Of a DNA stretch of 64,000 bases, positions 1 through 64,000 are shown piece by piece. The notes under the pieces were generated by a model that ran no database searches, was not told the origin of the DNA, and was given only the letters and a program-made list of their open reading frames with translations. The DNA lies in the NCBI RefSeq assembly GCF_021502575.1, contig NZ_JAKFGN010000001.1, forward strand, positions 2,356,001 to 2,420,000, written 5' to 3'. Origin of the DNA: Bradyrhizobium sp. G127 (GTDB lineage Bacteria > Pseudomonadota > Alphaproteobacteria > Rhizobiales > Xanthobacteraceae). The position numbers and the translations under genes were made by a program. Within the stretch, counting starts at the first letter, position 1; every line of letters begins with the position of its first letter.

Positions 1-129
1 CCGTCCGTCGGCCTCGATCGGCATGCGGCCGATGATCGTGTAGACATTCGACCGGATCTTTTCGGCCCGGCCTTGCGGTCCCTGACTCTGGTGATGAACG
101 TCTTCGTTTATCGAAAAGTTGTGGGCCAT
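1..129 (-). CDS. Hypothetical protein, 5' part only (runs off the window)
   Basis: An open frame of 43 codons starts at ATG (127-129) and is still open at the window edge. It begins MAHNFSINEDVHHQSQGPQG and continues with a charged, non-membrane stretch. A good ribosome site, GGAG, lies about 7 bases upstream of the ATG on the minus strand, which makes the frame credible. I do not recognise the family. It is divergent from the TPR gene that starts at 359. Confidence 0.55.
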   Translation of the reverse strand, partial: MAHNFSINEDVHHQSQGPQGRAEKIRSNVYTIIGRMPIEADGR

Positions 130-206
130 GGGGAATCTCCGATCTGTGGCCTTGTAGCCACTGGGCCGGGGGTAAGCAACGAAGGTCTTTAGCCGGGAAA
201 AACAGC

Positions 207-236
207 GCCGGATCAGCGTTAACGGTCTGATCCGGC
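207..236. repeat. Perfect 10-bp inverted repeat between divergent genes
   Basis: GCCGGATCAG (207-216) pairs perfectly with CTGATCCGGC (227-236) across a 10-base loop containing GTTAAC. A T-run follows on the minus-strand reading (TTTTT after a GCTG spacer) and a weaker one on the plus strand (TTTT). It resembles an intrinsic terminator, but it lies between two divergent genes, so no annotated transcript obviously ends here. It could insulate the two promoters or be an operator. Confidence 0.5.
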
Positions 237-358
237 TGGTTTTGCCTTGTCGTTGCCATACCGGTACTGTATCGCCGCCGTCACGTTGGGGAGCCGCGCC
301 GGGCGCGGCCGATGGCGTTTTCGCAGATCTTTCAAAGCATGCCGGGCGGGACAATTAA

Positions 359-1012
359 GTGTCTGAAATATTTAATGAAATAGACGAAGACCTGCGGCGC
401 GAACAGCTCAAGAAGCTGTGGGACCGTTATTCGATCTTTGTCGTGGCTGCGGCGATTCTAATCGTCGCCGCCGTCGGAGGCTGGCGCGGCTATATGTACC
501 TCGAGGCTAAGAAGGCCGCCGAGGCCGGATCGGCCTTTGAGGCTGCCGTCACGCTGTCGGAACAGGGCAAGAGTGTCGAGGCTGAGGCCGCTTTCGCCAA
601 GATCGCTGCCGATGGATCGAAGGGTTACCGCGGGCTGGCGCGGCTGCGCGCCGCTGCGGAGGCGGCGACCCGTGATCCGCAGGCCGCCGGTAAGCTTTAC
701 GACGCCATTGCCGCCGATCCTGCGATGTCCGGCTCGGAGCAGGATCTCGCGCGGATTCGCGCAGGCGGCCTGCTGATGGAAACCGAGCCCTACGCCGCGA
801 TGCGTCAGCGCCTTGAGCCCGCGACCGGCGAGGACCGCACCTACCGGCATACCGCGCGCGAACTTCTCGCGCTGTCGGCGTGGCGCGCAAACGATATAAC
901 CGCCACCCGCCAGTGGCTGGACATGATCGGCAACGATGCGCGCACGCCTGCGAGCATGCGCAGCCGTGCCGAGGCGATGCAGGCTTTGCTGCCGCCGGCT
1001 GCGAAAAGTTAA
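359..1012 (+). CDS. TPR_21/YfgM-like inner membrane protein
   Basis: 217 residues from a GTG start. The layout matches the TPR_21 (YfgM, ancillary SecYEG translocon subunit) family: a charged cytoplasmic N-terminus (residues 1-22), one membrane helix (about 24-42, YSIFVVAAAILIVAAVGG) and a helical TPR-like periplasmic domain to the end. YfgM works with PpiD at the Sec translocon as a periplasmic chaperone. In many proteobacteria it sits directly upstream of bamB and der, and here der follows two genes downstream, which supports the assignment. Repeats are too degenerate to count by eye. The start is the only one that gives the full N-terminus ahead of the membrane segment. Confidence 0.8.
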   Translation: MSEIFNEIDEDLRREQLKKLWDRYSIFVVAAAILIVAAVGGWRGYMYLEAKKAAEAGSAFEAAVTLSEQGKSVEAEAAFAKIAADGSKGYRGLARLRAAAEAATRDPQAAGKLYDAIAADPAMSGSEQDLARIRAGGLLMETEPYAAMRQRLEPATGEDRTYRHTARELLALSAWRANDITATRQWLDMIGNDARTPASMRSRAEAMQALLPPAAKS

Positions 1013-1105
1013 GATCGTTGGGGCACAATCTTTCCGGAAAAGCGCTGCGCTTCGGATGTCGTTCAAATCCAGGCCGGCCAGAGCCAAAGTCCAAGTGAGA
1101 TATTG

Positions 1106-1648
1106 ATGCGCCGCTCGCAACGCCTGATTGCCGCCACCGTTCTTGCGTCGATTTCGATCGCGCTCGCGGGCTGTTCCAGCGGCAATTTCGATCCGACCGA
1201 CCTGATGGACTGGTTCGACACAAAAAAGAAGCTGCCGGGCGAGCGCAAGCCGGTTTTCCCCGAGGGCGTGCCCGGCGTCGAGCAGGGCGTGCCGAAGGAT
1301 CTCTACAAGGGGGCGCAGCAGCAACAGCAGGATCAGCCGCCGGTGGCCGATGTCGCGCCGCCGCCAGAACCGAAATCCCGGCGATCGGCCGCGAAATCCG
1401 ACGCCCGCGCCAGCGCGCCGCGTGACGCCGAGCCATTCCCGACGCCGGTGGACGATCCCAACGCCGCGCCGCCGAAGATGAAGAAGCCGAAGCGTACGCG
1501 CATTACTGCGCCGCCGCCCGATGCCGAACCTGCCCAACAGGCACCGGCGCAGGCGCAGCCCCGCCAGGCCGTACCGCCGCCTGCGCAGCAGCAGTCGGCT
1601 CCATCCGCGTTTCCGGCTCCGCTGCCGAGCGGGGGCTTTGCCCGCTGA
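1106..1648 (+). CDS. Proline- and alanine-rich lipoprotein upstream of der
   Basis: About 180 residues. A signal peptide ends in a lipobox, LAGC, near residue 22, so this is a probable lipoprotein. The mature part opens with a WFDTKKKLPGERKPVFPEG stretch and then becomes low complexity: a Q tract, then P/A/K-rich segments with basic clusters (KMKKPKR). I chose the ATG at 1106 over the TTG directly before it. In other proteobacteria the slot between YfgM and Der holds the beta-propeller lipoprotein BamB. No propeller repeats are visible here, so this is either an unrelated Nitrobacteraceae lipoprotein or a reduced occupant of that slot (inference). The function is unknown. Confidence 0.7.
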   Translation: MRRSQRLIAATVLASISIALAGCSSGNFDPTDLMDWFDTKKKLPGERKPVFPEGVPGVEQGVPKDLYKGAQQQQQDQPPVADVAPPPEPKSRRSAAKSDARASAPRDAEPFPTPVDDPNAAPPKMKKPKRTRITAPPPDAEPAQQAPAQAQPRQAVPPPAQQQSAPSAFPAPLPSGGFAR

Positions 1649-1749
1649 TCGATTTCAACAACGAGCGCGGTCCGGGCCGCGCCGTTTCACCTGTCACCTT
1701 GACCGGCATCGGATTGACTCCGGGTCCGTAAAGGGCGAACGGATCACAG

Positions 1750-3147
1750 ATGTCTTTCACGATTGCCATCATCGGCCGGCCCAACGTCGGCAAGTCGACG
1801 CTGTTCAACCGCCTGGTTGGACAGAAGCTCGCGCTTGTCGACGATCAGCCGGGCGTGACACGCGACCGGCGCGAAGGCGCGGGCCGTCTCGGCGATCTTG
1901 AGTTTACGCTCATCGACACAGCGGGTCTCGACAAGGGCGAACGTGGTTCGCTGACGGCGCGGATGCAGGAGCAGACCGAGGTCGCGATCGCTTCCGCCGA
2001 TGCGCTGATGTTCCTGATCGACGCGCGCGCCGGGTTGACGCCGAACGACCGCGCCTTCGCGGATTTCGCGCGTCGCGCCAACAAGCCAGTGGTGCTTGTC
2101 GCCAACAAGAGCGAGGGCAAGGCGGGCGAGGCCGGCGCGATGGAATCCTATGCGCTCGGCCTCGGCGATCCGATTCCGATTTCCGCCGAACACGGCGAAG
2201 GCCTCAGCGATCTTTATGACGCGCTGCGCGTGCTGATGCCGGAGCCTGCCGAGACGGAAGATGACGACGAAGAGTCGGATGAATTCGAGAACGTCGACGG
2301 TGACGACGCGAGCCTCTCGACACGCCCGATCCGTGTCGCGGTGCTCGGCCGCCCCAATGCTGGCAAGTCGACGCTGATCAATCGCCTGCTCGGCGAGGAG
2401 CGCCTGCTTACCAGCCCGGAAGCCGGAACGACGCGCGACTCCATCGCGGTCGATGTGACATGGAAGGGCCGCGAGTTTCGCGTGTTTGACACCGCGGGCT
2501 TGCGGCGGCGTTCACGTATTGAGGACAAGCTGGAGAAGCTGTCCGTGTCAGATGCGCTGCGCGCAGTGCGTTTCGCGGAAGTCGTCGTGCTGATGATGGA
2601 TGCGCAAAACAAGTTCGAGGAGCAGGATCTGCGGCTCGCCGATCTGATCGAGCGCGAAGGCCGCGCCATCGTGATCGCCGTCAACAAGTGGGACCTGATG
2701 GATCGCGCGCCGAGCCAGATCGCGAAGCTGCGCGAAGACGCCGACCATCTGCTGCCGCAGGTCAAGGGCATGCCGGTGGTGGCTGTATCCGGCATGATGG
2801 GCGAGGGCATCGACCGGCTGATGAGCGCCATCGAGGACGCTTACGCGGTCTGGAACAGGCGCGCCTCGACGGCTTCGCTCAACCGCTGGTTCGAGCAGGC
2901 GGTCGAGAACAATCCGCCTCCGGCGGTGTCGGGGCGCAGACTCAAGCTCAACTACATCACCCAGACCAAGGCGCGCCCGCCGAGCTTCGTGGTGTTTTGC
3001 TCCCGCGCCGATGCTGTGCCGGAATCCTATCTGCGCTATCTGGTCAACAGCCTGCGTGGCTTTTTTGAGCTGCCCGGCACGCCGATCCGCATCACGCTGC
3101 GCGAGAAGGCCAATCCGTTCGCGCACAAGCGCAGGCGTCCGTCATAA
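1750..3147 (+). CDS. der: Ribosome-associated GTPase Der (EngA)
   Basis: 465 residues with the double G-domain unique to Der. The first P-loop is GRPNVGKST (residues 9-17), with DTAG at 56-59 and the G4 motif present as NKSE. An acidic linker ([11 protein letters not shown], about 169-179) leads to the second P-loop, GRPNAGKST (199-207), with NKWD further on. The C-terminal KH-like domain ends in a basic tail (AHKRRRPS). Der is needed for 50S subunit assembly. The gene is followed by a strong intrinsic terminator at 3288-3322. The length is normal for alphaproteobacteria. Confidence 0.97.
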
Positions 3148-3235
3148 GACGCTCGTTCCTTTAACCAGATTGCGAGTTTGGGCGCTGCGCGGCGATCCGC
3201 GCCTTGCGCTGGCGCGAATATTGCTCTTGTTAGAA

Positions 3236-3267
3236 GACCGTCCATTTACTCCAGTTTTTGGACGGTC
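3236..3267. repeat. Inverted repeat downstream of der
   Basis: GACCGTCC (3236-3243) and GGACGGTC (3260-3267) are perfectly complementary across a 16-base loop that contains TTTTT. It lies 20 bases before the stronger der terminator and may be a first transcript-end stem-loop. Confidence 0.45.
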
Positions 3268-3287
3268 GCCCCTTAGGCTGGGGGCTG

Positions 3288-3322
3288 GCCGCCAGTTTTC
3301 TCCGGTAGACTGGCGGCTTTTT
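3288..3322 (+). terminator. Rho-independent terminator of der
   Basis: Perfect 9-bp stem GCCGCCAGT (3288-3296) with ACTGGCGGC (3309-3317), a 12-base loop, then TTTTT (3318-3322). It has no T-run on the minus-strand reading, so it serves der rather than the convergent DUF2147 gene. Confidence 0.85.
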
Positions 3323-3379
3323 CATCAGCGGCATCGCGGTGCGCCGCGGGCGGGTTGTCCGCTCTGCGAACGAAAGCAA

Positions 3380-3793
3380 TCAATTCACCCGTGTCCAGCT
3401 TGTGGACTTGCAGATCATTCCGCCCATGGCGCATCCCGCCGTTGTGAGTGAATGACCTGAGAGCGACATTTTGCCTGCGTAGGTCTGCCCGTCTTCCGGA
3501 TTGAAGGCCGAGCCCTTCCACGAATCCGTACCGTCCGGTTTCATGTCGAAGAAGATGCGCTGGCCGACCTTGGCTTTGGTATCGGTGCCGGGCTTGATCC
3601 AGGTAAGAGTCCCGCATAATGCGCCGCCACCGCAAGGCGCGATCCTGACATGCGACGCGCCGCTTTCGCGCAGCCAGGTGCCCGCAGCGTCACCCGAAAA
3701 TGCGGGTGAGCTTGCGAGGGCGAGAACCGCAAACGCGAGGCTTGCAAACGCCAAGCCTGCAAACGGAACGCGCAGAATAGTTCTGGATGTCAT
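3380..3793 (-). CDS. DUF2147 secreted protein
   Basis: 137 residues starting at the ATG at 3791-3793, which has a GGAGG ribosome site about 8 bases upstream. The frame stays open 32 codons further upstream, but that part lacks a start with a ribosome site and would bury the signal peptide. A hydrophobic signal sequence (about residues 8-33) precedes a mature domain of the DUF2147 type: GTWLRESG near the start, then G-x-L-x-W and D-x-x-N-P-E-D-G-x-x-Y-x-G-K-M near the middle. DUF2147 proteins are small periplasmic beta-rich proteins of unknown biochemical role. Convergent with der. Confidence 0.8.
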   Translation of the reverse strand: MTSRTILRVPFAGLAFASLAFAVLALASSPAFSGDAAGTWLRESGASHVRIAPCGGGALCGTLTWIKPGTDTKAKVGQRIFFDMKPDGTDSWKGSAFNPEDGQTYAGKMSLSGHSLTTAGCAMGGMICKSTSWTRVN

Positions 3794-3907
3794 GATCTTT
3801 TTCCTCCGGCATATGCCGGCCTCTTCGGGCCAGCTTGGCGCAAAATTGAATAGCGCGCGCCGGAGAGTGTCAATCGGATGAGAGGTCACATCGGATCGAA
3901 CAGGCGA

Positions 3908-4648
3908 CTACGCAGGCGTGCGGAAGCTCATCAGCGTTTTCGATGGATAGTCGAAACACTTTCCGCTCTCGGTGAAGGAGGGCGCGCACATCGGCACGAT
4001 GAATTCCGCGACTTGTTCGGGCGTATCGAGAATCATCGGATCTTCGCCCGGCATCACGGTGGCGCGCATGCGGGTGCGGATCGGTCCGGGGCTGAACAGA
4101 TTGGCGCGGATATTTGTGGTGGCGGTCTCGTTGGCCCAGACCCGCACCAACGCATCGAGCGCCGCCTTCGACGCAGCGTAAGGTCCCATATAGGCAATGG
4201 CCTTGTGGGCCGCGCCAGATGTGATGAACACCGCGCGTCCGGCGTCGGACTTTTGCAGCAGCGGCTCCATGCAGCGGATCAGCTGGAAGTTTGCGGTGGC
4301 ATTCACCGCCATCACCTTGTCCCAGTATTTCGGATCGGTATGACCGAGCGGTGATGAGGTTCCGGATACGCCGGCGTTGCCGACGAGAATGTCGAGCTTG
4401 CCGTGGCGTTCATGCAGCGCCGCGCCCAGCCGGGCGATGCCGTCCATGTCTGTCATATCGAGCGGCACGAGAGTCGCGGTCCCGCCGTCGGTGCGAATGG
4501 CGTCGTCGAGTTCTTCGAGGCCGCCCTGTGTCCGCGCCACGGCAACGATATGCGCACCGGCCCGCGCCAGCGCGCGCGCCGTGGCGTAGCCGATGCCGCG
4601 CGATGCGCCGGTGACGAGAGCGATGCGGGAGGAGAGGGGTTGGGTCAT
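3908..4648 (-). CDS. SDR-family oxidoreductase
   Basis: 246 residues from the ATG at 4646-4648. Classical short-chain dehydrogenase features: cofactor motif TGASRGIG (13-20), NAG in ILVGNAGVSG, catalytic Ser in FITSGAA and the Y-x3-K pair in YAASK. The end PGPIRTRMR is the usual substrate-loop region. NAD(P)-dependent oxidoreduction is safe to state. The substrate cannot be read from the sequence. It stands alone on the minus strand, divergent from the GNAT gene. Confidence 0.85.
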   Translation of the reverse strand: MTQPLSSRIALVTGASRGIGYATARALARAGAHIVAVARTQGGLEELDDAIRTDGGTATLVPLDMTDMDGIARLGAALHERHGKLDILVGNAGVSGTSSPLGHTDPKYWDKVMAVNATANFQLIRCMEPLLQKSDAGRAVFITSGAAHKAIAYMGPYAASKAALDALVRVWANETATTNIRANLFSPGPIRTRMRATVMPGEDPMILDTPEQVAEFIVPMCAPSFTESGKCFDYPSKTLMSFRTPA

Positions 4649-4760
4649 TGCGGCGCTGTCTCTGGATTGGCCCGCCCGAGTCATCGCCGTTAAAACAACA
4701 GCAGAGCCTCATCCATGAAACGGGCATTCACGTGTTCCGACAGGGGTATTACAGACATGA

Positions 4761-4783
4761 ATGGCCGGGACAAGCCCGGCCAT
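4761..4783. repeat. Palindromic repeat (REP-like unit)
   Basis: ATGGCCGGG (4761-4769) and CCCGGCCAT (4775-4783) form a perfect 9-bp stem around ACAAG. It lies between the divergent SDR and GNAT genes. A palindrome of this kind is, from memory, dispersed in intergenic regions of Bradyrhizobium-type genomes; copy number cannot be tested in this window. Confidence 0.5.
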
Positions 4784-4812
4784 GACAGGGCTATTTATGC
4801 TAGACGGCCGCC

Positions 4813-5328
4813 ATGACCCGGTATGATCCCTCCGCCCGCCAGTGGCGTCCCATGACAGCGGACGACCTTCAGGCAACCTGCGCGCTCTCCGCCACCATTC
4901 ATCAGGCCTATCCGGAAGACGACGCAGTCTTTGCTGAGCGATTGAGACTTTATCCGGCGGGCTGCCATGTATATGCGGCGGCTGAAAGCGTCGCAGCCTA
5001 TGTGCTTAGCCATCCGTGGCGGGAGTTCGACGCGCCACCGCTCAATTCCCTGCTCGGTGAACTGCCTGCGCCGCCGTCAACGTATTACATCCACGATCTC
5101 GCGCTGGCGCCGTATGCGCGCGGCACCGGTGCCGCCGCGTCGATCGTCAGGAAGCTTGCAGATCGGGCCCGCGAGGCGGGGCTGCACACCATGTCCCTGG
5201 TGGCGGTGAATGGATCGGCCGGGTTCTGGCGGCGTCAGGGCTTTGAGCAGACGCAAGTCCCGGCGCTGGCAGAAAAGCTGCGCAGTTATCGCGACGAGGG
5301 CGTGCGGTTCATGGTGCGAATGTTGTGA
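4813..5328 (+). CDS. GNAT-family N-acetyltransferase
   Basis: 171 residues. The acetyl-CoA site is visible as IHDLALAPYARGTGAAASIV (motif A, R/Q-x-x-G-x-G/A), followed by the motif B region ending in NGSAGFWRRQGFE, a common GNAT C-terminal pattern (N-x-x-A-x-x-F-Y/W-x-x-x-G-F). The acceptor substrate is unknown. It is followed after 13 bases by a methyltransferase on the same strand, so the two are probably co-transcribed. Confidence 0.85.
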   Translation: MTRYDPSARQWRPMTADDLQATCALSATIHQAYPEDDAVFAERLRLYPAGCHVYAAAESVAAYVLSHPWREFDAPPLNSLLGELPAPPSTYYIHDLALAPYARGTGAAASIVRKLADRAREAGLHTMSLVAVNGSAGFWRRQGFEQTQVPALAEKLRSYRDEGVRFMVRML

Positions 5329-5341
5329 CAGGGAGCAATCA

Positions 5342-5956
5342 ATGTCCTGGCATTCTTCTTCCAAAAATATCGGAGCCTTGTACGAACGCCATGCGGCGGC
5401 CTTCGACGAGGATCGAGGCAAGCGGCTTGTCGAACGCGCGTGGATGGAGCGCTTCAGGGCCGCGATGCCCAAGAGCGCGACCGTGCTCGATCTCGGATGC
5501 GGATCGGGCGAGCCGGTCGCGCGCTTCCTGATTGAGGCGGGGCATCGCGTTACAGGCGTGGATTCATCGCCGACGCTGATCGATCTGTGCCGGTCGCGCT
5601 TTCCCGCGTACGAATGGATCGTCGCTGATATGCGCGATCTCCGCCTTGATCGCCGCTTCGGCGGGATCATCGCCTGGAACAGCTTCTTTCATCTGACGCC
5701 GGACGATCAGTGCGCGATGTGGGGCGTCTTTCGCGCCCATGCCGAACCCGGAGCGGCGCTGATGTTTACGAGCGGACCCGCGGCCGGCGAGGCGATTGGC
5801 GAGTATCAGGGAGAGGCATTGTATCATGCCAGCCTTGATCCCGCGGACTATGAGAAACTCGCCAGGGCGCACGGCTTCGATGTCGTGAGCTATGTACCCG
5901 AAGATCAGGACTGCGGCGGCCTGACGGTCTGGCTTATGCAAAAGCGGTCCAACTGA
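5342..5956 (+). CDS. Class I SAM-dependent methyltransferase
   Basis: 204 residues starting at ATG 5342 with a GGGAG ribosome site. SAM-binding motif I is VLDLGCGSGEPVARF, with the acidic residue at the end of strand 2 in VTGVDSS and motif II in ADMRDL. This is the small Methyltransf_11/25 type. The substrate is not predictable. The frame is open upstream, inside the GNAT gene, but the ATG with its ribosome site gives the usual family length. Convergent with purF. Confidence 0.85.
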   Translation: MSWHSSSKNIGALYERHAAAFDEDRGKRLVERAWMERFRAAMPKSATVLDLGCGSGEPVARFLIEAGHRVTGVDSSPTLIDLCRSRFPAYEWIVADMRDLRLDRRFGGIIAWNSFFHLTPDDQCAMWGVFRAHAEPGAALMFTSGPAAGEAIGEYQGEALYHASLDPADYEKLARAHGFDVVSYVPEDQDCGGLTVWLMQKRSN

Positions 5957-5993
5957 AGCCGGACGCAGGCAGCATTACCGAAACGCCGAAGAT

Positions 5994-7511
5994 TCAGCTC
6001 GCCTCGGCCAGCAGCGACAATTGCCGCGGCTGCGGTTCGACCTGGGTCTGGTCGGTGAGGTGGGTCGGATAAGCGCCGGTGAAGCAATGATCCGAGAACT
6101 TCGGATTGGCCGGGTCGCGGCCCGGATAACCCATGGCGCGATACATGCCGTCGATCGACAGGAATGCCAGCGAATCCGCGCCGATGATGTCGCGCATTTC
6201 TTCCAGCGTATGGGTCGCGGCAAGCAGGCCGCCCCGGTCCGGCAGGTCGATGCCGTAATAGTCGGGATTGATGATCGGCGGCGAGGCAAGGCGGAAATGG
6301 ACTTCCCTGGCGCCGGCGTCGCGCATCATGCGGACGATCTTCTTCGACGTGGTGCCGCGCACCAGCGAGTCGTCGATCAGGATGATGCGCTTGCCTTCGA
6401 TGGCCGCGCGGTTGGGCGCGTGCTTCATGCGCACGCCGAGTTCGCGCACGCTTTGGGTCGGCTGGATGAAGGTACGGCCGACATAGTGGTTGCGGATGAT
6501 GCCGAGTTCGAACGGCACGCCGGAATACTGGCTGTAGCCGACCGCGGCAGGAACGCCGGAATCCGGCACCGGCACGATGACATCCACATCGACGTGGCTT
6601 TCACGCGCGAGCTGCGCGCCGAAATTCTTGCGGACTTCGTAGACCGAGCGGCCGCCGACGACCGAGTCCGGCCGGGCGAAATAGATGTATTCGAAGATGC
6701 ACGGGCGGGGCGGCATCGGCGGGAACGGCTTGTGGATTTCCTGGCCGTGTTCGTCGAACACGATCACTTCGCCGGGTTCGATGTCGCGAATATATTTCGC
6801 GCCGATGATGTCGAGCGCGCAGGTTTCCGACGCGAGGATCGGACAGCCGTCGAGTTCGCCGAGCACCAGCGGGCGGATGCCGAGCGGATCGCGCGCGCCG
6901 ACCAGCTTCTTGTTGGTGAGCGACACCAGCGCGTAGGCGCCTTCGATGGCGCGCAAGGCTTCGATGTAGCGCTCGATGAAACGGCCGCGCTTGGACTGCG
7001 CCACCAGATGCAGGATCACCTCGGTATCGGTGGTGGATTGCATCACCGTGCCGTGGCGGACAAGTTCGCGCCGTAGCGTCAGGCCGTTGGTGAGGTTGCC
7101 GTTGTGAGCGACGGCGAAGCCGCCGGCGTTAAGTTCGGCGAACAGCGGCTGCACGTTGCGCAGGATAGTGCCGCCGGTGGTGGAGTAACGGACGTGGCCG
7201 ACGGCCATGTTGCCCGGGAGGCGCGAAATAACTTCAGCGCGGGAGAAGGTGTCGCCGACGAGACCGAGACGCCGTTCGGAGTGGAAGCGACCGTTGTCGT
7301 AGGTGACGATGCCGGCGGCTTCCTGGCCGCGATGCTGAAGGGCATGAAGGCCCAGCGCCGTGATGGCCGCGGCGTCGGGGTGGCCGAAGATGCCGAACAC
7401 GCCGCATTCCTCGCGGAGCGTGTCGCCGTTGAGGTCTTTATCGAGATCCCAGTCGAGGTCGGTATCGGGATTTTGGGGCGGGTTGCTCGCATCGCCAGAG
7501 GGGTTTTTCAT
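5994..7511 (-). CDS. purF: Amidophosphoribosyltransferase
   Basis: 505 residues from the ATG at 7509-7511 (a GTG 13 codons upstream is the alternative). It catalyses the first committed step of purine synthesis, PRPP plus glutamine to phosphoribosylamine. The N-terminal Ntn glutaminase domain has its nucleophile Cys in REECGVFGI at about residue 36, so a propeptide of some 35 residues must be removed, longer than in most PurF proteins. The PRPP-binding motif VILIDDSLVRGTT-type (here IILIDDSLVRGTTSKK) is intact. cvpA lies directly upstream on the same strand, the classical cvpA-purF arrangement. Confidence 0.97.
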   Translation of the reverse strand: MKNPSGDASNPPQNPDTDLDWDLDKDLNGDTLREECGVFGIFGHPDAAAITALGLHALQHRGQEAAGIVTYDNGRFHSERRLGLVGDTFSRAEVISRLPGNMAVGHVRYSTTGGTILRNVQPLFAELNAGGFAVAHNGNLTNGLTLRRELVRHGTVMQSTTDTEVILHLVAQSKRGRFIERYIEALRAIEGAYALVSLTNKKLVGARDPLGIRPLVLGELDGCPILASETCALDIIGAKYIRDIEPGEVIVFDEHGQEIHKPFPPMPPRPCIFEYIYFARPDSVVGGRSVYEVRKNFGAQLARESHVDVDVIVPVPDSGVPAAVGYSQYSGVPFELGIIRNHYVGRTFIQPTQSVRELGVRMKHAPNRAAIEGKRIILIDDSLVRGTTSKKIVRMMRDAGAREVHFRLASPPIINPDYYGIDLPDRGGLLAATHTLEEMRDIIGADSLAFLSIDGMYRAMGYPGRDPANPKFSDHCFTGAYPTHLTDQTQVEPQPRQLSLLAEAS

Positions 7512-7555
7512 ATGGTCCACCGCGCCCTTCGTATGAGGCAGAACTGGCACTGAGC

Positions 7556-8200
7556 CTAGCGTCCTGCGGCTTTGCCTTCGATCAACTGCTTCAGCCCGTC
7601 ACGAGCCGATTTTCCATACCCGCCATCGTTCCCCACCGTTGCCGTCGTGCGCGGTTCGGGAGCAGCATCGGTCTGCTCCTCGTCGCCCTTTTTCTTGAAC
7701 CTCTTCAAGATGGTGTTCTCGGGGTCGTCCGGCAAGAGCGACATCAGCCAATCGCCGGTTCCCTGCAACATCACTCGCGACTTGGCATTACGAACCCATT
7801 CGGGCTGTTGTTTGTCCGGCACCAGCCAGGCGAAGAAAAGGAATGCGACCACCATGATGAGCAGGCCGCGGGCGAGGCCGAACAGGAAACCAAGGGTGCG
7901 GTCGAGCGCGCCGATGCGTGAATCCAGGATCATGTCCGAGATGCGCACGGTGATGATCGAGACCACGATCAGCGTGAGAATGAACACCCCGGCCACCACG
8001 GCGATGGCCGCGACGGTGTCGTTGTTGAAGTAGGTTTTCGCGGTCGGCAGCAGCTTCTGATAGGCATAGAGCGTGGTCAGCGCGGCCGCGCCCCACGCTG
8101 CGATCGACAGGATTTCGCGCATGAAGCCGCGGATCATCGCCAGCAGGCCCGACAACAGCATCACAGCAAGGACGATAATGTCGAGAAGCGTGATCGGCAT
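7556..8200 (-). CDS. cvpA: CvpA-family membrane protein
   Basis: 214 residues from the ATG at 8198-8200, which places the start directly before the first hydrophobic helix (MPITLLDIIVLAVMLLSG). Four membrane helices fill residues 1-130, with the typical G-F-x-R-E motif after the first (IRGFMREI). The C-terminal 80 residues are hydrophilic and charged, longer than in E. coli CvpA. Colicin V production family proteins act in envelope homeostasis; the exact role is not known. It ends 45 bases before purF. Confidence 0.85.
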   Translation of the reverse strand: MPITLLDIIVLAVMLLSGLLAMIRGFMREILSIAAWGAAALTTLYAYQKLLPTAKTYFNNDTVAAIAVVAGVFILTLIVVSIITVRISDMILDSRIGALDRTLGFLFGLARGLLIMVVAFLFFAWLVPDKQQPEWVRNAKSRVMLQGTGDWLMSLLPDDPENTILKRFKKKGDEEQTDAAPEPRTTATVGNDGGYGKSARDGLKQLIEGKAAGR

Positions 8201-8420
8201 CGGCTGGTCAGGTCCGCTTTCAGTTTCAAGAGCCGCCACAAGAACCGCGAATCGGGTCGTCTTGCGCCCGGTTAGCTGACGGCCATATGGCACGTCCCGC
8301 AAGGGCCGGGAACCCGCAACCCCCAGCATCACACCGTCAAAACCGGATCGCTCCCGTTGATCGTCCGATTCAGTTAACGGACGGTATCGGCGGGCTGGCT
8401 GACAGGTTTCGAGGTCACGG

Positions 8421-8446
8421 CCGGGCGCGGATTATATAGCGCCCGG
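8421..8446. repeat. Hairpin between radA and cvpA
   Basis: CCGGGCGC (8421-8428) pairs with GCGCCCGG (8439-8446) around GGATTATATA. It follows the radA stop on the minus strand with no T-run, so it may pause or process the radA-cvpA transcript rather than end it. Confidence 0.4.
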
Positions 8447-8468
8447 TCATGCGAGCGTCACCTCGCCT

Positions 8469-9911
8469 TTAGTCATCATCCGGTCTGAATCCGGCTTCCG
8501 CAGTGGTTTTTGCGGCAGCTGTGGCTTTGCGGCCCTTCGCGGCGATGTCCGCGACCAGCGAGGTGAGCGAACCGACGCTGGCGAGGGACAGCCCCGCATC
8601 GCTGCCAGCATCACCCCTTGCATTCTCGGGCAGCACCGCGCGGCCGAAGCCGAGCTTGGCCGCTTCCTTGAGCCGCGCCGAGGTCTGGGCCACCGGACGC
8701 ACCGCGCCCGACAGCGAGATTTCGCCGAAATAGACCGCATCGACCGGCAGCGGCGCATTGACCAGCGATGACACCAAGGCAGCGGCGGCGGCAAGATCGG
8801 CCGCCGGCTCGTTGATGCGCAATCCGCCGGCGACGTTGAAATAGACGTCGTAGCCCGACAGCTTGACCCCGCAATGCGCTTCCAGCACCGCCAGCACCAT
8901 CGACAGGCGGCTGGAATCCCAGCCCACCACGGCACGCCGCGGCGTGCCGAGCGTGGTCGGCGCGACCAGCGCCTGCAATTCCACCAGCACGGGCCGTGTG
9001 CCCTCGATGCCGGCGAAAACGGCGGTGCCGGGACTGCCGAGATCGCGCTCCGACAGGAACAGTTCGGACGGATTGGAGACCTCGCGCAGGCCGAGGCCGG
9101 TCATCTCGAACACGCCGATCTCGTCGGTGGGGCCGAAGCGGTTTTTCACCGCCCGCAGGATGCGGAACTGCTGCGAGCCTTCACCTTCGAACGAGAGCAC
9201 GGCATCGACCATGTGCTCGACCACGCGCGGGCCGGCGATCTGGCCGTCCTTGGTGACATGGCCGACAAGGATCAGCGCCGCACCGGATTTCTTGGCGAAG
9301 CGGATGAGCGCCTGCGCCGAGGCCCGAACCTGCGTCACCGTGCCGGGAGCCGATTCCACCGTGTCGGTCCACATGGTCTGGATCGAGTCGATGACCACGA
9401 GGCGAGGCGGCTGGCCTTCCGACAGCGTGGCGATGATGTCCTCGACCGAGGTCTCCGACGCAAGCTGCACAGCGGCATCGGCGAGGCCGAGACGTTCGGC
9501 GCGCAGCCGCACTTGGCCAACGGCTTCTTCGCCGGAAATATAGACCGCGCGATGACCGGCGCGGGCGAGCAGGCTGGTGGCCTGAGTGAGCAAGGTTGAT
9601 TTGCCGATGCCAGGATCGCCCGCCATCAGCAGCACCGAGCCGCGCACGAAGCCGCCTCCGGTCACCCGATCGAGTTCGGCCATGCCGGACGGCAGGCGCG
9701 GGGGCTCCGGGCTGGCACCGGTCAATGTCTGGAGCGCGAACAGGCGGCCCTTGCGCTTGGCGCGCAGGTTGGCGGGCACCGAGATAGCGCCGGTCGGGTC
9801 TTCTTCAGACAGCGTGTTCCACTCGCTGCAGGACTCGCACTTGCCCTGCCACTTGTTATAGGCCGCGCCGCAATTCTGGCAGACGAAGGAGAGAGCTGCG
9901 GGGCGGGCCAT
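8469..9911 (-). CDS. radA: DNA repair protein RadA
   Basis: 480 residues from the ATG at 9909-9911. It has the RadA order: a C4 zinc finger (C11, C14, C25, C28 in CQNCG...CESC), a RecA-like ATPase with Walker A GDPGIGKST, the diagnostic KNRFG motif (VKNRFGPTDEIG), and a Lon-protease-like C-terminal domain. It processes recombination intermediates through branch migration. A longer frame exists upstream, but the zinc finger belongs close to the N-terminus, which fixes this start. Confidence 0.95.
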   Translation of the reverse strand: MARPAALSFVCQNCGAAYNKWQGKCESCSEWNTLSEEDPTGAISVPANLRAKRKGRLFALQTLTGASPEPPRLPSGMAELDRVTGGGFVRGSVLLMAGDPGIGKSTLLTQATSLLARAGHRAVYISGEEAVGQVRLRAERLGLADAAVQLASETSVEDIIATLSEGQPPRLVVIDSIQTMWTDTVESAPGTVTQVRASAQALIRFAKKSGAALILVGHVTKDGQIAGPRVVEHMVDAVLSFEGEGSQQFRILRAVKNRFGPTDEIGVFEMTGLGLREVSNPSELFLSERDLGSPGTAVFAGIEGTRPVLVELQALVAPTTLGTPRRAVVGWDSSRLSMVLAVLEAHCGVKLSGYDVYFNVAGGLRINEPAADLAAAAALVSSLVNAPLPVDAVYFGEISLSGAVRPVAQTSARLKEAAKLGFGRAVLPENARGDAGSDAGLSLASVGSLTSLVADIAAKGRKATAAAKTTAEAGFRPDDD

Positions 9912-10039
9912 CAAGAAGGTCCTGAGAAAAAGTGGTCTGAGAATGTTCTTCTTTTGTTCGCTATCTTGCGCCAAAAGTCAATCCAGAATTCGCACGTCGC
10001 TTGTCATCGAAGCTTTTCGTCAGAAGCTCGCCTGCAAAC

Positions 10040-10798
10040 TCAGCGCCCCGCAATCACGAGCTCCGCCCGCACGCTGCGGACATCCACCTCGAACTCCATG
10101 CCGATGACCGGCGGCCACGCCGGATACCAGGCCAGGCCGATCTGACTGATGCTGGATTCGGCGAATACGGTGTCGAGCAGGGGGCGGACGTCATGGACGG
10201 TGTAGATTTGCGCTGCGGTCACGCGCGCCCAGTCGCAACCGAGTGCGGCGACACGCTCGCGCATCGCGTCCATCACAAAGCGTGCTTTGACCTCGAGCCC
10301 CTTCAATGACACGTCGCGACCGCCGACAATGCGCTCCGCAGGCGGCGCGCCATCGCGGATTTCCGGTTTTCCCGAGATCAGAAAATCGCCCGACGCGCCG
10401 GATTCCGGAACGGTGTAGGTGAAGGCGAAGAACATCGCCTCATTGGGGATTTCGGTGATCGGTGCGAGGTTGCTGCGCGCCAGCGGATTGATCTCGCCGG
10501 CCTTGCATCCCCAGTCATGCAGTGTCTTCAGATATTCGCCGTTGAATTTCTGGAACTGCTCACCGGTCATGGCGGCTGGCGAGCGCAACTCGCATGCAGC
10601 AAGGGCCGTCACCGGCCTGCCCTCATGCCCGAGATGCCGTTTGATGAAGGCAAAGCCGTCGGCCATCGGAATCGGATGAAGAAAGCGTACCCTGCGCAAC
10701 CCGAAGCCCGGCATCGCGGCAACGCCGGCGGAAAACGGTCCGCCGGGGGAGACGATGAATCTGTAATCGCCCGGTTTGAACTCCATCACGTCAGGCAT
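10040..10798 (-). CDS. CnbZ/RidA-like putative deaminase
   Basis: 252 residues. From memory the pattern (EFKPGDYRF at the start, ALAACELRSP, NPLARSNLAP, AFTYTVP) resembles the family named after 2-amino-5-chloromuconate deaminase CnbZ, whose C-terminal half looks like a RidA (YjgF) fold. A true aminomuconate role is unlikely to follow from this context: the gene sits between alr and radA, with no aromatic degradation genes nearby. It may be a general enamine/imine deaminase protecting PLP enzymes, which would fit a place next to alr (inference). It starts 19 bases after the alr stop. Confidence 0.55.
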   Translation of the reverse strand: MPDVMEFKPGDYRFIVSPGGPFSAGVAAMPGFGLRRVRFLHPIPMADGFAFIKRHLGHEGRPVTALAACELRSPAAMTGEQFQKFNGEYLKTLHDWGCKAGEINPLARSNLAPITEIPNEAMFFAFTYTVPESGASGDFLISGKPEIRDGAPPAERIVGGRDVSLKGLEVKARFVMDAMRERVAALGCDWARVTAAQIYTVHDVRPLLDTVFAESSISQIGLAWYPAWPPVIGMEFEVDVRSVRAELVIAGR

Positions 10799-10816
10799 TG
10801 CCGATCCTTTCGTGGT

Positions 10817-11986
10817 TCAGTCGCCGCCCTTGTAGACGCGCGCATAGCGCTTGCCGAGGCTGGTCAGCACCTCATAGCCGATGGTGCCGAAATGATGCGC
10901 GAGCTCGTCCACCGTGATGCCTTCGCCGATCAGCGTCACCATGCCGCCGCGCCGGATCGCACCGGGCGGAACGTCGGTGACATCGATCGCCATCAGGTCC
11001 ATCGAGATGCGTCCAGCAATCGGGCAGCGCTGCCCTGCCACCATCACCTCGGCGCTGCGCACATTGTCGATGCCGCCCGCCGCGCGAAAGTATCCATCGG
11101 CGTAACCGGCGGTAACGATGGCAAGCCGCGTCGGATGCCGCGCGGTCCATGTGGCTCCGTAGCCGACCGTTTCGCCTTTCTCGATGGCGCGCGTTTGCGC
11201 CACGCGCACCCTGAGATCGACCACCGGCAGCATCGGTGTGTCGGCTTCCGGCGTCGGGTTGACGCCGTAGAGCGCAGCACCCGGCCGCACCAGATCGAAA
11301 TGGAATTGCGATCCAAGAAAGATGCCGGACGAATTGGCCAATGAGGCGGGGACGCCGGAAAACAGCGATGCGATTTCGCGGAAGGCCGCGACCTGGCGCC
11401 CGTTAATCGGGTCGCCGAGCACTTCGGCGCTGACGAGATGACTCATCACCAGCGAGAAGCCGTGATTGCCGTTCTTGATGCGCGGCTCCAGCGCCTGCGC
11501 ATCCGCGATGCGGAAGCCGAGGCGGTTCATGCCGGTGTCGATATGAATCGCAGCAGGGCCTTCCCAGCCGCTGGTGGTGCGGAACGCATCCCATTCGGCG
11601 AGTTCGGTGGCATCGCCGATCACTGGGCGGCAATCGAACTTCGCATAAAGATCGCCCGAGCCCGGAAAGAATCCGTCGAGTACATAGATAGCCGATGTCG
11701 GCGTGACCTCGCGCACCGCGCGCGCCTCGTCGAGCGTCGCGACGAAGAATGTCCTGCATCCGGCTTTGGCCAGCGCGCGGCTGACCTGCGTGATCCCGCA
11801 ACCATAGGCATCCGCCTTCACCACGGCGGCGCAGTCGGCAGGGATGGCCTGGCTGTTGAGCTTGCGCCAGTTGGCGACGATGGCGTCGAGATCGATCGTC
11901 AGCACGCCGGTCACGCCTGCAGGTGCTGTAGCGGCGGGCTTGTTTGCAGCGGCGTCGATGGATTTGGTGTCGGAAACGAGAGTCAT
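10817..11986 (-). CDS. alr: Alanine racemase
   Basis: 389 residues from the ATG at 11984-11986. It makes D-alanine for peptidoglycan. The PLP lysine lies in AVVKADAYGCG (K57), in the usual first-strand position of the TIM barrel, and the region LRPGAALYGVNP matches the conserved C-terminal part of the barrel. The first 28 residues (Ala/Thr-rich) are an extension beyond the normal start of the fold (VLTIDLDAIVANW). It is downstream of dnaB on the same strand with about 95 bases between. Confidence 0.93.
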   Translation of the reverse strand: MTLVSDTKSIDAAANKPAATAPAGVTGVLTIDLDAIVANWRKLNSQAIPADCAAVVKADAYGCGITQVSRALAKAGCRTFFVATLDEARAVREVTPTSAIYVLDGFFPGSGDLYAKFDCRPVIGDATELAEWDAFRTTSGWEGPAAIHIDTGMNRLGFRIADAQALEPRIKNGNHGFSLVMSHLVSAEVLGDPINGRQVAAFREIASLFSGVPASLANSSGIFLGSQFHFDLVRPGAALYGVNPTPEADTPMLPVVDLRVRVAQTRAIEKGETVGYGATWTARHPTRLAIVTAGYADGYFRAAGGIDNVRSAEVMVAGQRCPIAGRISMDLMAIDVTDVPPGAIRRGGMVTLIGEGITVDELAHHFGTIGYEVLTSLGKRYARVYKGGD

Positions 11987-12081
11987 TGGCCCAACAAAAT
12001 ACGAAGCGTGTGATTCAGCAAAGCTGAACCAGACTCTAGCACACTCTTTACGGAGCAATTGTGGACTAAAGTTAGAATCGC

Positions 12082-13581
12082 CTAGCCAAACCGTTCGGGC
12101 AACTGGCCGTCATGGGAGAGGTCGCCGAACCGCGTGACGTTGGCGTCGAATTGCAGATTGATCGTGCCGGTGGGGCCGTGACGCTGTTTGCCGATAATCA
12201 CTTCGGCCTTGCCGTGGACCAGCGACATGTCGAACTGCCACTTCTCGTGCTCGGGCGTGCCGATGCGCGGCTCCTTGCTCTGCAGGTAGTATTCCTCGCG
12301 ATACACGAACAGCACCACGTCGGCGTCCTGCTCGATCGATCCCGATTCACGCAGGTCCGACAGTTGCGGACGCTTGTCGTCGCGGCTTTCGACCTGACGC
12401 GACAACTGCGACAGCGCGATGATGGGAACGTTCAATTCCTTCGCCAGCGCTTTCAGGCCGGTGGTGATTTCGGTGATTTCCTGCACGCGGTTGTCGGAAC
12501 GGCGGCCCGATCCCGACAGCAGCTGGATGTAGTCGATGATGAGCAGGTCGAGACCCTTTTGCCGCTTCAGCCGCCGCGCGCGCGCGGTCAGTTGCGAGAT
12601 CGACAGGCCGCCGCCGTCGTCGACATAGAACGGCAGGTTCTGCATCTCGATCGAGTGGTCGCGGATCTTGTCGAAATCCTGCTCGCTGATGCCGCCGCGG
12701 CGGATCGAACTCGATGAGATTCCAGTGCGCTCGGACAGAATACGCGTGGCGAGCTGCTCCGCCGACATTTCGAGCGAGAAGAAGCCCACGATGCCGCCGT
12801 TGACCGATTTCATCTGGCCGTCGGCTTGCAATTCGCCGCGCCAGGACCGCGCGACGTTGTAAGCGATGTTGGTCGCCAGCGCCGTTTTGCCCATGGCAGG
12901 GCGTCCGGCGAGGATGATGAGGTCGGACGATTGCAAGCCACCCATCTTGATGTCCATGTCGCGCAGGCCCGAGGCCAGTCCCGACAAATTGCCATCGCGG
13001 CTGTAAGCCGCCGCGGCCATGTCGACCGCGATGGTCAGCGCCTGCGAGAATTTCTGGAAGCCGCCGTCATAGCGGCCGGACTCGGCCAGGTCGTAGAGCT
13101 TCTTTTCCGCGTCCTCGATCTGCGCGCGCGGCGCGAAATCCACCGGCGCGTCGAAGGCGACGTTGACCATGTCTTCGCCGAGGCGAATGAGATCGCGCCG
13201 GATCGAAAGATCGTAGATCGTCCGTCCATAGTCCTGCGCATTGATGATGGTGGTCGCTTCGGCAGCGAGACGCGCGAGATATTGCGCCACCGTCATGCCG
13301 CCCAGGTCGGTGTCAGCCGGAAGAAAGGTCTTCAACGTCACCGGGGTCGCGACCTTGCCGGCGCGGATGATGCTTGCCGCGGTCTCGAAGATCAGCTGAT
13401 GGATCGGCTCGAAGAAATGCTTCGGCTCGAGGAAATCCGAGACGCGATAAAAGGCGTCGTTGTTGACCAGAATGGCGCCGAGAAGTCCCTGTTCGGCCTC
13501 GATATTGTGAGGCGCAGTCCGGTAGGCCGGCGTGCCGGCTTCCGGCGCGAGCTTGATAATGTTCGAATCAGTAATGGCCAT
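12082..13581 (-). CDS. dnaB: Replicative DNA helicase
   Basis: 499 residues from the ATG at 13579-13581. The N-terminal DnaB domain begins at APHNIEAEQGLLGAIL. The RecA-like helicase domain carries Walker A GRPAMGKTAL, Walker B LLIIDYIQLL and the arginine-rich end. It unwinds DNA at the fork as a hexamer. The order rplI-dnaB seen in many bacteria is not kept: dnaB heads a minus-strand run dnaB, alr, CnbZ-like, radA, cvpA, purF. A DnaA-box-like nonamer lies in its upstream region. Confidence 0.96.
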   Translation of the reverse strand: MAITDSNIIKLAPEAGTPAYRTAPHNIEAEQGLLGAILVNNDAFYRVSDFLEPKHFFEPIHQLIFETAASIIRAGKVATPVTLKTFLPADTDLGGMTVAQYLARLAAEATTIINAQDYGRTIYDLSIRRDLIRLGEDMVNVAFDAPVDFAPRAQIEDAEKKLYDLAESGRYDGGFQKFSQALTIAVDMAAAAYSRDGNLSGLASGLRDMDIKMGGLQSSDLIILAGRPAMGKTALATNIAYNVARSWRGELQADGQMKSVNGGIVGFFSLEMSAEQLATRILSERTGISSSSIRRGGISEQDFDKIRDHSIEMQNLPFYVDDGGGLSISQLTARARRLKRQKGLDLLIIDYIQLLSGSGRRSDNRVQEITEITTGLKALAKELNVPIIALSQLSRQVESRDDKRPQLSDLRESGSIEQDADVVLFVYREEYYLQSKEPRIGTPEHEKWQFDMSLVHGKAEVIIGKQRHGPTGTINLQFDANVTRFGDLSHDGQLPERFG

Positions 13582-13665
13582 AGCGACGGAGTATGCTTCC
13601 AATTCGGCGAATGCGGGGCGCGTATCTGGCACCGCCACAGGGCCGCGCGAAAGCACGTTGTCAGC

Positions 13666-13674
13666 TTATACACA
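13666..13674 (+). promoter_or_regulatory. DnaA-box-like nonamer upstream of dnaB
   Basis: TTATACACA matches the DnaA box consensus TTATNCACA exactly and lies 85 bases upstream of the dnaB start, next to an imperfect stem-loop (13674-13702). A match of this length is expected about twice by chance in a window of this size, so the assignment rests only on its position. Confidence 0.3.
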
Positions 13675-13732
13675 CGCCGCCCACAGATGTGTGGACGCGG
13701 CGGTATGCAAAGGCGATGGAGCTTGACCGTGA

Positions 13733-14992
13733 CTATTCGCCCGCCAGCCGCAGCAAGGGGCGTTTCGCCGCCTCAACCCCGCGCAACCGCTGTTCTTCCA
13801 GGGCGATGTAATCGCGCGTGAGCGGAACCGCGTCCTGCTTTTTGGTGAGCTGGATCTGGAACACCATGACGTTCTGCTTGCGGAACGACATTTCAGACGA
13901 CGCTAGATAAAATTCCCACATCCGGACAAAGCGCTCGTCGTAGAGTTTGGCTGCCTCCTCGCGCCGGGCAAGGAAGCGTTCGCGCCAGGCCTTTAGTGTT
14001 TCGGCGTAATGCAGCCGCAGAATCTCGATGTCGGCCACAAGGAGGCCCGCGCGCTCGATCGCGGGCAGGACTTCCGACAGCGCGGGAATATAGCCGCCTG
14101 GGAAAATATACTTCGCGATCCACGGGTTGGTGATGCCAGGTCCTTCCGGGCGGCCGATGGAATGCAGCATCATCACGCCGTCGCTGGTGAGCAGTTCCGC
14201 GCAGCGTTTGAAGTAGGTGTCGTAGTAGTCGACGCCGACATGCTCGAACATGCCGACCGAGACGATGCGGTCGAACGGGCCGGGCGTCGCGCGATAGTCC
14301 TGCAAACGGAATTCAGCGCGGTCGGTCAGGTTCAATTCGTCGGCGCGGGCATTGGCGACGCCAAGCTGTTCCTCGGACAGGGTCACGCCGGTGACCTTTG
14401 CGCCGGTCATCTCTGCGAGATAGAGGCCGAGGCCGCCCCAGCCTGAGCCGATATCCAGCACGCGCTGATCCGGCTTGACCAGCAGCTTGGCGGCGAGGTG
14501 GCGTTTCTTGGCAAGCTGAGCGTCGTCGAGCGTGGAATCGGGCGTTTCGAAATAGGCGCAGCTATATTGCATGTCGGCGTCGAGGAAGAGGCGATAGAGC
14601 CGTCCGTCGAGGTCGTAATGGCTGGCGACGTTGCGCTTGGAGCGGGCCGGGGGATTGAATTGCTGCCAGTGGCGGATCAGGTAGCGCAGCCACCACCGGA
14701 CCTTGGACCAGCGCGGCACCATATCCGGCTGGCCGAGCGCGACATCAAGCAGATCGGCGATGGAGCCCTTTTCCATCACGAAATCGCCGTCGGTATAGAT
14801 TTCCCCGAGCGCCAGTTCCGGGTCGAGCAGAAGGTGCCGTTCGGCCTCGGCGGTCAGGAATTTGACCGAAACGGGCTGGCCCGTTCCGTCGCCGCAGGTG
14901 AAGGTGCTTCCCGACGACGTCGTAAAAGTTATCGTGCCGCGCCGGATGAACTGGCTCAGGCAAAATCGCAGCAGACGATCCATCGAACGCAT
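13733..14992 (-). CDS. Cyclopropane-fatty-acyl-phospholipid synthase family protein
   Basis: 419 residues from the ATG at 14990-14992 (another in-frame ATG is at 14983). The CFA synthase family adds a methylene group from SAM across cis double bonds of membrane lipids. Visible: an N-terminal SCP-like segment, the signature NVASHYDLDGRLYRLFLD, SAM motif VLDIGSGWGGLGLYLAE, and the conserved SVGMFEHVG and YIFPGGYIP regions. Length fits. Whether it is a true cyclopropane synthase or one of its paralogues, common in this family, cannot be decided here. Divergent from the cytochrome-like gene. Confidence 0.85.
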   Translation of the reverse strand: MRSMDRLLRFCLSQFIRRGTITFTTSSGSTFTCGDGTGQPVSVKFLTAEAERHLLLDPELALGEIYTDGDFVMEKGSIADLLDVALGQPDMVPRWSKVRWWLRYLIRHWQQFNPPARSKRNVASHYDLDGRLYRLFLDADMQYSCAYFETPDSTLDDAQLAKKRHLAAKLLVKPDQRVLDIGSGWGGLGLYLAEMTGAKVTGVTLSEEQLGVANARADELNLTDRAEFRLQDYRATPGPFDRIVSVGMFEHVGVDYYDTYFKRCAELLTSDGVMMLHSIGRPEGPGITNPWIAKYIFPGGYIPALSEVLPAIERAGLLVADIEILRLHYAETLKAWRERFLARREEAAKLYDERFVRMWEFYLASSEMSFRKQNVMVFQIQLTKKQDAVPLTRDYIALEEQRLRGVEAAKRPLLRLAGE

Positions 14993-15282
14993 GTCCAACG
15001 ATCCATGTGGTCCCTAGCATTCTGAATGTTGGGCATTTTCGGTTCCGGTTTCAATCGCAATTTGCCGTATACGCCGCCCGCGTAAACCTGATCTGCGTTT
15101 TCGCCCGGTGAGCTTCGGGCGGAGGCCTGAAAAGTGAGCATCCTGCTCTCGCGACAGGCTCACGAACATGCCAAAATCTCGGTGCTTCCATTCGCGTCAT
15201 AATCCGCTAAAGGTGACCGCGAGGCCGAGGGCAGGGCGGCGTGAGTCCCGCCCTTGACCGGCTAGATATCTGGAGACCTTGG
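14993..15282. other. Intergenic region between divergent genes
   Basis: About 290 bases between the CFA-family gene and the haem protein. It contains one 6-bp hairpin (CGCCCG 15102-15107 with CGGGCG 15116-15121). I see no convincing reading frame, RNA gene or promoter consensus. Confidence 0.5.
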
Positions 15283-16158
15283 ATGTTGAGCCGAGCGCTC
15301 ATTTTGGCGGCGGTGGCTTTTGCTTTGGGCTGGTTCGGGGTGGTCCCGGCAGACGCGCAGAATCTTGAAGCCGGCAAGCCTCCCTCCCAGATTTTCTCCA
15401 GCACCTGCTCGCTGTGCCACAAGAGCGCGCGCGGGTTGCTGAAAAGCGTGTCGCCGGGGTCGCTGCCTGGCTTCCTGCGCCAGCACTACACCACCAGCAC
15501 CGACATGGCTGCCGCTATGAGCGCTTATGTGCTCTCCAGCGGTGCCGCCAATGCGCCGGTCGCCGGGGGAAATCTGACCAGGCAGGGTCAAGAGGCGAAA
15601 AGCGGGGGCGCGCCATCGGAGCCAGCGGCGGAGCGTGGCCGCAGGCCATCGCGTGAAGTTGCCCGGCCCGACGCGGACGGAATACAGGGCGGCACGCCGC
15701 CCGGTGCGGGTGCGCCTGACGGCGCATTGGCTGCCCGTCAGAAGGCGGCCGCCGAGCGCAGGGCGGCCCGGCTTGCCGCCAAGGGTAAGGCAGGGCTGCC
15801 GCCGAAGGACGAGGCCCGGCACGAGACACCAAAGGACGCGGCCGCTACGACCGAGGCGTCCAAATCCGATTCACCGAAGGCCGATTCGCCAAAGACCGAG
15901 ACCGCCCGAACCGAATCCCCGAAGGCCGACGGCACGCGCCCGGATCCGGTGCCCGCCGTTACGCCGGCACCAAAGGAAGGGGAGAGCCGGCCCAAGGAAG
16001 CCGAGAAGCCGGCTGATGTCGCGGTCGCGTTGCCGAAGGCAGAGATTCCCTCTGGCCCGCTGACCATCGACATGGGACCTCCGCCGGCACCGAAGGCTGC
16101 CTTCGCTGGACCTCCCCCGACGCCGGCCGGAAAGCCGGAACCGCCCATCTCTCACTGA
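15283..16158 (+). CDS. Secreted mono-haem c-type protein with long disordered tail
   Basis: 291 residues from ATG 15283, which has a GGAG site 7 bases upstream. A signal peptide (about 1-26, ending PADAQ) exports it. A single haem-binding motif C-S-L-C-H lies at 42-46. Two Met residues near 75-79 (TDMAAAM) could supply the distal ligand. The haem domain is tiny, about 60 residues. From residue 100 onward the chain is low complexity, rich in K, P, A, E and S, with repeated SPKAD/SPKTE units, and should be disordered. The tail might tether the protein to the cell wall or a partner (inference). No cytochrome oxidase genes are nearby. Confidence 0.75.
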   Translation: MLSRALILAAVAFALGWFGVVPADAQNLEAGKPPSQIFSSTCSLCHKSARGLLKSVSPGSLPGFLRQHYTTSTDMAAAMSAYVLSSGAANAPVAGGNLTRQGQEAKSGGAPSEPAAERGRRPSREVARPDADGIQGGTPPGAGAPDGALAARQKAAAERRAARLAAKGKAGLPPKDEARHETPKDAAATTEASKSDSPKADSPKTETARTESPKADGTRPDPVPAVTPAPKEGESRPKEAEKPADVAVALPKAEIPSGPLTIDMGPPPAPKAAFAGPPPTPAGKPEPPISH

Positions 16159-16206
16159 GGCCCTCGCGACGGGGCGGTCATTCTCCGCCGCCAAAGACTG
16201 TCTTGA

Positions 16207-16223
16207 CTAGAGTATTACTCTAG
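16207..16223. promoter_or_regulatory. Palindromic operator and promoter of the TetR gene
   Basis: CTAGAGT-ATT-ACTCTAG is a perfect palindrome with a 3-base centre. It overlaps a possible promoter, TTGACT (16203-16208) and AATGAT (16227-16232) with an 18-base spacer. The TetR-family gene starts at 16255. The geometry is that of an autoregulatory TetR operator placed between -35 and -10. Confidence 0.7.
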
Positions 16224-16254
16224 AGCAATGATCTAGACATCGGGGGATGTGGCG

Positions 16255-16839
16255 ATGGCGGACGTGCGGACTGGTTTGCTGACGGCGGCGCTGGAAGTGT
16301 TCGACCGGGACGGCTTCGAGAAAGCCACGGTCGCCACGATCCGCGAACGGGCGGGCGCGTCCAACGGCAGCTTCTTCCACTTCTTCAACTCCAAGCGCGA
16401 ACTCGCAGGCACGCTGTTTCTCCACGTGCTGCGGCGCTACCACCTCGCGATGCTCGCCGCGATCGATACGCCGCTGGATGCAGACGAGGGCATCGCGCGA
16501 TTGATCCGCACGCATCTGGAATGGGTGGTCAACAACCGGAGCGAGGCGAATTTTCTGTTTGAGATATCCCGCAGCGAGTGGGCTCAGGATGTGCGTGATG
16601 CGCGACATGCCCAGAACTCCACGCTGATGGAGGGCATCGAAGCCTGGCGGGCCCCGTTGGTCGCCAGCGGTGAGTTGCGTCCGATGACGGCCGCTATGTT
16701 TTCCAGCCAGATCATCGGACCCGCACAGTTCTTTTGCCGCGCGTGGCTGTCGGGCCGTGACCCGATTGATCCGCGAGAGCAGGCGGATGTGCTGATCGCA
16801 TGCGCCGTTCGCGCATTGACGACAAGCGGAGGCCGCTAA
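16255..16839 (+). CDS. TetR/AcrR-family transcriptional regulator
   Basis: 194 residues from ATG 16255, with a GGGGGA site about 9 bases upstream (an in-frame GTG is 6 bases earlier). The N-terminal TetR helix-turn-helix is plain: LLTAALEVFDRDGFEKATVATI, then the recognition helix in GASNGSFFHFFNSKRELA. The C-terminal ligand domain has W/F-rich helices. A palindromic operator lies just upstream. It overlaps the next gene, a hotdog thioesterase, by one base (TAATG), so the two form an operon, and its ligand may be an acyl-CoA or acyl compound (inference). Confidence 0.88.
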   Translation: MADVRTGLLTAALEVFDRDGFEKATVATIRERAGASNGSFFHFFNSKRELAGTLFLHVLRRYHLAMLAAIDTPLDADEGIARLIRTHLEWVVNNRSEANFLFEISRSEWAQDVRDARHAQNSTLMEGIEAWRAPLVASGELRPMTAAMFSSQIIGPAQFFCRAWLSGRDPIDPREQADVLIACAVRALTTSGGR

Positions 16840-17303
16840 TGCTTCAAGAGATCGATGCAGAATTCGCCTCGATTGCAGCCCATATTCGCAGCAATGTCAT
16901 GCGTCAGGGGTTCATGGTTCATGTTGGCGCAGAAGTGACAGATCTAACGCGCGGCGGTTGTGTGCTGTCGGTCGATCGTCGTTCGGAACTGTTGCAGCAG
17001 AACGGCTTCTTTCACGGTGGTGTCACCGCGTTCCTGATCGACAACGCGACGACGATTGCTGCTGCGACAGTAAAGGGGCAGGCGGTGCTGACCGCTGAAT
17101 ACAAGCTCAACCTGCTCGCGCCAGCGACTGGCGACCGGCTGATCTGCCGTGCGCGTGTTGTGAAACCGGGCCGGCAATTGTCGGTGGTGACGGCTGACGT
17201 ATTCTGCGTGATCGACGGCGTAGAGAAACATACCGCTACCGCGCTGGCGTCGATTGCGATGATCGATCAGGCTATCGCGCCGAGAGTCACCAACGCGGCC
17301 TGA
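16839..17303 (+). CDS. PaaI-type hotdog thioesterase
   Basis: 154 residues. The start codon overlaps the TetR stop (TAATG), so it is translationally coupled. The hotdog fold signature is NGFFHGGVTAFLIDNATTIAA, with the catalytic region of PaaI/4HBT thioesterases (HGG followed by D). The middle VLTAEYKLNLLAPATGDRL fits the second half of the fold. It probably hydrolyses a CoA or related acyl thioester; substrate unknown. The bidirectional terminator at 17368 ends the operon. Confidence 0.85.
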   Translation: MLQEIDAEFASIAAHIRSNVMRQGFMVHVGAEVTDLTRGGCVLSVDRRSELLQQNGFFHGGVTAFLIDNATTIAAATVKGQAVLTAEYKLNLLAPATGDRLICRARVVKPGRQLSVVTADVFCVIDGVEKHTATALASIAMIDQAIAPRVTNAA

Positions 17304-17367
17304 AAGCCCAGACGCCAGGGCTGTCGCCACGGCAACAGCTAAGGCCGGCATGCGCCAGACAAACAAA

Positions 17368-17400
17368 AGCCCGGTCTCATTGAGACCGGGCTTGCTTTTA
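17368..17400. terminator. Bidirectional terminator (thioesterase operon / rplI operon)
   Basis: AGCCCGGTCT (17368-17377) pairs with AGACCGGGCT (17383-17392) over a 5-base loop. T-rich tails follow on both readings: TGCTTTTA on plus, TTTTGTTTG on minus. It lies between the convergent ends of the thioesterase and rplI genes. Confidence 0.85.
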
Positions 17401-17430
17401 TTCGAAGTCTGATCGGCTGGCGCCGAACTC

Positions 17431-18030
17431 TTACTTCTCTTCGGTGGCAGCCGGCTGCTCCGCATCGTCCTGCTGGGCTTCCGGATCGAAGAATTCGCCG
17501 GCAGCGGCGATGGCTTCGGCAGCCGCATCGCGATCTTCCTGACGGCTGTTGACGTCTTCGCCGCGGTTGATGCGCTCGGCTTCCGCCTCGGAGCGCGCCA
17601 CCGTTGTCGTCACATGGACTTCGACTTCCGGATGCACCGCGACGGTGATCTTGTGCTGGCCGATGGTCTTGATAGGGGCGTCGAGAAGCACCTGCTGGCG
17701 GTTGAGCGCAACGCCGTCCTTCTCCAGCGCCGCCATGATGTCACGCACCGACACTGAACCGTAAAGCTGACCAGTTTCCGACGCCTGACGGATGACGATG
17801 ACGTTGCGGCCGTCGATCTTCTCGGCGACCTTGGTCGCTTCGCCCTTGGCCTGGATGTTCTTGGCCTCGAGCTCGGCCTTCATGCCATCGTACTTCTCGC
17901 GGTTGTCCTTGGTCGCGCGCAGCGCCTTGTTGCGCTTGAGCAGGAAGTTGCGGGCGAACCCGTCCTTCACTTTGACCACATCGCCCATCTGGCCGAGCTT
18001 GGCCACGCGTTCCAGCAGAATGACTTCCAT
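17431..18030 (-). CDS. rplI: 50S ribosomal protein L9
   Basis: 199 residues. It begins with the L9 signature [30 protein letters not shown], followed by the long connecting helix and C-terminal rRNA-binding domain (SVSVRDI...GVALNRQQV...[19 protein letters not shown]). The last 45 residues are an acidic tail ([16 protein letters not shown]...), longer than in E. coli L9 (149) but usual for this group. It is the last gene of the rpsF operon. Confidence 0.97.
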
Positions 18031-18084
18031 TTGAATTCTCCGTTCGTCTGTCGTTTGAGTTGAAGTTTGGGTTTGAGGTGAATG

Positions 18085-19047
18085 TCAGGTCGTCGGCATG
18101 GGCGGTGGCCCGCGCCGGGTCCAGTAGGCTTGTCGAATTCCGAACACTGCATCGGCGAGACCGAGGCTGATCATGCCGAGCAGCGGCCAGCCGATGAACA
18201 GCGTCGCGGCATAGGCCGCGCCGAGCACGAAGGCCCGGCCGGAGAAGGCCTGCGTCACCGTATGAAGCACCGCGAAACCGGTGACGGCGTAGGCCATCAG
18301 CAGCGCGCTGCTCACGATCTGGGCCACCATCGCCAGCAGTCCGCCAACGAAGCAAAGCACGACGGCGACCAGCAGCGCGATCAGAATCATTCCGGGCAAC
18401 GTTGTGGTGCGCAGATCGGGCCACGGCCGTTTCATCAGTCCGGACGTGGTGGTGATTTTCGCGGCGAGCCACAGGTTGAGCGTCAGCGTCATCATCGCGA
18501 TGATGGTGGCCGCACCCGGCGCGATCGCAACCAGCGCATCGACCACGCGGTCGGCTTCGCCCGAAGGCGCTCCGCGCGTGCCCATGATGCGGAGCAGGCC
18601 GCGGCGCAGCGCCCCGGTGATCGTATCGGCGTCGGTGCCGAGCGTTAGCAGCGCGCTGATCGTGGTGATGCTGGCGAAGAGCGCCGTCCAGGCCAGAATG
18701 CGTCCGGTCGGATACCAATCGAGCGCCGGCGAAAGATTGGCGAGCTGCGGGTCGCTCGAGACCGGGCGCGCCAGAAGCGTGAGGTGTCCGAGCCACCAGG
18801 CCGGCAGTGCGACCGTCAGCGCGAAAGCTGCCGTGTAGGGAAAGCCGAAGATGAAGCCGAGACCCAGCGCCGCGATGACGCCGCCAATCAGCGCGGTGGC
18901 CGATCCCCAGCCCAGCGCCGCAACCATCAGGGGCAGCGGAGCGAGGTAAAACAGCACAAGCGACATCAGCGCGCCCGAAATGATCGAGGCGAACATCGTC
19001 GCCGACGCGAGGCCGGCCGCCAGTGCTATGAGGATGCCCGTCATCAT
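18085..19047 (-). CDS. DUF2232 polytopic membrane protein
   Basis: 320 residues from the ATG at 19045-19047, with an AGGAG site upstream. About eight hydrophobic helices; the N-terminal half is very Ala/Gly/Leu rich. Its place between rpsR and rplI is the normal one for the alphaproteobacterial DUF2232 protein. The family is distantly similar to the S components of ECF transporters, but no function is established. Confidence 0.85.
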   Translation of the reverse strand: MMTGILIALAAGLASATMFASIISGALMSLVLFYLAPLPLMVAALGWGSATALIGGVIAALGLGFIFGFPYTAAFALTVALPAWWLGHLTLLARPVSSDPQLANLSPALDWYPTGRILAWTALFASITTISALLTLGTDADTITGALRRGLLRIMGTRGAPSGEADRVVDALVAIAPGAATIIAMMTLTLNLWLAAKITTTSGLMKRPWPDLRTTTLPGMILIALLVAVVLCFVGGLLAMVAQIVSSALLMAYAVTGFAVLHTVTQAFSGRAFVLGAAYAATLFIGWPLLGMISLGLADAVFGIRQAYWTRRGPPPMPTT

Positions 19048-19184
19048 CAGCTGTCCCGCTCCTTTCGAGCGGTTAGAGGTTCTGTGAACCCCAACCATCC
19101 ACCGTGGGACGACCCCGCAGTGTTATGAAAATAAAACGTCGAGAGAATTGCGAGCGCGCGATGTTCGCGCGCTCGCAATGATTT

Positions 19185-19424
19185 TTAGCGGATCACGTAA
19201 GGCAGCAGACCGAGGAACCGCGAGCGCTTGATGGCGCGGGCGAGTTCACGCTGCTTCAGCGCGGACACGGCAGTGATGCGGCTCGGCACGATCTTGCCGC
19301 GCTCGGACACGTAACGCATCAGCAGCTTGGAATCCTTGTAGTCAATCTTCGGCGCGTTCGGACCCGTGAACGGGCACGTCTTGCGGCGGCGGAAAAACGG
19401 ACGGCGTGCACCTGCTTCAGCCAT
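19185..19424 (-). CDS. rpsR: 30S ribosomal protein S18
   Basis: 79 residues, full length. Conserved core: [59 protein letters not shown]. It binds S6 on the 30S platform. It starts 5 bases after the rpsF stop. Confidence 0.98.
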
Positions 19425-19429
19425 GGTTC

Positions 19430-19906
19430 TTACTCCTCAACTGCTGCGGTTGCATCTTCGTCACGCGGACGGCGCGGACCACGGTCCCCACGGAAACCAC
19501 CGCCATCGCGGTCGCCGCCACGGAAGCCGCCGCCTTCACGATCGCCGCGGAAACCGCCGCCACCGCGCTCGTCGCGGTCGCGCTCGGACTTGCGCATCAT
19601 CGCGGAGGGACCTTCCTCAAGTTCGTCGACGCGAACGGTGATGTAACGGATGATGTCTTCGCTGATGCGTTCCTGCCGCTCGATCTCGGCGACCACCGCT
19701 GCGGGGCCGTCGATATTCAGCAGCATGAAATGCGCCTTGCGGTTCTTGTTCATGCGGTAGGTGAGGGAGCGCACGCCCCAGTTCTCGGTCTTGGTGACCT
19801 TGCCGCCGAGACCTTCGATCACGCCGGTAATCTGCGTGGTGAATTCCTCGACCTGCTGGGCGCTCGCATCCTGACGCGCGAGAAATACATGCTCGTAAAG
19901 AGGCAT
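19430..19906 (-). CDS. rpsF: 30S ribosomal protein S6 with glycine/arginine-rich tail
   Basis: 158 residues from the ATG at 19904-19906 (AAAGGA site upstream). The S6 fold is residues 1-95 ([41 protein letters not shown]). The tail from about residue 105 holds three GGGFRGD-like units ([29 protein letters not shown]) and an acidic end. RGG-like tails on S6 are seen in other alphaproteobacteria and may add RNA contacts (inference). First gene of rpsF-rpsR-DUF2232-rplI. Confidence 0.97.
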
Positions 19907-20097
19907 GGGAGTCCTTTCCAATGTTAGCGCGGTTCCTGGCGGCAAGCCCTTCGAGACCCTTCGGAAAGGACTCGATATTGCTCAGAAGGCGGAAGCACGG
20001 GACGACGGACCGACTGGCCCTGTCACATCAAAATCGCCAGAGGTGATATTGCTGAGACCGTCCGTTCAGCTCCCGGCCGGGATCCACGGATGGCGCG

Positions 20098-20125
20098 GTT
20101 ATAAGGATTCCAGCTCTGTTTGCAA
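20098..20125 (-). promoter_or_regulatory. Candidate promoter of the rpsF operon
   Basis: On the minus strand TTGCAA (20125-20120), a 16-base spacer and TATAAC (20103-20098). This leaves a leader of about 185 bases before rpsF, long enough for the S6:S18 autoregulatory structure known from other bacteria, although I cannot recognise that structure here with confidence. Confidence 0.45.
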
Positions 20126-20200
20126 GGCAAAACAGGGCTGATTTGGGCGTGGAATAGCCGTTTGCTGAAGCTTTCAGCCCTGCGGCAGCGGTATGGGGAC

Positions 20201-20395
20201 CTATTTGATGTCGGACGGCCTCGGCGCTCCGGCATTGTCGGCGGGTCCCGCGATCGGAATGACCCTTCCGACGTCCATTTGCTGGCTCGAATAGACCAAG
20301 GCTCCGCCCAGAATGATCACCCCGATGGCCGCTCCCCAAAGGAACTTGTTGTAAGCACGCCTGCCACCAACCTGGTCATCCATATTCTCGTTCAT
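20201..20395 (-). CDS. Small single-pass membrane protein
   Basis: 64 residues: a charged N-terminus (MNENMDDQVGGRRAYNK), one membrane helix (about 18-37, FLWGAAIGVIILGGALVYSS) and a short exported tail. It starts 2 bases after the stop of the preceding small gene, so the two are almost certainly co-transcribed and coupled. No family recognised. An EcfG-type promoter ahead of the pair suggests a general stress role. Confidence 0.65.
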   Translation of the reverse strand: MNENMDDQVGGRRAYNKFLWGAAIGVIILGGALVYSSQQMDVGRVIPIAGPADNAGAPRPSDIK

Positions 20396-20397
20396 GT

Positions 20398-20592
20398 TCA
20401 GCGCCGCTCCGATGTCGGATGTGGCCTTGCGAGGCCCGTTGTTCCAGGGGGGGCCTTGTCCGTAGCGGCGACCACCGTTGGGTTAGTGTCAAATGCTGTC
20501 ACCAGTGCTGCGCCGAACACCGAAAGGAGAACGGCAGCGAAGATCAAGACCGGCGCTAGCGCCAGGGTTTCAGGTTTGCGCGGGGTTTCCAT
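20398..20592 (-). CDS. Small single-pass membrane protein behind an EcfG promoter
   Basis: 64 residues from the ATG at 20590-20592. METPRKPETLALAP leads to one membrane helix (about 12-35) and a T/P-rich exterior tail. The frame runs further upstream, but the promoter at 20625-20649 would then lie inside it, so the ATG at 20592 is preferred. First gene of a two-gene unit. Confidence 0.65.
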   Translation of the reverse strand: METPRKPETLALAPVLIFAAVLLSVFGAALVTAFDTNPTVVAATDKAPPGTTGLARPHPTSERR

Positions 20593-20624
20593 TTGAGCCC
20601 TCCATGAGAGCGCGCCCCGTAACC

Positions 20625-20649
20625 AACGCGCGCCGCCTCGCCGGGTTCC
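20625..20649 (-). promoter_or_regulatory. EcfG-type general stress promoter
   Basis: Minus strand GGAAC (20649-20645), 16 bases, CGTT (20628-20625). This is the exact consensus of the alphaproteobacterial general stress sigma factor EcfG (GGAAC-N16/17-CGTT). The downstream ATG is about 33 bases from the -10 element. The same promoter type occurs at 23214. Confidence 0.7.
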
Positions 20650-20753
20650 GCTGGCAGGCAGCCACACAACGTCGTTTCCGCCGTTACCGCGGCGCGACTT
20701 GACACCCGCGGCCCTGCCGGTGTCTTACGGCCCATCATTTTTGGGGACTTTCC

Positions 20754-21707
20754 ATGACAGCAGCATTCACTTTTCCGGGACAAGGCTCCCAGACCGTCGG
20801 CATGGGCAAGGCACTCGCCGATGCATTTCCGGCGGCCAGGGCTGTGTTCGACGAGGTCGATGCGGCGCTCGGCGAGAAGCTAACGGCGATCATCTGGGAC
20901 GGTCCTGCGGAAACGCTGCAACTTACAGAGAACGCGCAGCCGGCGCTGATGGCGGTGTCGCTGGCGACGCTGCGCGTGCTGGAAGCCGAAGCAGGTGTCG
21001 ACATCGCGCGCGATGCGGCGTTTGTCGCCGGTCATTCGCTCGGTGAGTATTCCGCGTTGGCGGCGGCGGGCAGTTTCTCGATTCATGACACGGCGAAGCT
21101 GCTGCGCACGCGTGGTCTCGCCATGCAGAAGGCCGTGCCGGTCGGCGTCGGCGCGATGGCTGCGCTGCTCGGTCTCGATTACGAGGCCGCGGTTGCGGTG
21201 GCCGAGGAAGCCGCCCAAGGACAGGTTTGTCAGGCCGCCAACGATAACGGCGGCGGACAGGTGGTGGTGTCCGGCGACAAGGCGGCCGTCGAACGCGCAA
21301 CCGAAATCGCCAAGGCCAAGGGTGCCAAGCGTGCCATGCTTCTTCCCGTATCCGCGCCGTTCCACTGCCGCCTGATGCAGCCCGCCGCCGACGCGATGGC
21401 GCAAGCGCTCGGTGGCGTCACTATCAACAGGCCGAAAGCGCCGCTGGTCTCCAACGTGCTGGCGTCCGCGATCACCGACCCGGATGAAATCCGCAAGCGG
21501 CTGGTGGAGCAGGTGACGGGCACTGTGCGCTGGCGTGAAAGCGTCGCGTACATGGCCTCAAACGGCGTGACGCATTTCCTCGAGATCGGGGCGGGCAAGG
21601 TCCTCAGCGGTCTCGTCAAGCGGATCGCCGACGGTGCGGTCGGTGTCGCTGTCGGAGGTCCGGGCGACATCGAAGCCGCCAAAGCTGCGCTTGCCGCAGC
21701 AAGATAA
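20754..21707 (+). CDS. fabD: Malonyl-CoA:ACP transacylase
   Basis: 317 residues. It loads malonyl groups onto ACP for fatty acid synthesis. The N-terminal FPGQGSQ motif (7-13) and the active-site GHSLGEYSAL with Ser95 are intact, and the catalytic His lies in PVSAPFHC. fabD normally stands next to fabG; here about 6 kb with ssrA, stress genes and an eut operon lies in between. Confidence 0.97.
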   Translation: MTAAFTFPGQGSQTVGMGKALADAFPAARAVFDEVDAALGEKLTAIIWDGPAETLQLTENAQPALMAVSLATLRVLEAEAGVDIARDAAFVAGHSLGEYSALAAAGSFSIHDTAKLLRTRGLAMQKAVPVGVGAMAALLGLDYEAAVAVAEEAAQGQVCQAANDNGGGQVVVSGDKAAVERATEIAKAKGAKRAMLLPVSAPFHCRLMQPAADAMAQALGGVTINRPKAPLVSNVLASAITDPDEIRKRLVEQVTGTVRWRESVAYMASNGVTHFLEIGAGKVLSGLVKRIADGAVGVAVGGPGDIEAAKAALAAAR

Positions 21708-21720
21708 GTTCCGGATGCTG

Positions 21721-21739
21721 TGGCGGCTTTTCGCCGCCA
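21721..21739 (+). terminator. Hairpin just after fabD
   Basis: TGGCGGC (21721-21727) with GCCGCCA (21733-21739) around TTTTC, 14 bases after the fabD stop. No T-run follows directly, so it is a weak terminator or a transcript-end stabiliser. Confidence 0.4.
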
Positions 21740-21759
21740 ACACGGGCTCGTTTTGCACC

Positions 21760-21787
21760 TTACAAAGCGGGAAATCTCGCTTATATT
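21760..21787 (+). promoter_or_regulatory. Candidate ssrA promoter
   Basis: TTACAA (21760-21765), a 16-base spacer, TATATT (21782-21787), placed to start transcription near 21794, just ahead of the acceptor piece of tmRNA. Confidence 0.5.
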
Positions 21788-21793
21788 GGTGAT

Positions 21794-22077
21794 GTCGCAA
21801 GACGATGGCGCTGAATCTCAGGGCGGACTACGGGCAGACCCGGGGGGCAGTACCCCGGCGCCTCCACCAGAAGCGGTTAGAGCTTTAAAGGCTCATAACC
21901 GTTTCTGATGGGGGCGAAATAGGTTCGATGGCCGTGAAGAAGCTTTGAAGTGTGCTCGGCATGATACCGCCGTTATCGGGTCAAAACCTAAATGCAAACG
22001 ATAACGTTCGCATGAATGAAGTGCGCCTCGCGGCGTAACCATTCGGGGTAGGTCCACCTAGCAACAGAACGGCCATG
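21794..22077 (+). ncRNA. ssrA: Transfer-messenger RNA, permuted two-piece form
   Basis: tmRNA rescues stalled ribosomes with SmpB. The gene is circularly permuted, as in alphaproteobacteria. The acceptor piece comes first and ends with an encoded CCA at 21869; its T arm is CGGGG-GGCAGTA-CCCCG. An excised spacer (21870-21909) follows, then the coding piece opens with GGGGGCG (21910-21916), which pairs with CGCCTCC (3' of the acceptor) to give a 7-bp acceptor stem with one G-U. The tag frame starts at GCA 21994 and reads ANDNVRMNEVRLAA then TAA (22036-22038). The outer ends (about 21794 and 22077) are estimates. A strong terminator follows. Confidence 0.93.
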
Positions 22078-22107
22078 GCCGCGTCACCCTCGGGTGGCGC
22101 GGCTTTT
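22078..22107 (+). terminator. Terminator of ssrA
   Basis: GCCGCGTCACC (22078-22088) pairs with GGTGGCGCGGC (22093-22103), 11 bp with one G-U, a CTCG loop, then TTTT. Confidence 0.85.
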
Positions 22108-22135
22108 ATTTTGGCGCGTGTTCCGACGATCGTCA

Positions 22136-22204
22136 CTAGCGGAGCAAGATGATCAGCAGAATGAGCGGCAGCGGGATTCCAAGCAGCCATAACAGAATCG
22201 GCAT
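22136..22204 (-). CDS. 22-residue hydrophobic peptide
   Basis: A complete reading frame of 22 codons, starting MPILLWLLGIPLP and ending with Arg before TAG: practically one membrane helix made of Leu, Ile and Pro. A strong AAGGAG ribosome site lies 8 bases upstream, overlapping the end of the PhnA-like gene, whose stop is only 5 bases away. It therefore belongs to that operon. Tiny LPLI-type peptides of this kind occur widely, usually unannotated. The function is unknown; a membrane-stress or modulator role is a guess. Confidence 0.65.
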   Translation of the reverse strand: MPILLWLLGIPLPLILLIILLR

Positions 22205-22209
22205 GAGCG

Positions 22210-23061
22210 TTACTCCTTCCTGAAGGGGACGGTGCCCCAGTTGCGATCACGGAATGCTCCGGCCTCGGCGGCTGCGATGCTCGCCGAAAACGCGCCGACG
22301 AGCAGGGAGGCGGCCATCCAGAACGCGAGCTGTGCTGCGGCCTTGCGCGCCTTGTCCAGATCGGTCTTGGCCTGCGTGAGCACTTCGTTGACGCGCTTCT
22401 CCGCGTCTGCCTGGCTAAGGCCAGTGCGGCGTGCCACCACCTGAGCGACATAAATGCGATCGGCAGGCTTCAGGTCGCGTTCGGTTTGAAAGCTCGACGT
22501 GAGCAGCCGTGTCAGTTCTGAATGGGTCTCGGTGCCGTCGCCTGCGGGTCCTGTTGCAGCCGCCGGATCAGGGCGCAGCAACTGGTCGACATAACCGCTC
22601 ATGGCTCCGGAGGATTGGCTGGCCGCAGCACTGGCCCCCTGTGAAAGACCGCCGGCGGTGCTGCCGATGATGGTGGTCGCCGCAGAGGCTAGCAACAGTG
22701 CGCCAATCACCGATGCCAGTGCCCAGGCGAGAAACCCTTGCGCGGTATCGCGGAAGTAAACCTCGTTGCTGTGAAGCCCGTACCATTGGGTGCGCAGTCG
22801 CCCCGCGATATGACCGCCTACGGCGGAAGAAATCATCGCGACAACGACCAGATAAAGTCCGGTTCCGATCTTGAAGGTTGTGGCTGAGACGCCGGAGTCG
22901 CTCCAGGGGGAGACGACGCTGAATCCCATCCCGGTCCCGAACCACAAGAGCACCAGGGTCAATGCAAGAGCGGCGAGTGCGCCTGCTGTGATTGCCGCCC
23001 AGGACACGCCAGACGCCGGAAGTTCGGTAACGGATGTTCGCAGATCGATTGTTTTTTCCAT
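22210..23061 (-). CDS. PhnA-like integral membrane protein
   Basis: 283 residues from the ATG at 23059-23061 (GGGAG upstream). It has membrane helices at about 20-45, 70-90 and 110-140, a long hydrophilic loop (ERDLKPADRIYVAQVVARRTGLSQADAEKRVNEV) and a last helix near 245-270. Proteins of this pattern are often labelled PhnA-like in Bradyrhizobium genomes, from memory; no link to phosphonate metabolism is evident. The loop with L-S-x-x-D-A-E-x-R resembles a DUF-type coiled segment. Divergent from the EcfG-controlled YciE-type gene, so probably part of a stress module. Confidence 0.65.
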   Translation of the reverse strand: MEKTIDLRTSVTELPASGVSWAAITAGALAALALTLVLLWFGTGMGFSVVSPWSDSGVSATTFKIGTGLYLVVVAMISSAVGGHIAGRLRTQWYGLHSNEVYFRDTAQGFLAWALASVIGALLLASAATTIIGSTAGGLSQGASAAASQSSGAMSGYVDQLLRPDPAAATGPAGDGTETHSELTRLLTSSFQTERDLKPADRIYVAQVVARRTGLSQADAEKRVNEVLTQAKTDLDKARKAAAQLAFWMAASLLVGAFSASIAAAEAGAFRDRNWGTVPFRKE

Positions 23062-23213
23062 GGTCGTGCTCCCGGCATTTTTGAGGTGCACACCAAGCGC
23101 GCAGCGCAGCCAGAGTTCCGGAAATATTTTCTTCGGATCGAACGCCGCTGAGATGTTTGAGTAAGCGTCTCACTCTGCTCCTCTCCGGACTGCAATCGAA
23201 TTCACTTGCGAGA

Positions 23214-23238
23214 GGAACAATCCTGCGGCCGTGACGTT
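23214..23238 (+). promoter_or_regulatory. EcfG-type general stress promoter of the YciE-like gene
   Basis: GGAAC (23214-23218), 16 bases, CGTT (23235-23238): exact consensus for EcfG-dependent promoters. The start codon at 23266 is 28 bases downstream, with an AAGGAGA ribosome site between. Confidence 0.8.
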
Positions 23239-23265
23239 CTCGCCGGACAACAAAAGGAGAGCGCT

Positions 23266-23778
23266 ATGGGTATTTTTACAAAAGACATCAAGACGTTTGA
23301 TGACCTCCTGCTGCATGGATTGCAGGATATCTTCTACGCCGAGCAGCAGATCACCAAGGCGTTGCCGAAGATGATCGACAAGGCGACGAACGCCGATTTG
23401 AAGACGGGTCTCAAGAACCATCTTGCGGAAACCAACAGCCAGATCGACCGCCTGAACAAAGTGTTCGCGAAGCTCGGTCAGGAGCCGAAGGGGACGACCT
23501 GTCCGGCGATCGACGGCATCATCAAAGAAGCCGACGAAACGGCGGGCGAGATCGAAGACAAGGCCGTGCTGGATGCGGCTATCGTCGCCAACTGTCAGGC
23601 CGTCGAGCATTATGAGATCGCTCGTTACGGCACCTTGATCGCGTGGGCGGAGTCGTTGGGGCACGACGAGATCGTGCGCTTTCTCACAACCAACCTGAAT
23701 GAGGAAAAGGCGGCCAACACCAAGCTGAACACCGTCGCACTTCGCAAGGGCGTGAATACCAAGGCAACCGCGGCTTGA
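23266..23778 (+). CDS. DUF892 (YciE/YciF-type) ferritin-like protein
   Basis: 170 residues from ATG 23266 (AAGGAGA site). The DUF892 pattern is clear: MGIFTKDIKTFDDLLLHGLQDIFYAEQQITKALPKM, then conserved E/H residues of a four-helix ferritin-like bundle (FYAEQQ, HLAET, CQAVEHYEIARYGTL). These proteins are induced by osmotic and general stress. An EcfG promoter directly upstream agrees. The next gene follows after 12 bases. Confidence 0.9.
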   Translation: MGIFTKDIKTFDDLLLHGLQDIFYAEQQITKALPKMIDKATNADLKTGLKNHLAETNSQIDRLNKVFAKLGQEPKGTTCPAIDGIIKEADETAGEIEDKAVLDAAIVANCQAVEHYEIARYGTLIAWAESLGHDEIVRFLTTNLNEEKAANTKLNTVALRKGVNTKATAA

Positions 23779-24006
<228 letters not shown>

Positions 24007-24065
24007 TGCGCCACATCGCGTCATCGCTTCTCACTTAACGCGTCGCCTGATCGGGCGGCGCGTTT

Positions 24066-24869
24066 CTAACCGTTTGTGACGGCCGGTTGCGTTTTTCCTG
24101 TCAGCAGGACCAGATCGCTCTCGTCCTTCAGGTCCACGCCGGTCAATCCGCGTTGCAGCGCCTGGCGCACCAGCCACGCCAGCTTGAACGCGGCGGCTGC
24201 GTAGCTCAGCCCTTCCGGCCGCACATTGGAGATGCAGTTGCGGTCGGCATCGTTGCGCCCCTTGAACGGCGCATGGGTGATGTAGATGCCCAGGCTGTCC
24301 GGCGAGCTGAGTCCGGGACGCTCGCCGATCAGCATGATCGAGAGCTTCGCGTTCAGCAGACCGGCGACTTCATCCGCGAGCGCCACCCGCGCCTGCGTGG
24401 CGATGATCACGGGCGAGCCTGTGAGTTCTTCCCTCATGAGGGGCTTGAGAGCGGCGAGCAATGGTGCGGCATGGCGATCGACCGCGAGCGACGACAAGCC
24501 GTCGCCGATGACGATGCAGATCCCCCCGGCCGCGACATCCAGCACGCGCAGCTTCGCAGCTTCGTGCGGGTCGAGCACGCGGCCCAAATCGGGCCGCCGC
24601 AGATAGGTGATGCGATCCGGCGCATGGCTGTGGGTATGCGCGACGTTCCATCCTTGTTCACGCAAGCCGGATTCCAGCTTCGGCACGTCGAGCGCCGCAT
24701 GAATCGCGTCACGCGCCATCGCATGGGCCCAGCCGAAGCGCAGCACCTCGTCGGTCGGCATGCCGGCGCCCGCGCGGCCGAGCGCAAGCCGCGCCGGCGT
24801 CACTCTGCGCCACTCGGCCCAGGGACTTTCTGTTACGGAAGCGCTCTCTGTGACGTTCTTGTCCGTCAT
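24066..24869 (-). CDS. eutC: Ethanolamine ammonia-lyase small subunit
   Basis: 267 residues from the ATG at 24867-24869, which overlaps the eutB stop (ATGA). EutC supplies part of the adenosylcobalamin-binding site. Conserved stretches: ARLALGRAGAGMPTDEVLRF, HTHSHAPDRITYLRRPDLGR, VIGDGLSSLAV, ARVALADEVA, MLIGERPGLSSPDSLGIY and NCISNVRPEGL. Complete. No microcompartment shell genes are present. Confidence 0.95.
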   Translation of the reverse strand: MTDKNVTESASVTESPWAEWRRVTPARLALGRAGAGMPTDEVLRFGWAHAMARDAIHAALDVPKLESGLREQGWNVAHTHSHAPDRITYLRRPDLGRVLDPHEAAKLRVLDVAAGGICIVIGDGLSSLAVDRHAAPLLAALKPLMREELTGSPVIIATQARVALADEVAGLLNAKLSIMLIGERPGLSSPDSLGIYITHAPFKGRNDADRNCISNVRPEGLSYAAAAFKLAWLVRQALQRGLTGVDLKDESDLVLLTGKTQPAVTNG

Positions 24870-26260
24870 GCAACCAGCGACTTGAGCTGGCCCATGCCGC
24901 CGAGCAGTGCATTGGGCGAGGGTGGACGCAACCGTCCGTCGGCGTCGGTGATCTGCATGCGTTGCAGCCACGCCTCGAATTCCGGTGCGCGTTTCAGGCC
25001 CAGCGTCTCGCGCAGGAAGAGGGCATCGTGAAACGACGTGCTCTGATAGTTGAGCATCACGTCGTCCGCGCCGGGAATGCCCATGATGAAGCTAATGCCG
25101 GCGGTGCCGAGCAGCACCAGCAGCGTATCCATGTCGTCCTGATCGGCTTCGGCATGATTGGTGTAGCAAATATCGCAGCCGAGTGGCAGGCCGAGCAGCT
25201 TGCCGCAGAAATGATCTTCCAGACCGGCGCGGATGATCTGCTTGCCGTCGTAGAGATATTCGGGACCGATGAAGCCGACCACGGTATTGACGAGCAACGG
25301 CTTGTAGCGTCGCGCCAGCGCATAGGCCCGCGCCTCGCAGGTCTGCTGATCGACTCCGAAGTTGGCGTCGGCGGAAAGTGCGCTGCCTTGTCCGGTTTCG
25401 AAATACATCACGTTGTCGCCGACGGTGCCCCGCTTTAACGACAGTGCCGCGTCGCGCGCCTCGTCGAGGATTTCCGGTGTGACGCCGAAGGAGCGGTTGG
25501 TCTTCTCGGTCCCGCCGATCGACTGAAACACGAGATCGACCGGCGCGCCGACCTCGGCGAGTTTCACGGTGTTGGTAACGTGAGTCAGCACGCAACTCTG
25601 GGTCGGAATCGCGAAGTGCTGGATCACTTCATCCAGCATGTGCAAGAGATCGCGGAGCACAGGCATGCTGTCGGATGCGGGATTGAGTCCGATCACCGCG
25701 TCGCCGGAGCCCATCAGCAAGCCGTCCAGCGTCGATGCCGCCACGCCTCGCAGGTCGTCGGTGGGATGGTTGGGTTGCAACCGCACCGACAGATGGCCCT
25801 CAAGCCCGATGGTATCGCGAAAGCGGGTAATGACACGGACCTTGCGCGCGACTGCGATCAAATCCTGATTGCGCATGATCTTGGAGACGGCCGCGACCAT
25901 TTCCGGGGTGAGGCCACGCGCCAGGGCCGCCAGCGCTTCGGTGGTGGCTTGTTCGGACAGTAGCCAGTTACGGAAGTCCCCGACGGTCATGTGCGACACC
26001 GGCGCGAACGCCTTCGCATCGTGGCTGTCGATGATGAGGCGGGTGATGTTGTCGTCTTCGTAAGGTATCAGCGCCTCGGTGAGGAACTGCTTGAGCGGGG
26101 TTTCCGCAAGGACATGACGCGCCGCCATCCGTTCCTGCGCGGTGGCAGCGCCGATGCCTGCAAGATAATCGCCCGAACGCGCAGGGCTGGCATAAGCCAT
26201 CACCTGCTTCAGGTTATCGAAGGCGAACAGTTGCTGGTCGATGGCGGTACGATAGCGCAA
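24866..26260 (-). CDS. eutB: Ethanolamine ammonia-lyase large subunit
   Basis: 464 residues, from a TTG start with GAGGTGG upstream. EutB carries the catalytic TIM barrel of the B12-dependent enzyme that splits ethanolamine into acetaldehyde and ammonia. Recognisable: ASPARSGDYLAGIGAATAQER near the start, IPYEDDNITRLI, GLMGSGDAVIGLNPASDS-like core (LLMGSGDAVIGLNPASDS) and VGFIGPEYLYDGKQIIRAGLEDHF. Second gene in eat-eutB-eutC. Confidence 0.95.
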   Translation of the reverse strand: MRYRTAIDQQLFAFDNLKQVMAYASPARSGDYLAGIGAATAQERMAARHVLAETPLKQFLTEALIPYEDDNITRLIIDSHDAKAFAPVSHMTVGDFRNWLLSEQATTEALAALARGLTPEMVAAVSKIMRNQDLIAVARKVRVITRFRDTIGLEGHLSVRLQPNHPTDDLRGVAASTLDGLLMGSGDAVIGLNPASDSMPVLRDLLHMLDEVIQHFAIPTQSCVLTHVTNTVKLAEVGAPVDLVFQSIGGTEKTNRSFGVTPEILDEARDAALSLKRGTVGDNVMYFETGQGSALSADANFGVDQQTCEARAYALARRYKPLLVNTVVGFIGPEYLYDGKQIIRAGLEDHFCGKLLGLPLGCDICYTNHAEADQDDMDTLLVLLGTAGISFIMGIPGADDVMLNYQSTSFHDALFLRETLGLKRAPEFEAWLQRMQITDADGRLRPPSPNALLGGMGQLKSLVA

Positions 26261-26288
26261 CGGTTTCCACCTCGTATAGTGACAAGCC

Positions 26289-27701
26289 TTATTCCGCCGG
26301 CACAGAGTTCGCCGTGACGGACAGCATCTCGTCGGGCGCTGCCGAGTCGCGCTGGCCGGCCGTCAGTCTGAAGTAGGCATAGGCCAGCCCCATCAGCACG
26401 AGGAACAGCAGCGTCAGCATAGCATTGAACCACACCATCGCGAACAGGCAAACCAGTCCAAGTCCGAATGCGATGGCCGGGAACGCGGGATAGAACGGCG
26501 CGCGATAGGTGCGGACCAGGTTGGGTTCACTCTGTCGCAGTTTGAACAACGCGGCCATCGAGATCAGGTACATGATGATCGCCCCGAACACCGACATGGT
26601 CACGATGTTGGCGGTGAGCGTCTGTCCGCCGAACTGCACCCATTCGTCGCTGAAGATCGCGATGAGGCCGACCGCGCCGCCCGCCAGCAGGGCGCGGTGC
26701 GGGGTGTTGAAGCGCGGGCTGAGCGCGGCGAATGTTTTGGGGAGATAGCCGGCGCGCGCCAGAGCGAAGATCTGGCGTGAATAGCCCATGATGATGCCGT
26801 GGAACGAGGCGATCAGCCCGAACAGGCCGATCCACACCAGCATGTGCAGCCAGCCGCTGTTTTCTCCGACGACGACTTTCATTGCCTGCGGCAAGGGATC
26901 GTTGATGTTGGCGAGCTTGCTCCAGTCGCCGACACCGCCGGCAAAGATCATGACGCCGAAGGCCAGCAGCACCAGCGTGAGAATGCCTGCCACGTAAGCG
27001 ATCGGAATTGTCTTCTGCGGCTCCTTGGCTTCTTCGGCGGCCATCGCAGCGCCCTCGATGGCGAGGAAGAACCAGATCGCGAACGGAATCGATGCAAAGA
27101 TGCCGGAAATCGCGGCACCGTTGAACGTGTTGCCGCCGGCCCAGCCGTTGGCGACAAAATTTGCCATCGACCATCCGGGTGCAACCACGCCCATGAAAAC
27201 CAGTAGTTCAGCGATTGCCAGCACCGTAACGAACAGTTCGAAGGCAGCGGCGATGCCGACGCCGATCCAGTTCAGCGCGATGAAGATGACATAGGCGCTC
27301 AGCGCGAACCATTTCGGGTTGATGCCCGGAAATTGCACATTGAGATAAGCGCCGATGGCGAGAGAAATCGCAGGCGGCGCGAAAACGAACTCAACCAAAG
27401 TGGCAAAGCCGGCAATGAACCCACCGGTCGGTCCAAAGGCGCGCCGCGCATAGGCGAACGGACCGCCGGCATGGGGAATGGCGGTCGACAGTTCGGTGAA
27501 GCTGAAGATGAAAGTGGTGTACATAGTGGCGACCAGCACGGTGGCGACCAGAAAACCCAGCGTGCCAGCTGTATTCCAGCCGTAGCTCCAGCCGAAATAT
27601 TCTCCGGAGATCACAAGCCCCACGGCGATGCCCCAGAGCTGAAACGGGCCAAGCACTTTCTGCAGGCCGGCGGAATGTGACGGGACTTGGGTCGGTGCCA
27701 T
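26289..27701 (-). CDS. eat: Ethanolamine permease (APC superfamily)
   Basis: 470 residues from the ATG at 27699-27701 with a GGAGG site. About twelve membrane helices of the amino acid/polyamine/organocation type; VLGPFQLWGIAVGLVISGEYFGWSYGW is the family start, and SFTELSTAIPHAGGPFAYARRAFG and EGAAMAAEEAKEPQKTIPIAY are conserved regions. The frame remains open about 300 codons upstream, but that part overlaps fabG and is not coding. The eutBC genes follow after 28 bases, which fixes the substrate as ethanolamine. Confidence 0.9.
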   Translation of the reverse strand: MAPTQVPSHSAGLQKVLGPFQLWGIAVGLVISGEYFGWSYGWNTAGTLGFLVATVLVATMYTTFIFSFTELSTAIPHAGGPFAYARRAFGPTGGFIAGFATLVEFVFAPPAISLAIGAYLNVQFPGINPKWFALSAYVIFIALNWIGVGIAAAFELFVTVLAIAELLVFMGVVAPGWSMANFVANGWAGGNTFNGAAISGIFASIPFAIWFFLAIEGAAMAAEEAKEPQKTIPIAYVAGILTLVLLAFGVMIFAGGVGDWSKLANINDPLPQAMKVVVGENSGWLHMLVWIGLFGLIASFHGIIMGYSRQIFALARAGYLPKTFAALSPRFNTPHRALLAGGAVGLIAIFSDEWVQFGGQTLTANIVTMSVFGAIIMYLISMAALFKLRQSEPNLVRTYRAPFYPAFPAIAFGLGLVCLFAMVWFNAMLTLLFLVLMGLAYAYFRLTAGQRDSAAPDEMLSVTANSVPAE

Positions 27702-27733
27702 CGGTGTGTCCTCCGTTGCGATGCAGGGAAATA

Positions 27734-27749
27734 TGCAAGGGAGGTGCCA
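27734..27749 (-). promoter_or_regulatory. Sigma-54 promoter of the eat-eutBC operon
   Basis: Minus strand TGGCAC-CTCCC-TTGCA matches the RpoN consensus TGGCAC-N5-TTGC with the exact -24/-12 spacing. The start point would fall near 27723, about 22 bases before the eat ATG, with the GGAGG ribosome site in between. A perfect inverted repeat stands just upstream. Confidence 0.75.
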
Positions 27750-27752
27750 TGA

Positions 27753-27770
27753 GACCGCGGAAGCGCGGTC
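27753..27770. promoter_or_regulatory. Inverted repeat next to the sigma-54 promoter
   Basis: GACCGCG (27753-27759) and CGCGGTC (27764-27770) around GAAG. It abuts the -24 element, closer than typical enhancer sites, so it may be a repressor operator or a 5' structure rather than an activator site. Confidence 0.4.
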
Positions 27771-27878
27771 AAAGAGGGCCGTTTTGTGACAAGAGTTTAG
27801 GCAGAAGTCATTGACGAGCGGCGTTTTCTTGCGGCAAACGGTGCACCAATTGACTTGGGACAATTCCAAGGGGGCGAC

Positions 27879-28616
27879 ATGTTTGATTTGACTGGCAGGA
27901 CCGCACTCGTCACCGGCGCGACCGGAGGCATCGGTGGCGCGATCGCGCGCGCGCTGCATACGCAAGGTGCGACTGTTGCGATCTCCGGCACGCGGCGTGA
28001 AGCGCTCGACACACTGGCCGGCGAACTGAAAGACCGCGTGCATGTGCTGCCGTGCAATCTGTCCGACATGGCCGAAGTCGAAGCGCTGGTTCCCGCCGCC
28101 GAAAAGGCAATGGGTCAGCTCGACATTCTCGTCGCCAACGCCGGCATCACCCGCGACAATCTTTTCGTGCAATTGCGCGATGAGGATTTTGACGACGTCA
28201 TCCGGGTCAACCTGACGGCGACCTTCCGTCTTGCGCGCGCAGCGACCAAATTGATGATGCGCAAGCGGTTCGGACGAATCATCGCGATTACCTCGGTGGT
28301 CGGCGTCACCGGCAACGCGGGGCAGGGCAACTATGCCGCCTCGAAGGCCGGACTGATCGGAATGATGAAATCGGTGGCGGCGGAATACGCCCGCCGCAAT
28401 GTGACAGCCAATTGCATCGCACCCGGCTTCATCGCAACGCCGATGACCGACGTTCTGAATGAAAAGCAGCGCGAGGGGGTTCTCGCCAAGGTGCCGGCCG
28501 GGCGGCTCGGAACACCCGACGACATCGCCGCGGCAGCCGTTTACCTCGCCTCCAACGAGGCGGCCTACGTGACCGGCCAGACCATCCATGTCAACGGCGG
28601 CATGGCCATGATTTGA
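27879..28616 (+). CDS. fabG: 3-oxoacyl-ACP reductase
   Basis: 245 residues from ATG 27879 (AAGGGGG site). SDR with cofactor motif TGATGGIG (12-19), NAGITRDN, catalytic Ser in ITSVVGVTGNAGQGNYAASKAG with Y-x3-K, and the FabG ending YVTGQTIHVNGGMAMI. It reduces 3-oxoacyl-ACP with NADPH. acpP and fabF follow, which confirms the fatty acid role. Confidence 0.95.
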   Translation: MFDLTGRTALVTGATGGIGGAIARALHTQGATVAISGTRREALDTLAGELKDRVHVLPCNLSDMAEVEALVPAAEKAMGQLDILVANAGITRDNLFVQLRDEDFDDVIRVNLTATFRLARAATKLMMRKRFGRIIAITSVVGVTGNAGQGNYAASKAGLIGMMKSVAAEYARRNVTANCIAPGFIATPMTDVLNEKQREGVLAKVPAGRLGTPDDIAAAAVYLASNEAAYVTGQTIHVNGGMAMI

Positions 28617-28917
28617 GCCTGATTCCGCAGGTTTTTTGTCAAGCGGGAAGGCTGCTGGACGGAGGCCGGGGCCGTGTGGTCAACTCCCGGGAAGTATGGT
28701 AACCGAACGGCAATCGGTTGGGGAAAACGCCATTGCAGGATCGCCAAACCCCGTATATTGCCGTTGCGGCGCTAGCCGCCGTTTTCGGCAATCTCGCTCC
28801 ACTGGCGGGAGTGTGGGAACGCGTGGTACGGACGGCACGAATTCGCAATTTTTCGCACCGCGAGGGGCTCGTATCGTTTTGCGGTCGAGTTTAATGGAAC
28901 AAGCACGAGGTTAAACG
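28617..28917. other. Intergenic region with candidate acpP promoter
   Basis: About 300 bases. TTGCAG (28733-28738) and TATATT (28754-28759) form a possible acpP promoter, though the 15-base spacer is short. A stem-loop TTGCCG...CGGCAA with internal complementarity follows immediately downstream. I see no reading frame with a ribosome site. Confidence 0.4.
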
Positions 28918-29157
28918 ATGAGTGAGATTGGCGAGCGAGTTAAGAAGATTGTGGTCGAGCACCTTGGTGTTGAACCCGAGAAGGTGGTCGATGCTGCAAG
29001 TTTCATCGACGATCTCGGCGCCGACAGCCTCGATACGGTCGAACTCGTGATGGCGTTCGAAGAAGAATTCGGTTGCGAAATTCCCGACGACGCTGCGGAA
29101 ACCATCCTCACTGTGGGCGACGCCACAAAGTTCCTCGAAAAGAACGCAAAGAGCTGA
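28918..29157 (+). CDS. acpP: Acyl carrier protein
   Basis: 79 residues, acidic. The phosphopantetheine Ser is Ser37 in [19 protein letters not shown]. It carries growing acyl chains as thioesters. Located between fabG and fabF as usual, with a terminator-like hairpin after it. Confidence 0.98.
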
Positions 29158-29183
29158 CGCCAACGCGCAGCCACGACGACACG

Positions 29184-29224
29184 CGGCGGGTTGTGATTGA
29201 ACGGCCCGCCGTCTTGCTGTTTTA
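29184..29224 (+). terminator. Partial terminator after acpP
   Basis: CGGCGGG (29184-29190) with CCCGCCG (29205-29211), a 14-base loop, then TCTTGCTGTTTTA. The broken T-run suggests incomplete termination, so acpP may be made in excess over fabF. Confidence 0.5.
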
Positions 29225-29281
29225 GTGGTATGGCCTGTTAGCGGGCTGCGGGGCGTCGCCGATCAAGCCGGAGATGGAAGT

Positions 29282-30547
29282 ATGAGGCGGGTTGTCGTCA
29301 CGGGCCTAGGCATGGTTTCGCCGCTCGCCAATGGCGTTGAGCCGACCTGGAAACGCATCCTCAACGGCGACAGCGGCGCCAGCCGTATCGAGAAATTCGA
29401 GGTTTCTGACCTCACCTGCCAGATCGCCTGCATGGTTCCGCGTGGTGACGGTGCCGATGGCACCTTCAATCCTGACCAGTGGATGGAGCCGAAGGAACAG
29501 CGCAAGGTCGACGATTTCATCATCTTCGCGATGGCTGCCGCGACCCAGGCGCTCGATGACGCCAACTGGCATCCGAGTACCGAGGAAGAACGCTGCGCCA
29601 CCGGCACCATGATCGGTTCGGGAATCGGCGGCGTCGAAGGCATCGGCGAAGCCGCCGTGATCCTGAAGGAGCGGGGACCGCGCAAGCTGTCGCCGTTCTT
29701 CATTCCAGGCCGCCTTATCAATCTCGCGTCCGGCTACGTCTCGATCAAACACGGTCTCAAGGGGCCGAACCACGCGGTCGTCACCGCCTGCTCGACCGGC
29801 GCGCACGCCATCGGTGATGCCAGCCGCCTGATCGCCTTCGGCGACGCCGACGTGATGGTGGCCGGCGGGGCCGAGTCGGCCGTCAACCGTCTGGCCATGG
29901 GCGGCTTCTGCGCGCTGCGCGCGATGGCCACCAAGTTCAACGACAATCCCACCATCGCGTCGCGGCCCTACGATAAGGATCGCGATGGTTTCGTGATGGG
30001 CGAAGGCGCGGGCATCGTGGTGCTCGAGGAATACGAGCACGCGAAAAAGCGCGGCGCAAAGATTTACGCTGAGGTCGTAGGCTACGGCCTGACCGGCGAC
30101 GCCTATCACATCACCGCGCCCGCCGAAGACGGCGACGGCGCGTTCCGCTGCATGGGCATGGCGATGAAGCGCGCCGGCATGACGGCATCAGACATCGACT
30201 ACATCAATGCCCACGGCACCTCGACGCCGCTCGGGGACGAGATCGAACTCGGCGCAGCCCAGCGCCTGCTCGGCAATGCCGCCTCCAAGGTGTCGATGTC
30301 CTCGACCAAATCCTCGACCGGGCATCTGCTCGGCGCGGCCGGCGCGATCGAGGCCATCTTCAGTATCCTGGCGATTCGGGATAACGTCGCGCCGCCGACG
30401 ATCAATCTCGATAATCCATCCGTCGAGACCGCGATTGATCTTGTGCCGAAAAAGGCGAGGCCGCGCGAAATTAACGTTGCTCTCTCGAACTCGTTCGGTT
30501 TCGGCGGGACCAATGCATCGCTAATCCTCCGTCGCTTGGCGAACTAG
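29282..30547 (+). CDS. fabF: 3-oxoacyl-ACP synthase II
   Basis: 421 residues from ATG 29282 (GGAGATGG site). It condenses malonyl-ACP with acyl-ACP. The Cys-His-His triad is visible: C170 in VVTACSTGAHA, His in NAHGTSTPLGD and His in KSSTGHLLGAAG. The C-terminal glycine-rich loop NSFGFGGTNASL is intact. An upstream in-frame start at 29225 lacks a ribosome site. Confidence 0.97.
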   Translation: MRRVVVTGLGMVSPLANGVEPTWKRILNGDSGASRIEKFEVSDLTCQIACMVPRGDGADGTFNPDQWMEPKEQRKVDDFIIFAMAAATQALDDANWHPSTEEERCATGTMIGSGIGGVEGIGEAAVILKERGPRKLSPFFIPGRLINLASGYVSIKHGLKGPNHAVVTACSTGAHAIGDASRLIAFGDADVMVAGGAESAVNRLAMGGFCALRAMATKFNDNPTIASRPYDKDRDGFVMGEGAGIVVLEEYEHAKKRGAKIYAEVVGYGLTGDAYHITAPAEDGDGAFRCMGMAMKRAGMTASDIDYINAHGTSTPLGDEIELGAAQRLLGNAASKVSMSSTKSSTGHLLGAAGAIEAIFSILAIRDNVAPPTINLDNPSVETAIDLVPKKARPREINVALSNSFGFGGTNASLILRRLAN

Positions 30548-30737
30548 ACTGTTTCCAATGATTGCCCTTGCTGTTTTGCGCGCAGTCCGTGCGGCAAGGA
30601 TATAAGGATCGATACGGGCGAGGCGAAAGAAACTGTTTTCAAGGTTTTGCCGTATTCGGACATAATTTGTCTCACGGGCCCACGTATAATACTGAAACAA
30701 CGACACTAATCGGCCGGCAGGATTTTAGGTTGCTTCG

Positions 30738-32084
30738 ATGAGCCAAAGACCACCCATTGCGCCCCGAAGTCCGCGCGCGGCGCTCGAGCCCGAGCAGGTG
30801 CCGCAGCCGCCGAAACATTCGCAGCGCGCCCGCAATACATTCGTCGTCGTCGGCAATGCCATCATGACGTTCCTGATCGTCGCGATGCTGCTGGTGGGCG
30901 GTGTGTTTTTCTACGGCAAGAAGACCATCGAGACCAAAGGTCCGCTCGCCGAGGACAAGGTCGTCAATATTCCGCCGCGTGCCGGCATGACCGACATCGG
31001 TGACATTCTTCAACGCAACGGCGTGATTACGGCCGACCGCTGGACCTTTATCGGCAGCGTTCTCGCACTCAATGCGCGGTCCGGCCTCAAGTCCGGCGAA
31101 TATCTGTTCCAGAAGAACGCCAGCCTGCGTGACGTCATCAACACCATCGTTGAAGGCAAGGTGGTGCAGCATTCCATCACAATTCCCGAAGGGCTCACAT
31201 CGGAGCAGATCGTCGCCCGGATTCAGGACAACGATATTTTCGCGGGCTCACTGAAGGAACAGCCGCGCGAGGGCACGTTGCTGCCTGACACCTATAACTT
31301 TCCCCGCGGTACGCCGCGCGATCAGGTGATCCAGCGGATGCAGCAGGCGCAGAAGCGCGTGCTCGCCGACGTCTGGGCACGGCGCAATCCCGACATTCCG
31401 GTCCGCTCCCCCGAGCAGCTCGTGACGCTCGCTTCCATCGTCGAAAAGGAAACCGGCAAGGCGGACGAACGCAGCCGCGTCGCCGCAGTGTTCACCAATC
31501 GCCTGCGCCAGCGCATCAAGCTGCAATCCGATCCGACCATCATCTATGGTCTCGTCGGCGGCAAGGGCACGCTCGGCCGGCCAATCAAGCGCAGCGAGAT
31601 CCAGCAGCCGTCGCCATACAATACATACGTGATCGACGGGCTGCCGCCGGGACCGATCGCCAACCCCGGACGCGCCTCGCTGGAGGCCACCGCCAATCCC
31701 GCGCGCACCCGTGACCTGTTCTTCGTCGCCGACGGCACCGGCGGTCATACTTTCACGGAAACCTACGACCAGCATCAGAAGGGCGTTGCGAAGCTGCGCG
31801 CGATGGAGCGCCAGCAGCAGAACGACACGGTTGAAGCCGACGACCAGCCGGTCGCGGCGACACCGGCTGCGCCCGCTGCAACGGCGCCGGCCGCCACCGC
31901 TCCCGCCAAACCGGCGGCGGCGCCTAAGGCTGCTCCGAAGGGCACCGCGCCACGGGCATCAGCGCCGGCGAGCATCATCGCGACCGAGCCTGCGGCCGAT
32001 GGCGCCGCGCGCAAACGGACCGCCAGACGCACTCCCGCCGCGGCCCCAGCCGAAGCCGAGCCTGAAGAAGAGAAGACGCAGTAG
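30738..32084 (+). CDS. mltG: Endolytic murein transglycosylase MltG
   Basis: 448 residues. One membrane helix (about 35-60) after a proline-rich cytoplasmic start, then a LysM-like and YceG catalytic region with the Glu in LASIVEKETGKADE and the PSPYNTY...LPPGPIANPG motif. It cuts nascent glycan strands. A low-complexity A/P/T tail of about 100 residues follows the catalytic domain. A TATAAT (30685-30690) lies 48 bases upstream, without a good -35 partner. Confidence 0.93.
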   Translation: MSQRPPIAPRSPRAALEPEQVPQPPKHSQRARNTFVVVGNAIMTFLIVAMLLVGGVFFYGKKTIETKGPLAEDKVVNIPPRAGMTDIGDILQRNGVITADRWTFIGSVLALNARSGLKSGEYLFQKNASLRDVINTIVEGKVVQHSITIPEGLTSEQIVARIQDNDIFAGSLKEQPREGTLLPDTYNFPRGTPRDQVIQRMQQAQKRVLADVWARRNPDIPVRSPEQLVTLASIVEKETGKADERSRVAAVFTNRLRQRIKLQSDPTIIYGLVGGKGTLGRPIKRSEIQQPSPYNTYVIDGLPPGPIANPGRASLEATANPARTRDLFFVADGTGGHTFTETYDQHQKGVAKLRAMERQQQNDTVEADDQPVAATPAAPAATAPAATAPAKPAAAPKAAPKGTAPRASAPASIIATEPAADGAARKRTARRTPAAAPAEAEPEEEKTQ

Positions 32085-32167
32085 CTTTCGGCGATCTCTT
32101 GCGCGCTCTCCCGATTTCGGGGACAAGCTGAGCGTCGTTCCCCGAGGTTGATGGAGATCCTTTCGCG

Positions 32168-33055
32168 ATGGCGCTGTCGAGCATGACCGGCTTTGCGCGA
32201 AGCCACGGCACCAGCGGACCCTATGCGTTCGAATGGGAATTGAAATCCGTCAACGCCAAGGGCTTCGACTTCCGCATGCGGCTGCCGCCGGGATGGGATG
32301 ACATCGAAGCACCCACGCGCAAGCGTGCGACCGAGTTGCTCTCCCGCGGCACCGTCTATGCCAACCTGTCCGTCAAACGAACCGGCGCGGGGTCCATCGT
32401 TCGCATCAACGACGAGGTCTTGTCGTCGATCCTGAAAGTTGCCGCCGAAATCTCTGCCCGGACCGATGCCGTCGCGCCCAGCGTGGACGGTTTGCTCGGA
32501 ATCAAGGGCGTGATCGAGGTTGTCGAGCCGGAGAGCGATGAGGCTGAATTGCAGGCCGCCCGCGCCGCCGTCTCGGCCGCCTTCGAAGAGGCACTGCAAA
32601 GCCTGATCGATATGCGCAAACGTGAGGGTGTTGCGCTCGGCCAGATTCTTGCGCAGCGCATGGACGAGATCGAGCGTCTCGCCAGGCGCGCCGAAGCCGC
32701 TCCCGGCCGTAAGCCGGAAGCGATCAAGGCGCGGCTCGCTGAGCAGATTGCAGAATTGCTCGATACCTCCGACCGTTTCGATCCGGATCGCCTCAGCCAG
32801 GAAGCGATCATGATCGCGGCCAAGGCAGACATTCGCGAAGAACTCGATCGCATCGCCTCGCATGTGGCGCAAGCGCGTGAACTGCTCGGCAAGGGCGGCG
32901 CGGTGGGGCGGCGGCTGGATTTCCTTGCCCAGGAATTCAACCGCGAAGTGAACACCACCTGCTCGAAGTCGAATGACATCGAACTGACCAACACCGGACT
33001 CGAGATGAAGAATGTGGTGGAGCAGTTTCGCGAACAGGTTCAGAATCTGGAATAG
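32168..33055 (+). CDS. yicC: YicC/YloC-family endoribonuclease
   Basis: 295 residues starting MALSSMTGFARSHG, the family's N-terminal signature, and ending in the conserved EVNTTCSKSNDIELTNTGLEMKNVVEQFREQVQNLE. YicC proteins are RNA-cleaving enzymes. It lies 24 bases before gmk, a conserved pairing. Confidence 0.95.
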   Translation: MALSSMTGFARSHGTSGPYAFEWELKSVNAKGFDFRMRLPPGWDDIEAPTRKRATELLSRGTVYANLSVKRTGAGSIVRINDEVLSSILKVAAEISARTDAVAPSVDGLLGIKGVIEVVEPESDEAELQAARAAVSAAFEEALQSLIDMRKREGVALGQILAQRMDEIERLARRAEAAPGRKPEAIKARLAEQIAELLDTSDRFDPDRLSQEAIMIAAKADIREELDRIASHVAQARELLGKGGAVGRRLDFLAQEFNREVNTTCSKSNDIELTNTGLEMKNVVEQFREQVQNLE

Positions 33056-33078
33056 CGGCTGGAAGCGGGGATCAGGTC

Positions 33079-33735
33079 ATGACGGCGGGGGGCACCTTGA
33101 GAGGCGTTGAGCGGCGCGGGCTGATGTTCGTGCTGTCGTCGCCTTCCGGTGCCGGAAAATCCACGCTGGCGCGCATGCTGATCGAGAAGATGCCGGGTCT
33201 CAGCATGTCGGTGTCGGTCACCACCCGTCCGATGCGGCCTGGCGAGGTTGACGGCGAGCATTATCACTTCATCGACAAGGCGAAATTCGACGCCATGGTG
33301 AAGGGCGGCGAACTGCTCGAACATGCAACCGTGTTCGATAATTCCTACGGCACGCCGCGCAAGCGGGTCGAGGATGCGCTGTCTTCGGGCCATGACGTGC
33401 TGTTCGACATCGACTGGCAGGGCACGCAGCAACTGCGTGAGAAAGCGCGTGACGATGTGGTCAGTGTTTTCATCCTGCCGCCGTCCGCAGCCGATCTCGA
33501 AAAGCGACTGCATACCCGCGCGCAGGATTCCGATGAAGTGATCGCGGGGCGCATGAGCCGCGCCAGCCATGAGCTTAGCCACTGGGCGGAATACGACTAC
33601 GTCGTCATCAACAACCAGATCGACGAGGCCTATTCGCAGGTCGTCACCATCCTGAAGGCTGAGCGGCTCAAGCGCGAGCGCCAGACCGGCCTGTCGGCCT
33701 TCGTGCGCGAGTTGCAGAAGCAGTTGGAGAAGTGA
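33079..33735 (+). CDS. gmk: Guanylate kinase
   Basis: 218 residues. P-loop SSPSGAGKST (20-29), GMP-binding region SVSVTTRPMRPGEVDGEHYHF and the lid with SRASHELSHWAEYDYVV are intact. It converts GMP to GDP. The first 13 residues are an extension common in the group. A palindromic repeat follows at 33748. Confidence 0.96.
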   Translation: MTAGGTLRGVERRGLMFVLSSPSGAGKSTLARMLIEKMPGLSMSVSVTTRPMRPGEVDGEHYHFIDKAKFDAMVKGGELLEHATVFDNSYGTPRKRVEDALSSGHDVLFDIDWQGTQQLREKARDDVVSVFILPPSAADLEKRLHTRAQDSDEVIAGRMSRASHELSHWAEYDYVVINNQIDEAYSQVVTILKAERLKRERQTGLSAFVRELQKQLEK

Positions 33736-33747
33736 CGGAGCTTATCT

Positions 33748-33830
33748 CGTCATTGCGAGGAGCACTTGCGACGAAGCAATCCAGTTCTTTGATCTCAAAG
33801 CTGGATTGCTTCGCTTCGCTCGCAATGACG
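33748..33830. repeat. Long imperfect palindrome downstream of gmk (RPE/MITE-like)
   Basis: Left arm: CGTCATTGCGAG (33748-33759) ... CGAAGCAATCCAG (33772-33784). Right arm: CTGGATTGCTTCG (33801-33813) ... CTCGCAATGACG (33819-33830). The arms are complementary except for a 12-base versus 5-base interruption. The 16-base centre contains CTTTGA-TC-TCAAAG, itself a palindrome. The whole folds into one long hairpin. Elements with these ends are, from memory, dispersed in Bradyrhizobium-type genomes. Confidence 0.75.
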
Positions 33831-33856
33831 CCACGTAGTGGATAAACTGATTGCAC

Positions 33857-34840
33857 CTATGCCGCCGGACGCCTTGACGCCCGCGCCAGCAACTCCTCAA
33901 GTTCATCGACGGCTTCGTCGAGCACGCGCGGTTCGGGCGGGGCGTCCGCGTAATGCACCCGGGACGTCGGCGGCGGGTTGTCCTGCCGGACTGTTTCTCG
34001 GGAAATCTCCATGTCCCAGATCGGACGGCGCGGCCCGGACCCGCGGCTGTCCTTGCGCGACTGGGGCCAGATGTATTTGAAGATCATCGGGCCGATGATG
34101 GCAGCCAGAGCCAGCGCGCAGACCAGCACGCTCAGCAAGATCCGGATGGAAAAGGTCCCGTCGTCGGTTGATGGGTTGATGGGCTGGGCCGGGCTGTGCG
34201 GCGGTGTCGCCGTCGCCGCAGTCGTTGCGGTGGGCGCTGGCGTTGTCGCAGCCGCCATGACCAGACGATCCGGCGTCAGCGCGGGCGCAGGCTGCGCAGG
34301 TCCTGCTCCGCTCATGTTCGATTGACTTTCTGCCGAGGCGGCGGTCGGCTCCGGCCAGCGCGCGGCGATGTCCGAGTCCTGGATGGTGGAGGGTTCGGAG
34401 CCGGGTCGCATCGCCGCCGCTTGATTGTCGTCGCGGACGGCCTCGGCCGAGGGCTGCGTCAGCGGCGGCCATGTCGATTCCGCGAGGGATTTATCTTCGT
34501 CAGGCGAATCCGTTCTCAATTCGGCGCGGGCATTCGCCAGCGATTTTTGCATCTTCTTCGGCGGCGGGGCCACGTCCGGTTCTGCCGCTGCCGGCGGTGA
34601 AGTCGTATCCGCAGCCTGTTTCACCTTCGCGCCTGCATCGGAGAGATACCAGCATTTACGCTTGGTGCCTTTCTCGAGGCGGTAGTACCAGTGGGCTCCT
34701 GCAGGCGTCGCCGCTTTCGGCGCCGCGAGACATTCGCTTTCCGCAGCCGGTTCGGCGCTTGCCGGCATCGATGTGACGCTGATGAATGACACGAAGCTGA
34801 CGGCGATGGCCGACGCTATGATGCCGTTTCGGTTTGACAT
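33857..34840 (-). CDS. Hypothetical secreted/membrane protein
   Basis: 327 residues from the ATG at 34838-34840 (GGGGG site). A signal peptide (about 1-29) is followed by a short module GAHWYYRLEKGTKRKCWYL with paired Cys and aromatic residues, a long A/P/T-rich disordered stretch, one membrane helix (about 233-255, RILLSVLVCALALAAIIGPMIF) and a charged cytoplasmic end. The WYYR...KCWYL module recurs in proteins of this bacterial family, from memory. Function unknown. It stands opposite the spermidine synthase-like gene. Confidence 0.7.
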   Translation of the reverse strand: MSNRNGIIASAIAVSFVSFISVTSMPASAEPAAESECLAAPKAATPAGAHWYYRLEKGTKRKCWYLSDAGAKVKQAADTTSPPAAAEPDVAPPPKKMQKSLANARAELRTDSPDEDKSLAESTWPPLTQPSAEAVRDDNQAAAMRPGSEPSTIQDSDIAARWPEPTAASAESQSNMSGAGPAQPAPALTPDRLVMAAATTPAPTATTAATATPPHSPAQPINPSTDDGTFSIRILLSVLVCALALAAIIGPMIFKYIWPQSRKDSRGSGPRRPIWDMEISRETVRQDNPPPTSRVHYADAPPEPRVLDEAVDELEELLARASRRPAA

Positions 34841-35055
34841 TCTGTCCCCCTGACGCAACACGGAACCAATTCCCTTTGCGGGTTGTCGGGGACAAGTTGG
34901 GTCGCAATAGGCCGCAAATTCGGACAGGCCAAGGCAACATTCGGGCGTGCGTTCAGCTTGCAATTGTGGCGTTGCGGAACCCGTTTGGTGTAACGAGAGC
35001 ACACGTCTTTGCGCGTGCAATCCGCGCGCTTGCTCCGCTGTTTAAGGAATGAATC

Positions 35056-35739
35056 TTGATCCCTTGGGAATTGCTGGATACCGCGCAAGTGCCGGGCGGC
35101 GGCGAACTTCGCCTGATGCGCAGAGGTGCGGAGTTTTCCATTAAGCTCGGCCAGAACGAGTTAATGAACAGTCGTCTCAGTGGATCGGAGCAGGCGCTCG
35201 CAACGCTCGCCTGGAGACGGATTCAGACGCGTGCGAAGCCGCGCATGCTGATCGGCGGTCTCGGCATGGGATTTACATTGCGCGCCGCGCTTGCCGTGCT
35301 TGGGTCCGACGCCAAGATTATTGTTGCCGAACTGGTGCCTGAGGTGGTGGCCTGGGCGCGGGGCGCGATGGCGGAGATGTTTGGCGACAGTTTAAAGGAC
35401 CCGCGCGTCAGCATCGTTCAGAAGGACGTCAGCCATCTGATCCGTTCAGATCCTGCGGCTTACGATATCATCCTGCTCGACGTCGATAACGGTCCCGAAG
35501 GTCTGACCCGTGAAGCCAACGATGCACTTTACGATCTGAAAGGACTGACCGCTGCACGCGCGGCGCTGCGCCCCGGCGGCGTGATGGCGGTGTGGTCGTC
35601 GGGACCCGATGCGCGTTTTACCCAGCGGCTGCGCAAGGCGGGTTTCGGCGTGGATGAGGTTCCGATCCGCGCCACCGGATCACGCAGCGGCGCGCGCCAC
35701 ATGATCTGGATGGCGATGAGACCCGATAAGGTGAAATAG
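35056..35739 (+). CDS. Spermidine synthase-like methyltransferase-fold protein
   Basis: 227 residues from a TTG start with AAGGAA upstream. The nucleotide-binding region RMLIGGLGMGFTLRAAL, the acidic residue in VAELVPEVV and DIILLDVDNGPEG fit the spermidine/spermine synthase fold. It is shorter than genuine spermidine synthases (about 280-300) and lacks the N-terminal beta domain. It should bind SAM or decarboxylated SAM; the acceptor is unknown. Confidence 0.7.
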   Translation: MIPWELLDTAQVPGGGELRLMRRGAEFSIKLGQNELMNSRLSGSEQALATLAWRRIQTRAKPRMLIGGLGMGFTLRAALAVLGSDAKIIVAELVPEVVAWARGAMAEMFGDSLKDPRVSIVQKDVSHLIRSDPAAYDIILLDVDNGPEGLTREANDALYDLKGLTAARAALRPGGVMAVWSSGPDARFTQRLRKAGFGVDEVPIRATGSRSGARHMIWMAMRPDKVK

Positions 35740-35747
35740 CTGTTTGC

Positions 35748-36806
35748 TCAGTTCGTCAGCATGATGCGGCCGACCACCTTGCCGGCGCGTAACTGGTCGA
35801 TCCATTTCTGGACGTCGGCCATCGGCTCTTCCTTCATCGGCGTCGGCTTGATCTTGCCCGCGCGGGCCAGCGCCATCAGTTCGTTCGCTTCCGCCAAGGT
35901 GCCGGTGATGAAACCCTCGATGGTCATGCGCTTGTAAACCCATTGCACCATCGGGATACTGAAATTGCCGCCCATCAGGCCGGACACCACGATCTTGCCG
36001 CCGCGCGCCAGTACACCCATTGCAAATGCCATCGACTTCTCGTTGCCCGCGAAATCAACCACCTCGTCGAAGCCGCCCCCGGTTTCCTTCAGGATGCGCT
36101 TGACGATGTCGGGTTCGGATGGGTCATAGGCGACCGCCGCGCCATTCTTCAGGGCAGTCTCGCGCGCCGTTGCGCTGAGGTCAGCCACGGAAATCGGCTG
36201 TTTGAACATGGCTTGTGCAAACGAGAGACCCATCATGCCGACGCCGCCGAGCCCGATCAGCAGCATATTGCGCTCGTGTGGGCGTCCGAGATGACGCTTC
36301 AAAGCGCCGTAGGCGGTAACGCCGGAGCACATCAGCGTTGCGGCGACATTGACGGGCAGGGGATCGTAGTCGAGCAGATATTTCACGTCCGGCACCAGCA
36401 CGTGACTGGCGAATCCGCCGTCGATCGCGACGCCGAGATAGCGGTTGCGCACGCACAGGTTCTCGTCACCGTTGAGGCAATCGCGGCACTGGCCGCAGCC
36501 GATCCACGGAAACACCGCCTTCTTTTTCCCGATCAGCGCCTTGTCGACGTCAGGGCCGACTTCATCGACGACGCCTGCGATTTCGTGCCCGAGCGTGAAC
36601 GGCAGCGTCATGCCCTTGGTGGTATCGAGTTTCTTGCCGTTGCCCAGATCAGCGTAGCCATCCTGAATGTGCAGGTCGGAATGGCACAGGCCGCAGCGCT
36701 CGATCCTCACCAGCACTTCCCGGCCTTGCGGCTTCGGGGTCTCCGCGATGGTTTCGCAGAGCGGAGCATCGAATTTCACAATCGACTGGCGACGCAGGAC
36801 GGCCAT
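35748..36806 (-). CDS. Zinc-dependent alcohol dehydrogenase
   Basis: 352 residues from the ATG at 36804-36806 (GGGGAG site). MDR-type: catalytic zinc Cys in RCGLCHSD, GHEIAGVVDEVG, structural zinc cluster GCGQCRDC...NLC, and the NAD motif LIGLGGVGMMG. It oxidises alcohols to aldehydes or the reverse; substrate unknown. It starts 13 bases after rsmA on the same strand and may be read through from it. Confidence 0.88.
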   Translation of the reverse strand: MAVLRRQSIVKFDAPLCETIAETPKPQGREVLVRIERCGLCHSDLHIQDGYADLGNGKKLDTTKGMTLPFTLGHEIAGVVDEVGPDVDKALIGKKKAVFPWIGCGQCRDCLNGDENLCVRNRYLGVAIDGGFASHVLVPDVKYLLDYDPLPVNVAATLMCSGVTAYGALKRHLGRPHERNMLLIGLGGVGMMGLSFAQAMFKQPISVADLSATARETALKNGAAVAYDPSEPDIVKRILKETGGGFDEVVDFAGNEKSMAFAMGVLARGGKIVVSGLMGGNFSIPMVQWVYKRMTIEGFITGTLAEANELMALARAGKIKPTPMKEEPMADVQKWIDQLRAGKVVGRIMLTN

Positions 36807-36819
36807 TTCAGTTTCTCCC

Positions 36820-37686
36820 CTAGGGCATCTTTGTTTTTGCACTTTGCATATTGGTCAATTCCCGCGCCATGGCAACAAATCCGGACACCGGAATGGTCTC
36901 CGCGCGTCGCGTGGGATCGACGCCCGCCGCGGCGGCCAGCAGCGCCGGATCGACGCTGAGCGACTTCAGGCTCTGCCGCAGCATCTTCCGGCGCTGACCG
37001 AAGGCCGCGGCAGCGACGCGCTCCAGCATGCGGCGATCGCAGGGTTCGGGTGCCACGCGTGGAATCAGCCGCACCACTGATGACGTGACCTTGGGCGGCG
37101 GCACGAAAGCGCCGGGCGCGATGTCGAACAATATTTTCGTTTCCGCACGCCAGTTCGACAGCACGCCGAGACGGCCATAGGCCTCGTCGTTTTCGCGGGC
37201 GACGATTCGCTCGGCCACTTCGCGCTGAAACATCAGCACCATCATGTCGTACCACGGCGGCCACGGTTCGGCGCTCAGCCAGTCAATCAGCAGGACGGTG
37301 GCGATGTTATAGGGCAGGTTGGCGACGATCTTGGCGCGCTCGCCATTGAGATGTTGGCGCGGATCGAACGTCATCGCGTCGGCATTCACGATGGTCAGCC
37401 GGCCGGGATAGTGTTGCGAAATTTCTTCGAGAGCGGGAATGGCGCGCTCGTCGCGCTCCACCGCAATGACGCGTTTGACGCCTTGCGCGAGCAGGGCGCG
37501 AGTCAGCCCGCCGGGACCGGGACCGATTTCCACGATGGTCGCGCCTTCGAGCGGTGCTGCGGCGCGCGCAATCCTTGATGTAAGATTGAGATCAAGCAGG
37601 AAATTCTGGCCGAGCGATTTTCGCGCCGACAGTTCATGACGCCGGATGACGTCGCTGAGCGGCGGCAGATCGTCGATGGCGCTCAT
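36820..37686 (-). CDS. rsmA: 16S rRNA dimethyladenosine transferase
   Basis: 288 residues. It dimethylates two adjacent adenosines in helix 45 of 16S r[23 protein letters not shown] motif [15 protein letters not shown] and the catalytic NLPYNIAT are intact. Its start overlaps the pdxA stop (ATGA), the classical pdxA-rsmA coupling. Confidence 0.96.
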
Positions 37687-38705
37687 GCCCCGGACGCCGC
37701 CACCATGCGCGCCGCAAGGCGGAGCGCCGCGATCAGGCTCGATGGGCTGGCGCGGCCGGTGCCCGCGATGTCGAACGCCGTGCCGTGATCCGGCGAGGTG
37801 CGGATAAACGGCAGACCCAGCGTCACGTTGACGCCGTCATCGAATGCGATGGTCTTGATCGGGATCAGCGCCTGATCGTGATACATGCAGATCGCGCAAT
37901 CGTACGTCTTGCGCGCGGCTTCGTGAAACATGGTGTCGGCAGGCAGCGGTCCACGAACGTCGATGCCGTCATTGTGCAAGGTGGCCACGGCGGGGGCGAT
38001 GATTTCAATATCCTCTCGCCCGAGCGAGCCGTCTTCGCCGGCATGCGGATTGAGCCCCGAGATTGCAAGGCGCGGGCGGGCGATCCCGAGCCGGGCCGTC
38101 AGATCCGCCGCGACGATGCGTCCGGTCTTCACGATCAGTTCCGTGGTGAGTTGCGCGATGGCGTCGCGCAGCGGCAGATGGATGGTCACCGGCACGACCG
38201 CCAATTCCGGCGACCACAGCATCATCACCGGATGCGGGACCGTGCCGCCGACGGCTGCTGCGAGTTGCGCCAGGAATTCGGTGTGGCCCGGATGCGAGAA
38301 GCCTGCCCGGTACAGCACGCTCTTGGCGATCGGATTGGTGACGATGGCGCCGGCGCGTCCTTCGATCACGTCGGCGACGGCGTGACGGATCGATGCGATC
38401 GCAACCTGCGCGCTGCTGTCGTCGGGCCGGCCGGGCTTTGCCGTCGCTTTGACGCCCGTTGCCACAACAGGAAGCGCATCGGCAAAAATTCCGTGAGCTT
38501 CCTCTGCACTGGCTTCGGCGGTCTCGATACTAACGCCCAGCGTGCGGGCGCGCTCCATGACGAATGCGCCGTCGCCGATCAGGTAGAACGCGGGAAGGTC
38601 GAGTTCGCGCCGCTTCAACCACGCTGCGATGGCGATGTCGGGGCCGATGCCCGCGGGCTCGCCGATCGTCAGCGCCAATACCTTGGTCGTAGTGGCTCCG
38701 GTCAT
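37683..38705 (-). CDS. pdxA: 4-hydroxythreonine-4-phosphate dehydrogenase
   Basis: 340 residues. [13 protein letters not shown] at the start, substrate-binding [20 protein letters not shown] and [12 protein letters not shown] with metal-binding His are all present. It functions in pyridoxal phosphate synthesis. It starts 22 bases after surA. Confidence 0.96.
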
Positions 38706-38727
38706 GGCCGCGATGCCGCCGTTGTAC

Positions 38728-39666
38728 TCACTTGTTGCGGATTTCGATCATGGAGCCCTTGCGGACTTCCTGCAGGTACGACTTGGATTTGGCTTCGTAT
38801 TTCTCGTTGTAAATCTTCTCGCGGGCGGCCCGCTTGGCCGGCGTGTCGGCCTTGGTGGGCTTGCGGCTGCACAACGCCACCATCTCGACACCCTGCTTGG
38901 TGACTTCCGGCGGCGTCAGCTTGCCGATCGGGGTTTTGTCGAGCAGTTCGCGGAGGTTCGGCGGCAGGTCAGCCGATGTTTTGGTGAGCTGATCGCGGAT
39001 CGCCGCGTCACGCATCGCGCGGAAAAGTTCCTGCGCTTCGTCGCAGGACTGGATTCGGTTGCGAAGCAGTTCCGCTTCCTTGCGGCGTGCCTCGATAACG
39101 GACGGAGCCGAGCCGCGCGGCACGATCAGAACGATCGGGCGGACGAGGTATTCAAAGCTTTCGGTCTCCGGCTTGTCGCCGGACGCCTCGCCGACGCCAG
39201 CGAGATCTTTCTCAGGCACAATGAAGCTGGACTGGAATCTGCCGCGCACCAGATTGCCCCATGTCATGTCCGCCCTGATGCGCAGCTTGAGCGTCTCGGG
39301 ACGAATGCCGTGGCCTTCCAGCGTCTTCACGAGCTGATCGGTGTTCATGCGCATGCGCGATGCCATGTTTCCGAACGCGCCGTCGACGTCGGATGCCGAC
39401 AGGTCGAGGCCATACTTCTTGCCTTCCTTGATCTTGACCTTGTCGTTGATCAGATCTTCGAGAGCCTCTTGGCGCGATGGCGTCTTGCGGGTGGTCAGCG
39501 TCGTCAGCTTGATGCGCTGGTCGATGTCGAAATTGGTAATGGCCTCGCCATTCACCATCGCTGCAACGGACTGGGCCATTAGGCCGGATCCGTAACCCGA
39601 TGCGATGAGCAACGCGGCGGCAAGTGAGACCGCCCGTGCGTAGCGAAGGAAAAAGGTCGCGATCAT
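38728..39666 (-). CDS. SurA-like periplasmic peptidyl-prolyl isomerase
   Basis: 312 residues from the ATG at 39664-39666. Signal peptide (about 1-31), then the SurA N-terminal domain (AAMVNGEAITNFDIDQRIKLTTL) and one parvulin-like region toward the C-terminus (PPNLRELLDKTPIGKLTPPEV). SurA escorts outer-membrane proteins, LptD above all. It is adjacent to lptD in this run. Only one PPIase domain is evident, against two in E. coli. The GTG at 39708 is an alternative start. Confidence 0.85.
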   Translation of the reverse strand: MIATFFLRYARAVSLAAALLIASGYGSGLMAQSVAAMVNGEAITNFDIDQRIKLTTLTTRKTPSRQEALEDLINDKVKIKEGKKYGLDLSASDVDGAFGNMASRMRMNTDQLVKTLEGHGIRPETLKLRIRADMTWGNLVRGRFQSSFIVPEKDLAGVGEASGDKPETESFEYLVRPIVLIVPRGSAPSVIEARRKEAELLRNRIQSCDEAQELFRAMRDAAIRDQLTKTSADLPPNLRELLDKTPIGKLTPPEVTKQGVEMVALCSRKPTKADTPAKRAAREKIYNEKYEAKSKSYLQEVRKGSMIEIRNK

Positions 39667-39847
39667 GATCAAGCTCGTTGTGGCCAGGTTGGAGGTTCCA
39701 GCGTGCACCTCGCAGTATCAACCCTGAGTTTGCGGCGGTAATGCGCGCGTCCCGTCAACCAGAGGCGAATTCCGCCGCAATGGCGGACAAGCCCCGAAAC
39801 CTGCAATCGCCTTGGCCGCGCTATCCAGTTACCCCGGAGCACCACTA

Positions 39848-42322
39848 CTACTGCGACGTATTGAACGAACTGGCGCCAATGGTGCGCAGGCCGATTTGCA
39901 GCATGATACGGTGATCGGTAACCGGACTGGTGTAGCTCGCCGAGGTATAGGCGTAATCGGTGATGTAGTTCGCTGCAATGATGAAGCAGTCGTCCACATA
40001 CCCCGCACCCACGATGTACTGATTGATCGTTTGATTGGTGATGTCGTAGCGCAGCGCGCCCGACAGCACCCAGTTGGTGGCTACCTTGACCGATCCGGTC
40101 GCCACGATGCCTTCGCGGCGTGTGAGGAAGCCGAGCTCTGGCTGCGCGTCATAGTTGCCATAGAGCAGGCTCACGCCGAAACGGTCGAAGTTGGCCCTGC
40201 CTTCGAGTTCGAAGCGCCGCACGACCCCCGTTGCCTCGTCGAGCCGGGTGCGGGCGATCAGGCTGTAGATCCTGTTCGGCTGATAGGCGATACGCGCGAC
40301 GTAATCGGAGCGGTTCTTGTCGAGACCGCTGCCGAGGCTGGTATTGGTCAGATCCTGCATAGCGAAGGAATTCAGGCCGAACAACTGGTAAGATTGTCCG
40401 AACAGCACGTTGATGAAGCCGCCGCGGTCGAACTGCGTCGTCGCCTGAACGCCGACATTGGCCCTGCCGCCGCCTTCCACGCGGTCGTAGCCGGAGAATT
40501 TGTCGACACTGAAGAGATTGCTGTCGTCGAAGGTAAAGCTCTGCGCATCTTCGTTGGGCAGACGGCCTGCGCTGGGTTCATTGGGTCGGATAATCAACTG
40601 GCCGATCGGCTCAATTGTCGTGGTGCCCCACGGCTGCACGTTGATGAACGGATAGCGGTATTCGACACCGACTGTCGGCATAAGGCGCGCAGTCTGCGTG
40701 GAGCCGACCGGCAGGTAGTTGGCAACGCCGGGCTGATTGTCGATGTTGGCGCTGATCAGGTCTCCGCGCAGCGACGCGAACGGCGTGAAGATCTGGCCGA
40801 TGGAGTCGGTGAATGACCGCCGCCATGAGACCTCCGCGGTCAGCCGTGTGTAGTCGCCCGGAATACCGCGCAGCAGGCAATTCGCGGGAGTCTTGACGGC
40901 GGAGTTTGCGCTCGGCAGGCACGATCCGGCAAGCAGCGCAGTCGGGTTGATGGCATCGAACGACGCCGTCTGGCGGCTCAAGCTGGTGAAGTTCGCCTTG
41001 TAGCTGAATTCGCCACCCAGCACGTTGCGGTTGAGCACGTTCGAATAATCGATCACGGGGTGAACGATCGGAATCTGGCTCTGGTCGTCCGCCGCCGAGT
41101 AGCCAAGGAAGTGCATCACCCGGGCGTCGAAATAGCTGCGGTTGCCGACGCCGGTCAGGTAAATCTGCGAGAGACCCGTATCGGGGGTCAGCAGGAAAGC
41201 ATTGAGCGCGTTTTTGTAAGGACCGAGATTGTAGTCGTAGAAGAACGACTTGTCCGAGACTGCAACCGCATCCCAGCCCCAGACCCATTTGTCGTTCAGT
41301 GCAAACTGGCCTTTGGTATCAATGCCTCCGCGGAATTCGCGATCGCCGGGCTCGGCGTTGAACTGCCCCTGATCGTTCTGCCGGATGCCGTAGCCGCGGA
41401 TTTCGTAAGCGCCGTTGAGGAGGCGCTGGCGGAATTCGCCCTGCAGCAGCAGGCCCTGCTTGGTGGTGTAGCGCGGCGTCACTGTTGCGTCGTAGTCCGG
41501 AGCCAGCGCGAAGTAGTAGGGCACTTCGAGGCCGACACCGTAGCGCGTGCTGGAGGAGTAGTTCGGAATCAAAAAGCCGCTCTTGCGCTTGACCGTCGGG
41601 TCAGGCGTCGAGAAGTATGGCAGGAATGCAATCGGCTGACCGAAGAATTCCAGCCGCGCATCCTCGAAGTACAGCATCTTCTCGGTCTGGTTGTGAATGA
41701 TGCGCGCGCCCTTGACCTGCCACAGCGGCGGCTTCTTCGGATTGTCTTTACAGGCCGCGCAGGCGGTATAGACGCCGTTCTGGAAGACCGTGACGTCGCC
41801 GTTGGTGCGATCCGCGCGCGTCGCCGCCATGCGGGTCTGGTCCGCGGTGTCCAGCCGCAGTGAATCGACAAAGCCGTCGCGATAGTCGTCGGACAGGTCG
41901 AGCATGTTGGCGTAGGTGATCTTGCCGTCGGAATCGGTCAACCGGACGTTGCCTTCGGCATGGAGGCGCTTGGTCTTCTGGTCGTAGATGACCTTGTCAG
42001 CTTCCAGCGTCGCTCCGTGGAAATAGATCTGGACACTGCCGACCGCTGCGACACGAGAGTTGTTGTAGTCGTAATTGACCTCGGTCGCCTGCACGAGCAT
42101 CTGCCCGTCACTGCTCGGAGGACGTGCCGGCTTCGGCGGTCTCGGGGGCAGGGGGTTGTAGCGGTAAGATTGCTGTGCTGCGGCCGGCGTGGTCACCGCG
42201 TCGCCCAGCCCAACTGACAGGCAAAGTCCCAGAACGGCAGACATGACGAAGCTTTGACGGCGCAAGCGAATGCGCCGCCTGAACGCAGGCGTCCGTCCTT
42301 GGAGGGCGGCGACAACGGCCAC
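39848..42322 (-). CDS. lptD: LPS-assembly protein LptD
   Basis: 824 residues. I chose the GTG at 42320-42322, whose G is shared with the lptG stop (TAGTG), with AGGAGG upstream; longer readings intrude on lptG. A signal sequence (ending PAAAQ) precedes an OstA/LptA-like jellyroll (MLVQATEVNYDYNNSRVAAVG, LEADKVIYDQKTKRLHAEGNVRLTD) and a large C-terminal barrel domain with many aromatic strands. Cys pairs (CAAC near 200; two more further on) are candidates for the LptD disulfides. It inserts LPS into the outer leaflet. Confidence 0.95.
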   Translation of the reverse strand: MAVVAALQGRTPAFRRRIRLRRQSFVMSAVLGLCLSVGLGDAVTTPAAAQQSYRYNPLPPRPPKPARPPSSDGQMLVQATEVNYDYNNSRVAAVGSVQIYFHGATLEADKVIYDQKTKRLHAEGNVRLTDSDGKITYANMLDLSDDYRDGFVDSLRLDTADQTRMAATRADRTNGDVTVFQNGVYTACAACKDNPKKPPLWQVKGARIIHNQTEKMLYFEDARLEFFGQPIAFLPYFSTPDPTVKRKSGFLIPNYSSSTRYGVGLEVPYYFALAPDYDATVTPRYTTKQGLLLQGEFRQRLLNGAYEIRGYGIRQNDQGQFNAEPGDREFRGGIDTKGQFALNDKWVWGWDAVAVSDKSFFYDYNLGPYKNALNAFLLTPDTGLSQIYLTGVGNRSYFDARVMHFLGYSAADDQSQIPIVHPVIDYSNVLNRNVLGGEFSYKANFTSLSRQTASFDAINPTALLAGSCLPSANSAVKTPANCLLRGIPGDYTRLTAEVSWRRSFTDSIGQIFTPFASLRGDLISANIDNQPGVANYLPVGSTQTARLMPTVGVEYRYPFINVQPWGTTTIEPIGQLIIRPNEPSAGRLPNEDAQSFTFDDSNLFSVDKFSGYDRVEGGGRANVGVQATTQFDRGGFINVLFGQSYQLFGLNSFAMQDLTNTSLGSGLDKNRSDYVARIAYQPNRIYSLIARTRLDEATGVVRRFELEGRANFDRFGVSLLYGNYDAQPELGFLTRREGIVATGSVKVATNWVLSGALRYDITNQTINQYIVGAGYVDDCFIIAANYITDYAYTSASYTSPVTDHRIMLQIGLRTIGASSFNTSQ

Positions 42323-43410
42323 TACCCGTCCTCCTGGTACAGCAAGGCTAGAAATCCCGAGAGGCCGCCCACGCAGACGGGCAGCCACGCGGCAGCGAGC
42401 GGATGCATCAACTCGGCCTTGCTCAAATCATCGGTTACTTTCGACAGGACATAGAGCAGAAACCCTGCTGCAACGCCACTTAAAACCATCTTTTGCACGC
42501 CGCCGAAGCGGAAGAAGCGCAGGCTTACAGCGGCCGCGAGCAGCACCATTGCGGCCAGCAAAAACGGGCGCGCGATCAGTTTCTGGTACTGGAGGCGGTA
42601 ACCGGCTGTGGCCTGTCCCGAGTTCTCGGACGATTTGATGTAATCCGGGAGTTGCCAAAATGACACAGTTTCTGGGGTGGAGAAGCTGTTGCGTACCTGA
42701 GCCAGGGTGAGAGTGGTGCTGAGCGTCCAGGTGTCTTCCTCGACCACCGGGCTTTCGAGCTTGTAACGCCGGACCCCCTTGAAGACCCATCGGCCGGGCT
42801 CAAGGGCGGCTTCCCTGGCCTCAATTCTCTCTCGGAAAGTCCCCGACGAGTCGTAGCGGAACACGGTCATGCCGGTCAGCAGGGTGCCTTGTCCCTGACT
42901 GCGGGCGGCATTGATGATACTTTGCCCCTCGCTGGTCGACTGGTTGATCCAGAAACCTGCGCCCTCCTGAACACTCGGTGTTCCGTCGGTGAAGATCTTG
43001 GTTTCCATTCCCTTCGCGCGTTCCAGCATGTCCGCCGTCACCGGATTGTAGACGGCGGTTGCGAGCGCGCCGAGCACAAGCGCGCTGATGAGAGCGGGCG
43101 CGGTGAACTGCCAAGCAGAGATACCGGCAGCCCGCGCGATCACCAGTTCGAGCCGGCGCGACAAAGCGAGGAACGAGACCATCGCGCCGATCATGATGCA
43201 GAACGGCATCAGCTTTTCGAGCGTCAGCGGAACACGGAACAGGGCGGTTTGCGCGACGAACAGGCCCGACACATTCGGCAGGCTGCTCGCGCGGCGCATC
43301 AGTTCGATATAATCGACAGTGATCACGAGAAAGAAGATCGCCGCGAAAGTCGCGAGTGACGCGATCACGAAACGTGCGGCGAAATAGCGGGCGAGAATCG
43401 TCGTTACCAT
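42322..43410 (-). CDS. lptG: LPS export permease LptG
   Basis: 362 residues from the ATG at 43408-43410. YjgP/YjgQ family: two or three N-terminal helices (VIASLATFAAIFFLVITVDYIEL), a periplasmic beta-jellyroll segment, and three C-terminal helices. Conserved P-x-x-L-x-x-F and R-R-L-E-L region before TM3 (ALSRRLELVIARAAGISAWQF). LptG pairs with LptF and LptB2 in the inner-membrane ABC transporter. Its usual partner lptF is not present upstream; only a 32-codon remnant lies there. Confidence 0.94.
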   Translation of the reverse strand: MVTTILARYFAARFVIASLATFAAIFFLVITVDYIELMRRASSLPNVSGLFVAQTALFRVPLTLEKLMPFCIMIGAMVSFLALSRRLELVIARAAGISAWQFTAPALISALVLGALATAVYNPVTADMLERAKGMETKIFTDGTPSVQEGAGFWINQSTSEGQSIINAARSQGQGTLLTGMTVFRYDSSGTFRERIEAREAALEPGRWVFKGVRRYKLESPVVEEDTWTLSTTLTLAQVRNSFSTPETVSFWQLPDYIKSSENSGQATAGYRLQYQKLIARPFLLAAMVLLAAAVSLRFFRFGGVQKMVLSGVAAGFLLYVLSKVTDDLSKAELMHPLAAAWLPVCVGGLSGFLALLYQEDG

Positions 43411-43423
43411 ACGCGTGACTGCC

Positions 43424-43522
43424 TCATGCCGCGGCCAGCCGCCGGCCCCGCCGTGCGGACGCAAAAACCCCGGCGGACGGCCGCGCAGCCGTCCGTAGAA
43501 CACTGGTGTCGATCGACCCCAT
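43424..43522 (-). pseudogene. lptF: Putative lptF remnant (32-codon fusion of its ends)
   Basis: An ATG at 43520-43522 opens a frame MGSIDTSVLRTAARPSAGVF that ends ASARRGRRLAAA then TGA, 13 bases before the lptG start. LptF of related bacteria begins with MGSID (from memory), stands exactly here between pepA and lptG, and has a basic Ala/Arg-rich C-terminus. The simplest reading is an internal deletion of about 1.1 kb that joined the N-terminal dozen codons to the last score (inference). A perfect 8-bp hairpin at 43474-43495 lies inside it, near the possible junction. It could instead be an unrelated small frame or an assembly error. Confidence 0.5.
43474..43495. repeat. Hairpin within the lptF remnant, T-run on the minus side
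   Basis: CGGACGGC (43474-43481) and GCCGTCCG (43488-43495) around CGCGCA. On the minus strand it is followed after CCGGGG by TTTTT, so it also resembles a weak terminator or attenuator ahead of lptG. Confidence 0.5.
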
Positions 43523-43893
43523 CAGGCAGTGATATCCCCAAACTCCAGCCGGTTTAGGCCTTTTGCCCAGATCTCTCGCGAGATCCCCCAAGGGCAGCGG
43601 GCCGATATTCCCGGTACATTCTTATTTCATAGCATCCCTTTGATCGGTCAACAAAATGGCTGACCTGAGGCTGAGCGCAAAGTGTGGTTAATAAAACATT
43701 TGACGTGGCTTTCCGGCCACGCGATTCACGCTCAATCCGGCCGCACCGGGGACATGCTTGCCACGAAGCCAGTGCGCTTGGCAGCGCCTTCGGGAAAGCG
43801 CCATAGTGGGTTATCTCATGTCCCGAATCCGAAATTCCTGCTGGATTCGGGTCCCTTGGCTGCGCAAGCCGCGATGATTTGGAGGATTTGCTT
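43523..43893. other. Intergenic region upstream of pepA and the lptG run
   Basis: About 370 bases between the divergent units. It contains a small GTGGC/GCCAC hairpin (43706-43720) and no convincing gene. In relatives a complete lptF would occupy part of this space. Promoters for pepA and lptGD must lie here, but I cannot name them with confidence. Confidence 0.4.
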
Positions 43894-45396
43894 ATGACCG
43901 ACGCCGTCAAGGTCGGCTTCGTACCGTTTTCCGCTGCCCCCCGCGGCGTTCTGGTGGTGTTTTGCGACGACACGCTGAAATTCGGCCCGGCAACGGGAAA
44001 GGCGCTCGGGGCAACCGCCTCCGCCGTGAAGCGAGCGGCCATCGCCAACCAGTTCAAGGGGAAAAGCGGTGCGGCACTGGATATTCTGGCGCCGGAAGGG
44101 CTCAAGGCGGGACGCTTGATCGTCATCGGCGTGGGCAAGCTCGCTGCGCTCAAGGACAGCGACTACATCAAGTTCGGCGGCAAGATCGCGGCCAAGATTT
44201 CAGCCGGCACCGAAGCGGTCACAATTCTCGCAGAACTTCCGTCGGGTGCGATGAAGGGATCGCAGGCGGCTGCGATTGCAACCGGTGTCCGTCTGCGGAC
44301 GTATCGATTCGACCGCTATAAAACAAAGAAGAAGGACGGCGACAACGCGCCGCTGCGTGCGCAGTTCTCGGTCGCGGTGGCGGACGTCGCCGCCGCGCGC
44401 AAGGCCTTCGGCCCCGAGAATCACATTGTGGACGGCGTGCTGATCGCGCGCGAGCTCGTCAACGAGCCGCCGAATGTGCTGTTTCCTGCGGAGTTCGCGC
44501 GGCGTGCGACGCAATTGCGGAAGCTCGGCGTCCGCGTCGAGGTACTCGACGTTCCGGCCATGAAGAAACTGGGCATGGGCGCACTGCTCGGCGTCTCTCA
44601 GGGATCGGAGCATGACGGCCGCACTGTCATCATGCGCTGGAACGGCGGCAAGGCGGGTGAGCAGCCCATCGCATTCGTCGGCAAGGGTGTGTGTTTCGAC
44701 ACAGGCGGCATTTCGATCAAGCCTGCCGGCAGTATGGAAGACATGAAGGGTGACATGGGTGGCGCGGCCTGCGTCGTCGGCCTGATGCACGCGCTCGCCG
44801 CCCGCAAAGCCAAGGTCAACGTCGTCGGCGCGATCGGTCTCGTGGAGAACATGCCGGACGGCAACGCACAGCGCCCCGGCGACATCGTGACCTCGATGTC
44901 GGGACAGACCATCGAAATCATCAACACCGACGCCGAAGGCCGGCTCGTGCTGGCCGATGTGCTCTGGTACGTGGCGAAGAAGCACAAGCCCAGGTTCATG
45001 GTCGATCTGGCCACGCTCACAGGTGCGATTCTGGTCGCACTCGGCGTCGAATATGCAGGCATGTTCTCCAACAACGACACGCTTGCGGAGCGCCTGACCG
45101 CTGCCGGGCAGGAGACCGGCGAGCGGGTGTGGCGGATGCCGCTCGGTCCCGAATATGACAAGCAGATCGACTCGCAGTTCGCCGACATGAAGAACACCGG
45201 CAGCCGCAATGGTGGTTCGATCACTGCCGCGCAGTTCCTGCAACGCTTTGTCGACGACACGCCTTGGGCGCATCTCGACATCGCGGGTACGGCGATGGGC
45301 GTTCCCGCATCGGACCTCAGCCGCAGTTGGGGCTCGGGCTATGGCGTGCGCCTCCTCAACCGGCTGGTGGCGGACCATTACGAGGCGAAACGCTAA
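43894..45396 (+). CDS. pepA: Leucyl aminopeptidase
   Basis: 500 residues from ATG 43894 with a GGAGG site. The M17 signature [14 protein letters not shown] is intact, as are the metal and active-site regions [15 protein letters not shown] and MKGDMGGAA. It trims N-terminal residues as a hexamer with two metals per subunit. It is followed by holC, as in many proteobacteria. Confidence 0.97.
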
Positions 45397-45453
45397 TCAA
45401 AACTCGCGGGCGGCCTTTGCGCTTGTCCGCGAGACAACTCGAGGATCGGCGTG

Positions 45454-45906
45454 ATGACGGAAATTCTGTTCTATCATCTGCAAGACACGACGCTTGAGCG
45501 CGTGTTGCCGCCGCTGCTTGAGAAGTCGCTTGAGCGTGGGTGGCGCGTGGCGGTGCAGACAGGTTCCGAGGAGCGCGCGGACGCGCTCGATGCGCATTTG
45601 TGGACATACCGCGAAGATTCGTTTCTGCCGCACGGGACATGGCGCGACATCGATGCGATGAGCCAGCCTGTTGTGCTTGTCATGGACGACGGCAATCCCA
45701 ACAGCGCCAATGTCAGGTTCATCGTCGACAGCGCGGGGCTGCCCAAGGATTGCGCAACCTATGAGCGGGTCGTCATGGTTTTTAATGGGGATGACGACGA
45801 GGCGCTGGGCGCTGCGCGCGCCGCATGGTCGGACGGCAAGTCGCGCGGGCTCGATCTGACATACTGGCAGACCGATGAACGCGGCAAATGGCAAAAGCGC
45901 GCGTGA
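45454..45906 (+). CDS. holC: DNA polymerase III chi subunit
   Basis: 150 residues from ATG 45454. The start TEILFYHLQDTTLERVLPPLLEKSLERGWRV, the middle LDAHLWTYREDSFLPHG and the end with YER..MVFNGDDDEALGAAR are typical of HolC. It links the clamp loader to SSB. Located 57 bases after pepA. Confidence 0.93.
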   Translation: MTEILFYHLQDTTLERVLPPLLEKSLERGWRVAVQTGSEERADALDAHLWTYREDSFLPHGTWRDIDAMSQPVVLVMDDGNPNSANVRFIVDSAGLPKDCATYERVVMVFNGDDDEALGAARAAWSDGKSRGLDLTYWQTDERGKWQKRA

Positions 45907-46140
45907 GCGGAATGCACAACCGCCGAGACGAGAGCCGCTCCTCATGCGCGGATACCGCGACCGTCTGCGTTAACAATACAGTCTTTTTTCGTTGACCTGA
46001 CCGGCGGTTAGCCACCATGGTGCCGCAAAGGGATGGTGCAAGGCACTGCGGGCGGCGACGGGCGGGTGTTCCCTTCTCTCGATAACGCGACACGCAAATG
46101 ATTGTTTATGCATTTGTCTTAAGGCTGAGCTGGTTCCGGA

Positions 46141-46719
46141 ATGCGCGCGTGGCGCGCTGAAGTTGGTGTGAGAGATTTGAACGTCCTGCGTAAAAGCATC
46201 CCTGCACGACAGTTGGCGGCCCTTGCGATCGTGGCGCCGATGGTTGCTGGCTGCGGCGGGCTGTCCGATTTTTCGCTGAAGGACCAGGAGTGGTTTGCGC
46301 GGCCGGGCCGAATATTCAAGGCCGGCAACAGTTCCATTGAAACGCCGCCGCTCAGCCAGAACAAAGAAGTCACGCCGAACGATCTCATATCCTCCGACGG
46401 CCAATGTCCGGGAATGCCGGCGCCTGGTGCGCCGGCGGACGCCAATGCGTCGTCGGAAGGACAGCCGCCGGTGCAGCCTGTGGCGCCGGTCGCGCTCGGT
46501 CACACCGAATGCGACGTCGCGCGCGCGATTGCGATAGCGCCCGACAACGTGAACCTGTCGAACAATGCGCGCGGCGACCGTGTTGCCCTGATTACCTGGA
46601 CGCACGGGCCGCGGCCCGGTGCCTATACGTTCACATCGGGACGTCTGACGGCGATCGAGCGCGTCGATGTGCCGGAGCCGGCGAAGCCGGTTCGCGGCGC
46701 AAAGAAGAAGCGCGCTTAA
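46141..46719 (+). CDS. Hypothetical lipoprotein
   Basis: 192 residues as given. A lipobox VAGC follows the hydrophobic stretch LAALAIVAPMVAGC. The start is uncertain: a GTG at 46168 would give a more normal signal peptide. The mature part contains DQEWFARPGRIF, a P/A-rich middle and a conserved-looking domain C-D-V-A-R-A-I...N-x-x-G-D-R-V-A-L-I-T-W-T-H-G-P-R-P-G-A-Y-T-F, with a basic end (KKKRA). I do not recognise a named family. Confidence 0.7.
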   Translation: MRAWRAEVGVRDLNVLRKSIPARQLAALAIVAPMVAGCGGLSDFSLKDQEWFARPGRIFKAGNSSIETPPLSQNKEVTPNDLISSDGQCPGMPAPGAPADANASSEGQPPVQPVAPVALGHTECDVARAIAIAPDNVNLSNNARGDRVALITWTHGPRPGAYTFTSGRLTAIERVDVPEPAKPVRGAKKKRA

Positions 46720-46739
46720 GCCCTTCTTCGTTCAAGACT

Positions 46740-48611
46740 TCATCCTGTCGCTTCGTCGTAGGACGAACTTGCCGCCAGCCATTCATCCTCCGCCCGTTGT
46801 AGCGCATCTGCTGCGCTGGCACGAGCTTTCGTGAGTTGCGTCGCCTGCTTCGGATCGCGCTTGAACAGATCCGGCAGCGCCAGCGCCGCATCGATTTTCT
46901 CGATGATTCCGGTAATGCGCGCGATTTCGTTTTCGGCGCTTGCGATCTGCTGCTTGAGCGGAACGCGTTTTTCGCTCTTCGGCCGCTGGGTTTTTTCGCG
47001 CGGGCCCGCGCGTTCGTTGCGATCGCGGGCGGACGATCTCATGCCGCGGGCGGTCAGCACCGAGCGGCGATAGTCGTCGAGGTCGCCGTCGTAAGGTGTC
47101 ACCGCACGGTCGGCCACGACCCACAACTGGTCGGCGCAGGCCTCGATCAGGTAGCGGTCATGCGAGACCATGATGATCGCGCCGGGATAGTCATTGATGG
47201 CTTCCGCCAGCGCGGCACGGCTGTCGATATCCAGATGGTTGGTCGGTTCGTCTAGGATGATCATGTTCGGACCGTAGAACGTCGCGAGCCCGAGCAGCAG
47301 CCGCGCTTTCTCGCCGCCGGACAGTGAGCTGACTTTGGTGTCACCGGCCTTTCCCGAAAACCCGATCGCGCCGGTGCGGGCGCGAACCCTGGTTTCGGTC
47401 TCCTGCGGCATCAGCCGGCGCAGATGGTCGTAAGCCGAGCCTTCGAGATCGAGTTCGTCGGTCTGATGCTGCGCGAAATAACCAACCGACAGTTTATCCG
47501 CACGCACCACCTTGCCGGAAAACGGTGCCAGCTTGCCTGCCAGCAGTTTCACCAGTGTCGATTTGCCGTTACCGTTGGAGCCGAGCAGGGCGATGCGGTC
47601 GTCGTTGTCGATACGCAGAGTGACATGATTGAGCACCGGTTTTGCGGGATCGTAGCCAACGGATACGTCATCGACTGCAATGATCGGCGGCGACAGAAGT
47701 TTGTCCGGCACGGGAAACGTGATCTCGCGCACGTCCTGCGTGACGAGTGCCGTGACCGGCTTCATGCGCTCCAGCATCTTGACGCGCGACTGCGCCTGTT
47801 TTGCTTTTGAGGCCTTGGCCTTGAAGCGATCGACGAAGGCCTGCAATCGCTTGCGCTCGTCCATCTGCTTGCGGGCGTGCTTGGCGTCGAGCATCTCGCG
47901 GGTGGCGCGCTGCTCTTCGAAGGAGGAGTAGGTACCCTTGTAGAGCGTCAGCTTGCCGCGATCGAGATGCAGGATTTGGTCGACCGATGTGTCGAGCAGG
48001 TCGCGATCGTGGCTGATGACGATCACCGTCCGCGGATAGTTCGCGAGATGGTCCTCGAGCCAGAGCGTGCCTTCAAGATCGAGATAGTTGGTCGGTTCGT
48101 CCAGCAGCAGCAGGTCGGGTGCCGCGAACAGCGTCGCTGCCAGCGCGACGCGCATGCGCCAGCCGCCGGAGAATTCCGAACAGGACCGCGCCTGATCTGC
48201 GGTGGAAAATCCGAGACCCGACAGAATGGCGGCGGCGCGGGCAGGGGCAGAGTGCGCGTCGATGTCGACGAGCCGGGTCTGGATATCGGCAATGCGGTGC
48301 GGATCGTTGGCCGTCTCGGCTTCGCGCAGCAGAGCGTCGCGTTCGAGATCGGCCTTCAGTACCACCTCGATCAGGCTCTCGGGGCCATCGGGCGCTTCCT
48401 GCGCCAGACTGCCGACACGCCAGCGCGGTGGAATGGCAATCGAGCCGGATTCCGTCGGCAATTCGCCCCGAATCGCATGAAACAGCGTCGATTTACCAAC
48501 GCCGTTGCGACCAACGAAGCCGACGCGAGCGCCGGGCACGATTTGCACCGTGCTGTGGTCGATCAAAAGGCGTCCGGCGATCCGGATCGAAATGTCATTG
48601 ATGGAGAGCAT
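46740..48611 (-). CDS. ABC-F family ATPase
   Basis: 623 residues, two ABC domains on one chain and no membrane helices. Domain 1: Walker A GRNGVGKST, signature SGGWRMR, LLLLDEPTNYLDL. A linker rich in K/R/Q follows (ARKQMDERKRLQAFVDRFKAKASKAKQ, the ABC_tran_Xtn). Domain 2: Walker A GSNGNGKST, LSGGEKARLLLG, DEPTNHLD. A charged coiled C-terminus completes it. ABC-F proteins act on ribosomes or translation. Length and layout suit the Uup/YheS groups; I cannot separate them by eye. Confidence 0.9.
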   Translation of the reverse strand: MLSINDISIRIAGRLLIDHSTVQIVPGARVGFVGRNGVGKSTLFHAIRGELPTESGSIAIPPRWRVGSLAQEAPDGPESLIEVVLKADLERDALLREAETANDPHRIADIQTRLVDIDAHSAPARAAAILSGLGFSTADQARSCSEFSGGWRMRVALAATLFAAPDLLLLDEPTNYLDLEGTLWLEDHLANYPRTVIVISHDRDLLDTSVDQILHLDRGKLTLYKGTYSSFEEQRATREMLDAKHARKQMDERKRLQAFVDRFKAKASKAKQAQSRVKMLERMKPVTALVTQDVREITFPVPDKLLSPPIIAVDDVSVGYDPAKPVLNHVTLRIDNDDRIALLGSNGNGKSTLVKLLAGKLAPFSGKVVRADKLSVGYFAQHQTDELDLEGSAYDHLRRLMPQETETRVRARTGAIGFSGKAGDTKVSSLSGGEKARLLLGLATFYGPNMIILDEPTNHLDIDSRAALAEAINDYPGAIIMVSHDRYLIEACADQLWVVADRAVTPYDGDLDDYRRSVLTARGMRSSARDRNERAGPREKTQRPKSEKRVPLKQQIASAENEIARITGIIEKIDAALALPDLFKRDPKQATQLTKARASAADALQRAEDEWLAASSSYDEATG

Positions 48612-48745
48612 GGCGGGCTTTTACGGAACAGCCCGCCGAACGCAACAGCTTTGTCAGATCGTTTATGACGGGCTGGCCATGCGTTTGCTGGCGCGACGTG
48701 CGCTGGCGCTTCGATCTCCGCGAGACCGGAGCGCGAATCCGGGAC

Positions 48746-48958
48746 TCAATGTGTTTCGTCCACCATCTCCGGCACGATCGACGGTGCGCGTTCGCGGTCG
48801 AGTTCCGGCAAACGCGCGATAAGCGTGCGCAGGTGTTGTGACATCTCGGGCGACTCGCGGGTCAGCGCGTCGCGCAGTCTTTCCCCGATGCCCTGCAACA
48901 CGGCCTCGCTGTGAATATGATCGAGATGGACGTCGGGAGCGTTCAAACGGGTCGGCAT
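48746..48958 (-). CDS. Small hypothetical protein
   Basis: 70 residues from the ATG at 48956-48958, with GGAG 7 bases upstream. Hydrophilic and predicted helical: LDHIHSEAVLQGIGERLRDALTRE, then MSQHLRTLIARLPELDRE. No known domain seen. It may be a small regulatory or helix-bundle protein. Confidence 0.6.
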   Translation of the reverse strand: MPTRLNAPDVHLDHIHSEAVLQGIGERLRDALTRESPEMSQHLRTLIARLPELDRERAPSIVPEMVDETH

Positions 48959-49094
48959 GGCCAAACTCCAAATCGCTTCAACTTGTATTCAATATCACGA
49001 GACCAATGCGGTGGAGCCGGGTTCGTTCAGTTGATTCATCGGCATGGTGTGAAATCGGTAAAAATTTAAATACCGGGAGCATGGAACTCCGGTG

Positions 49095-49130
49095 AGAAAA
49101 ACCCCCGAACAGAACTCCTGCCGGGGGTTT
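49095..49130 (-). terminator. Terminator of the 79-residue secreted protein gene
   Basis: Stem AAACCCCCG (49099-49107) with CGGGGGTTT (49122-49130). On the minus strand the T-run GGGTTTTTC follows. Confidence 0.85.
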
Positions 49131-49148
49131 GAGGCGGAACGATCTTGC

Positions 49149-49388
49149 TCAGAAGCAGACGTTCACGACGCGATAGCGCAATCCGTAGGGCGTGTGGACG
49201 AGGCGTTTCACATAGCAGCCACCGTAGCCGCCGCTGACGATGAATTTCGGGCCGCCCCAGTAGTGACCGTGGAAGCCGTGATGATGGTGATGATGCTTCC
49301 AGCCCTTGGCGGATGCAGCGGTCGGCATCATGGCAGTGATGGACAAGGCGGCGACGGCGGCCAGTCCGAGAACGAGTTTGCGCAGCAT
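49149..49388 (-). CDS. Small secreted histidine-rich protein (paralogue 1)
   Basis: 79 residues with an AAGGAGA site. A signal peptide (about 1-27, ending ASA) precedes a mature peptide KGWKHHHHHHGFHGHYWGG and a C-terminal block GGCYVKRLVHTPYGLRYRVVNVCF with two Cys. Six His in a row could bind metal (inference). The neighbouring gene at 49547 encodes a related protein sharing the signal peptide and the C-terminal block. Confidence 0.75.
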   Translation of the reverse strand: MLRKLVLGLAAVAALSITAMMPTAASAKGWKHHHHHHGFHGHYWGGPKFIVSGGYGGCYVKRLVHTPYGLRYRVVNVCF

Positions 49389-49484
49389 GACAAGTCTCCT
49401 TGCGTTCGGCGTGAGAGCGCCGGTGTTGAGCCCCTACATGTCGGTCGCCGTCTGAATGGGACCGGTTCGCCATGTCACCTGCGA

Positions 49485-49515
49485 CAAAAAAGACCGGCCG
49501 CTGGTGACGGCCGGT
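49485..49515 (-). terminator. Terminator of the 89-residue secreted protein gene
   Basis: ACCGGCCG (49493-49500) with CGGCCGGT (49508-49515), 7-base loop; TTTTTT follows on the minus strand. Confidence 0.85.
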
Positions 49516-49546
49516 GGTTGGTATTTCGGTCAGTTTGGCGCGTGGA

Positions 49547-49816
49547 TCAGTAGCAGCGATTCACCGTCCGCCAGCGCGGTCCCCAAGGAGTCGGAACCAG
49601 GCGGCGCTGATAGCAGCCGGCGTAGCTGCCATAGTACCGAGGCGCGAAGCCGAAACGCGGCCCGCCGCCCCAGTGGCGGTGACCGTGATAGCCATGGCCG
49701 CCGCCATACATGGGACGAACGCTGTGCCATTCCCGCGCTGACGCGTCTGATGGAGTGAAGGCGGCGGTGCCAAGAGCCGCGATCGCAGCAAAGGCAAGAA
49801 CGAGTTTACGCATCAT
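49547..49816 (-). CDS. Small secreted glycine/histidine-rich protein (paralogue 2)
   Basis: 89 residues, AGGAG site 6 bases before the ATG. Signal peptide (about 1-27), mature part GGGHGYHGHRHWGGGPRFG and the C-terminal block AGCYQRRLVPTPWGPRWRTVNRCY. It shares with the gene at 49149 the pattern R-K-L-V-L-x3-A-A and C-Y-x-[KR]-R-L-V-x-T-P-x-G-x-R-x-R-x-V-N-x-C. Each gene has its own terminator, so they are separate transcription units or have graded expression. Function unknown. Confidence 0.75.
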   Translation of the reverse strand: MMRKLVLAFAAIAALGTAAFTPSDASAREWHSVRPMYGGGHGYHGHRHWGGGPRFGFAPRYYGSYAGCYQRRLVPTPWGPRWRTVNRCY

Positions 49817-50101
49817 GATGATCTCCTCGATTTAGGCATGGGGCGCAAACGCCGGACGCCGCTGAAAGTTGCCCTAACGCTAGTCCTTGAAACCTGAACT
49901 GAAGCGGCATGGCCGTGTCAGACGGGGTTCATCTCGATGAAATCGCGGTAAGTCTTGCGGGCGGGTTCCGGGAGAGGTATCGGGGGCGGGGTGCTGTCCA
50001 TGCCGGACAAAGGCTGCTGGTATACCAGCTTGCCGACGCATCCCCGCGCCGTTATAAGCGCGGCAACCTTCCCAACACACCTGCTTCAAGGACAAAGTAC
50101 T

Positions 50102-50524
50102 ATGGCGATTGAGCGCACCTTTTCGATCATCAAGCCGGACGCGACCGCGCGCAATCTGACCGGCGCCGTGAACGCCATTATCGAGAAAGCTGGACTGCGC
50201 ATCGTCGCGCAGAAGCGCATCCTGATGACTCGCGCGCAGGCCGAAACATTCTACGCCGTTCACAAGGCGCGTCCGTTCTTCGGCGAGCTGGTCGACTTCA
50301 TGATCTCGGGACCTGTGGTGGTTCAGGTTCTCGAAGGCGAGGGCGCCATCCTGAAGTATCGCGACGCGATGGGTGCGACCGATCCGTCGAAGGCTGCTGA
50401 AGGCACGATCCGCAAGGCGCACGCCAGGTCGATCGGCGAAAATTCGGTGCATGGTTCGGACGCGGCCGAGACGGCGGCGATCGAGATCGCGCAGTTCTTC
50501 TCGGGGAATGAAATCGTCGGCTGA
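50102..50524 (+). CDS. ndk: Nucleoside diphosphate kinase
   Basis: 140 residues from ATG 50102 (AAGGA site). [13 protein letters not shown] at the start; the phosphorylated His is H117 in [13 protein letters not shown]. It equilibrates NTP pools. The longer frame upstream has no support. Confidence 0.97.
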
Positions 50525-50575
50525 AAATTATTGGAAAAATAATGGCCGATAACAACAGGTCGGGGGGCCTTTAAC

Positions 50576-51415
50576 GTGGATTGGTTGATTCAGATTTTCG
50601 ATCCGGCGCACATCAGCGCCTGGTTCGTTCAGCTTGAGAACGAGATTCAGCACCCGCAATTCTGGGTCGCTCTCACCAAGATTATCTGGATCAACGTCCT
50701 GTTATCCGGCGACAACGCGCTCGTGATCGCGCTGGCCTGCCGCGGCTTGCAGCCCAAGCAGCGTGTGTGGGGCATGGTGCTTGGCGCGGGCGTTGCTGTC
50801 CTGCTCCGTGTCATCTTCACCGGCATCGTCGCGTCTCTCATGGCGCTGCCGTATCTGAAGCTGGTCGGCGGTCTCGCGCTGCTGATCATCGCGGCGAAGC
50901 TGCTGGTTCCCGAGAAGGAAGACGAGGACGGCGTGCAGGCTGCGGCCCACCTGTGGGCGGCGGTGCGCATCGTCGCCATCGCTGACATCATCATGAGCCT
51001 CGACAACGTCATCGCGGTCGCTGCCGCCGCCAACGGCAGCCTCGTACTGATGATGCTCGGTCTCGCCATCAGCATTCCGATGATCGTGGCGGGTGCCGCG
51101 CTCATCATGGCGCTGCTCGATCGCCTGCCGGCCCTGATCTGGCTTGGCGCCGCGCTGCTCGGCTGGATCGCAGGCGAGGTGATCGCCACCGATCCCGCCG
51201 TGGTGCCGTGGCTGCATCGCGTGCTCGACGGCCATATCGCGCTTGATCTCGATACCACGTCGACGCTGTTCGGCTTCGCCCGACATTTGCGGTTCGGCGG
51301 CGAGATCGGCGAGATCACGCTGGCGGTGCTGGGTGTGGTCGTGGTGCTGGTGGTGGGCTCGATCTGGCGCAAGCGCGCCCTGCGCGAACAACACGAAGCG
51401 CACGTCGCGGCGTAA
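50576..51415 (+). CDS. TerC/YjbE-family integral membrane protein
   Basis: 279 residues from a GTG start. Seven hydrophobic helices; the TerC hallmarks are acidic-Asn pairs within helices, VLLSGDNALVIALAC and IIMSLDNVIAV. Family members export Mn2+ or help metal homeostasis, or load metal on exported proteins. The acidic linker PEKEDEDG (about 112-119) is typical. Only 51 bases separate it from ndk, too few for a yybP-ykoY riboswitch, which I looked for. Confidence 0.85.
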   Translation: MDWLIQIFDPAHISAWFVQLENEIQHPQFWVALTKIIWINVLLSGDNALVIALACRGLQPKQRVWGMVLGAGVAVLLRVIFTGIVASLMALPYLKLVGGLALLIIAAKLLVPEKEDEDGVQAAAHLWAAVRIVAIADIIMSLDNVIAVAAAANGSLVLMMLGLAISIPMIVAGAALIMALLDRLPALIWLGAALLGWIAGEVIATDPAVVPWLHRVLDGHIALDLDTTSTLFGFARHLRFGGEIGEITLAVLGVVVVLVVGSIWRKRALREQHEAHVAA

Positions 51416-51442
51416 CTATAGAAACGAAATCTGGGATGTGAA

Positions 51443-51471
51443 CTCGTCCCGGCCTTCGCCGGGTCGACGAG
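51443..51471. repeat. Bulged hairpin between convergent genes
   Basis: CTCGTC-CCGGC pairs with GCCGG-(GTC)-GACGAG, with a three-base bulge and CTTC loop. It lies between the ends of the TerC gene and the autotransporter-domain gene. No T-run; possibly a dispersed palindrome. Confidence 0.4.
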
Positions 51472-51475
51472 CGAT

Positions 51476-52558
51476 TCACCACTTCAACTCGACACCTAAC
51501 GTTCCCTGATGGGACTCAAAGCCGTCGCGGAACTTGCCATCGTAGTTGGCGTAGAACCGCACCGTGTTGCTGTAGATATAAGACGCTGCAGCGCCGGCAT
51601 CCGCGCCGTTGCGGCTTTCGCGAATGCCTTGCACGTTGATCGCGTTGTTACCCAGGCTGACCTGAACGTCGCCGATATTCTGCGAGAAATTGTCGACGAA
51701 TTTTCCGTAAGCCGACACGTCGATCGCCTGCTGGCCGATGATCCAGTAGTGCCCAACCTCGGCCCCGGCCAGCACGCGGGCGCGCTCGCCACGGGCGTCG
51801 GCGACGGACACCGGGCGGAAGCCGCCGGCTTCCGCGAAACTGTCCGTGCGCGCCGAGACGTATTCGAGCGCCACCTTAGGGACGATCCGGCTCTGGCCGA
51901 ATGTATAGGCGTAGCTGACTTCGCCGAGCACGCCGTCGATGCTGCCGCGATAGTTGGCATAGGCGCTGCCGAGTGCTGTCGCGCGCAGCGAACTGATGCG
52001 GGCGAAGCCGTGAACCGCGGCCACCGCCACCGCCCATGGTCCAGTGACGTAGGACGCATTAACTCCGATCTGGGTCATTCCTAGCGTTGCACTTTGCAGG
52101 GCCAGCGGAACGTCGATCTGGGTGCGGCTCTCGTCAGCGGAAAAACCGATATTCAGGCCCGGCGCGATGGTGGCTCCAATGCCGCCGACAATGCCGAGTG
52201 CCTTGCGACGGTCGCCGACGAAGGTTCCCTGAGCCGCGGTGTGCGCGCTCGTGCCGTAACCTTCGGCCCACGTCCGGTACAGCGGCTGGGCGGTCGTCTG
52301 CGACGCGCCGCCGCCGCCGGAATTGTCGCGCGCGGCGAAGCCATAGACCGCTTCGCGGCCGAGGCGCTGCAGGAAGTTGCTGCCGATATCGAACTGGGCG
52401 GCGTGGGCGGCGAACTGGCTGTTGTTGTCGGCCGGGCCTGGAAAAACCGGCGGGACGAATTGCGCGTCGGCAGTCGAGATTCCGCAAATGCCGACGGCCG
52501 CAAACCCGGCGGCGAACACCAGCTTCTTCCGGCTCAGACTCGCTCGCGGAATTTTCAT
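51476..52558 (-). CDS. Autotransporter beta-domain outer-membrane protein
   Basis: 360 residues. Signal peptide (ending ADAQ, about 32). The N-terminal 90 residues (QFDIGSNFLQRLGREAVYGFAARDNSGGGG) are a very short passenger, then a barrel domain: RTWAEGYGTSAH, alternating aromatic/polar strands, and the outer-membrane C-terminal signature ending in Trp (GVELKW). Exported by the BAM pathway. The role of this one is not known. Confidence 0.82.
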   Translation of the reverse strand: MKIPRASLSRKKLVFAAGFAAVGICGISTADAQFVPPVFPGPADNNSQFAAHAAQFDIGSNFLQRLGREAVYGFAARDNSGGGGASQTTAQPLYRTWAEGYGTSAHTAAQGTFVGDRRKALGIVGGIGATIAPGLNIGFSADESRTQIDVPLALQSATLGMTQIGVNASYVTGPWAVAVAAVHGFARISSLRATALGSAYANYRGSIDGVLGEVSYAYTFGQSRIVPKVALEYVSARTDSFAEAGGFRPVSVADARGERARVLAGAEVGHYWIIGQQAIDVSAYGKFVDNFSQNIGDVQVSLGNNAINVQGIRESRNGADAGAAASYIYSNTVRFYANYDGKFRDGFESHQGTLGVELKW

Positions 52559-52875
52559 AAGAAACGGAACTCAAAAGGAATTTGCTGCAATTGCGCTCCT
52601 GATGTGCCCTGAATCCAAGGGGTGCGTCAATGTTTCACGATTTGGCGCGTGGGCCATTCGCGCGTCGTGTGATCCGCTTGCCACACGCCGCGTGCTTGCT
52701 GCCCACTTGCTAAGCTGAAATTTTCGTGTTGGGATTAAGGCCGCAATCGGATTTGGGCCGTTCGGCTGTGCGTTTGGAAGACGATAAATCCTGCAAAACT
52801 GGTGAAGCCCGCTAACGGCGTGGCACGCGTGAAGCGTGACCGCGTCTTTTTTATATTTGGACGAGGAGGCAGACG
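52559..52875. other. Intergenic region with cold-shock gene leader
   Basis: About 317 bases between the divergent autotransporter-domain and cold-shock genes. The last 50 bases hold a short stem ACGCG (52822-52826)/CGCGT (52838-52842) followed by CTTTTTT just before the ribosome site, which could be an attenuator in the csp leader. I see no other gene. Confidence 0.4.
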
Positions 52876-53079
52876 TTGGCAAAAGGTACGGTCAAGTGGT
52901 TCAACCCGACCAAGGGTTATGGATTCATCAAGCCGGCGGTCGGCGACAAGGACGTGTTCGTTCACATCTCGGCGGTTGAGCGCGCCGGACTCTCGACGCT
53001 GAACGAAAACCAGACCGTCGAGTACGACCTTGTGGAAAATCGCGGCAAGTCATCGGCGGAAAACCTGAAGGTTTCGTGA
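52876..53079 (+). CDS. Cold-shock protein
   Basis: 67 residues from a TTG start with a strong GAGGAGG 5 bases upstream. RNP1 KGYGFIKP and RNP2 VFVHIS are intact in a single cold-shock domain (GTVKWFNPTKGYGFIKPAVG). It binds single-stranded RNA as a chaperone. A perfect terminator follows. Confidence 0.95.
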   Translation: MAKGTVKWFNPTKGYGFIKPAVGDKDVFVHISAVERAGLSTLNENQTVEYDLVENRGKSSAENLKVS

Positions 53080-53104
53080 TTTCGTTGACTCGGGATCTGA
53101 TGCT

Positions 53105-53130
53105 CCCCCGGCAAAAAGCCGGGGGTTTTT
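53105..53130 (+). terminator. Terminator of the cold-shock gene
   Basis: CCCCCGGC (53105-53112), loop AAAAA, GCCGGGGG (53118-53125), then TTTTT. An 8-bp perfect stem. Confidence 0.93.
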
Positions 53131-53235
53131 GTTTTTCGGGGCGACGACGCAATGGGCTGAATTCTGCGTGATTGCGGCGGATCGTATGAACATTGGGCGA
53201 GCCCGTGCGTTGCTGGCGGACATCGAGGACCGACC

Positions 53236-54576
53236 ATGCACAGCACCAGCCGGAATATTCTTCTGCTTTCAGCGCTTGCCCTGACCCTTGCCGCCTGCAA
53301 CGAAAAAGCAGACGTCCCCATCGAGCAGGGCTATGGCCCGCAGCCGACGCTCCCGGAGCCGAAAAGCTCGTGGATCCCCACGCTTAATATCGCTCCCGCT
53401 AACCGTTGGCCGACGGGCGAAAAACCCACGGCCGCGGAAGGCTTCTCCGTTGCCGCGCTGGCATCCGGACTGGACCATCCGCGCACGCTGTTTGTGCTTC
53501 CTAACAGCGACATTCTGGTCGCGGAGACCAACGCACCGCCAAAGCCGGACGACGGCAAAGGCATCAAGGCATGGGTTCAGAAGAAGGTCATGGGCCGCGC
53601 CGGTGCGTCAACGCCGAGCGCTAACCGCATCACGCTCCTGCGCGACGCCGATAACGACGGCAAGGCCGAAACGCGTTCAATTTTTCTGGAAGGCTTGAAC
53701 TCGCCGTTCGGCATGGCGCTGGTGGGACATGATTTCTATGTCGCCAACAGCGATGCGATCATGAAGTTCACCTACCGCGACGGCGACACCAAGATCACGA
53801 CGCCCGGCATCAAGGTCGCCGATCTGCCGGGCGGCCGCATCAACCATCACTGGACCAAAGATCTCGTCGCAAGTCCGGACGGCACCAAACTGTATGCAAC
53901 GGTCGGCTCCAACAGCAATGTCGGGGAGAACGGCATGGAAGCCGAAAAAGATCGCGCGGGAATTCTTGAGATCGACATCGTGACGGGTTCGTCGCGGGTG
54001 TTCGCATCCGGCCTGCGCAATCCGAACGGGCCTTCGTGGCAGCCGCAGAGCGGGGCGCTGTGGGTCGCGGTCAATGAGCGCGACGAGATCGGCAGCGATC
54101 TCGTTCCGGACTACATGACCTCCGTTAAAGACGGTGGCTTCTACGGCTGGCCCTACAGCTACTATGGCCAGCATGTCGATGTCCGGGTGCAGCCGCAGCG
54201 GCCCGATCTGGTCGCCAAAGCGATCGTGCCGGATTATGCGCTCGGCCCACATACGGCGTCGCTCGGGCTGACGTTCTATCAGGGCGATTTGTTTCCGGCC
54301 TCGTATCAGGGCGGCGCGTTCGTCGGCCAGCACGGCTCGTGGAACAGGAATCCGCGCAGCGGTTACAAGGTGATCTTCGTGCCGTTCAAGGACGGCATGC
54401 CGTCCGGCCCGCCGCAGGACATTCTCACCGGCTTCCTCAACGACAAGGGCGAGGCGCGGGGCCGCCCGGTCGGCGTCAAGGTCGACAATCAGGGCGCGCT
54501 GCTGGTGGCGGACGACGTCGGCAACACGGTGTGGCGCGTCACGCCCGCTGCGAAGTCGGCGTCGTCGGCGAAGTAG
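53236..54576 (+). CDS. L-sorbosone dehydrogenase/PQQ glucose dehydrogenase-like lipoprotein
   Basis: 446 residues. Signal with lipobox LAAC. The six-bladed beta-propeller family of soluble glucose/sorbosone dehydrogenases is visible in GLDHPRTLFVLPNSDILVAE, GLNSPFGMALVGHDFYVAN, LPGGRINHHWTKDLVASPDG, LRNPNGPSWQPQSGALWVAVNERD, DGGFYGWPYSYYG and HGSWNR. It probably oxidises a sugar or sugar aldehyde with PQQ in the periplasm; the substrate is not predictable, and PQQ genes are not in the window. Confidence 0.85.
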   Translation: MHSTSRNILLLSALALTLAACNEKADVPIEQGYGPQPTLPEPKSSWIPTLNIAPANRWPTGEKPTAAEGFSVAALASGLDHPRTLFVLPNSDILVAETNAPPKPDDGKGIKAWVQKKVMGRAGASTPSANRITLLRDADNDGKAETRSIFLEGLNSPFGMALVGHDFYVANSDAIMKFTYRDGDTKITTPGIKVADLPGGRINHHWTKDLVASPDGTKLYATVGSNSNVGENGMEAEKDRAGILEIDIVTGSSRVFASGLRNPNGPSWQPQSGALWVAVNERDEIGSDLVPDYMTSVKDGGFYGWPYSYYGQHVDVRVQPQRPDLVAKAIVPDYALGPHTASLGLTFYQGDLFPASYQGGAFVGQHGSWNRNPRSGYKVIFVPFKDGMPSGPPQDILTGFLNDKGEARGRPVGVKVDNQGALLVADDVGNTVWRVTPAAKSASSAK

Positions 54577-54593
54577 TCACTCCAACGGTCCGC

Positions 54594-54956
54594 CTAGTTC
54601 TTTTGTTCAGCCCACGCCAGTATGGCATCAAGGGCTGGACAAAGCGCCTGGCCCCATGCAGTGAGACGATACTCCACCTTCGGCGGGACTTCGGGATAGG
54701 CGAAGCGTTCGACGATGCCGTCGGCTTCGAGCTGACGCAATTGCTGGATCAGCATTTTTTGCGACACCGCCGGGATGGCGCGCTCCAGCTCCGAAAATCG
54801 CAGCACCGAACTGCCGAACAAATGGAAGAGGATCAACATCTTCCATTTGCCTTCCAGCATCTGGAAAGCAGCCTCGACACCTTCGGCTGCCGTCGCCGGT
54901 GTATGATCTGGGTTACTTTTAGGTATGTACCGAACTTTTTTGTCTGTTCTTGTCAT
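54594..54956 (-). CDS. HxlR-family transcriptional regulator
   Basis: 120 residues. The winged helix is plain: LEGKWKMLILFHLFGSSVLRFSELERAIPAVSQKMLIQQLRQLEADGIVERFAYPEVPPKVEYRLTAWGQAL, matching HxlR throughout. These regulators usually control a divergent redox or aldehyde gene; here a divergent SDR starts at 55126. A GGTATGTACC within the HxlR start and a GGGTACCC at 55039 may be operators. Confidence 0.9.
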   Translation of the reverse strand: MTRTDKKVRYIPKSNPDHTPATAAEGVEAAFQMLEGKWKMLILFHLFGSSVLRFSELERAIPAVSQKMLIQQLRQLEADGIVERFAYPEVPPKVEYRLTAWGQALCPALDAILAWAEQKN

Positions 54957-55038
54957 TTATGCAGCTTAGGGCCAGCTTCGCCTGATCGCAATCGATCAAG
55001 GATTTGGATGGAATGACTGTTTCCCTTCCCGGGATTGT

Positions 55039-55046
55039 GGGTACCC
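55039..55046. promoter_or_regulatory. Candidate HxlR operator
   Basis: GGGTACCC palindrome between the divergent HxlR and SDR genes. A related motif GGTATGTACC lies at 54923-54932. Both share a GGTA/TACC core. Short palindromes are common; this is a suggestion only. Confidence 0.3.
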
Positions 55047-55125
55047 GTTTCATCGTCGGTCCACTGAAAATCACTTATTTCGTCAATGTTGCCGGAGACG
55101 GCATTCGTTCGCGGGAGATCGGCCT

Positions 55126-55923
55126 ATGACTGGGCCGGTTTTCAAGATCGATCCGGACGAGTTTGCCGGCAAGACCATTCTCGTAACCGGCGGGACCATG
55201 GGTGCGGGCGAAGCGATTGTTCGCCGCTTCGCGGCGGCGGGTGCAACTGTGGTGACGTCGGCACGCTCCAAACCTGCGGGCGATCTGCCGGCGCTGTTCG
55301 TCGCTGCAGACCTGAGTACGCGCGAAGGCGTTGACAACCTGACGGATGCGCTCGACCGCAAGGTCGCTGCGATCGACATCATCGTTCACACGCTTGGCGG
55401 ATCGAAAACGCCAGGCGGCGGCTTTGCCGCCATCAGTGATGCGATGTGGCAAGGCGAATTCAATCTCAATTTGATGCCGGCAGTGCGTCTGGACCGCGCG
55501 CTGCTGCCCGCGATGATCGAACGCGGGACAGGTGTGGTGATTCATATTTCCAGCATCCAGCGGCGATTGCCCCTGTATGAATCGACCACGGCCTATGCAG
55601 CAGCCAAGGCCGCGCTATCGACCTATTCCAAGGCGCTGTCGAAGGAGGTCGGTCCCAAAGGTGTGCGCGTGACCTCGGTGTCGCCAGGCTGGATCAACAC
55701 CAGCGCCGCCCAGGCGATGGTCAAGCGCATCGCGCAGTCGGGCGGCCTCGACGAAACGGCTGCGCGCCAGAGTGTGCTGGACGCTCTGGGCGGCATCCCC
55801 ATCGGCAGGCCTGCATGGCCCGAAGAGGTGGCGGAACTGGTGGCCTTTCTAGCGTCTGACCGTGCAGCCTCGATCCACGGCGCGGAATACACCATCGATG
55901 GCGGGACTGTTCCAGTGGTGTGA
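55126..55923 (+). CDS. SDR-family oxidoreductase
   Basis: 265 residues. TGGTMGAGEA cofactor motif (18-27), Ser in VIHISSIQRRLPLYEST, Y-x3-K in AYAAAKAAL and the C-terminal AEYTIDGGTVPVV. Short-chain dehydrogenase; substrate unknown. Divergent from HxlR, which probably regulates it (inference from family habit). Confidence 0.85.
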   Translation: MTGPVFKIDPDEFAGKTILVTGGTMGAGEAIVRRFAAAGATVVTSARSKPAGDLPALFVAADLSTREGVDNLTDALDRKVAAIDIIVHTLGGSKTPGGGFAAISDAMWQGEFNLNLMPAVRLDRALLPAMIERGTGVVIHISSIQRRLPLYESTTAYAAAKAALSTYSKALSKEVGPKGVRVTSVSPGWINTSAAQAMVKRIAQSGGLDETAARQSVLDALGGIPIGRPAWPEEVAELVAFLASDRAASIHGAEYTIDGGTVPVV

Positions 55924-55967
55924 GCAATCGGCAACGCACGGCGGGCGTCCGATCCGGCGTGCGAAGT

Positions 55968-56636
55968 TCAGATGATCGCAGGCGAGATCAGCGTGTCGTC
56001 GGGACTGCCGCTCGCTTCGGTCTTGCACTGGCCATTTTCAATCCGCGTGCCGCCGCCAGCGACGAGCCGCAACGCATCGGGATAAATCCGGTGCTCGACG
56101 CCGAGCACGCGCGCGGCCAGTGTTTCCGGCGTGTCGCCATCAAGTACCGCGACTGCGCCTTGCATGATGATCGGGCCGGAATCCATTTCCGGCACCACAA
56201 AATGAACTGTCGCACCGTGAATCTTGACGCCGTCCGCCAGTGCCCGCTCGTGGGTATGCAGCCCGCGATAGGACGGCAGCAGGGCGGGGTGGATGTTAAG
56301 CATCCGGCCATCCCAACGCGTGACGAACCATGGCGTCAGCAGGCGCAGGAAGCCGGCGAGGCAAACCAACTCGATGTTGTGAGCGACAAGTGTCTCGTGC
56401 AGCTTGCGTTCGAACGCTTCGCGATCCTTGCCGAACGGCTTGCTTTCGATGGTTGCGGTTTCGATGCCGGATTCGGCGGCCTTCGTCAGACCACCGGCGC
56501 CTGCGATGTTGGAGATTACCAGAACAATCCCGGCGGGAAAATCTTCGGCCTTCGCCGCTTCGATCAGCGCGGTCATATTCGAGCCGCGCCCGGAAATCAG
56601 AATGGCGACGCGGCGCTTTTCCAGATTCCCGGCCAT
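55968..56636 (-). CDS. purN: Phosphoribosylglycinamide formyltransferase
   Basis: 222 residues. GRGSN (16-20) and the catalytic Asn/His region LNIHPALLPSYRG, with the Asp in HFVVPEMDSGPIIMQ, are intact. It formylates GAR with 10-formyl-THF. It begins 1 base after the purM stop. Confidence 0.96.
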   Translation of the reverse strand: MAGNLEKRRVAILISGRGSNMTALIEAAKAEDFPAGIVLVISNIAGAGGLTKAAESGIETATIESKPFGKDREAFERKLHETLVAHNIELVCLAGFLRLLTPWFVTRWDGRMLNIHPALLPSYRGLHTHERALADGVKIHGATVHFVVPEMDSGPIIMQGAVAVLDGDTPETLAARVLGVEHRIYPDALRLVAGGGTRIENGQCKTEASGSPDDTLISPAII

Positions 56637-56637
56637 C

Positions 56638-57711
56638 TCAGTCCGCCAGATTGAGGTGGCCGCCGTAGATCACGCGCTCGTCGCCGGACGCCTCGACGAC
56701 TTCGCCGAGATCGACCACACGCTCGCCGGCTTCCGCGAAAATCTCCATGACCTCGACAAGCTGCTCGCGCCTGACAATGGCGACCATGCCGATCCCGCAG
56801 TTGAAGGTGCGCAGCAGTTCGAGTTCGGCGATATTGCCTTCCGCCGCCAGCCACTTGAACACCGGCAGCACGGGCACGGCGGCAAGATCGATGCGGACGC
56901 CGAGATGTTTCGGCAGCACGCGCGGAATGTTATCGGTGAAGCCGCCGCCGGTGATATGCGCGAGACCCTTGACCGCGCCGGTCTGGCGGATCGCCGCGAG
57001 GCACGACTTCACATAGAGCTTCGTGGGCGTAAGCAGCGCGCCGCCGAGCGTCATCACGGGCGCGAAAGGGGCCGGTGCATCGAACGCGACGCCGGATTTT
57101 TCCACCACCTTGCGCACCAGCGAGAAGCCGTTGGAGTGAACGCCGGAGGAGGCGAGGCCGACCACGGCGTCGCCGGGTCCGATGTCCTTGTGCGGCAGCA
57201 GCGTGCCGCGCTCGGCCGCGCCGACCGCGAAACCTGCGAGATCGTAGTCGCCGTCCTTGTAGAGGCCCGGCATCTCGGCGGTCTCGCCGCCGATCAGCGC
57301 GCAGCCGGATTCGCGGCAGCCTTCAGCGACGCCCGCCACGATCGAGGCGGTGGCTTCGGGGTCGAGCTTGCCGCAGGCGAAATAGTCCAGAAAGAACAGC
57401 GGCTCCGCACCCTGAACCACGAGGTCGTTGACCGACATCGCCACCAGATCGATGCCGATGCCGCCGTGTAGCCCGGTTTCGATGGCGATCTTGACCTTGG
57501 TGCCGACGCCGTCGGTAGCGGCGACCAGGATCGGGTCCTTGAAGCCTGCCGCCTTGAGGTCGAACAGCCCGCCGAATCCGCCGATTTCGGCGTCAGCGCC
57601 CGCCCGAGCCGTGGCGCGGACCAGCGGCTTGATGAGGTCCACCAGCCGGTTTCCGGCGTCGATATCGACGCCGGCGGATGAATAGGTCAGGCCGGATTTC
57701 TGATCGGTCAT
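56638..57711 (-). CDS. purM: Phosphoribosylformylglycinamidine cyclo-ligase
   Basis: 357 residues. Start [25 protein letters not shown]/substrate residues in [39 protein letters not shown] and [17 protein letters not shown] are all conserved. It makes aminoimidazole ribotide. First gene of purM-purN, divergent from the phosphatidyltransferase gene. Confidence 0.97.
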
Positions 57712-57876
57712 GCCAAGTTTCCGAGAATAAGCCGGTGGTTACGTCGGATTTTGCGCTGGCGCAATGGCCGGAAGGGCGGCTGTGCATAGCTATGTGGAAT
57801 GCGGCCGATGGTCCGAGGGCGAATCCTATGCAAGGCCGAGTTGGGTCGCTAAAACAAAGCAGCCGGGAACAATCGC

Positions 57877-58422
57877 GTGAATCTGCCGAACATCATTACC
57901 TTGGGCCGCATCCTGCTGGTGCCGGTCATCGTCTGGGCGATTGCGTCGAACCAGATGACCATCGCCTTCGTCATCTTCGTGGTGGCGGGGGTCAGCGACG
58001 CCATCGATGGCTTTCTTGCCAAGCGCTTCAACATGACCACCGAGATTGGAGCGCTGCTTGATCCGGTCGCCGACAAGGCATTGCTGGTCTCGATCTATGT
58101 CACGCTCGGCATTTCGGGCGACATTCCGCGCTGGCTGGTGATCCTGGTGGTGTCGCGCGATTTCATGATCGTCGGTGCCGTGATTATTTCATGGATACTC
58201 GATAATCCGGTTCCGATGAAGCCGCTGATGGTGTCCAAGCTCAACACCGTGGCGCAGGTGGCCTTTGCGGCGCTGGTGCTGGCTTCGCTCGGTTTCCAGT
58301 TCAATGCGTCGCCCTACGAGATCATTCTGGCGGGATTCGTCACGGTCTTGACGCTGCTTTCGGTGTCCTTCTATCTCGTGGATTGGGCACGGCACATGAG
58401 CGCGACTGCGCCGATTCCGTGA
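57877..58422 (+). CDS. CDP-alcohol phosphatidyltransferase
   Basis: 181 residues from a GTG start. The CDP-OH-P signature D-x2-D-G-x2-A-(K/R)...G-x3-D-x3-D is seen in SDAIDGFLAKRFNMTTEIGALLDPVADK. Five to six membrane helices. It transfers a phosphatidyl group from CDP-diacylglycerol to an alcohol. PgsA, cardiolipin synthase type II and others share this fold; the exact product is not clear. hdaA follows after 54 bases. Confidence 0.88.
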   Translation: MNLPNIITLGRILLVPVIVWAIASNQMTIAFVIFVVAGVSDAIDGFLAKRFNMTTEIGALLDPVADKALLVSIYVTLGISGDIPRWLVILVVSRDFMIVGAVIISWILDNPVPMKPLMVSKLNTVAQVAFAALVLASLGFQFNASPYEIILAGFVTVLTLLSVSFYLVDWARHMSATAPIP

Positions 58423-58476
58423 TATGATTTTATAGTTGCATGTTGCGTAGGCCGGGCACTCCGGCAGGAGTTTTGC

Positions 58477-59160
58477 GTGGTAGCTCGCGTCCGCCCCCGT
58501 CAATTGGCCCTTGCGCTGCCGCATGCGGAAAGCCTCACCCGCGACAATTTTCTGGAAGGCGCCGCCAACGCGCAGGCGCTGGCCCTGATCGACGCGTGGC
58601 CGGACTGGCCGAACCGCGTCATGATGCTGGTCGGTCCTGAAGGCAGCGGCAAAAGTCATCTCGCATCGATTTGGGCAACGGAAGCGGGCGCGCGGTCGGT
58701 GGCGGCGCATACGCTCACTGCGGTCAACGTGCCCGGTGAACTGGCCACTGGCGCATTGGTGGTGGACGATCTTAATCCGGGTGGGTTCGACGAGCGCGCG
58801 CTGTTTCACCTGATGAACCTCGCGCGTGAGGATGAAGCCTTTGTCCTGATGACGGGACGGACTCCGCCCTCGGTCTTTGCGGTGGAGTTGCGCGACCTGC
58901 GCTCGCGGCTGCGCGCGCTGCCGGTGGTGACGCTGACGCCGCCGGACGACCAGTTGTTTCGTGCGCTGATCGTCAAGTTCTGCGCCGACCGGCAGATGAC
59001 CATGGACGAAAGCATCGTCAGCTATCTCGCCACCCGCATCGAGCGCTCGTTCGCGGCGGCGCGGCAGGCGGTGGAACTGCTCGATGCGGAGGCGCTGCGC
59101 CAGCGCCGGCCGGTGACTCGTGCGCTGGCGGCGGAAGTGCTCAGGGATTCTGCGGCCTGA
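58477..59160 (+). CDS. hdaA: DnaA-related regulator HdaA
   Basis: 227 residues, an isolated AAA+ domain. Walker A GPEGSGKSH (53-61), Walker B as ALVVDDLNPG, sensor regions MTGRTPPS and R-S-R-L-R. It resembles DnaA domain III without the DNA-binding domain, as in Hda/HdaA, which stimulates ATP hydrolysis by DnaA on the clamp. The stop codon abuts the convergent SDR stop (TGATCA). Confidence 0.9.
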   Translation: MVARVRPRQLALALPHAESLTRDNFLEGAANAQALALIDAWPDWPNRVMMLVGPEGSGKSHLASIWATEAGARSVAAHTLTAVNVPGELATGALVVDDLNPGGFDERALFHLMNLAREDEAFVLMTGRTPPSVFAVELRDLRSRLRALPVVTLTPPDDQLFRALIVKFCADRQMTMDESIVSYLATRIERSFAAARQAVELLDAEALRQRRPVTRALAAEVLRDSAA

Positions 59161-59916
59161 TCATATGCCCTGACCGCCGGACACCTCGATCCGCTGTGCG
59201 TTGACCCATCGATTGTCGGCGGACAGCAGGCTCGCGATCATGAGGCCGATGTCGTCGGGAAGGCCGACCCTGCCAAGGGCTGTCATATTTGCAAAGATCT
59301 TGTTGATCTCCGGGTTGTCACGCACGGTGCCGCCGCCGAAATCGGTTTCGATCGCGCCGGGCGCCACGGTATTGACGGTGATCCCGCGCCCGCCCAGTTC
59401 CTTGGCCATGTAACGGGTCAGCACTTCGACCGCGCCCTTTACCGCCGCATAAGCGCCATATCCGGGAAACGACGTCCGGGTGAGGCCCGAGGACAGGTTC
59501 ACGATACGCCCGCCGTCTGCGATCAGCGGCAGCAGCGTCTGGGTCAGGAAGTAAACGCCCTTGAAGTGAACGTTGACCAGTCCGTCGAACTGGGCCTCGG
59601 TGGTTTGACCGATCAGGGCGTAGTCGCCGTGACCGGCGTTGTTCACGAGATGATCGAACGTCTCACGCTGCCAGGTCTCTCGCAGCGTGGCTCGCAGTCG
59701 TTCGGCGAACGGCGCAAAAGCGGCGATATCGCCGGTGTCGAGTTGAAGCGCGACGGCCTTCCTGCCCATTGCCTGAATCTCGGCTACAGCGGCCTGTGCG
59801 TCCGCGCTGCGGCTCTGATAGGTAAGAACGACATCGCCTCCATGGCGGGCGACATTGAGTGCGGTATTGCGGCCGAGGCCGCGGCTGGCACCGGTAATAA
59901 GGGTGATCTTGGTCAT
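59161..59916 (-). CDS. SDR-family oxidoreductase
   Basis: 251 residues. Cofactor motif TGASRGLG, NNAGHGDYA, Ser in NLSSGLTRTSF, Y-x3-K in AYAAVKGAVE and C-terminal NAQRIEVSGGQGI. Divergent from an AraC-type regulator (60046), which may control it. Substrate unknown. Confidence 0.86.
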   Translation of the reverse strand: MTKITLITGASRGLGRNTALNVARHGGDVVLTYQSRSADAQAAVAEIQAMGRKAVALQLDTGDIAAFAPFAERLRATLRETWQRETFDHLVNNAGHGDYALIGQTTEAQFDGLVNVHFKGVYFLTQTLLPLIADGGRIVNLSSGLTRTSFPGYGAYAAVKGAVEVLTRYMAKELGGRGITVNTVAPGAIETDFGGGTVRDNPEINKIFANMTALGRVGLPDDIGLMIASLLSADNRWVNAQRIEVSGGQGI

Positions 59917-60045
59917 GTCCGTCTCCTGAGTTGACCACCCCGATATGCAGCCGGGAGGACAGGCGCGGTTGCCGGAATCTCGCCGTTACTTGCCTAATTC
60001 TCCAAATGACGTGCGCGTTCGGCGGGGACGGAGTAGGCTCGCCTC

Positions 60046-60933
60046 ATGACCACGCTGCTTTCCGCCGTTCGCCGTTATTCCGAAGCGCATGCTGACGGTA
60101 GCGGTATCGCGCGAACCCCGATTTCGGGGCTGACAACCGTGCGCGCGATGACACCTTCGGAACTCGACTACGCGATCCCTCGACCGCTTGTCGCTCTTGT
60201 GGTGCAGGGATCCAAGCAAGTCACGATGGGAGCACATACCTTCACATTCGGCGCAGGCGATTCATTGCTGATCACCGCAGATGTGCCGACGGTCAGTCAG
60301 ATTACGCGCGCGAGCGTTGCCGCGCCGTATTACTCTTTCGTGCTGGAACTCGATCCCGCAACGATCGCGGAGCTTGCGATGCAGGCGGGTGCAGTGGCTC
60401 CGGCAGCCGACGATGTGCCCGTGCGGGTCGAACCGACCGATGGCGAGGTCGCCGATGCCGCGTTGCGGTTGATGCGGCTGCTTGATCGACCGTCATCGAT
60501 TCCGGTGCTGCAGGCTCAGCTTGTGCGAGAAATGCATTACTGGCTGCTCGCGGGGCGGCACGGATCGGCAATACGCCGCCTAGGCTGGCCGGATGGCCAC
60601 CTTCAAAGGGTGGCCCGTGCGGTGGCGGTGCTGCGGACCGAGTTCGCACGACCGTTGCCAGTCGAACGGCTTGCCGCCGTGGCGGGAATGAGTCTGTCAT
60701 CATTCCATCAGCATTTTCGCAGCGTCACCTCGCTCTCGCCGTTGCAGTTCCAAAAGCAGTTGCGTCTCATTGAGGCGCGCCGGCTGATGATGTCGGAAGG
60801 CATTTCTGCAAGCAGCGCTGCATTTACAGTAGGTTATGAGAGTGTGCCGCAATTTACGCGAGAGTATCGACGGACATTTGGCCTGCCGCCGGTCCGGGAC
60901 ACAGAAGCCGCAAGGAACAGGGCGTCGGCTTGA
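60046..60933 (+). CDS. AraC-family transcriptional regulator
   Basis: 295 residues. An N-terminal cupin domain (VVQGSKQVTMGAHTFTFGAGDSLLI) of the AraC_N type and a C-terminal double HTH: RPLPVERLAAVAGMSLSSFHQHFRSVTSLSPLQFQKQLRLIEARRLM then ASSAAFTVGYESVPQFTREYRRTFG. Likely activator or repressor of the divergent SDR. Confidence 0.9.
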   Translation: MTTLLSAVRRYSEAHADGSGIARTPISGLTTVRAMTPSELDYAIPRPLVALVVQGSKQVTMGAHTFTFGAGDSLLITADVPTVSQITRASVAAPYYSFVLELDPATIAELAMQAGAVAPAADDVPVRVEPTDGEVADAALRLMRLLDRPSSIPVLQAQLVREMHYWLLAGRHGSAIRRLGWPDGHLQRVARAVAVLRTEFARPLPVERLAAVAGMSLSSFHQHFRSVTSLSPLQFQKQLRLIEARRLMMSEGISASSAAFTVGYESVPQFTREYRRTFGLPPVRDTEAARNRASA

Positions 60934-61021
60934 GGCAAGAGATTCCCGTCGCTCGTTCGGGATCTGTAAGGCTGCGGCCTGACAGCGCATAGGCTTGGTC
61001 CTTAACCGGTCCTGGCTCATC

Positions 61022-61039
61022 ATGTCATTGAACCGTCAT
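61022..61039 (+). promoter_or_regulatory. Pho box upstream of ppk
   Basis: TGTCAT (61023-61028) and CGTCAT (61034-61039) repeat at 11-base spacing, as in PhoB binding sites (CTGTCAT-N4-CTGTCAT). It lies 71 bases before the ppk ATG. The ATG at 61038 falls inside it and is therefore an unlikely translation start. Confidence 0.6.
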
Positions 61040-61109
61040 GACACTGGCACATTGTCTCCGTGCAAACCGTCCACATTACGGGTTGTTGACGCAAATAAGG
61101 TCTCGCTTC

Positions 61110-63296
61110 ATGGATTCCGCGCAAGTCACTGCAAAAAAAGAAGAAAATATCGAGGCCGCAGGCGACCCGTCGATCCGTTCGAGCCCCGAGCGTTTTATCA
61201 ACCGCGAACTGTCGTGGCTCCATTTCAATCGCCGGGTGCTGGAAGAGGCCGTCAATCCCAACCATCCGGCACTGGAGCGGGTCCGGTTCCTGTCTATTTC
61301 AGCCAATAACCTTGATGAGTTCTTCATGGTCCGCGTCGCGGGCCTGAAGGCCCAGGTCCGCGAAGGTATCACCGAGCGCAGTCCGGATGGCTCGACGCCG
61401 GCCGAACAACTCGTCCAGATCAACGAGACGGTCTCCAAACTTGCCAGCGACCAGCAGGCAATCTGGCGTGACCTGCGGCACATCCTGTCGGATGTCGGCA
61501 TCGTGCTGGCCGACGGCAAGGATGTGACCAAGGCTGAGGCGGCGTGGATCGAAGACCATTTCCTTCACAACATTTTCCCGTTGCTGACGCCACTGGCGAT
61601 CGATCCGGCGCATCCGTTTCCGTTCATTCCCAGCCTCGGCTTTACCATCGCGCTGCATCTGGCGCGCGAGTCCGACGGCAAGGCGATGAACGCGTTGATC
61701 CGCATGCCGGGCAAGATCGACCGCTTTATCCGTTTGCCTGCGGGCAAGGATGGCTCGGTGCGCCTTATCACGCTGGAACAAGCCACCGGCCTGTTTATCG
61801 GCAAACTGTTCCCCGGCTACACCGTCAAGGGACGGGGCGCATTCCGCATCATCCGCGACTCCGAACTGGAAATCGAGGAAGAGGCTGAGGATCTCGTTCG
61901 CCTGTTCGAGTCGGCATTGAAACGCCGCCGTCGTGGTTCGGTGATCCGTCTCGAAATCGAAGCCACCATGCCGGACGACCTCCGCGCCTTCGTGCAGCGC
62001 GCGCTGTCGACCCCGGATGATGACGTGCTGCTGGTCGACGGCGTGCTGGCCATGAACGAGCTGTCGCAACTGACGCGGCTCGATCGGCCCGATCTCGAAT
62101 TCACGCCCTACGTGCCGCGCCATCCCGAGCGGGTCCGCGATCATGGCGGCGACATTTTCGCGGCGATCCGGCAGAAGGATCTTATCGTCCATCATCCGTA
62201 TGAGTCGTTCGACGTCGTCGTGCAATTCCTGCAGCAGGCCGCTCGCGATCCCGATGTCGTCGCCATCAAGCAGACGCTGTATCGCACTTCGCGCGATTCA
62301 CCGATCGTGCGCACGCTCGCCGAGGCGGCCGAGGCTGGCAAGTCGGTGACGGCGCTGGTCGAACTCAAGGCGCGCTTCGACGAAGAGGCGAATATCCGCT
62401 GGGCGCGCGATCTGGAACGCGCCGGCGTGCAGGTGGTCTACGGATTCCTCGAACTGAAGACCCACGCCAAGCTGTCGCTGGTGGTTCGCCGCGAAGGCGC
62501 GGGGCTGACGACCTACGTTCATGCCGGCACGGGCAACTACCATCCTGTGACCGCACGCATTTACACCGACCTGTCATATTTCACCTCGGATCCGGTGATC
62601 GCACGCGATGCTGCGCGCGTGTTCAACTACATCACGGGATATGCCGAGCCGCATGACATCGAGAAGATGGCTGTGTCGCCGCTGACGCTGCGCAAGCGGA
62701 TGCTTGAGCATATCCACGGCGAAAGCAACTACGCGCGTCACGGCAAGCCGGCCGCGATCTGGCTGAAGATGAATTCGCTGGTCGATCCCGAAATCATCGA
62801 CGCGCTCTATGATGCTTCGCAGGCTGGCGTCTCCATCGATCTGGTGATTCGCGGAATATGTTGCCTGCGCCCCGGGGTGCCGGGATTGTCGGAGAACATC
62901 CGGGTCAAGTCGATCATCGGCCGGTTCCTGGAACACGGACGAATTTACTGCTTCGGTATGGGCCACGGTTTGCCGAGTGCGAAGTCGGCTGTGTATATCT
63001 CCTCCGCCGATATGATGCCGCGCAATCTCGACCGCCGTGTCGAGGTCCTGTGTCCATTGCAGAATCCGACGGTGCATCAGCAGGTTCTTGAGCAAATCAT
63101 GGTCGCGAACCTGAAAGATAATGAGCAGAGCTGGCAATTGTTGCCGGATGGGTCGTCAACGCGTATGAAGGCCGCGAAGGGCGAGGAGCCTTTCAACGTG
63201 CACAACTACTTCATGACGAATCCGAGTCTGTCAGGCCGTGGAAAGTCACTTAAAGAATCTTCGCCACGCCGTCTTACGCGCCGTTCGGAGCGTTAG
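61110..63296 (+). CDS. ppk: Polyphosphate kinase
   Basis: 728 residues from ATG 61110 (AAGG site). PPK1 family: N-terminal [41 protein letters not shown]-like head, and the two phospholipase-D-like domains with the phosphorylated His in [16 protein letters not shown] and HAGTGNYHP. It makes polyphosphate from ATP. A Pho box upstream and ppx downstream (19 bases) form the phosphate-storage unit. Confidence 0.97.
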
Positions 63297-63315
63297 CGGC
63301 GGGAAGAAGGAATCC

Positions 63316-64000
63316 GTGGCCCCTGCATTCGTGCACGATCAGCGCCGCGCTGCTCGCAAGCCTTCCAAGAGTATTGCCGTTATCGATATCGGGTCGAACT
63401 CGGTCCGGCTTGTGGTCTATGAGGACAAGACGCGCAATCTCGCGCCGGTGTTCAACGAGAAGACGCTGTGCGGTCTTGGCCGTGAGGTTCAGTCGACCGG
63501 ACTGCTCGCCGCGGATGCTGTCGAAAAGGCGCTGGCGTCGCTGAAGCGCTTCAAGGCGCTGTGCAAGATCATGAAAGTCGGCGAGGTCCACGCGATCGCG
63601 ACGGCCGCCTGCCGCGACGCGACCAACGGCCCGGACTTCATCGCCAGGGCGGAACGTATCTGCGGCTGCTCTATCGAAATTCTTTCCGGCGCGCGCGAGG
63701 CGAAATTGTCCGCGCTCGGTGTAGCGTCGGGTGTCTACAAGCCGAACGGCATCGTCGGCGATCTCGGCGGCGGTTCGCTCGAACTGATCGATGTGCGCGG
63801 CCATCGCATCAGCCGTGGTGTGACGCTGCCGCTCGGCGGCCTTGCATTGCAGGATGCCTCGCAGAAATCTTTGAAGAAGGCCGATAAGATCGTCTCGACC
63901 GCGCTAACCGCGCTGCCTGCGCTCAAAGCGGGCCGGGGACGAACCTTCTACGCGGTGGGCGGGACGTGGCGCGCGCTGGCGCGCATTCACATCATCCAGA
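63316..64000 (+). CDS. ppx: Exopolyphosphatase, 5' part (runs off the window)
   Basis: 228 codons from a GTG at 63316 with GAAGGA upstream, still open at the window edge. The ASKHA phosphatase start SIAVIDIGSNSVRLVVYE is intact. TAACRDATNG, LSGAREAKLSALG and GDLGGGSLEL (phosphate-binding glycines and Glu) fit Ppx/GppA. It degrades polyphosphate or pppGpp. Immediately downstream of ppk. Confidence 0.95.
   Translation, partial: MAPAFVHDQRRAARKPSKSIAVIDIGSNSVRLVVYEDKTRNLAPVFNEKTLCGLGREVQSTGLLAADAVEKALASLKRFKALCKIMKVGEVHAIATAACRDATNGPDFIARAERICGCSIEILSGAREAKLSALGVASGVYKPNGIVGDLGGGSLELIDVRGHRISRGVTLPLGGLALQDASQKSLKKADKIVSTALTALPALKAGRGRTFYAVGGTWRALARIHIIQ

Follow-up and report, generated by a model that had tools for sequence, protein, structure and literature searches.

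Clade-wide displacement of lptF in Afipia, with an operon stump kept upstream of lptG

LptF and LptG (YjgP and YjgQ) are the paired permeases of a transporter, LptB2FG, that is usually essential, and their genes lie side by side in most relatives of the organism considered here. PMC8871954 describes these genes as grouped in the Proteobacteria under the name lptFG. The locus analysed below belongs to a window of 64,000 nucleotides, by which we mean the whole stretch of DNA from Bradyrhizobium sp. G127, a genome that is counted here among 29 genomes of Afipia. Like other LptB2FG systems, this genome encodes both permeases at full length and above the curated cut-offs of their models (TIGR04407 and TIGR04408, PF03739); unlike them, it carries lptF and lptG on different contigs, and its native lptF has shrunk to 32 codons. 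The finding is a clade-wide displacement of lptF that has left behind a kept operon stump, and the account that we regard as highly probable is that a second lptF located among polysaccharide genes took over, that the native lptF was cut down to a scar, and that the scar was kept as a leader frame.

The pepA-lptG site and the remains of lptF

In the window, lptG (42322..43410, minus strand) encodes an intact protein of 362 amino acids that scores 285.5 bits with TIGR04408. Downstream of it lies an lptD-like frame (39848..42388, minus strand) with weak NCBIfam LptD matches, under the curated cut-offs, and upstream a spacer of 483 bases (43411-43893) separates it from the divergent neighbour pepA, which encodes leucyl aminopeptidase (43894..45396, plus strand). 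Among the open reading frames of the window, none of LptF size falls in this spacer. It does contain a frame of 32 codons (43424..43522, minus strand; translation MGSIDTSVLRTAARPSAGVFASARRGRRLAAA), hereafter the scar, whose stop codon is followed by a gap of 13 nt (43411..43423, minus strand) before the ATG of lptG; what we take to be the lptG ribosome-binding site starts inside that stop codon (tGAGGc). Immediately 5′ of the scar ATG stands the leader of the former lptF, TTTGGGGATATCACTGCCTG (43523..43542, minus strand), which is recognisable in relatives and was displayed for 26 loci without lptF.

The scar was identified by its translation, by a length and spacing common to 15 species, and by homology, for which pieces of it were slid ungapped along the 2.1 kb linked lptF-lptG locus of Afipia sp. 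Root123D2 (genome G004, locus L036, named record L133), our native reference. Its 5′ 53 nt, comprising the 20 nt leader and 11 codons, have their top fit exactly at the lptF start (40/53, with a runner-up place of 24). For the last 46 nt the top place is precisely the junction of the lptF stop and lptG (26/46, runner-up 23); mononucleotide shuffles reached neither 40/53 nor 26/46 in 20,000 trials. We read the 5′ match to native lptF as clear and the 3′ match as modest, and weak if it were taken alone. About 1.07 kb is absent from the scar relative to the native Root123D2 gene. These fits identify the 32-codon frame as both ends of lptF, brought together by loss of the interior, and the pepA-lptG site as a former place of lptF. 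An earlier note on this DNA had described a gap of about 480 bases without an LptF-sized frame, an intact lptG and, 13 bases before it, a tiny frame that looked like the two joined ends of lptF, and this description agrees with the spacer, with the position of the stop codon and with the place at which each end fits best.

No structured RNA matched Rfam at the gathering threshold in window positions 43300-44000, and a simple promoter and terminator scan of 43380-43920 predicted one promoter (shuffle mean 0.2) and one terminator (shuffle mean 0.7), neither of which falls at the scar. A terminator-like hairpin with a T tail is visible in the spacer between pepA and the scar (43703-43722, minus strand; one against a shuffle mean of 0.7), and elsewhere in the same spacer the block CAAAGGGATGCTATGAAATAAGAATGT is well kept across most species of clade A, the Afipia clade to which this genome belongs.

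The displaced gene, in this genome and across the family

A genome search for PF03739 recovered two proteins, the LptG of the window and an intact protein of 384 amino acids encoded on another contig (G000:C2:446929-448083, minus strand; 245 bits with PF03739). The latter scores 264.5 bits with the LptF equivalog TIGR04407, for which the cut-off is 230, as against 102 bits with the LptG model, and its closest solved structures are LptF chains. LptC was also found (28.2 bits, cut-off 21). The earlier note had reported lptF as missing, which is true of the pepA-lptG site and untrue of the genome; it had itself allowed for another LptF elsewhere, and the genome search that it proposed found one. 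Its further suggestion, that the transporter might use a different kind of partner for LptG, is ruled out, since the displaced protein passes the LptF equivalog cut-off. What it did not foresee is that this LptF is of a separate lineage common to another genus, and that the remnant at the old site keeps its start, stop and length and leaves its peptide free. Because the inner-membrane Lpt proteins of a relative, Brucella abortus, include distinct, essential homologues, LptF among them (PMC9938171), the displaced copy would be expected to perform the LptF function.

The surroundings of the displaced gene are those of a polysaccharide locus, as far as Pfam assigns functions to the neighbours: a divergent O-antigen ligase (Wzy_C) lies about 60 nt away, and on the other side an NAD epimerase follows directly, with a GDP-mannose dehydratase farther along beyond it. 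A block of plsX, fabH, ihfA, merR and tRNA-Pro is found on the same strand, about 21 kb off. Some 5 kb from the displaced lptF, at L070:13236-13829, a frame of 197 amino acids carries the arm DNA-binding domain known from phage-type integrases (PF13356, 54 bits), which hints at an island.

This arrangement is shared throughout the genus. Both proteins were found in 26 of the 29 Afipia genomes, and LptF alone was detected in three fragmentary ones (G006, G024 and G025, 84-85% complete). Of these 26 genomes, 25 have an empty pepA-lptG site and an lptF located apart from lptG; the sole genome with the standard order is Root123D2, and a native and a displaced LptF never occur together in any of the 26. 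The displacement of lptF is thus solid at the level of the clade. Among the 28 Afipia genomes with a displaced lptF, 19 have it downstream of the plsX-fabH-ihfA-merR block on the same strand (with the block inside the fetched flanks in 12 and 6-25 kb off in 7), and in the remaining nine either the fabH/ihfA/merR block is not visible on the contigs or lptF is elsewhere. One Afipia metagenome-assembled genome encodes, in addition to LptF and LptG, two more proteins of the LptF_LptG family, both divergent and next to each other (G019:C5:112206-114511, locus L068; 96 and 88 bits).

Beyond Afipia the linked order is the rule, as the earlier note had held for relatives: lptF lies within 200 nt of lptG in 62 of 80 named loci, and of the other 18, 17 match an Afipia genome of this analysis exactly in the pepA-lptG spacer and the last is Bradyrhizobium sp. 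U87765 SZCCT0048 (L110). In the wider family the two genes are adjacent in 49/53 and 46/51 genomes in two counts made by eye, which exclude G137 (9% contamination, no match), and in 7/8 in a further one. The exceptions, with lptF apart from lptG, are genus g34 (5/5), genus g63 (3/3), and one sampled genome each of genera g45 (G073) and g5 (G032); loci L239-L244 and L218 represent the separated lptF of g34, g45 and g5. Of the neighbours of lptF in these genera that were run against Pfam, some are of polysaccharide type: glycosyltransferases and PMT-like enzymes in g63, a glycosyltransferase in g34, a Wzy_C ligase in g5 and, in g45, an ABC exporter similar to MsbA. Others, namely DNA glycosylases in g34 and a DUF2336 protein in g63, are not. 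A complete g63 genome encodes a third, divergent PF03739 protein (G091:C1:4902007-4903047, 101.6 bits).

Two possible histories for one displaced lineage

The history of LptF does not follow that of the organisms. A tree of nine proteins of the region, LptG and PepA included and with 13 of the 25 lptF-less Afipia genomes represented, supports Afipia (100), clade A (100) and a grouping of Root123D2 with clade B (100), and places g63 and L110 on a separate branch (100); on LptG and PepA alone, Afipia is not one clade, and clade A joins Bradyrhizobium and Rhodopseudomonas with a support of 76. In the LptF tree, by comparison, for which 17 of the 28 displaced Afipia LptFs were used, the displaced proteins of clade A, clade B and g63 are united with an ultrafast bootstrap (UFBoot) of 100 and the native Root123D2 protein falls outside. 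Approximately unbiased (AU) tests reject an LptF that follows the organism tree, both within Afipia (p 6e-8) and in a wider set (p 1e-39, or 6.6e-6 in a looser form). The Afipia-only test left out G029, G034, G036, L134, G033, G006, G024 and G025, and its two constraints yielded identical likelihoods, so that it counts as one test; the wider set omitted 12 distant rows (G029, G030, G031, G032, G034, G036, G062, G073, G099, G119, G136 and G156). Simple vertical descent of LptF is rejected. Because the displaced LptFs form one lineage, the native Root123D2 copy is excluded from it, and vertical descent fails, these trees argue that a second lptF lineage replaced the native gene, whether through duplication and differential loss or through transfer. 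For g34 and g45 the displaced proteins fall together in a clade of their own (100), so displacement probably happened more than once.

As to how the second lineage arose, one possibility that comes close to an even chance is that lptF left its operon in the Afipia lineage and was afterwards transferred horizontally among the Afipia clades and g63, each time replacing the native copy. The fully supported displaced clade would be expected from such a history, as would its position in the best tree, where it adjoins the native Afipia copy of Root123D2 (UFBoot 83) and where g63 goes with clade A (66). The displaced gene also sits in polysaccharide loci, a class of locus that is often exchanged. 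However, the AU test leaves the order of clade A, clade B and g63 free (0.36-0.65 for the three arrangements), and the neighbouring genes differ between Afipia and g63. In particular, the displaced lptF of g63 is not near fabH, which speaks against a single relocation, its surroundings either not having moved with it or having changed since.

A plausible alternative, on which we lean slightly towards doubt, is that lptF was duplicated before Afipia, g63 and the Bradyrhizobium-Rhodopseudomonas line split, and that g63 and both Afipia clades then lost the native copy, whereas the remaining lineages lost the other one. Conflict between the gene tree and the organism tree is what an ancient paralogue should produce, the AU test does not reject (p 0.11) a tree in which all native LptFs stand on one side and all displaced LptFs on the other, and the scars of clade A and clade B differ, as would fit separate losses of the native gene. 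Yet this history requires many parallel losses, it would have left no Afipia genome with both copies among the 26 that have LptF and LptG, and it sits poorly with the adjacency of the displaced clade to the Root123D2 protein. Under either history, the reading that we prefer remains one in which a second lptF would have replaced the native one.

The scar as a probable leader frame

Across 15 species of clade A, exactly 112 nt separate the old start from lptG, and the frame has 32 codons. In the other 10 lptF-less Afipia species (eight of clade B and two deep in clade A) the distance is 104, 122, 128, 134, 137 or 146 nt, and in L110 it is 116 nt; all of these lengths leave a remainder of 2 when divided by 3. 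In nine of these Afipia genomes the frame extends to +7 and in one to +4, overlapping the lptG start in each; in L110 it ends at -14. Since lptG starts ATG-N-TGA in most of these genomes, the stop at +7 comes free in that frame, and what carries information is the frame alone. A complete g63 genome (G133) likewise keeps a frame, starting MGSIDADNCRTTLAS, that ends 5 nt before lptG; no clear MGSID start remains at the other g63 sites or at the g34 sites.

Among the 15 species the scar has accumulated no indels against 221 substitutions, compared with 48 against 650 for the whole upstream spacer (Fisher 2e-6) and 14 against 188 for the 120 nt nearest upstream of it (p 2.5e-5 against the scar). 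Its stop codon has stayed a stop through five substitutions (8 TGA, 5 TAA and 2 TAG), with a neutral probability of 2e-4 to 1e-3, and its ATG is kept in all 15 (neutral probability 5e-5 to 1e-4); these values come from a neutral simulation at 2.12 to 2.32 changes per site, the observed figure being 2.27. Against a leader role, the scar ATG of one genome, G003, is changed to ACG. Start, stop and frame are thus conserved beyond neutral expectation over the 15 species, and more weakly so when the indel contrast is drawn on five independent species pairs alone (p 0.046). Substitutions fall equally on the three codon positions (62, 62 and 60), and the pN/pS of codons 6-32 is 1.09, so the peptide is free to change, and a conserved scar peptide is rejected. 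A look of constraint is confined to codons 2-5 (0.16; p 0.09 by Fisher's test on codon positions). In DNA as rich in GC as this, the mere openness of the frame is not significant (shuffle product 0.049 across seven lineages; neutral simulation 0.02-0.14).

This pattern suggests that the scar is maintained as a leader frame for lptG, and a leader role seems likely to us on comparative grounds; a coupling leader need not show selection at the protein level. We regard it as unlikely that the scar is instead decaying junk, that is, a neutral remnant of a deletion whose start, stop and length survive by chance or because they overlap a promoter, a transcript leader or the lptG ribosome-binding site. 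A peptide without conservation is what junk would show, open frames are to be expected in DNA of this composition, the length does vary (104-146 nt) in the eight clade-B and two deep clade-A species, most other g34 and g63 sites have lost a clear start, and the overlap of the likely ribosome-binding site with the stop codon could preserve the stop too. But a ribosome-binding site has no need of the T of the stop codon or of a distant ATG, and junk should not have gone so long without an indel or have held a stop through repeated substitution. It should not, moreover, have confined every other length to one remainder, with a frame running to +4, +7 or -14; and frames like the scar also persist in the separate lineages of clade B and g63.

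The sequence of events that we envisage begins with lptF in its standard position at the pepA-lptG site. A second lptF, amid O-antigen and other polysaccharide genes, would have taken over the LptF role in Afipia, and an internal deletion would have reduced the native gene to the scar. The LptG of the window would now pair with the displaced LptF in LptB2FG. As lptG presumably sits on the former lptF transcript, the scar may have been kept as a short translated leader in which start, frame and stop matter and the peptide does not, as its evolutionary pattern indicates, and which probably delivers ribosomes to lptG. We give an even chance to the broader proposition that the stump of an evicted lptF serves as a sequence-free leader keeping lptG translation coupled, and that LptF has become a mobile component of polysaccharide loci in three or more branches of the family (Afipia together with g63, g34 together with g45, and g5). 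The remaining suggestion of the earlier note, that the assembly dropped about 1.1 kb of lptF, is ruled out for the genus and has a negligible probability here, since 25 Afipia genomes, those of A. massiliensis DSM 17498, A. birgiae 34632 and A. clevelandensis ATCC 49720 among them, combine an empty site of this kind with a displaced gene.

For annotation, then, lptF is neither lost nor misassembled in this genome. More generally, one half of a permease pair appears to be replaceable by a diverged version from another locus while the other half stays put, which makes these genomes a natural experiment on the freedom with which LptF and LptG re-pair, and on whether operon stumps persist as leaders after gene loss. 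Translational-coupling leaders and upstream open reading frames are short frames that end before or overlap the next start, and their peptide sequence is of little importance. The scar resembles them in ending before or overlapping the lptG start and in the little weight of its peptide, and differs from them in its derivation from the two ends of a transporter gene. Among the literature matches listed, a body from which most subscription papers and all preprints fall outside, neither a displacement of lptF in Afipia nor an lptF stump acting as a leader was found. A parallel case, in which an essential function must come from elsewhere once its native gene is broken, is reported for tmk in Pseudomonas putida KT2440 (PMC10653934), where the question likewise becomes which other copy took over; here, by contrast, the native gene has gone by internal deletion across a clade, its two ends left behind as a constrained mini-frame.
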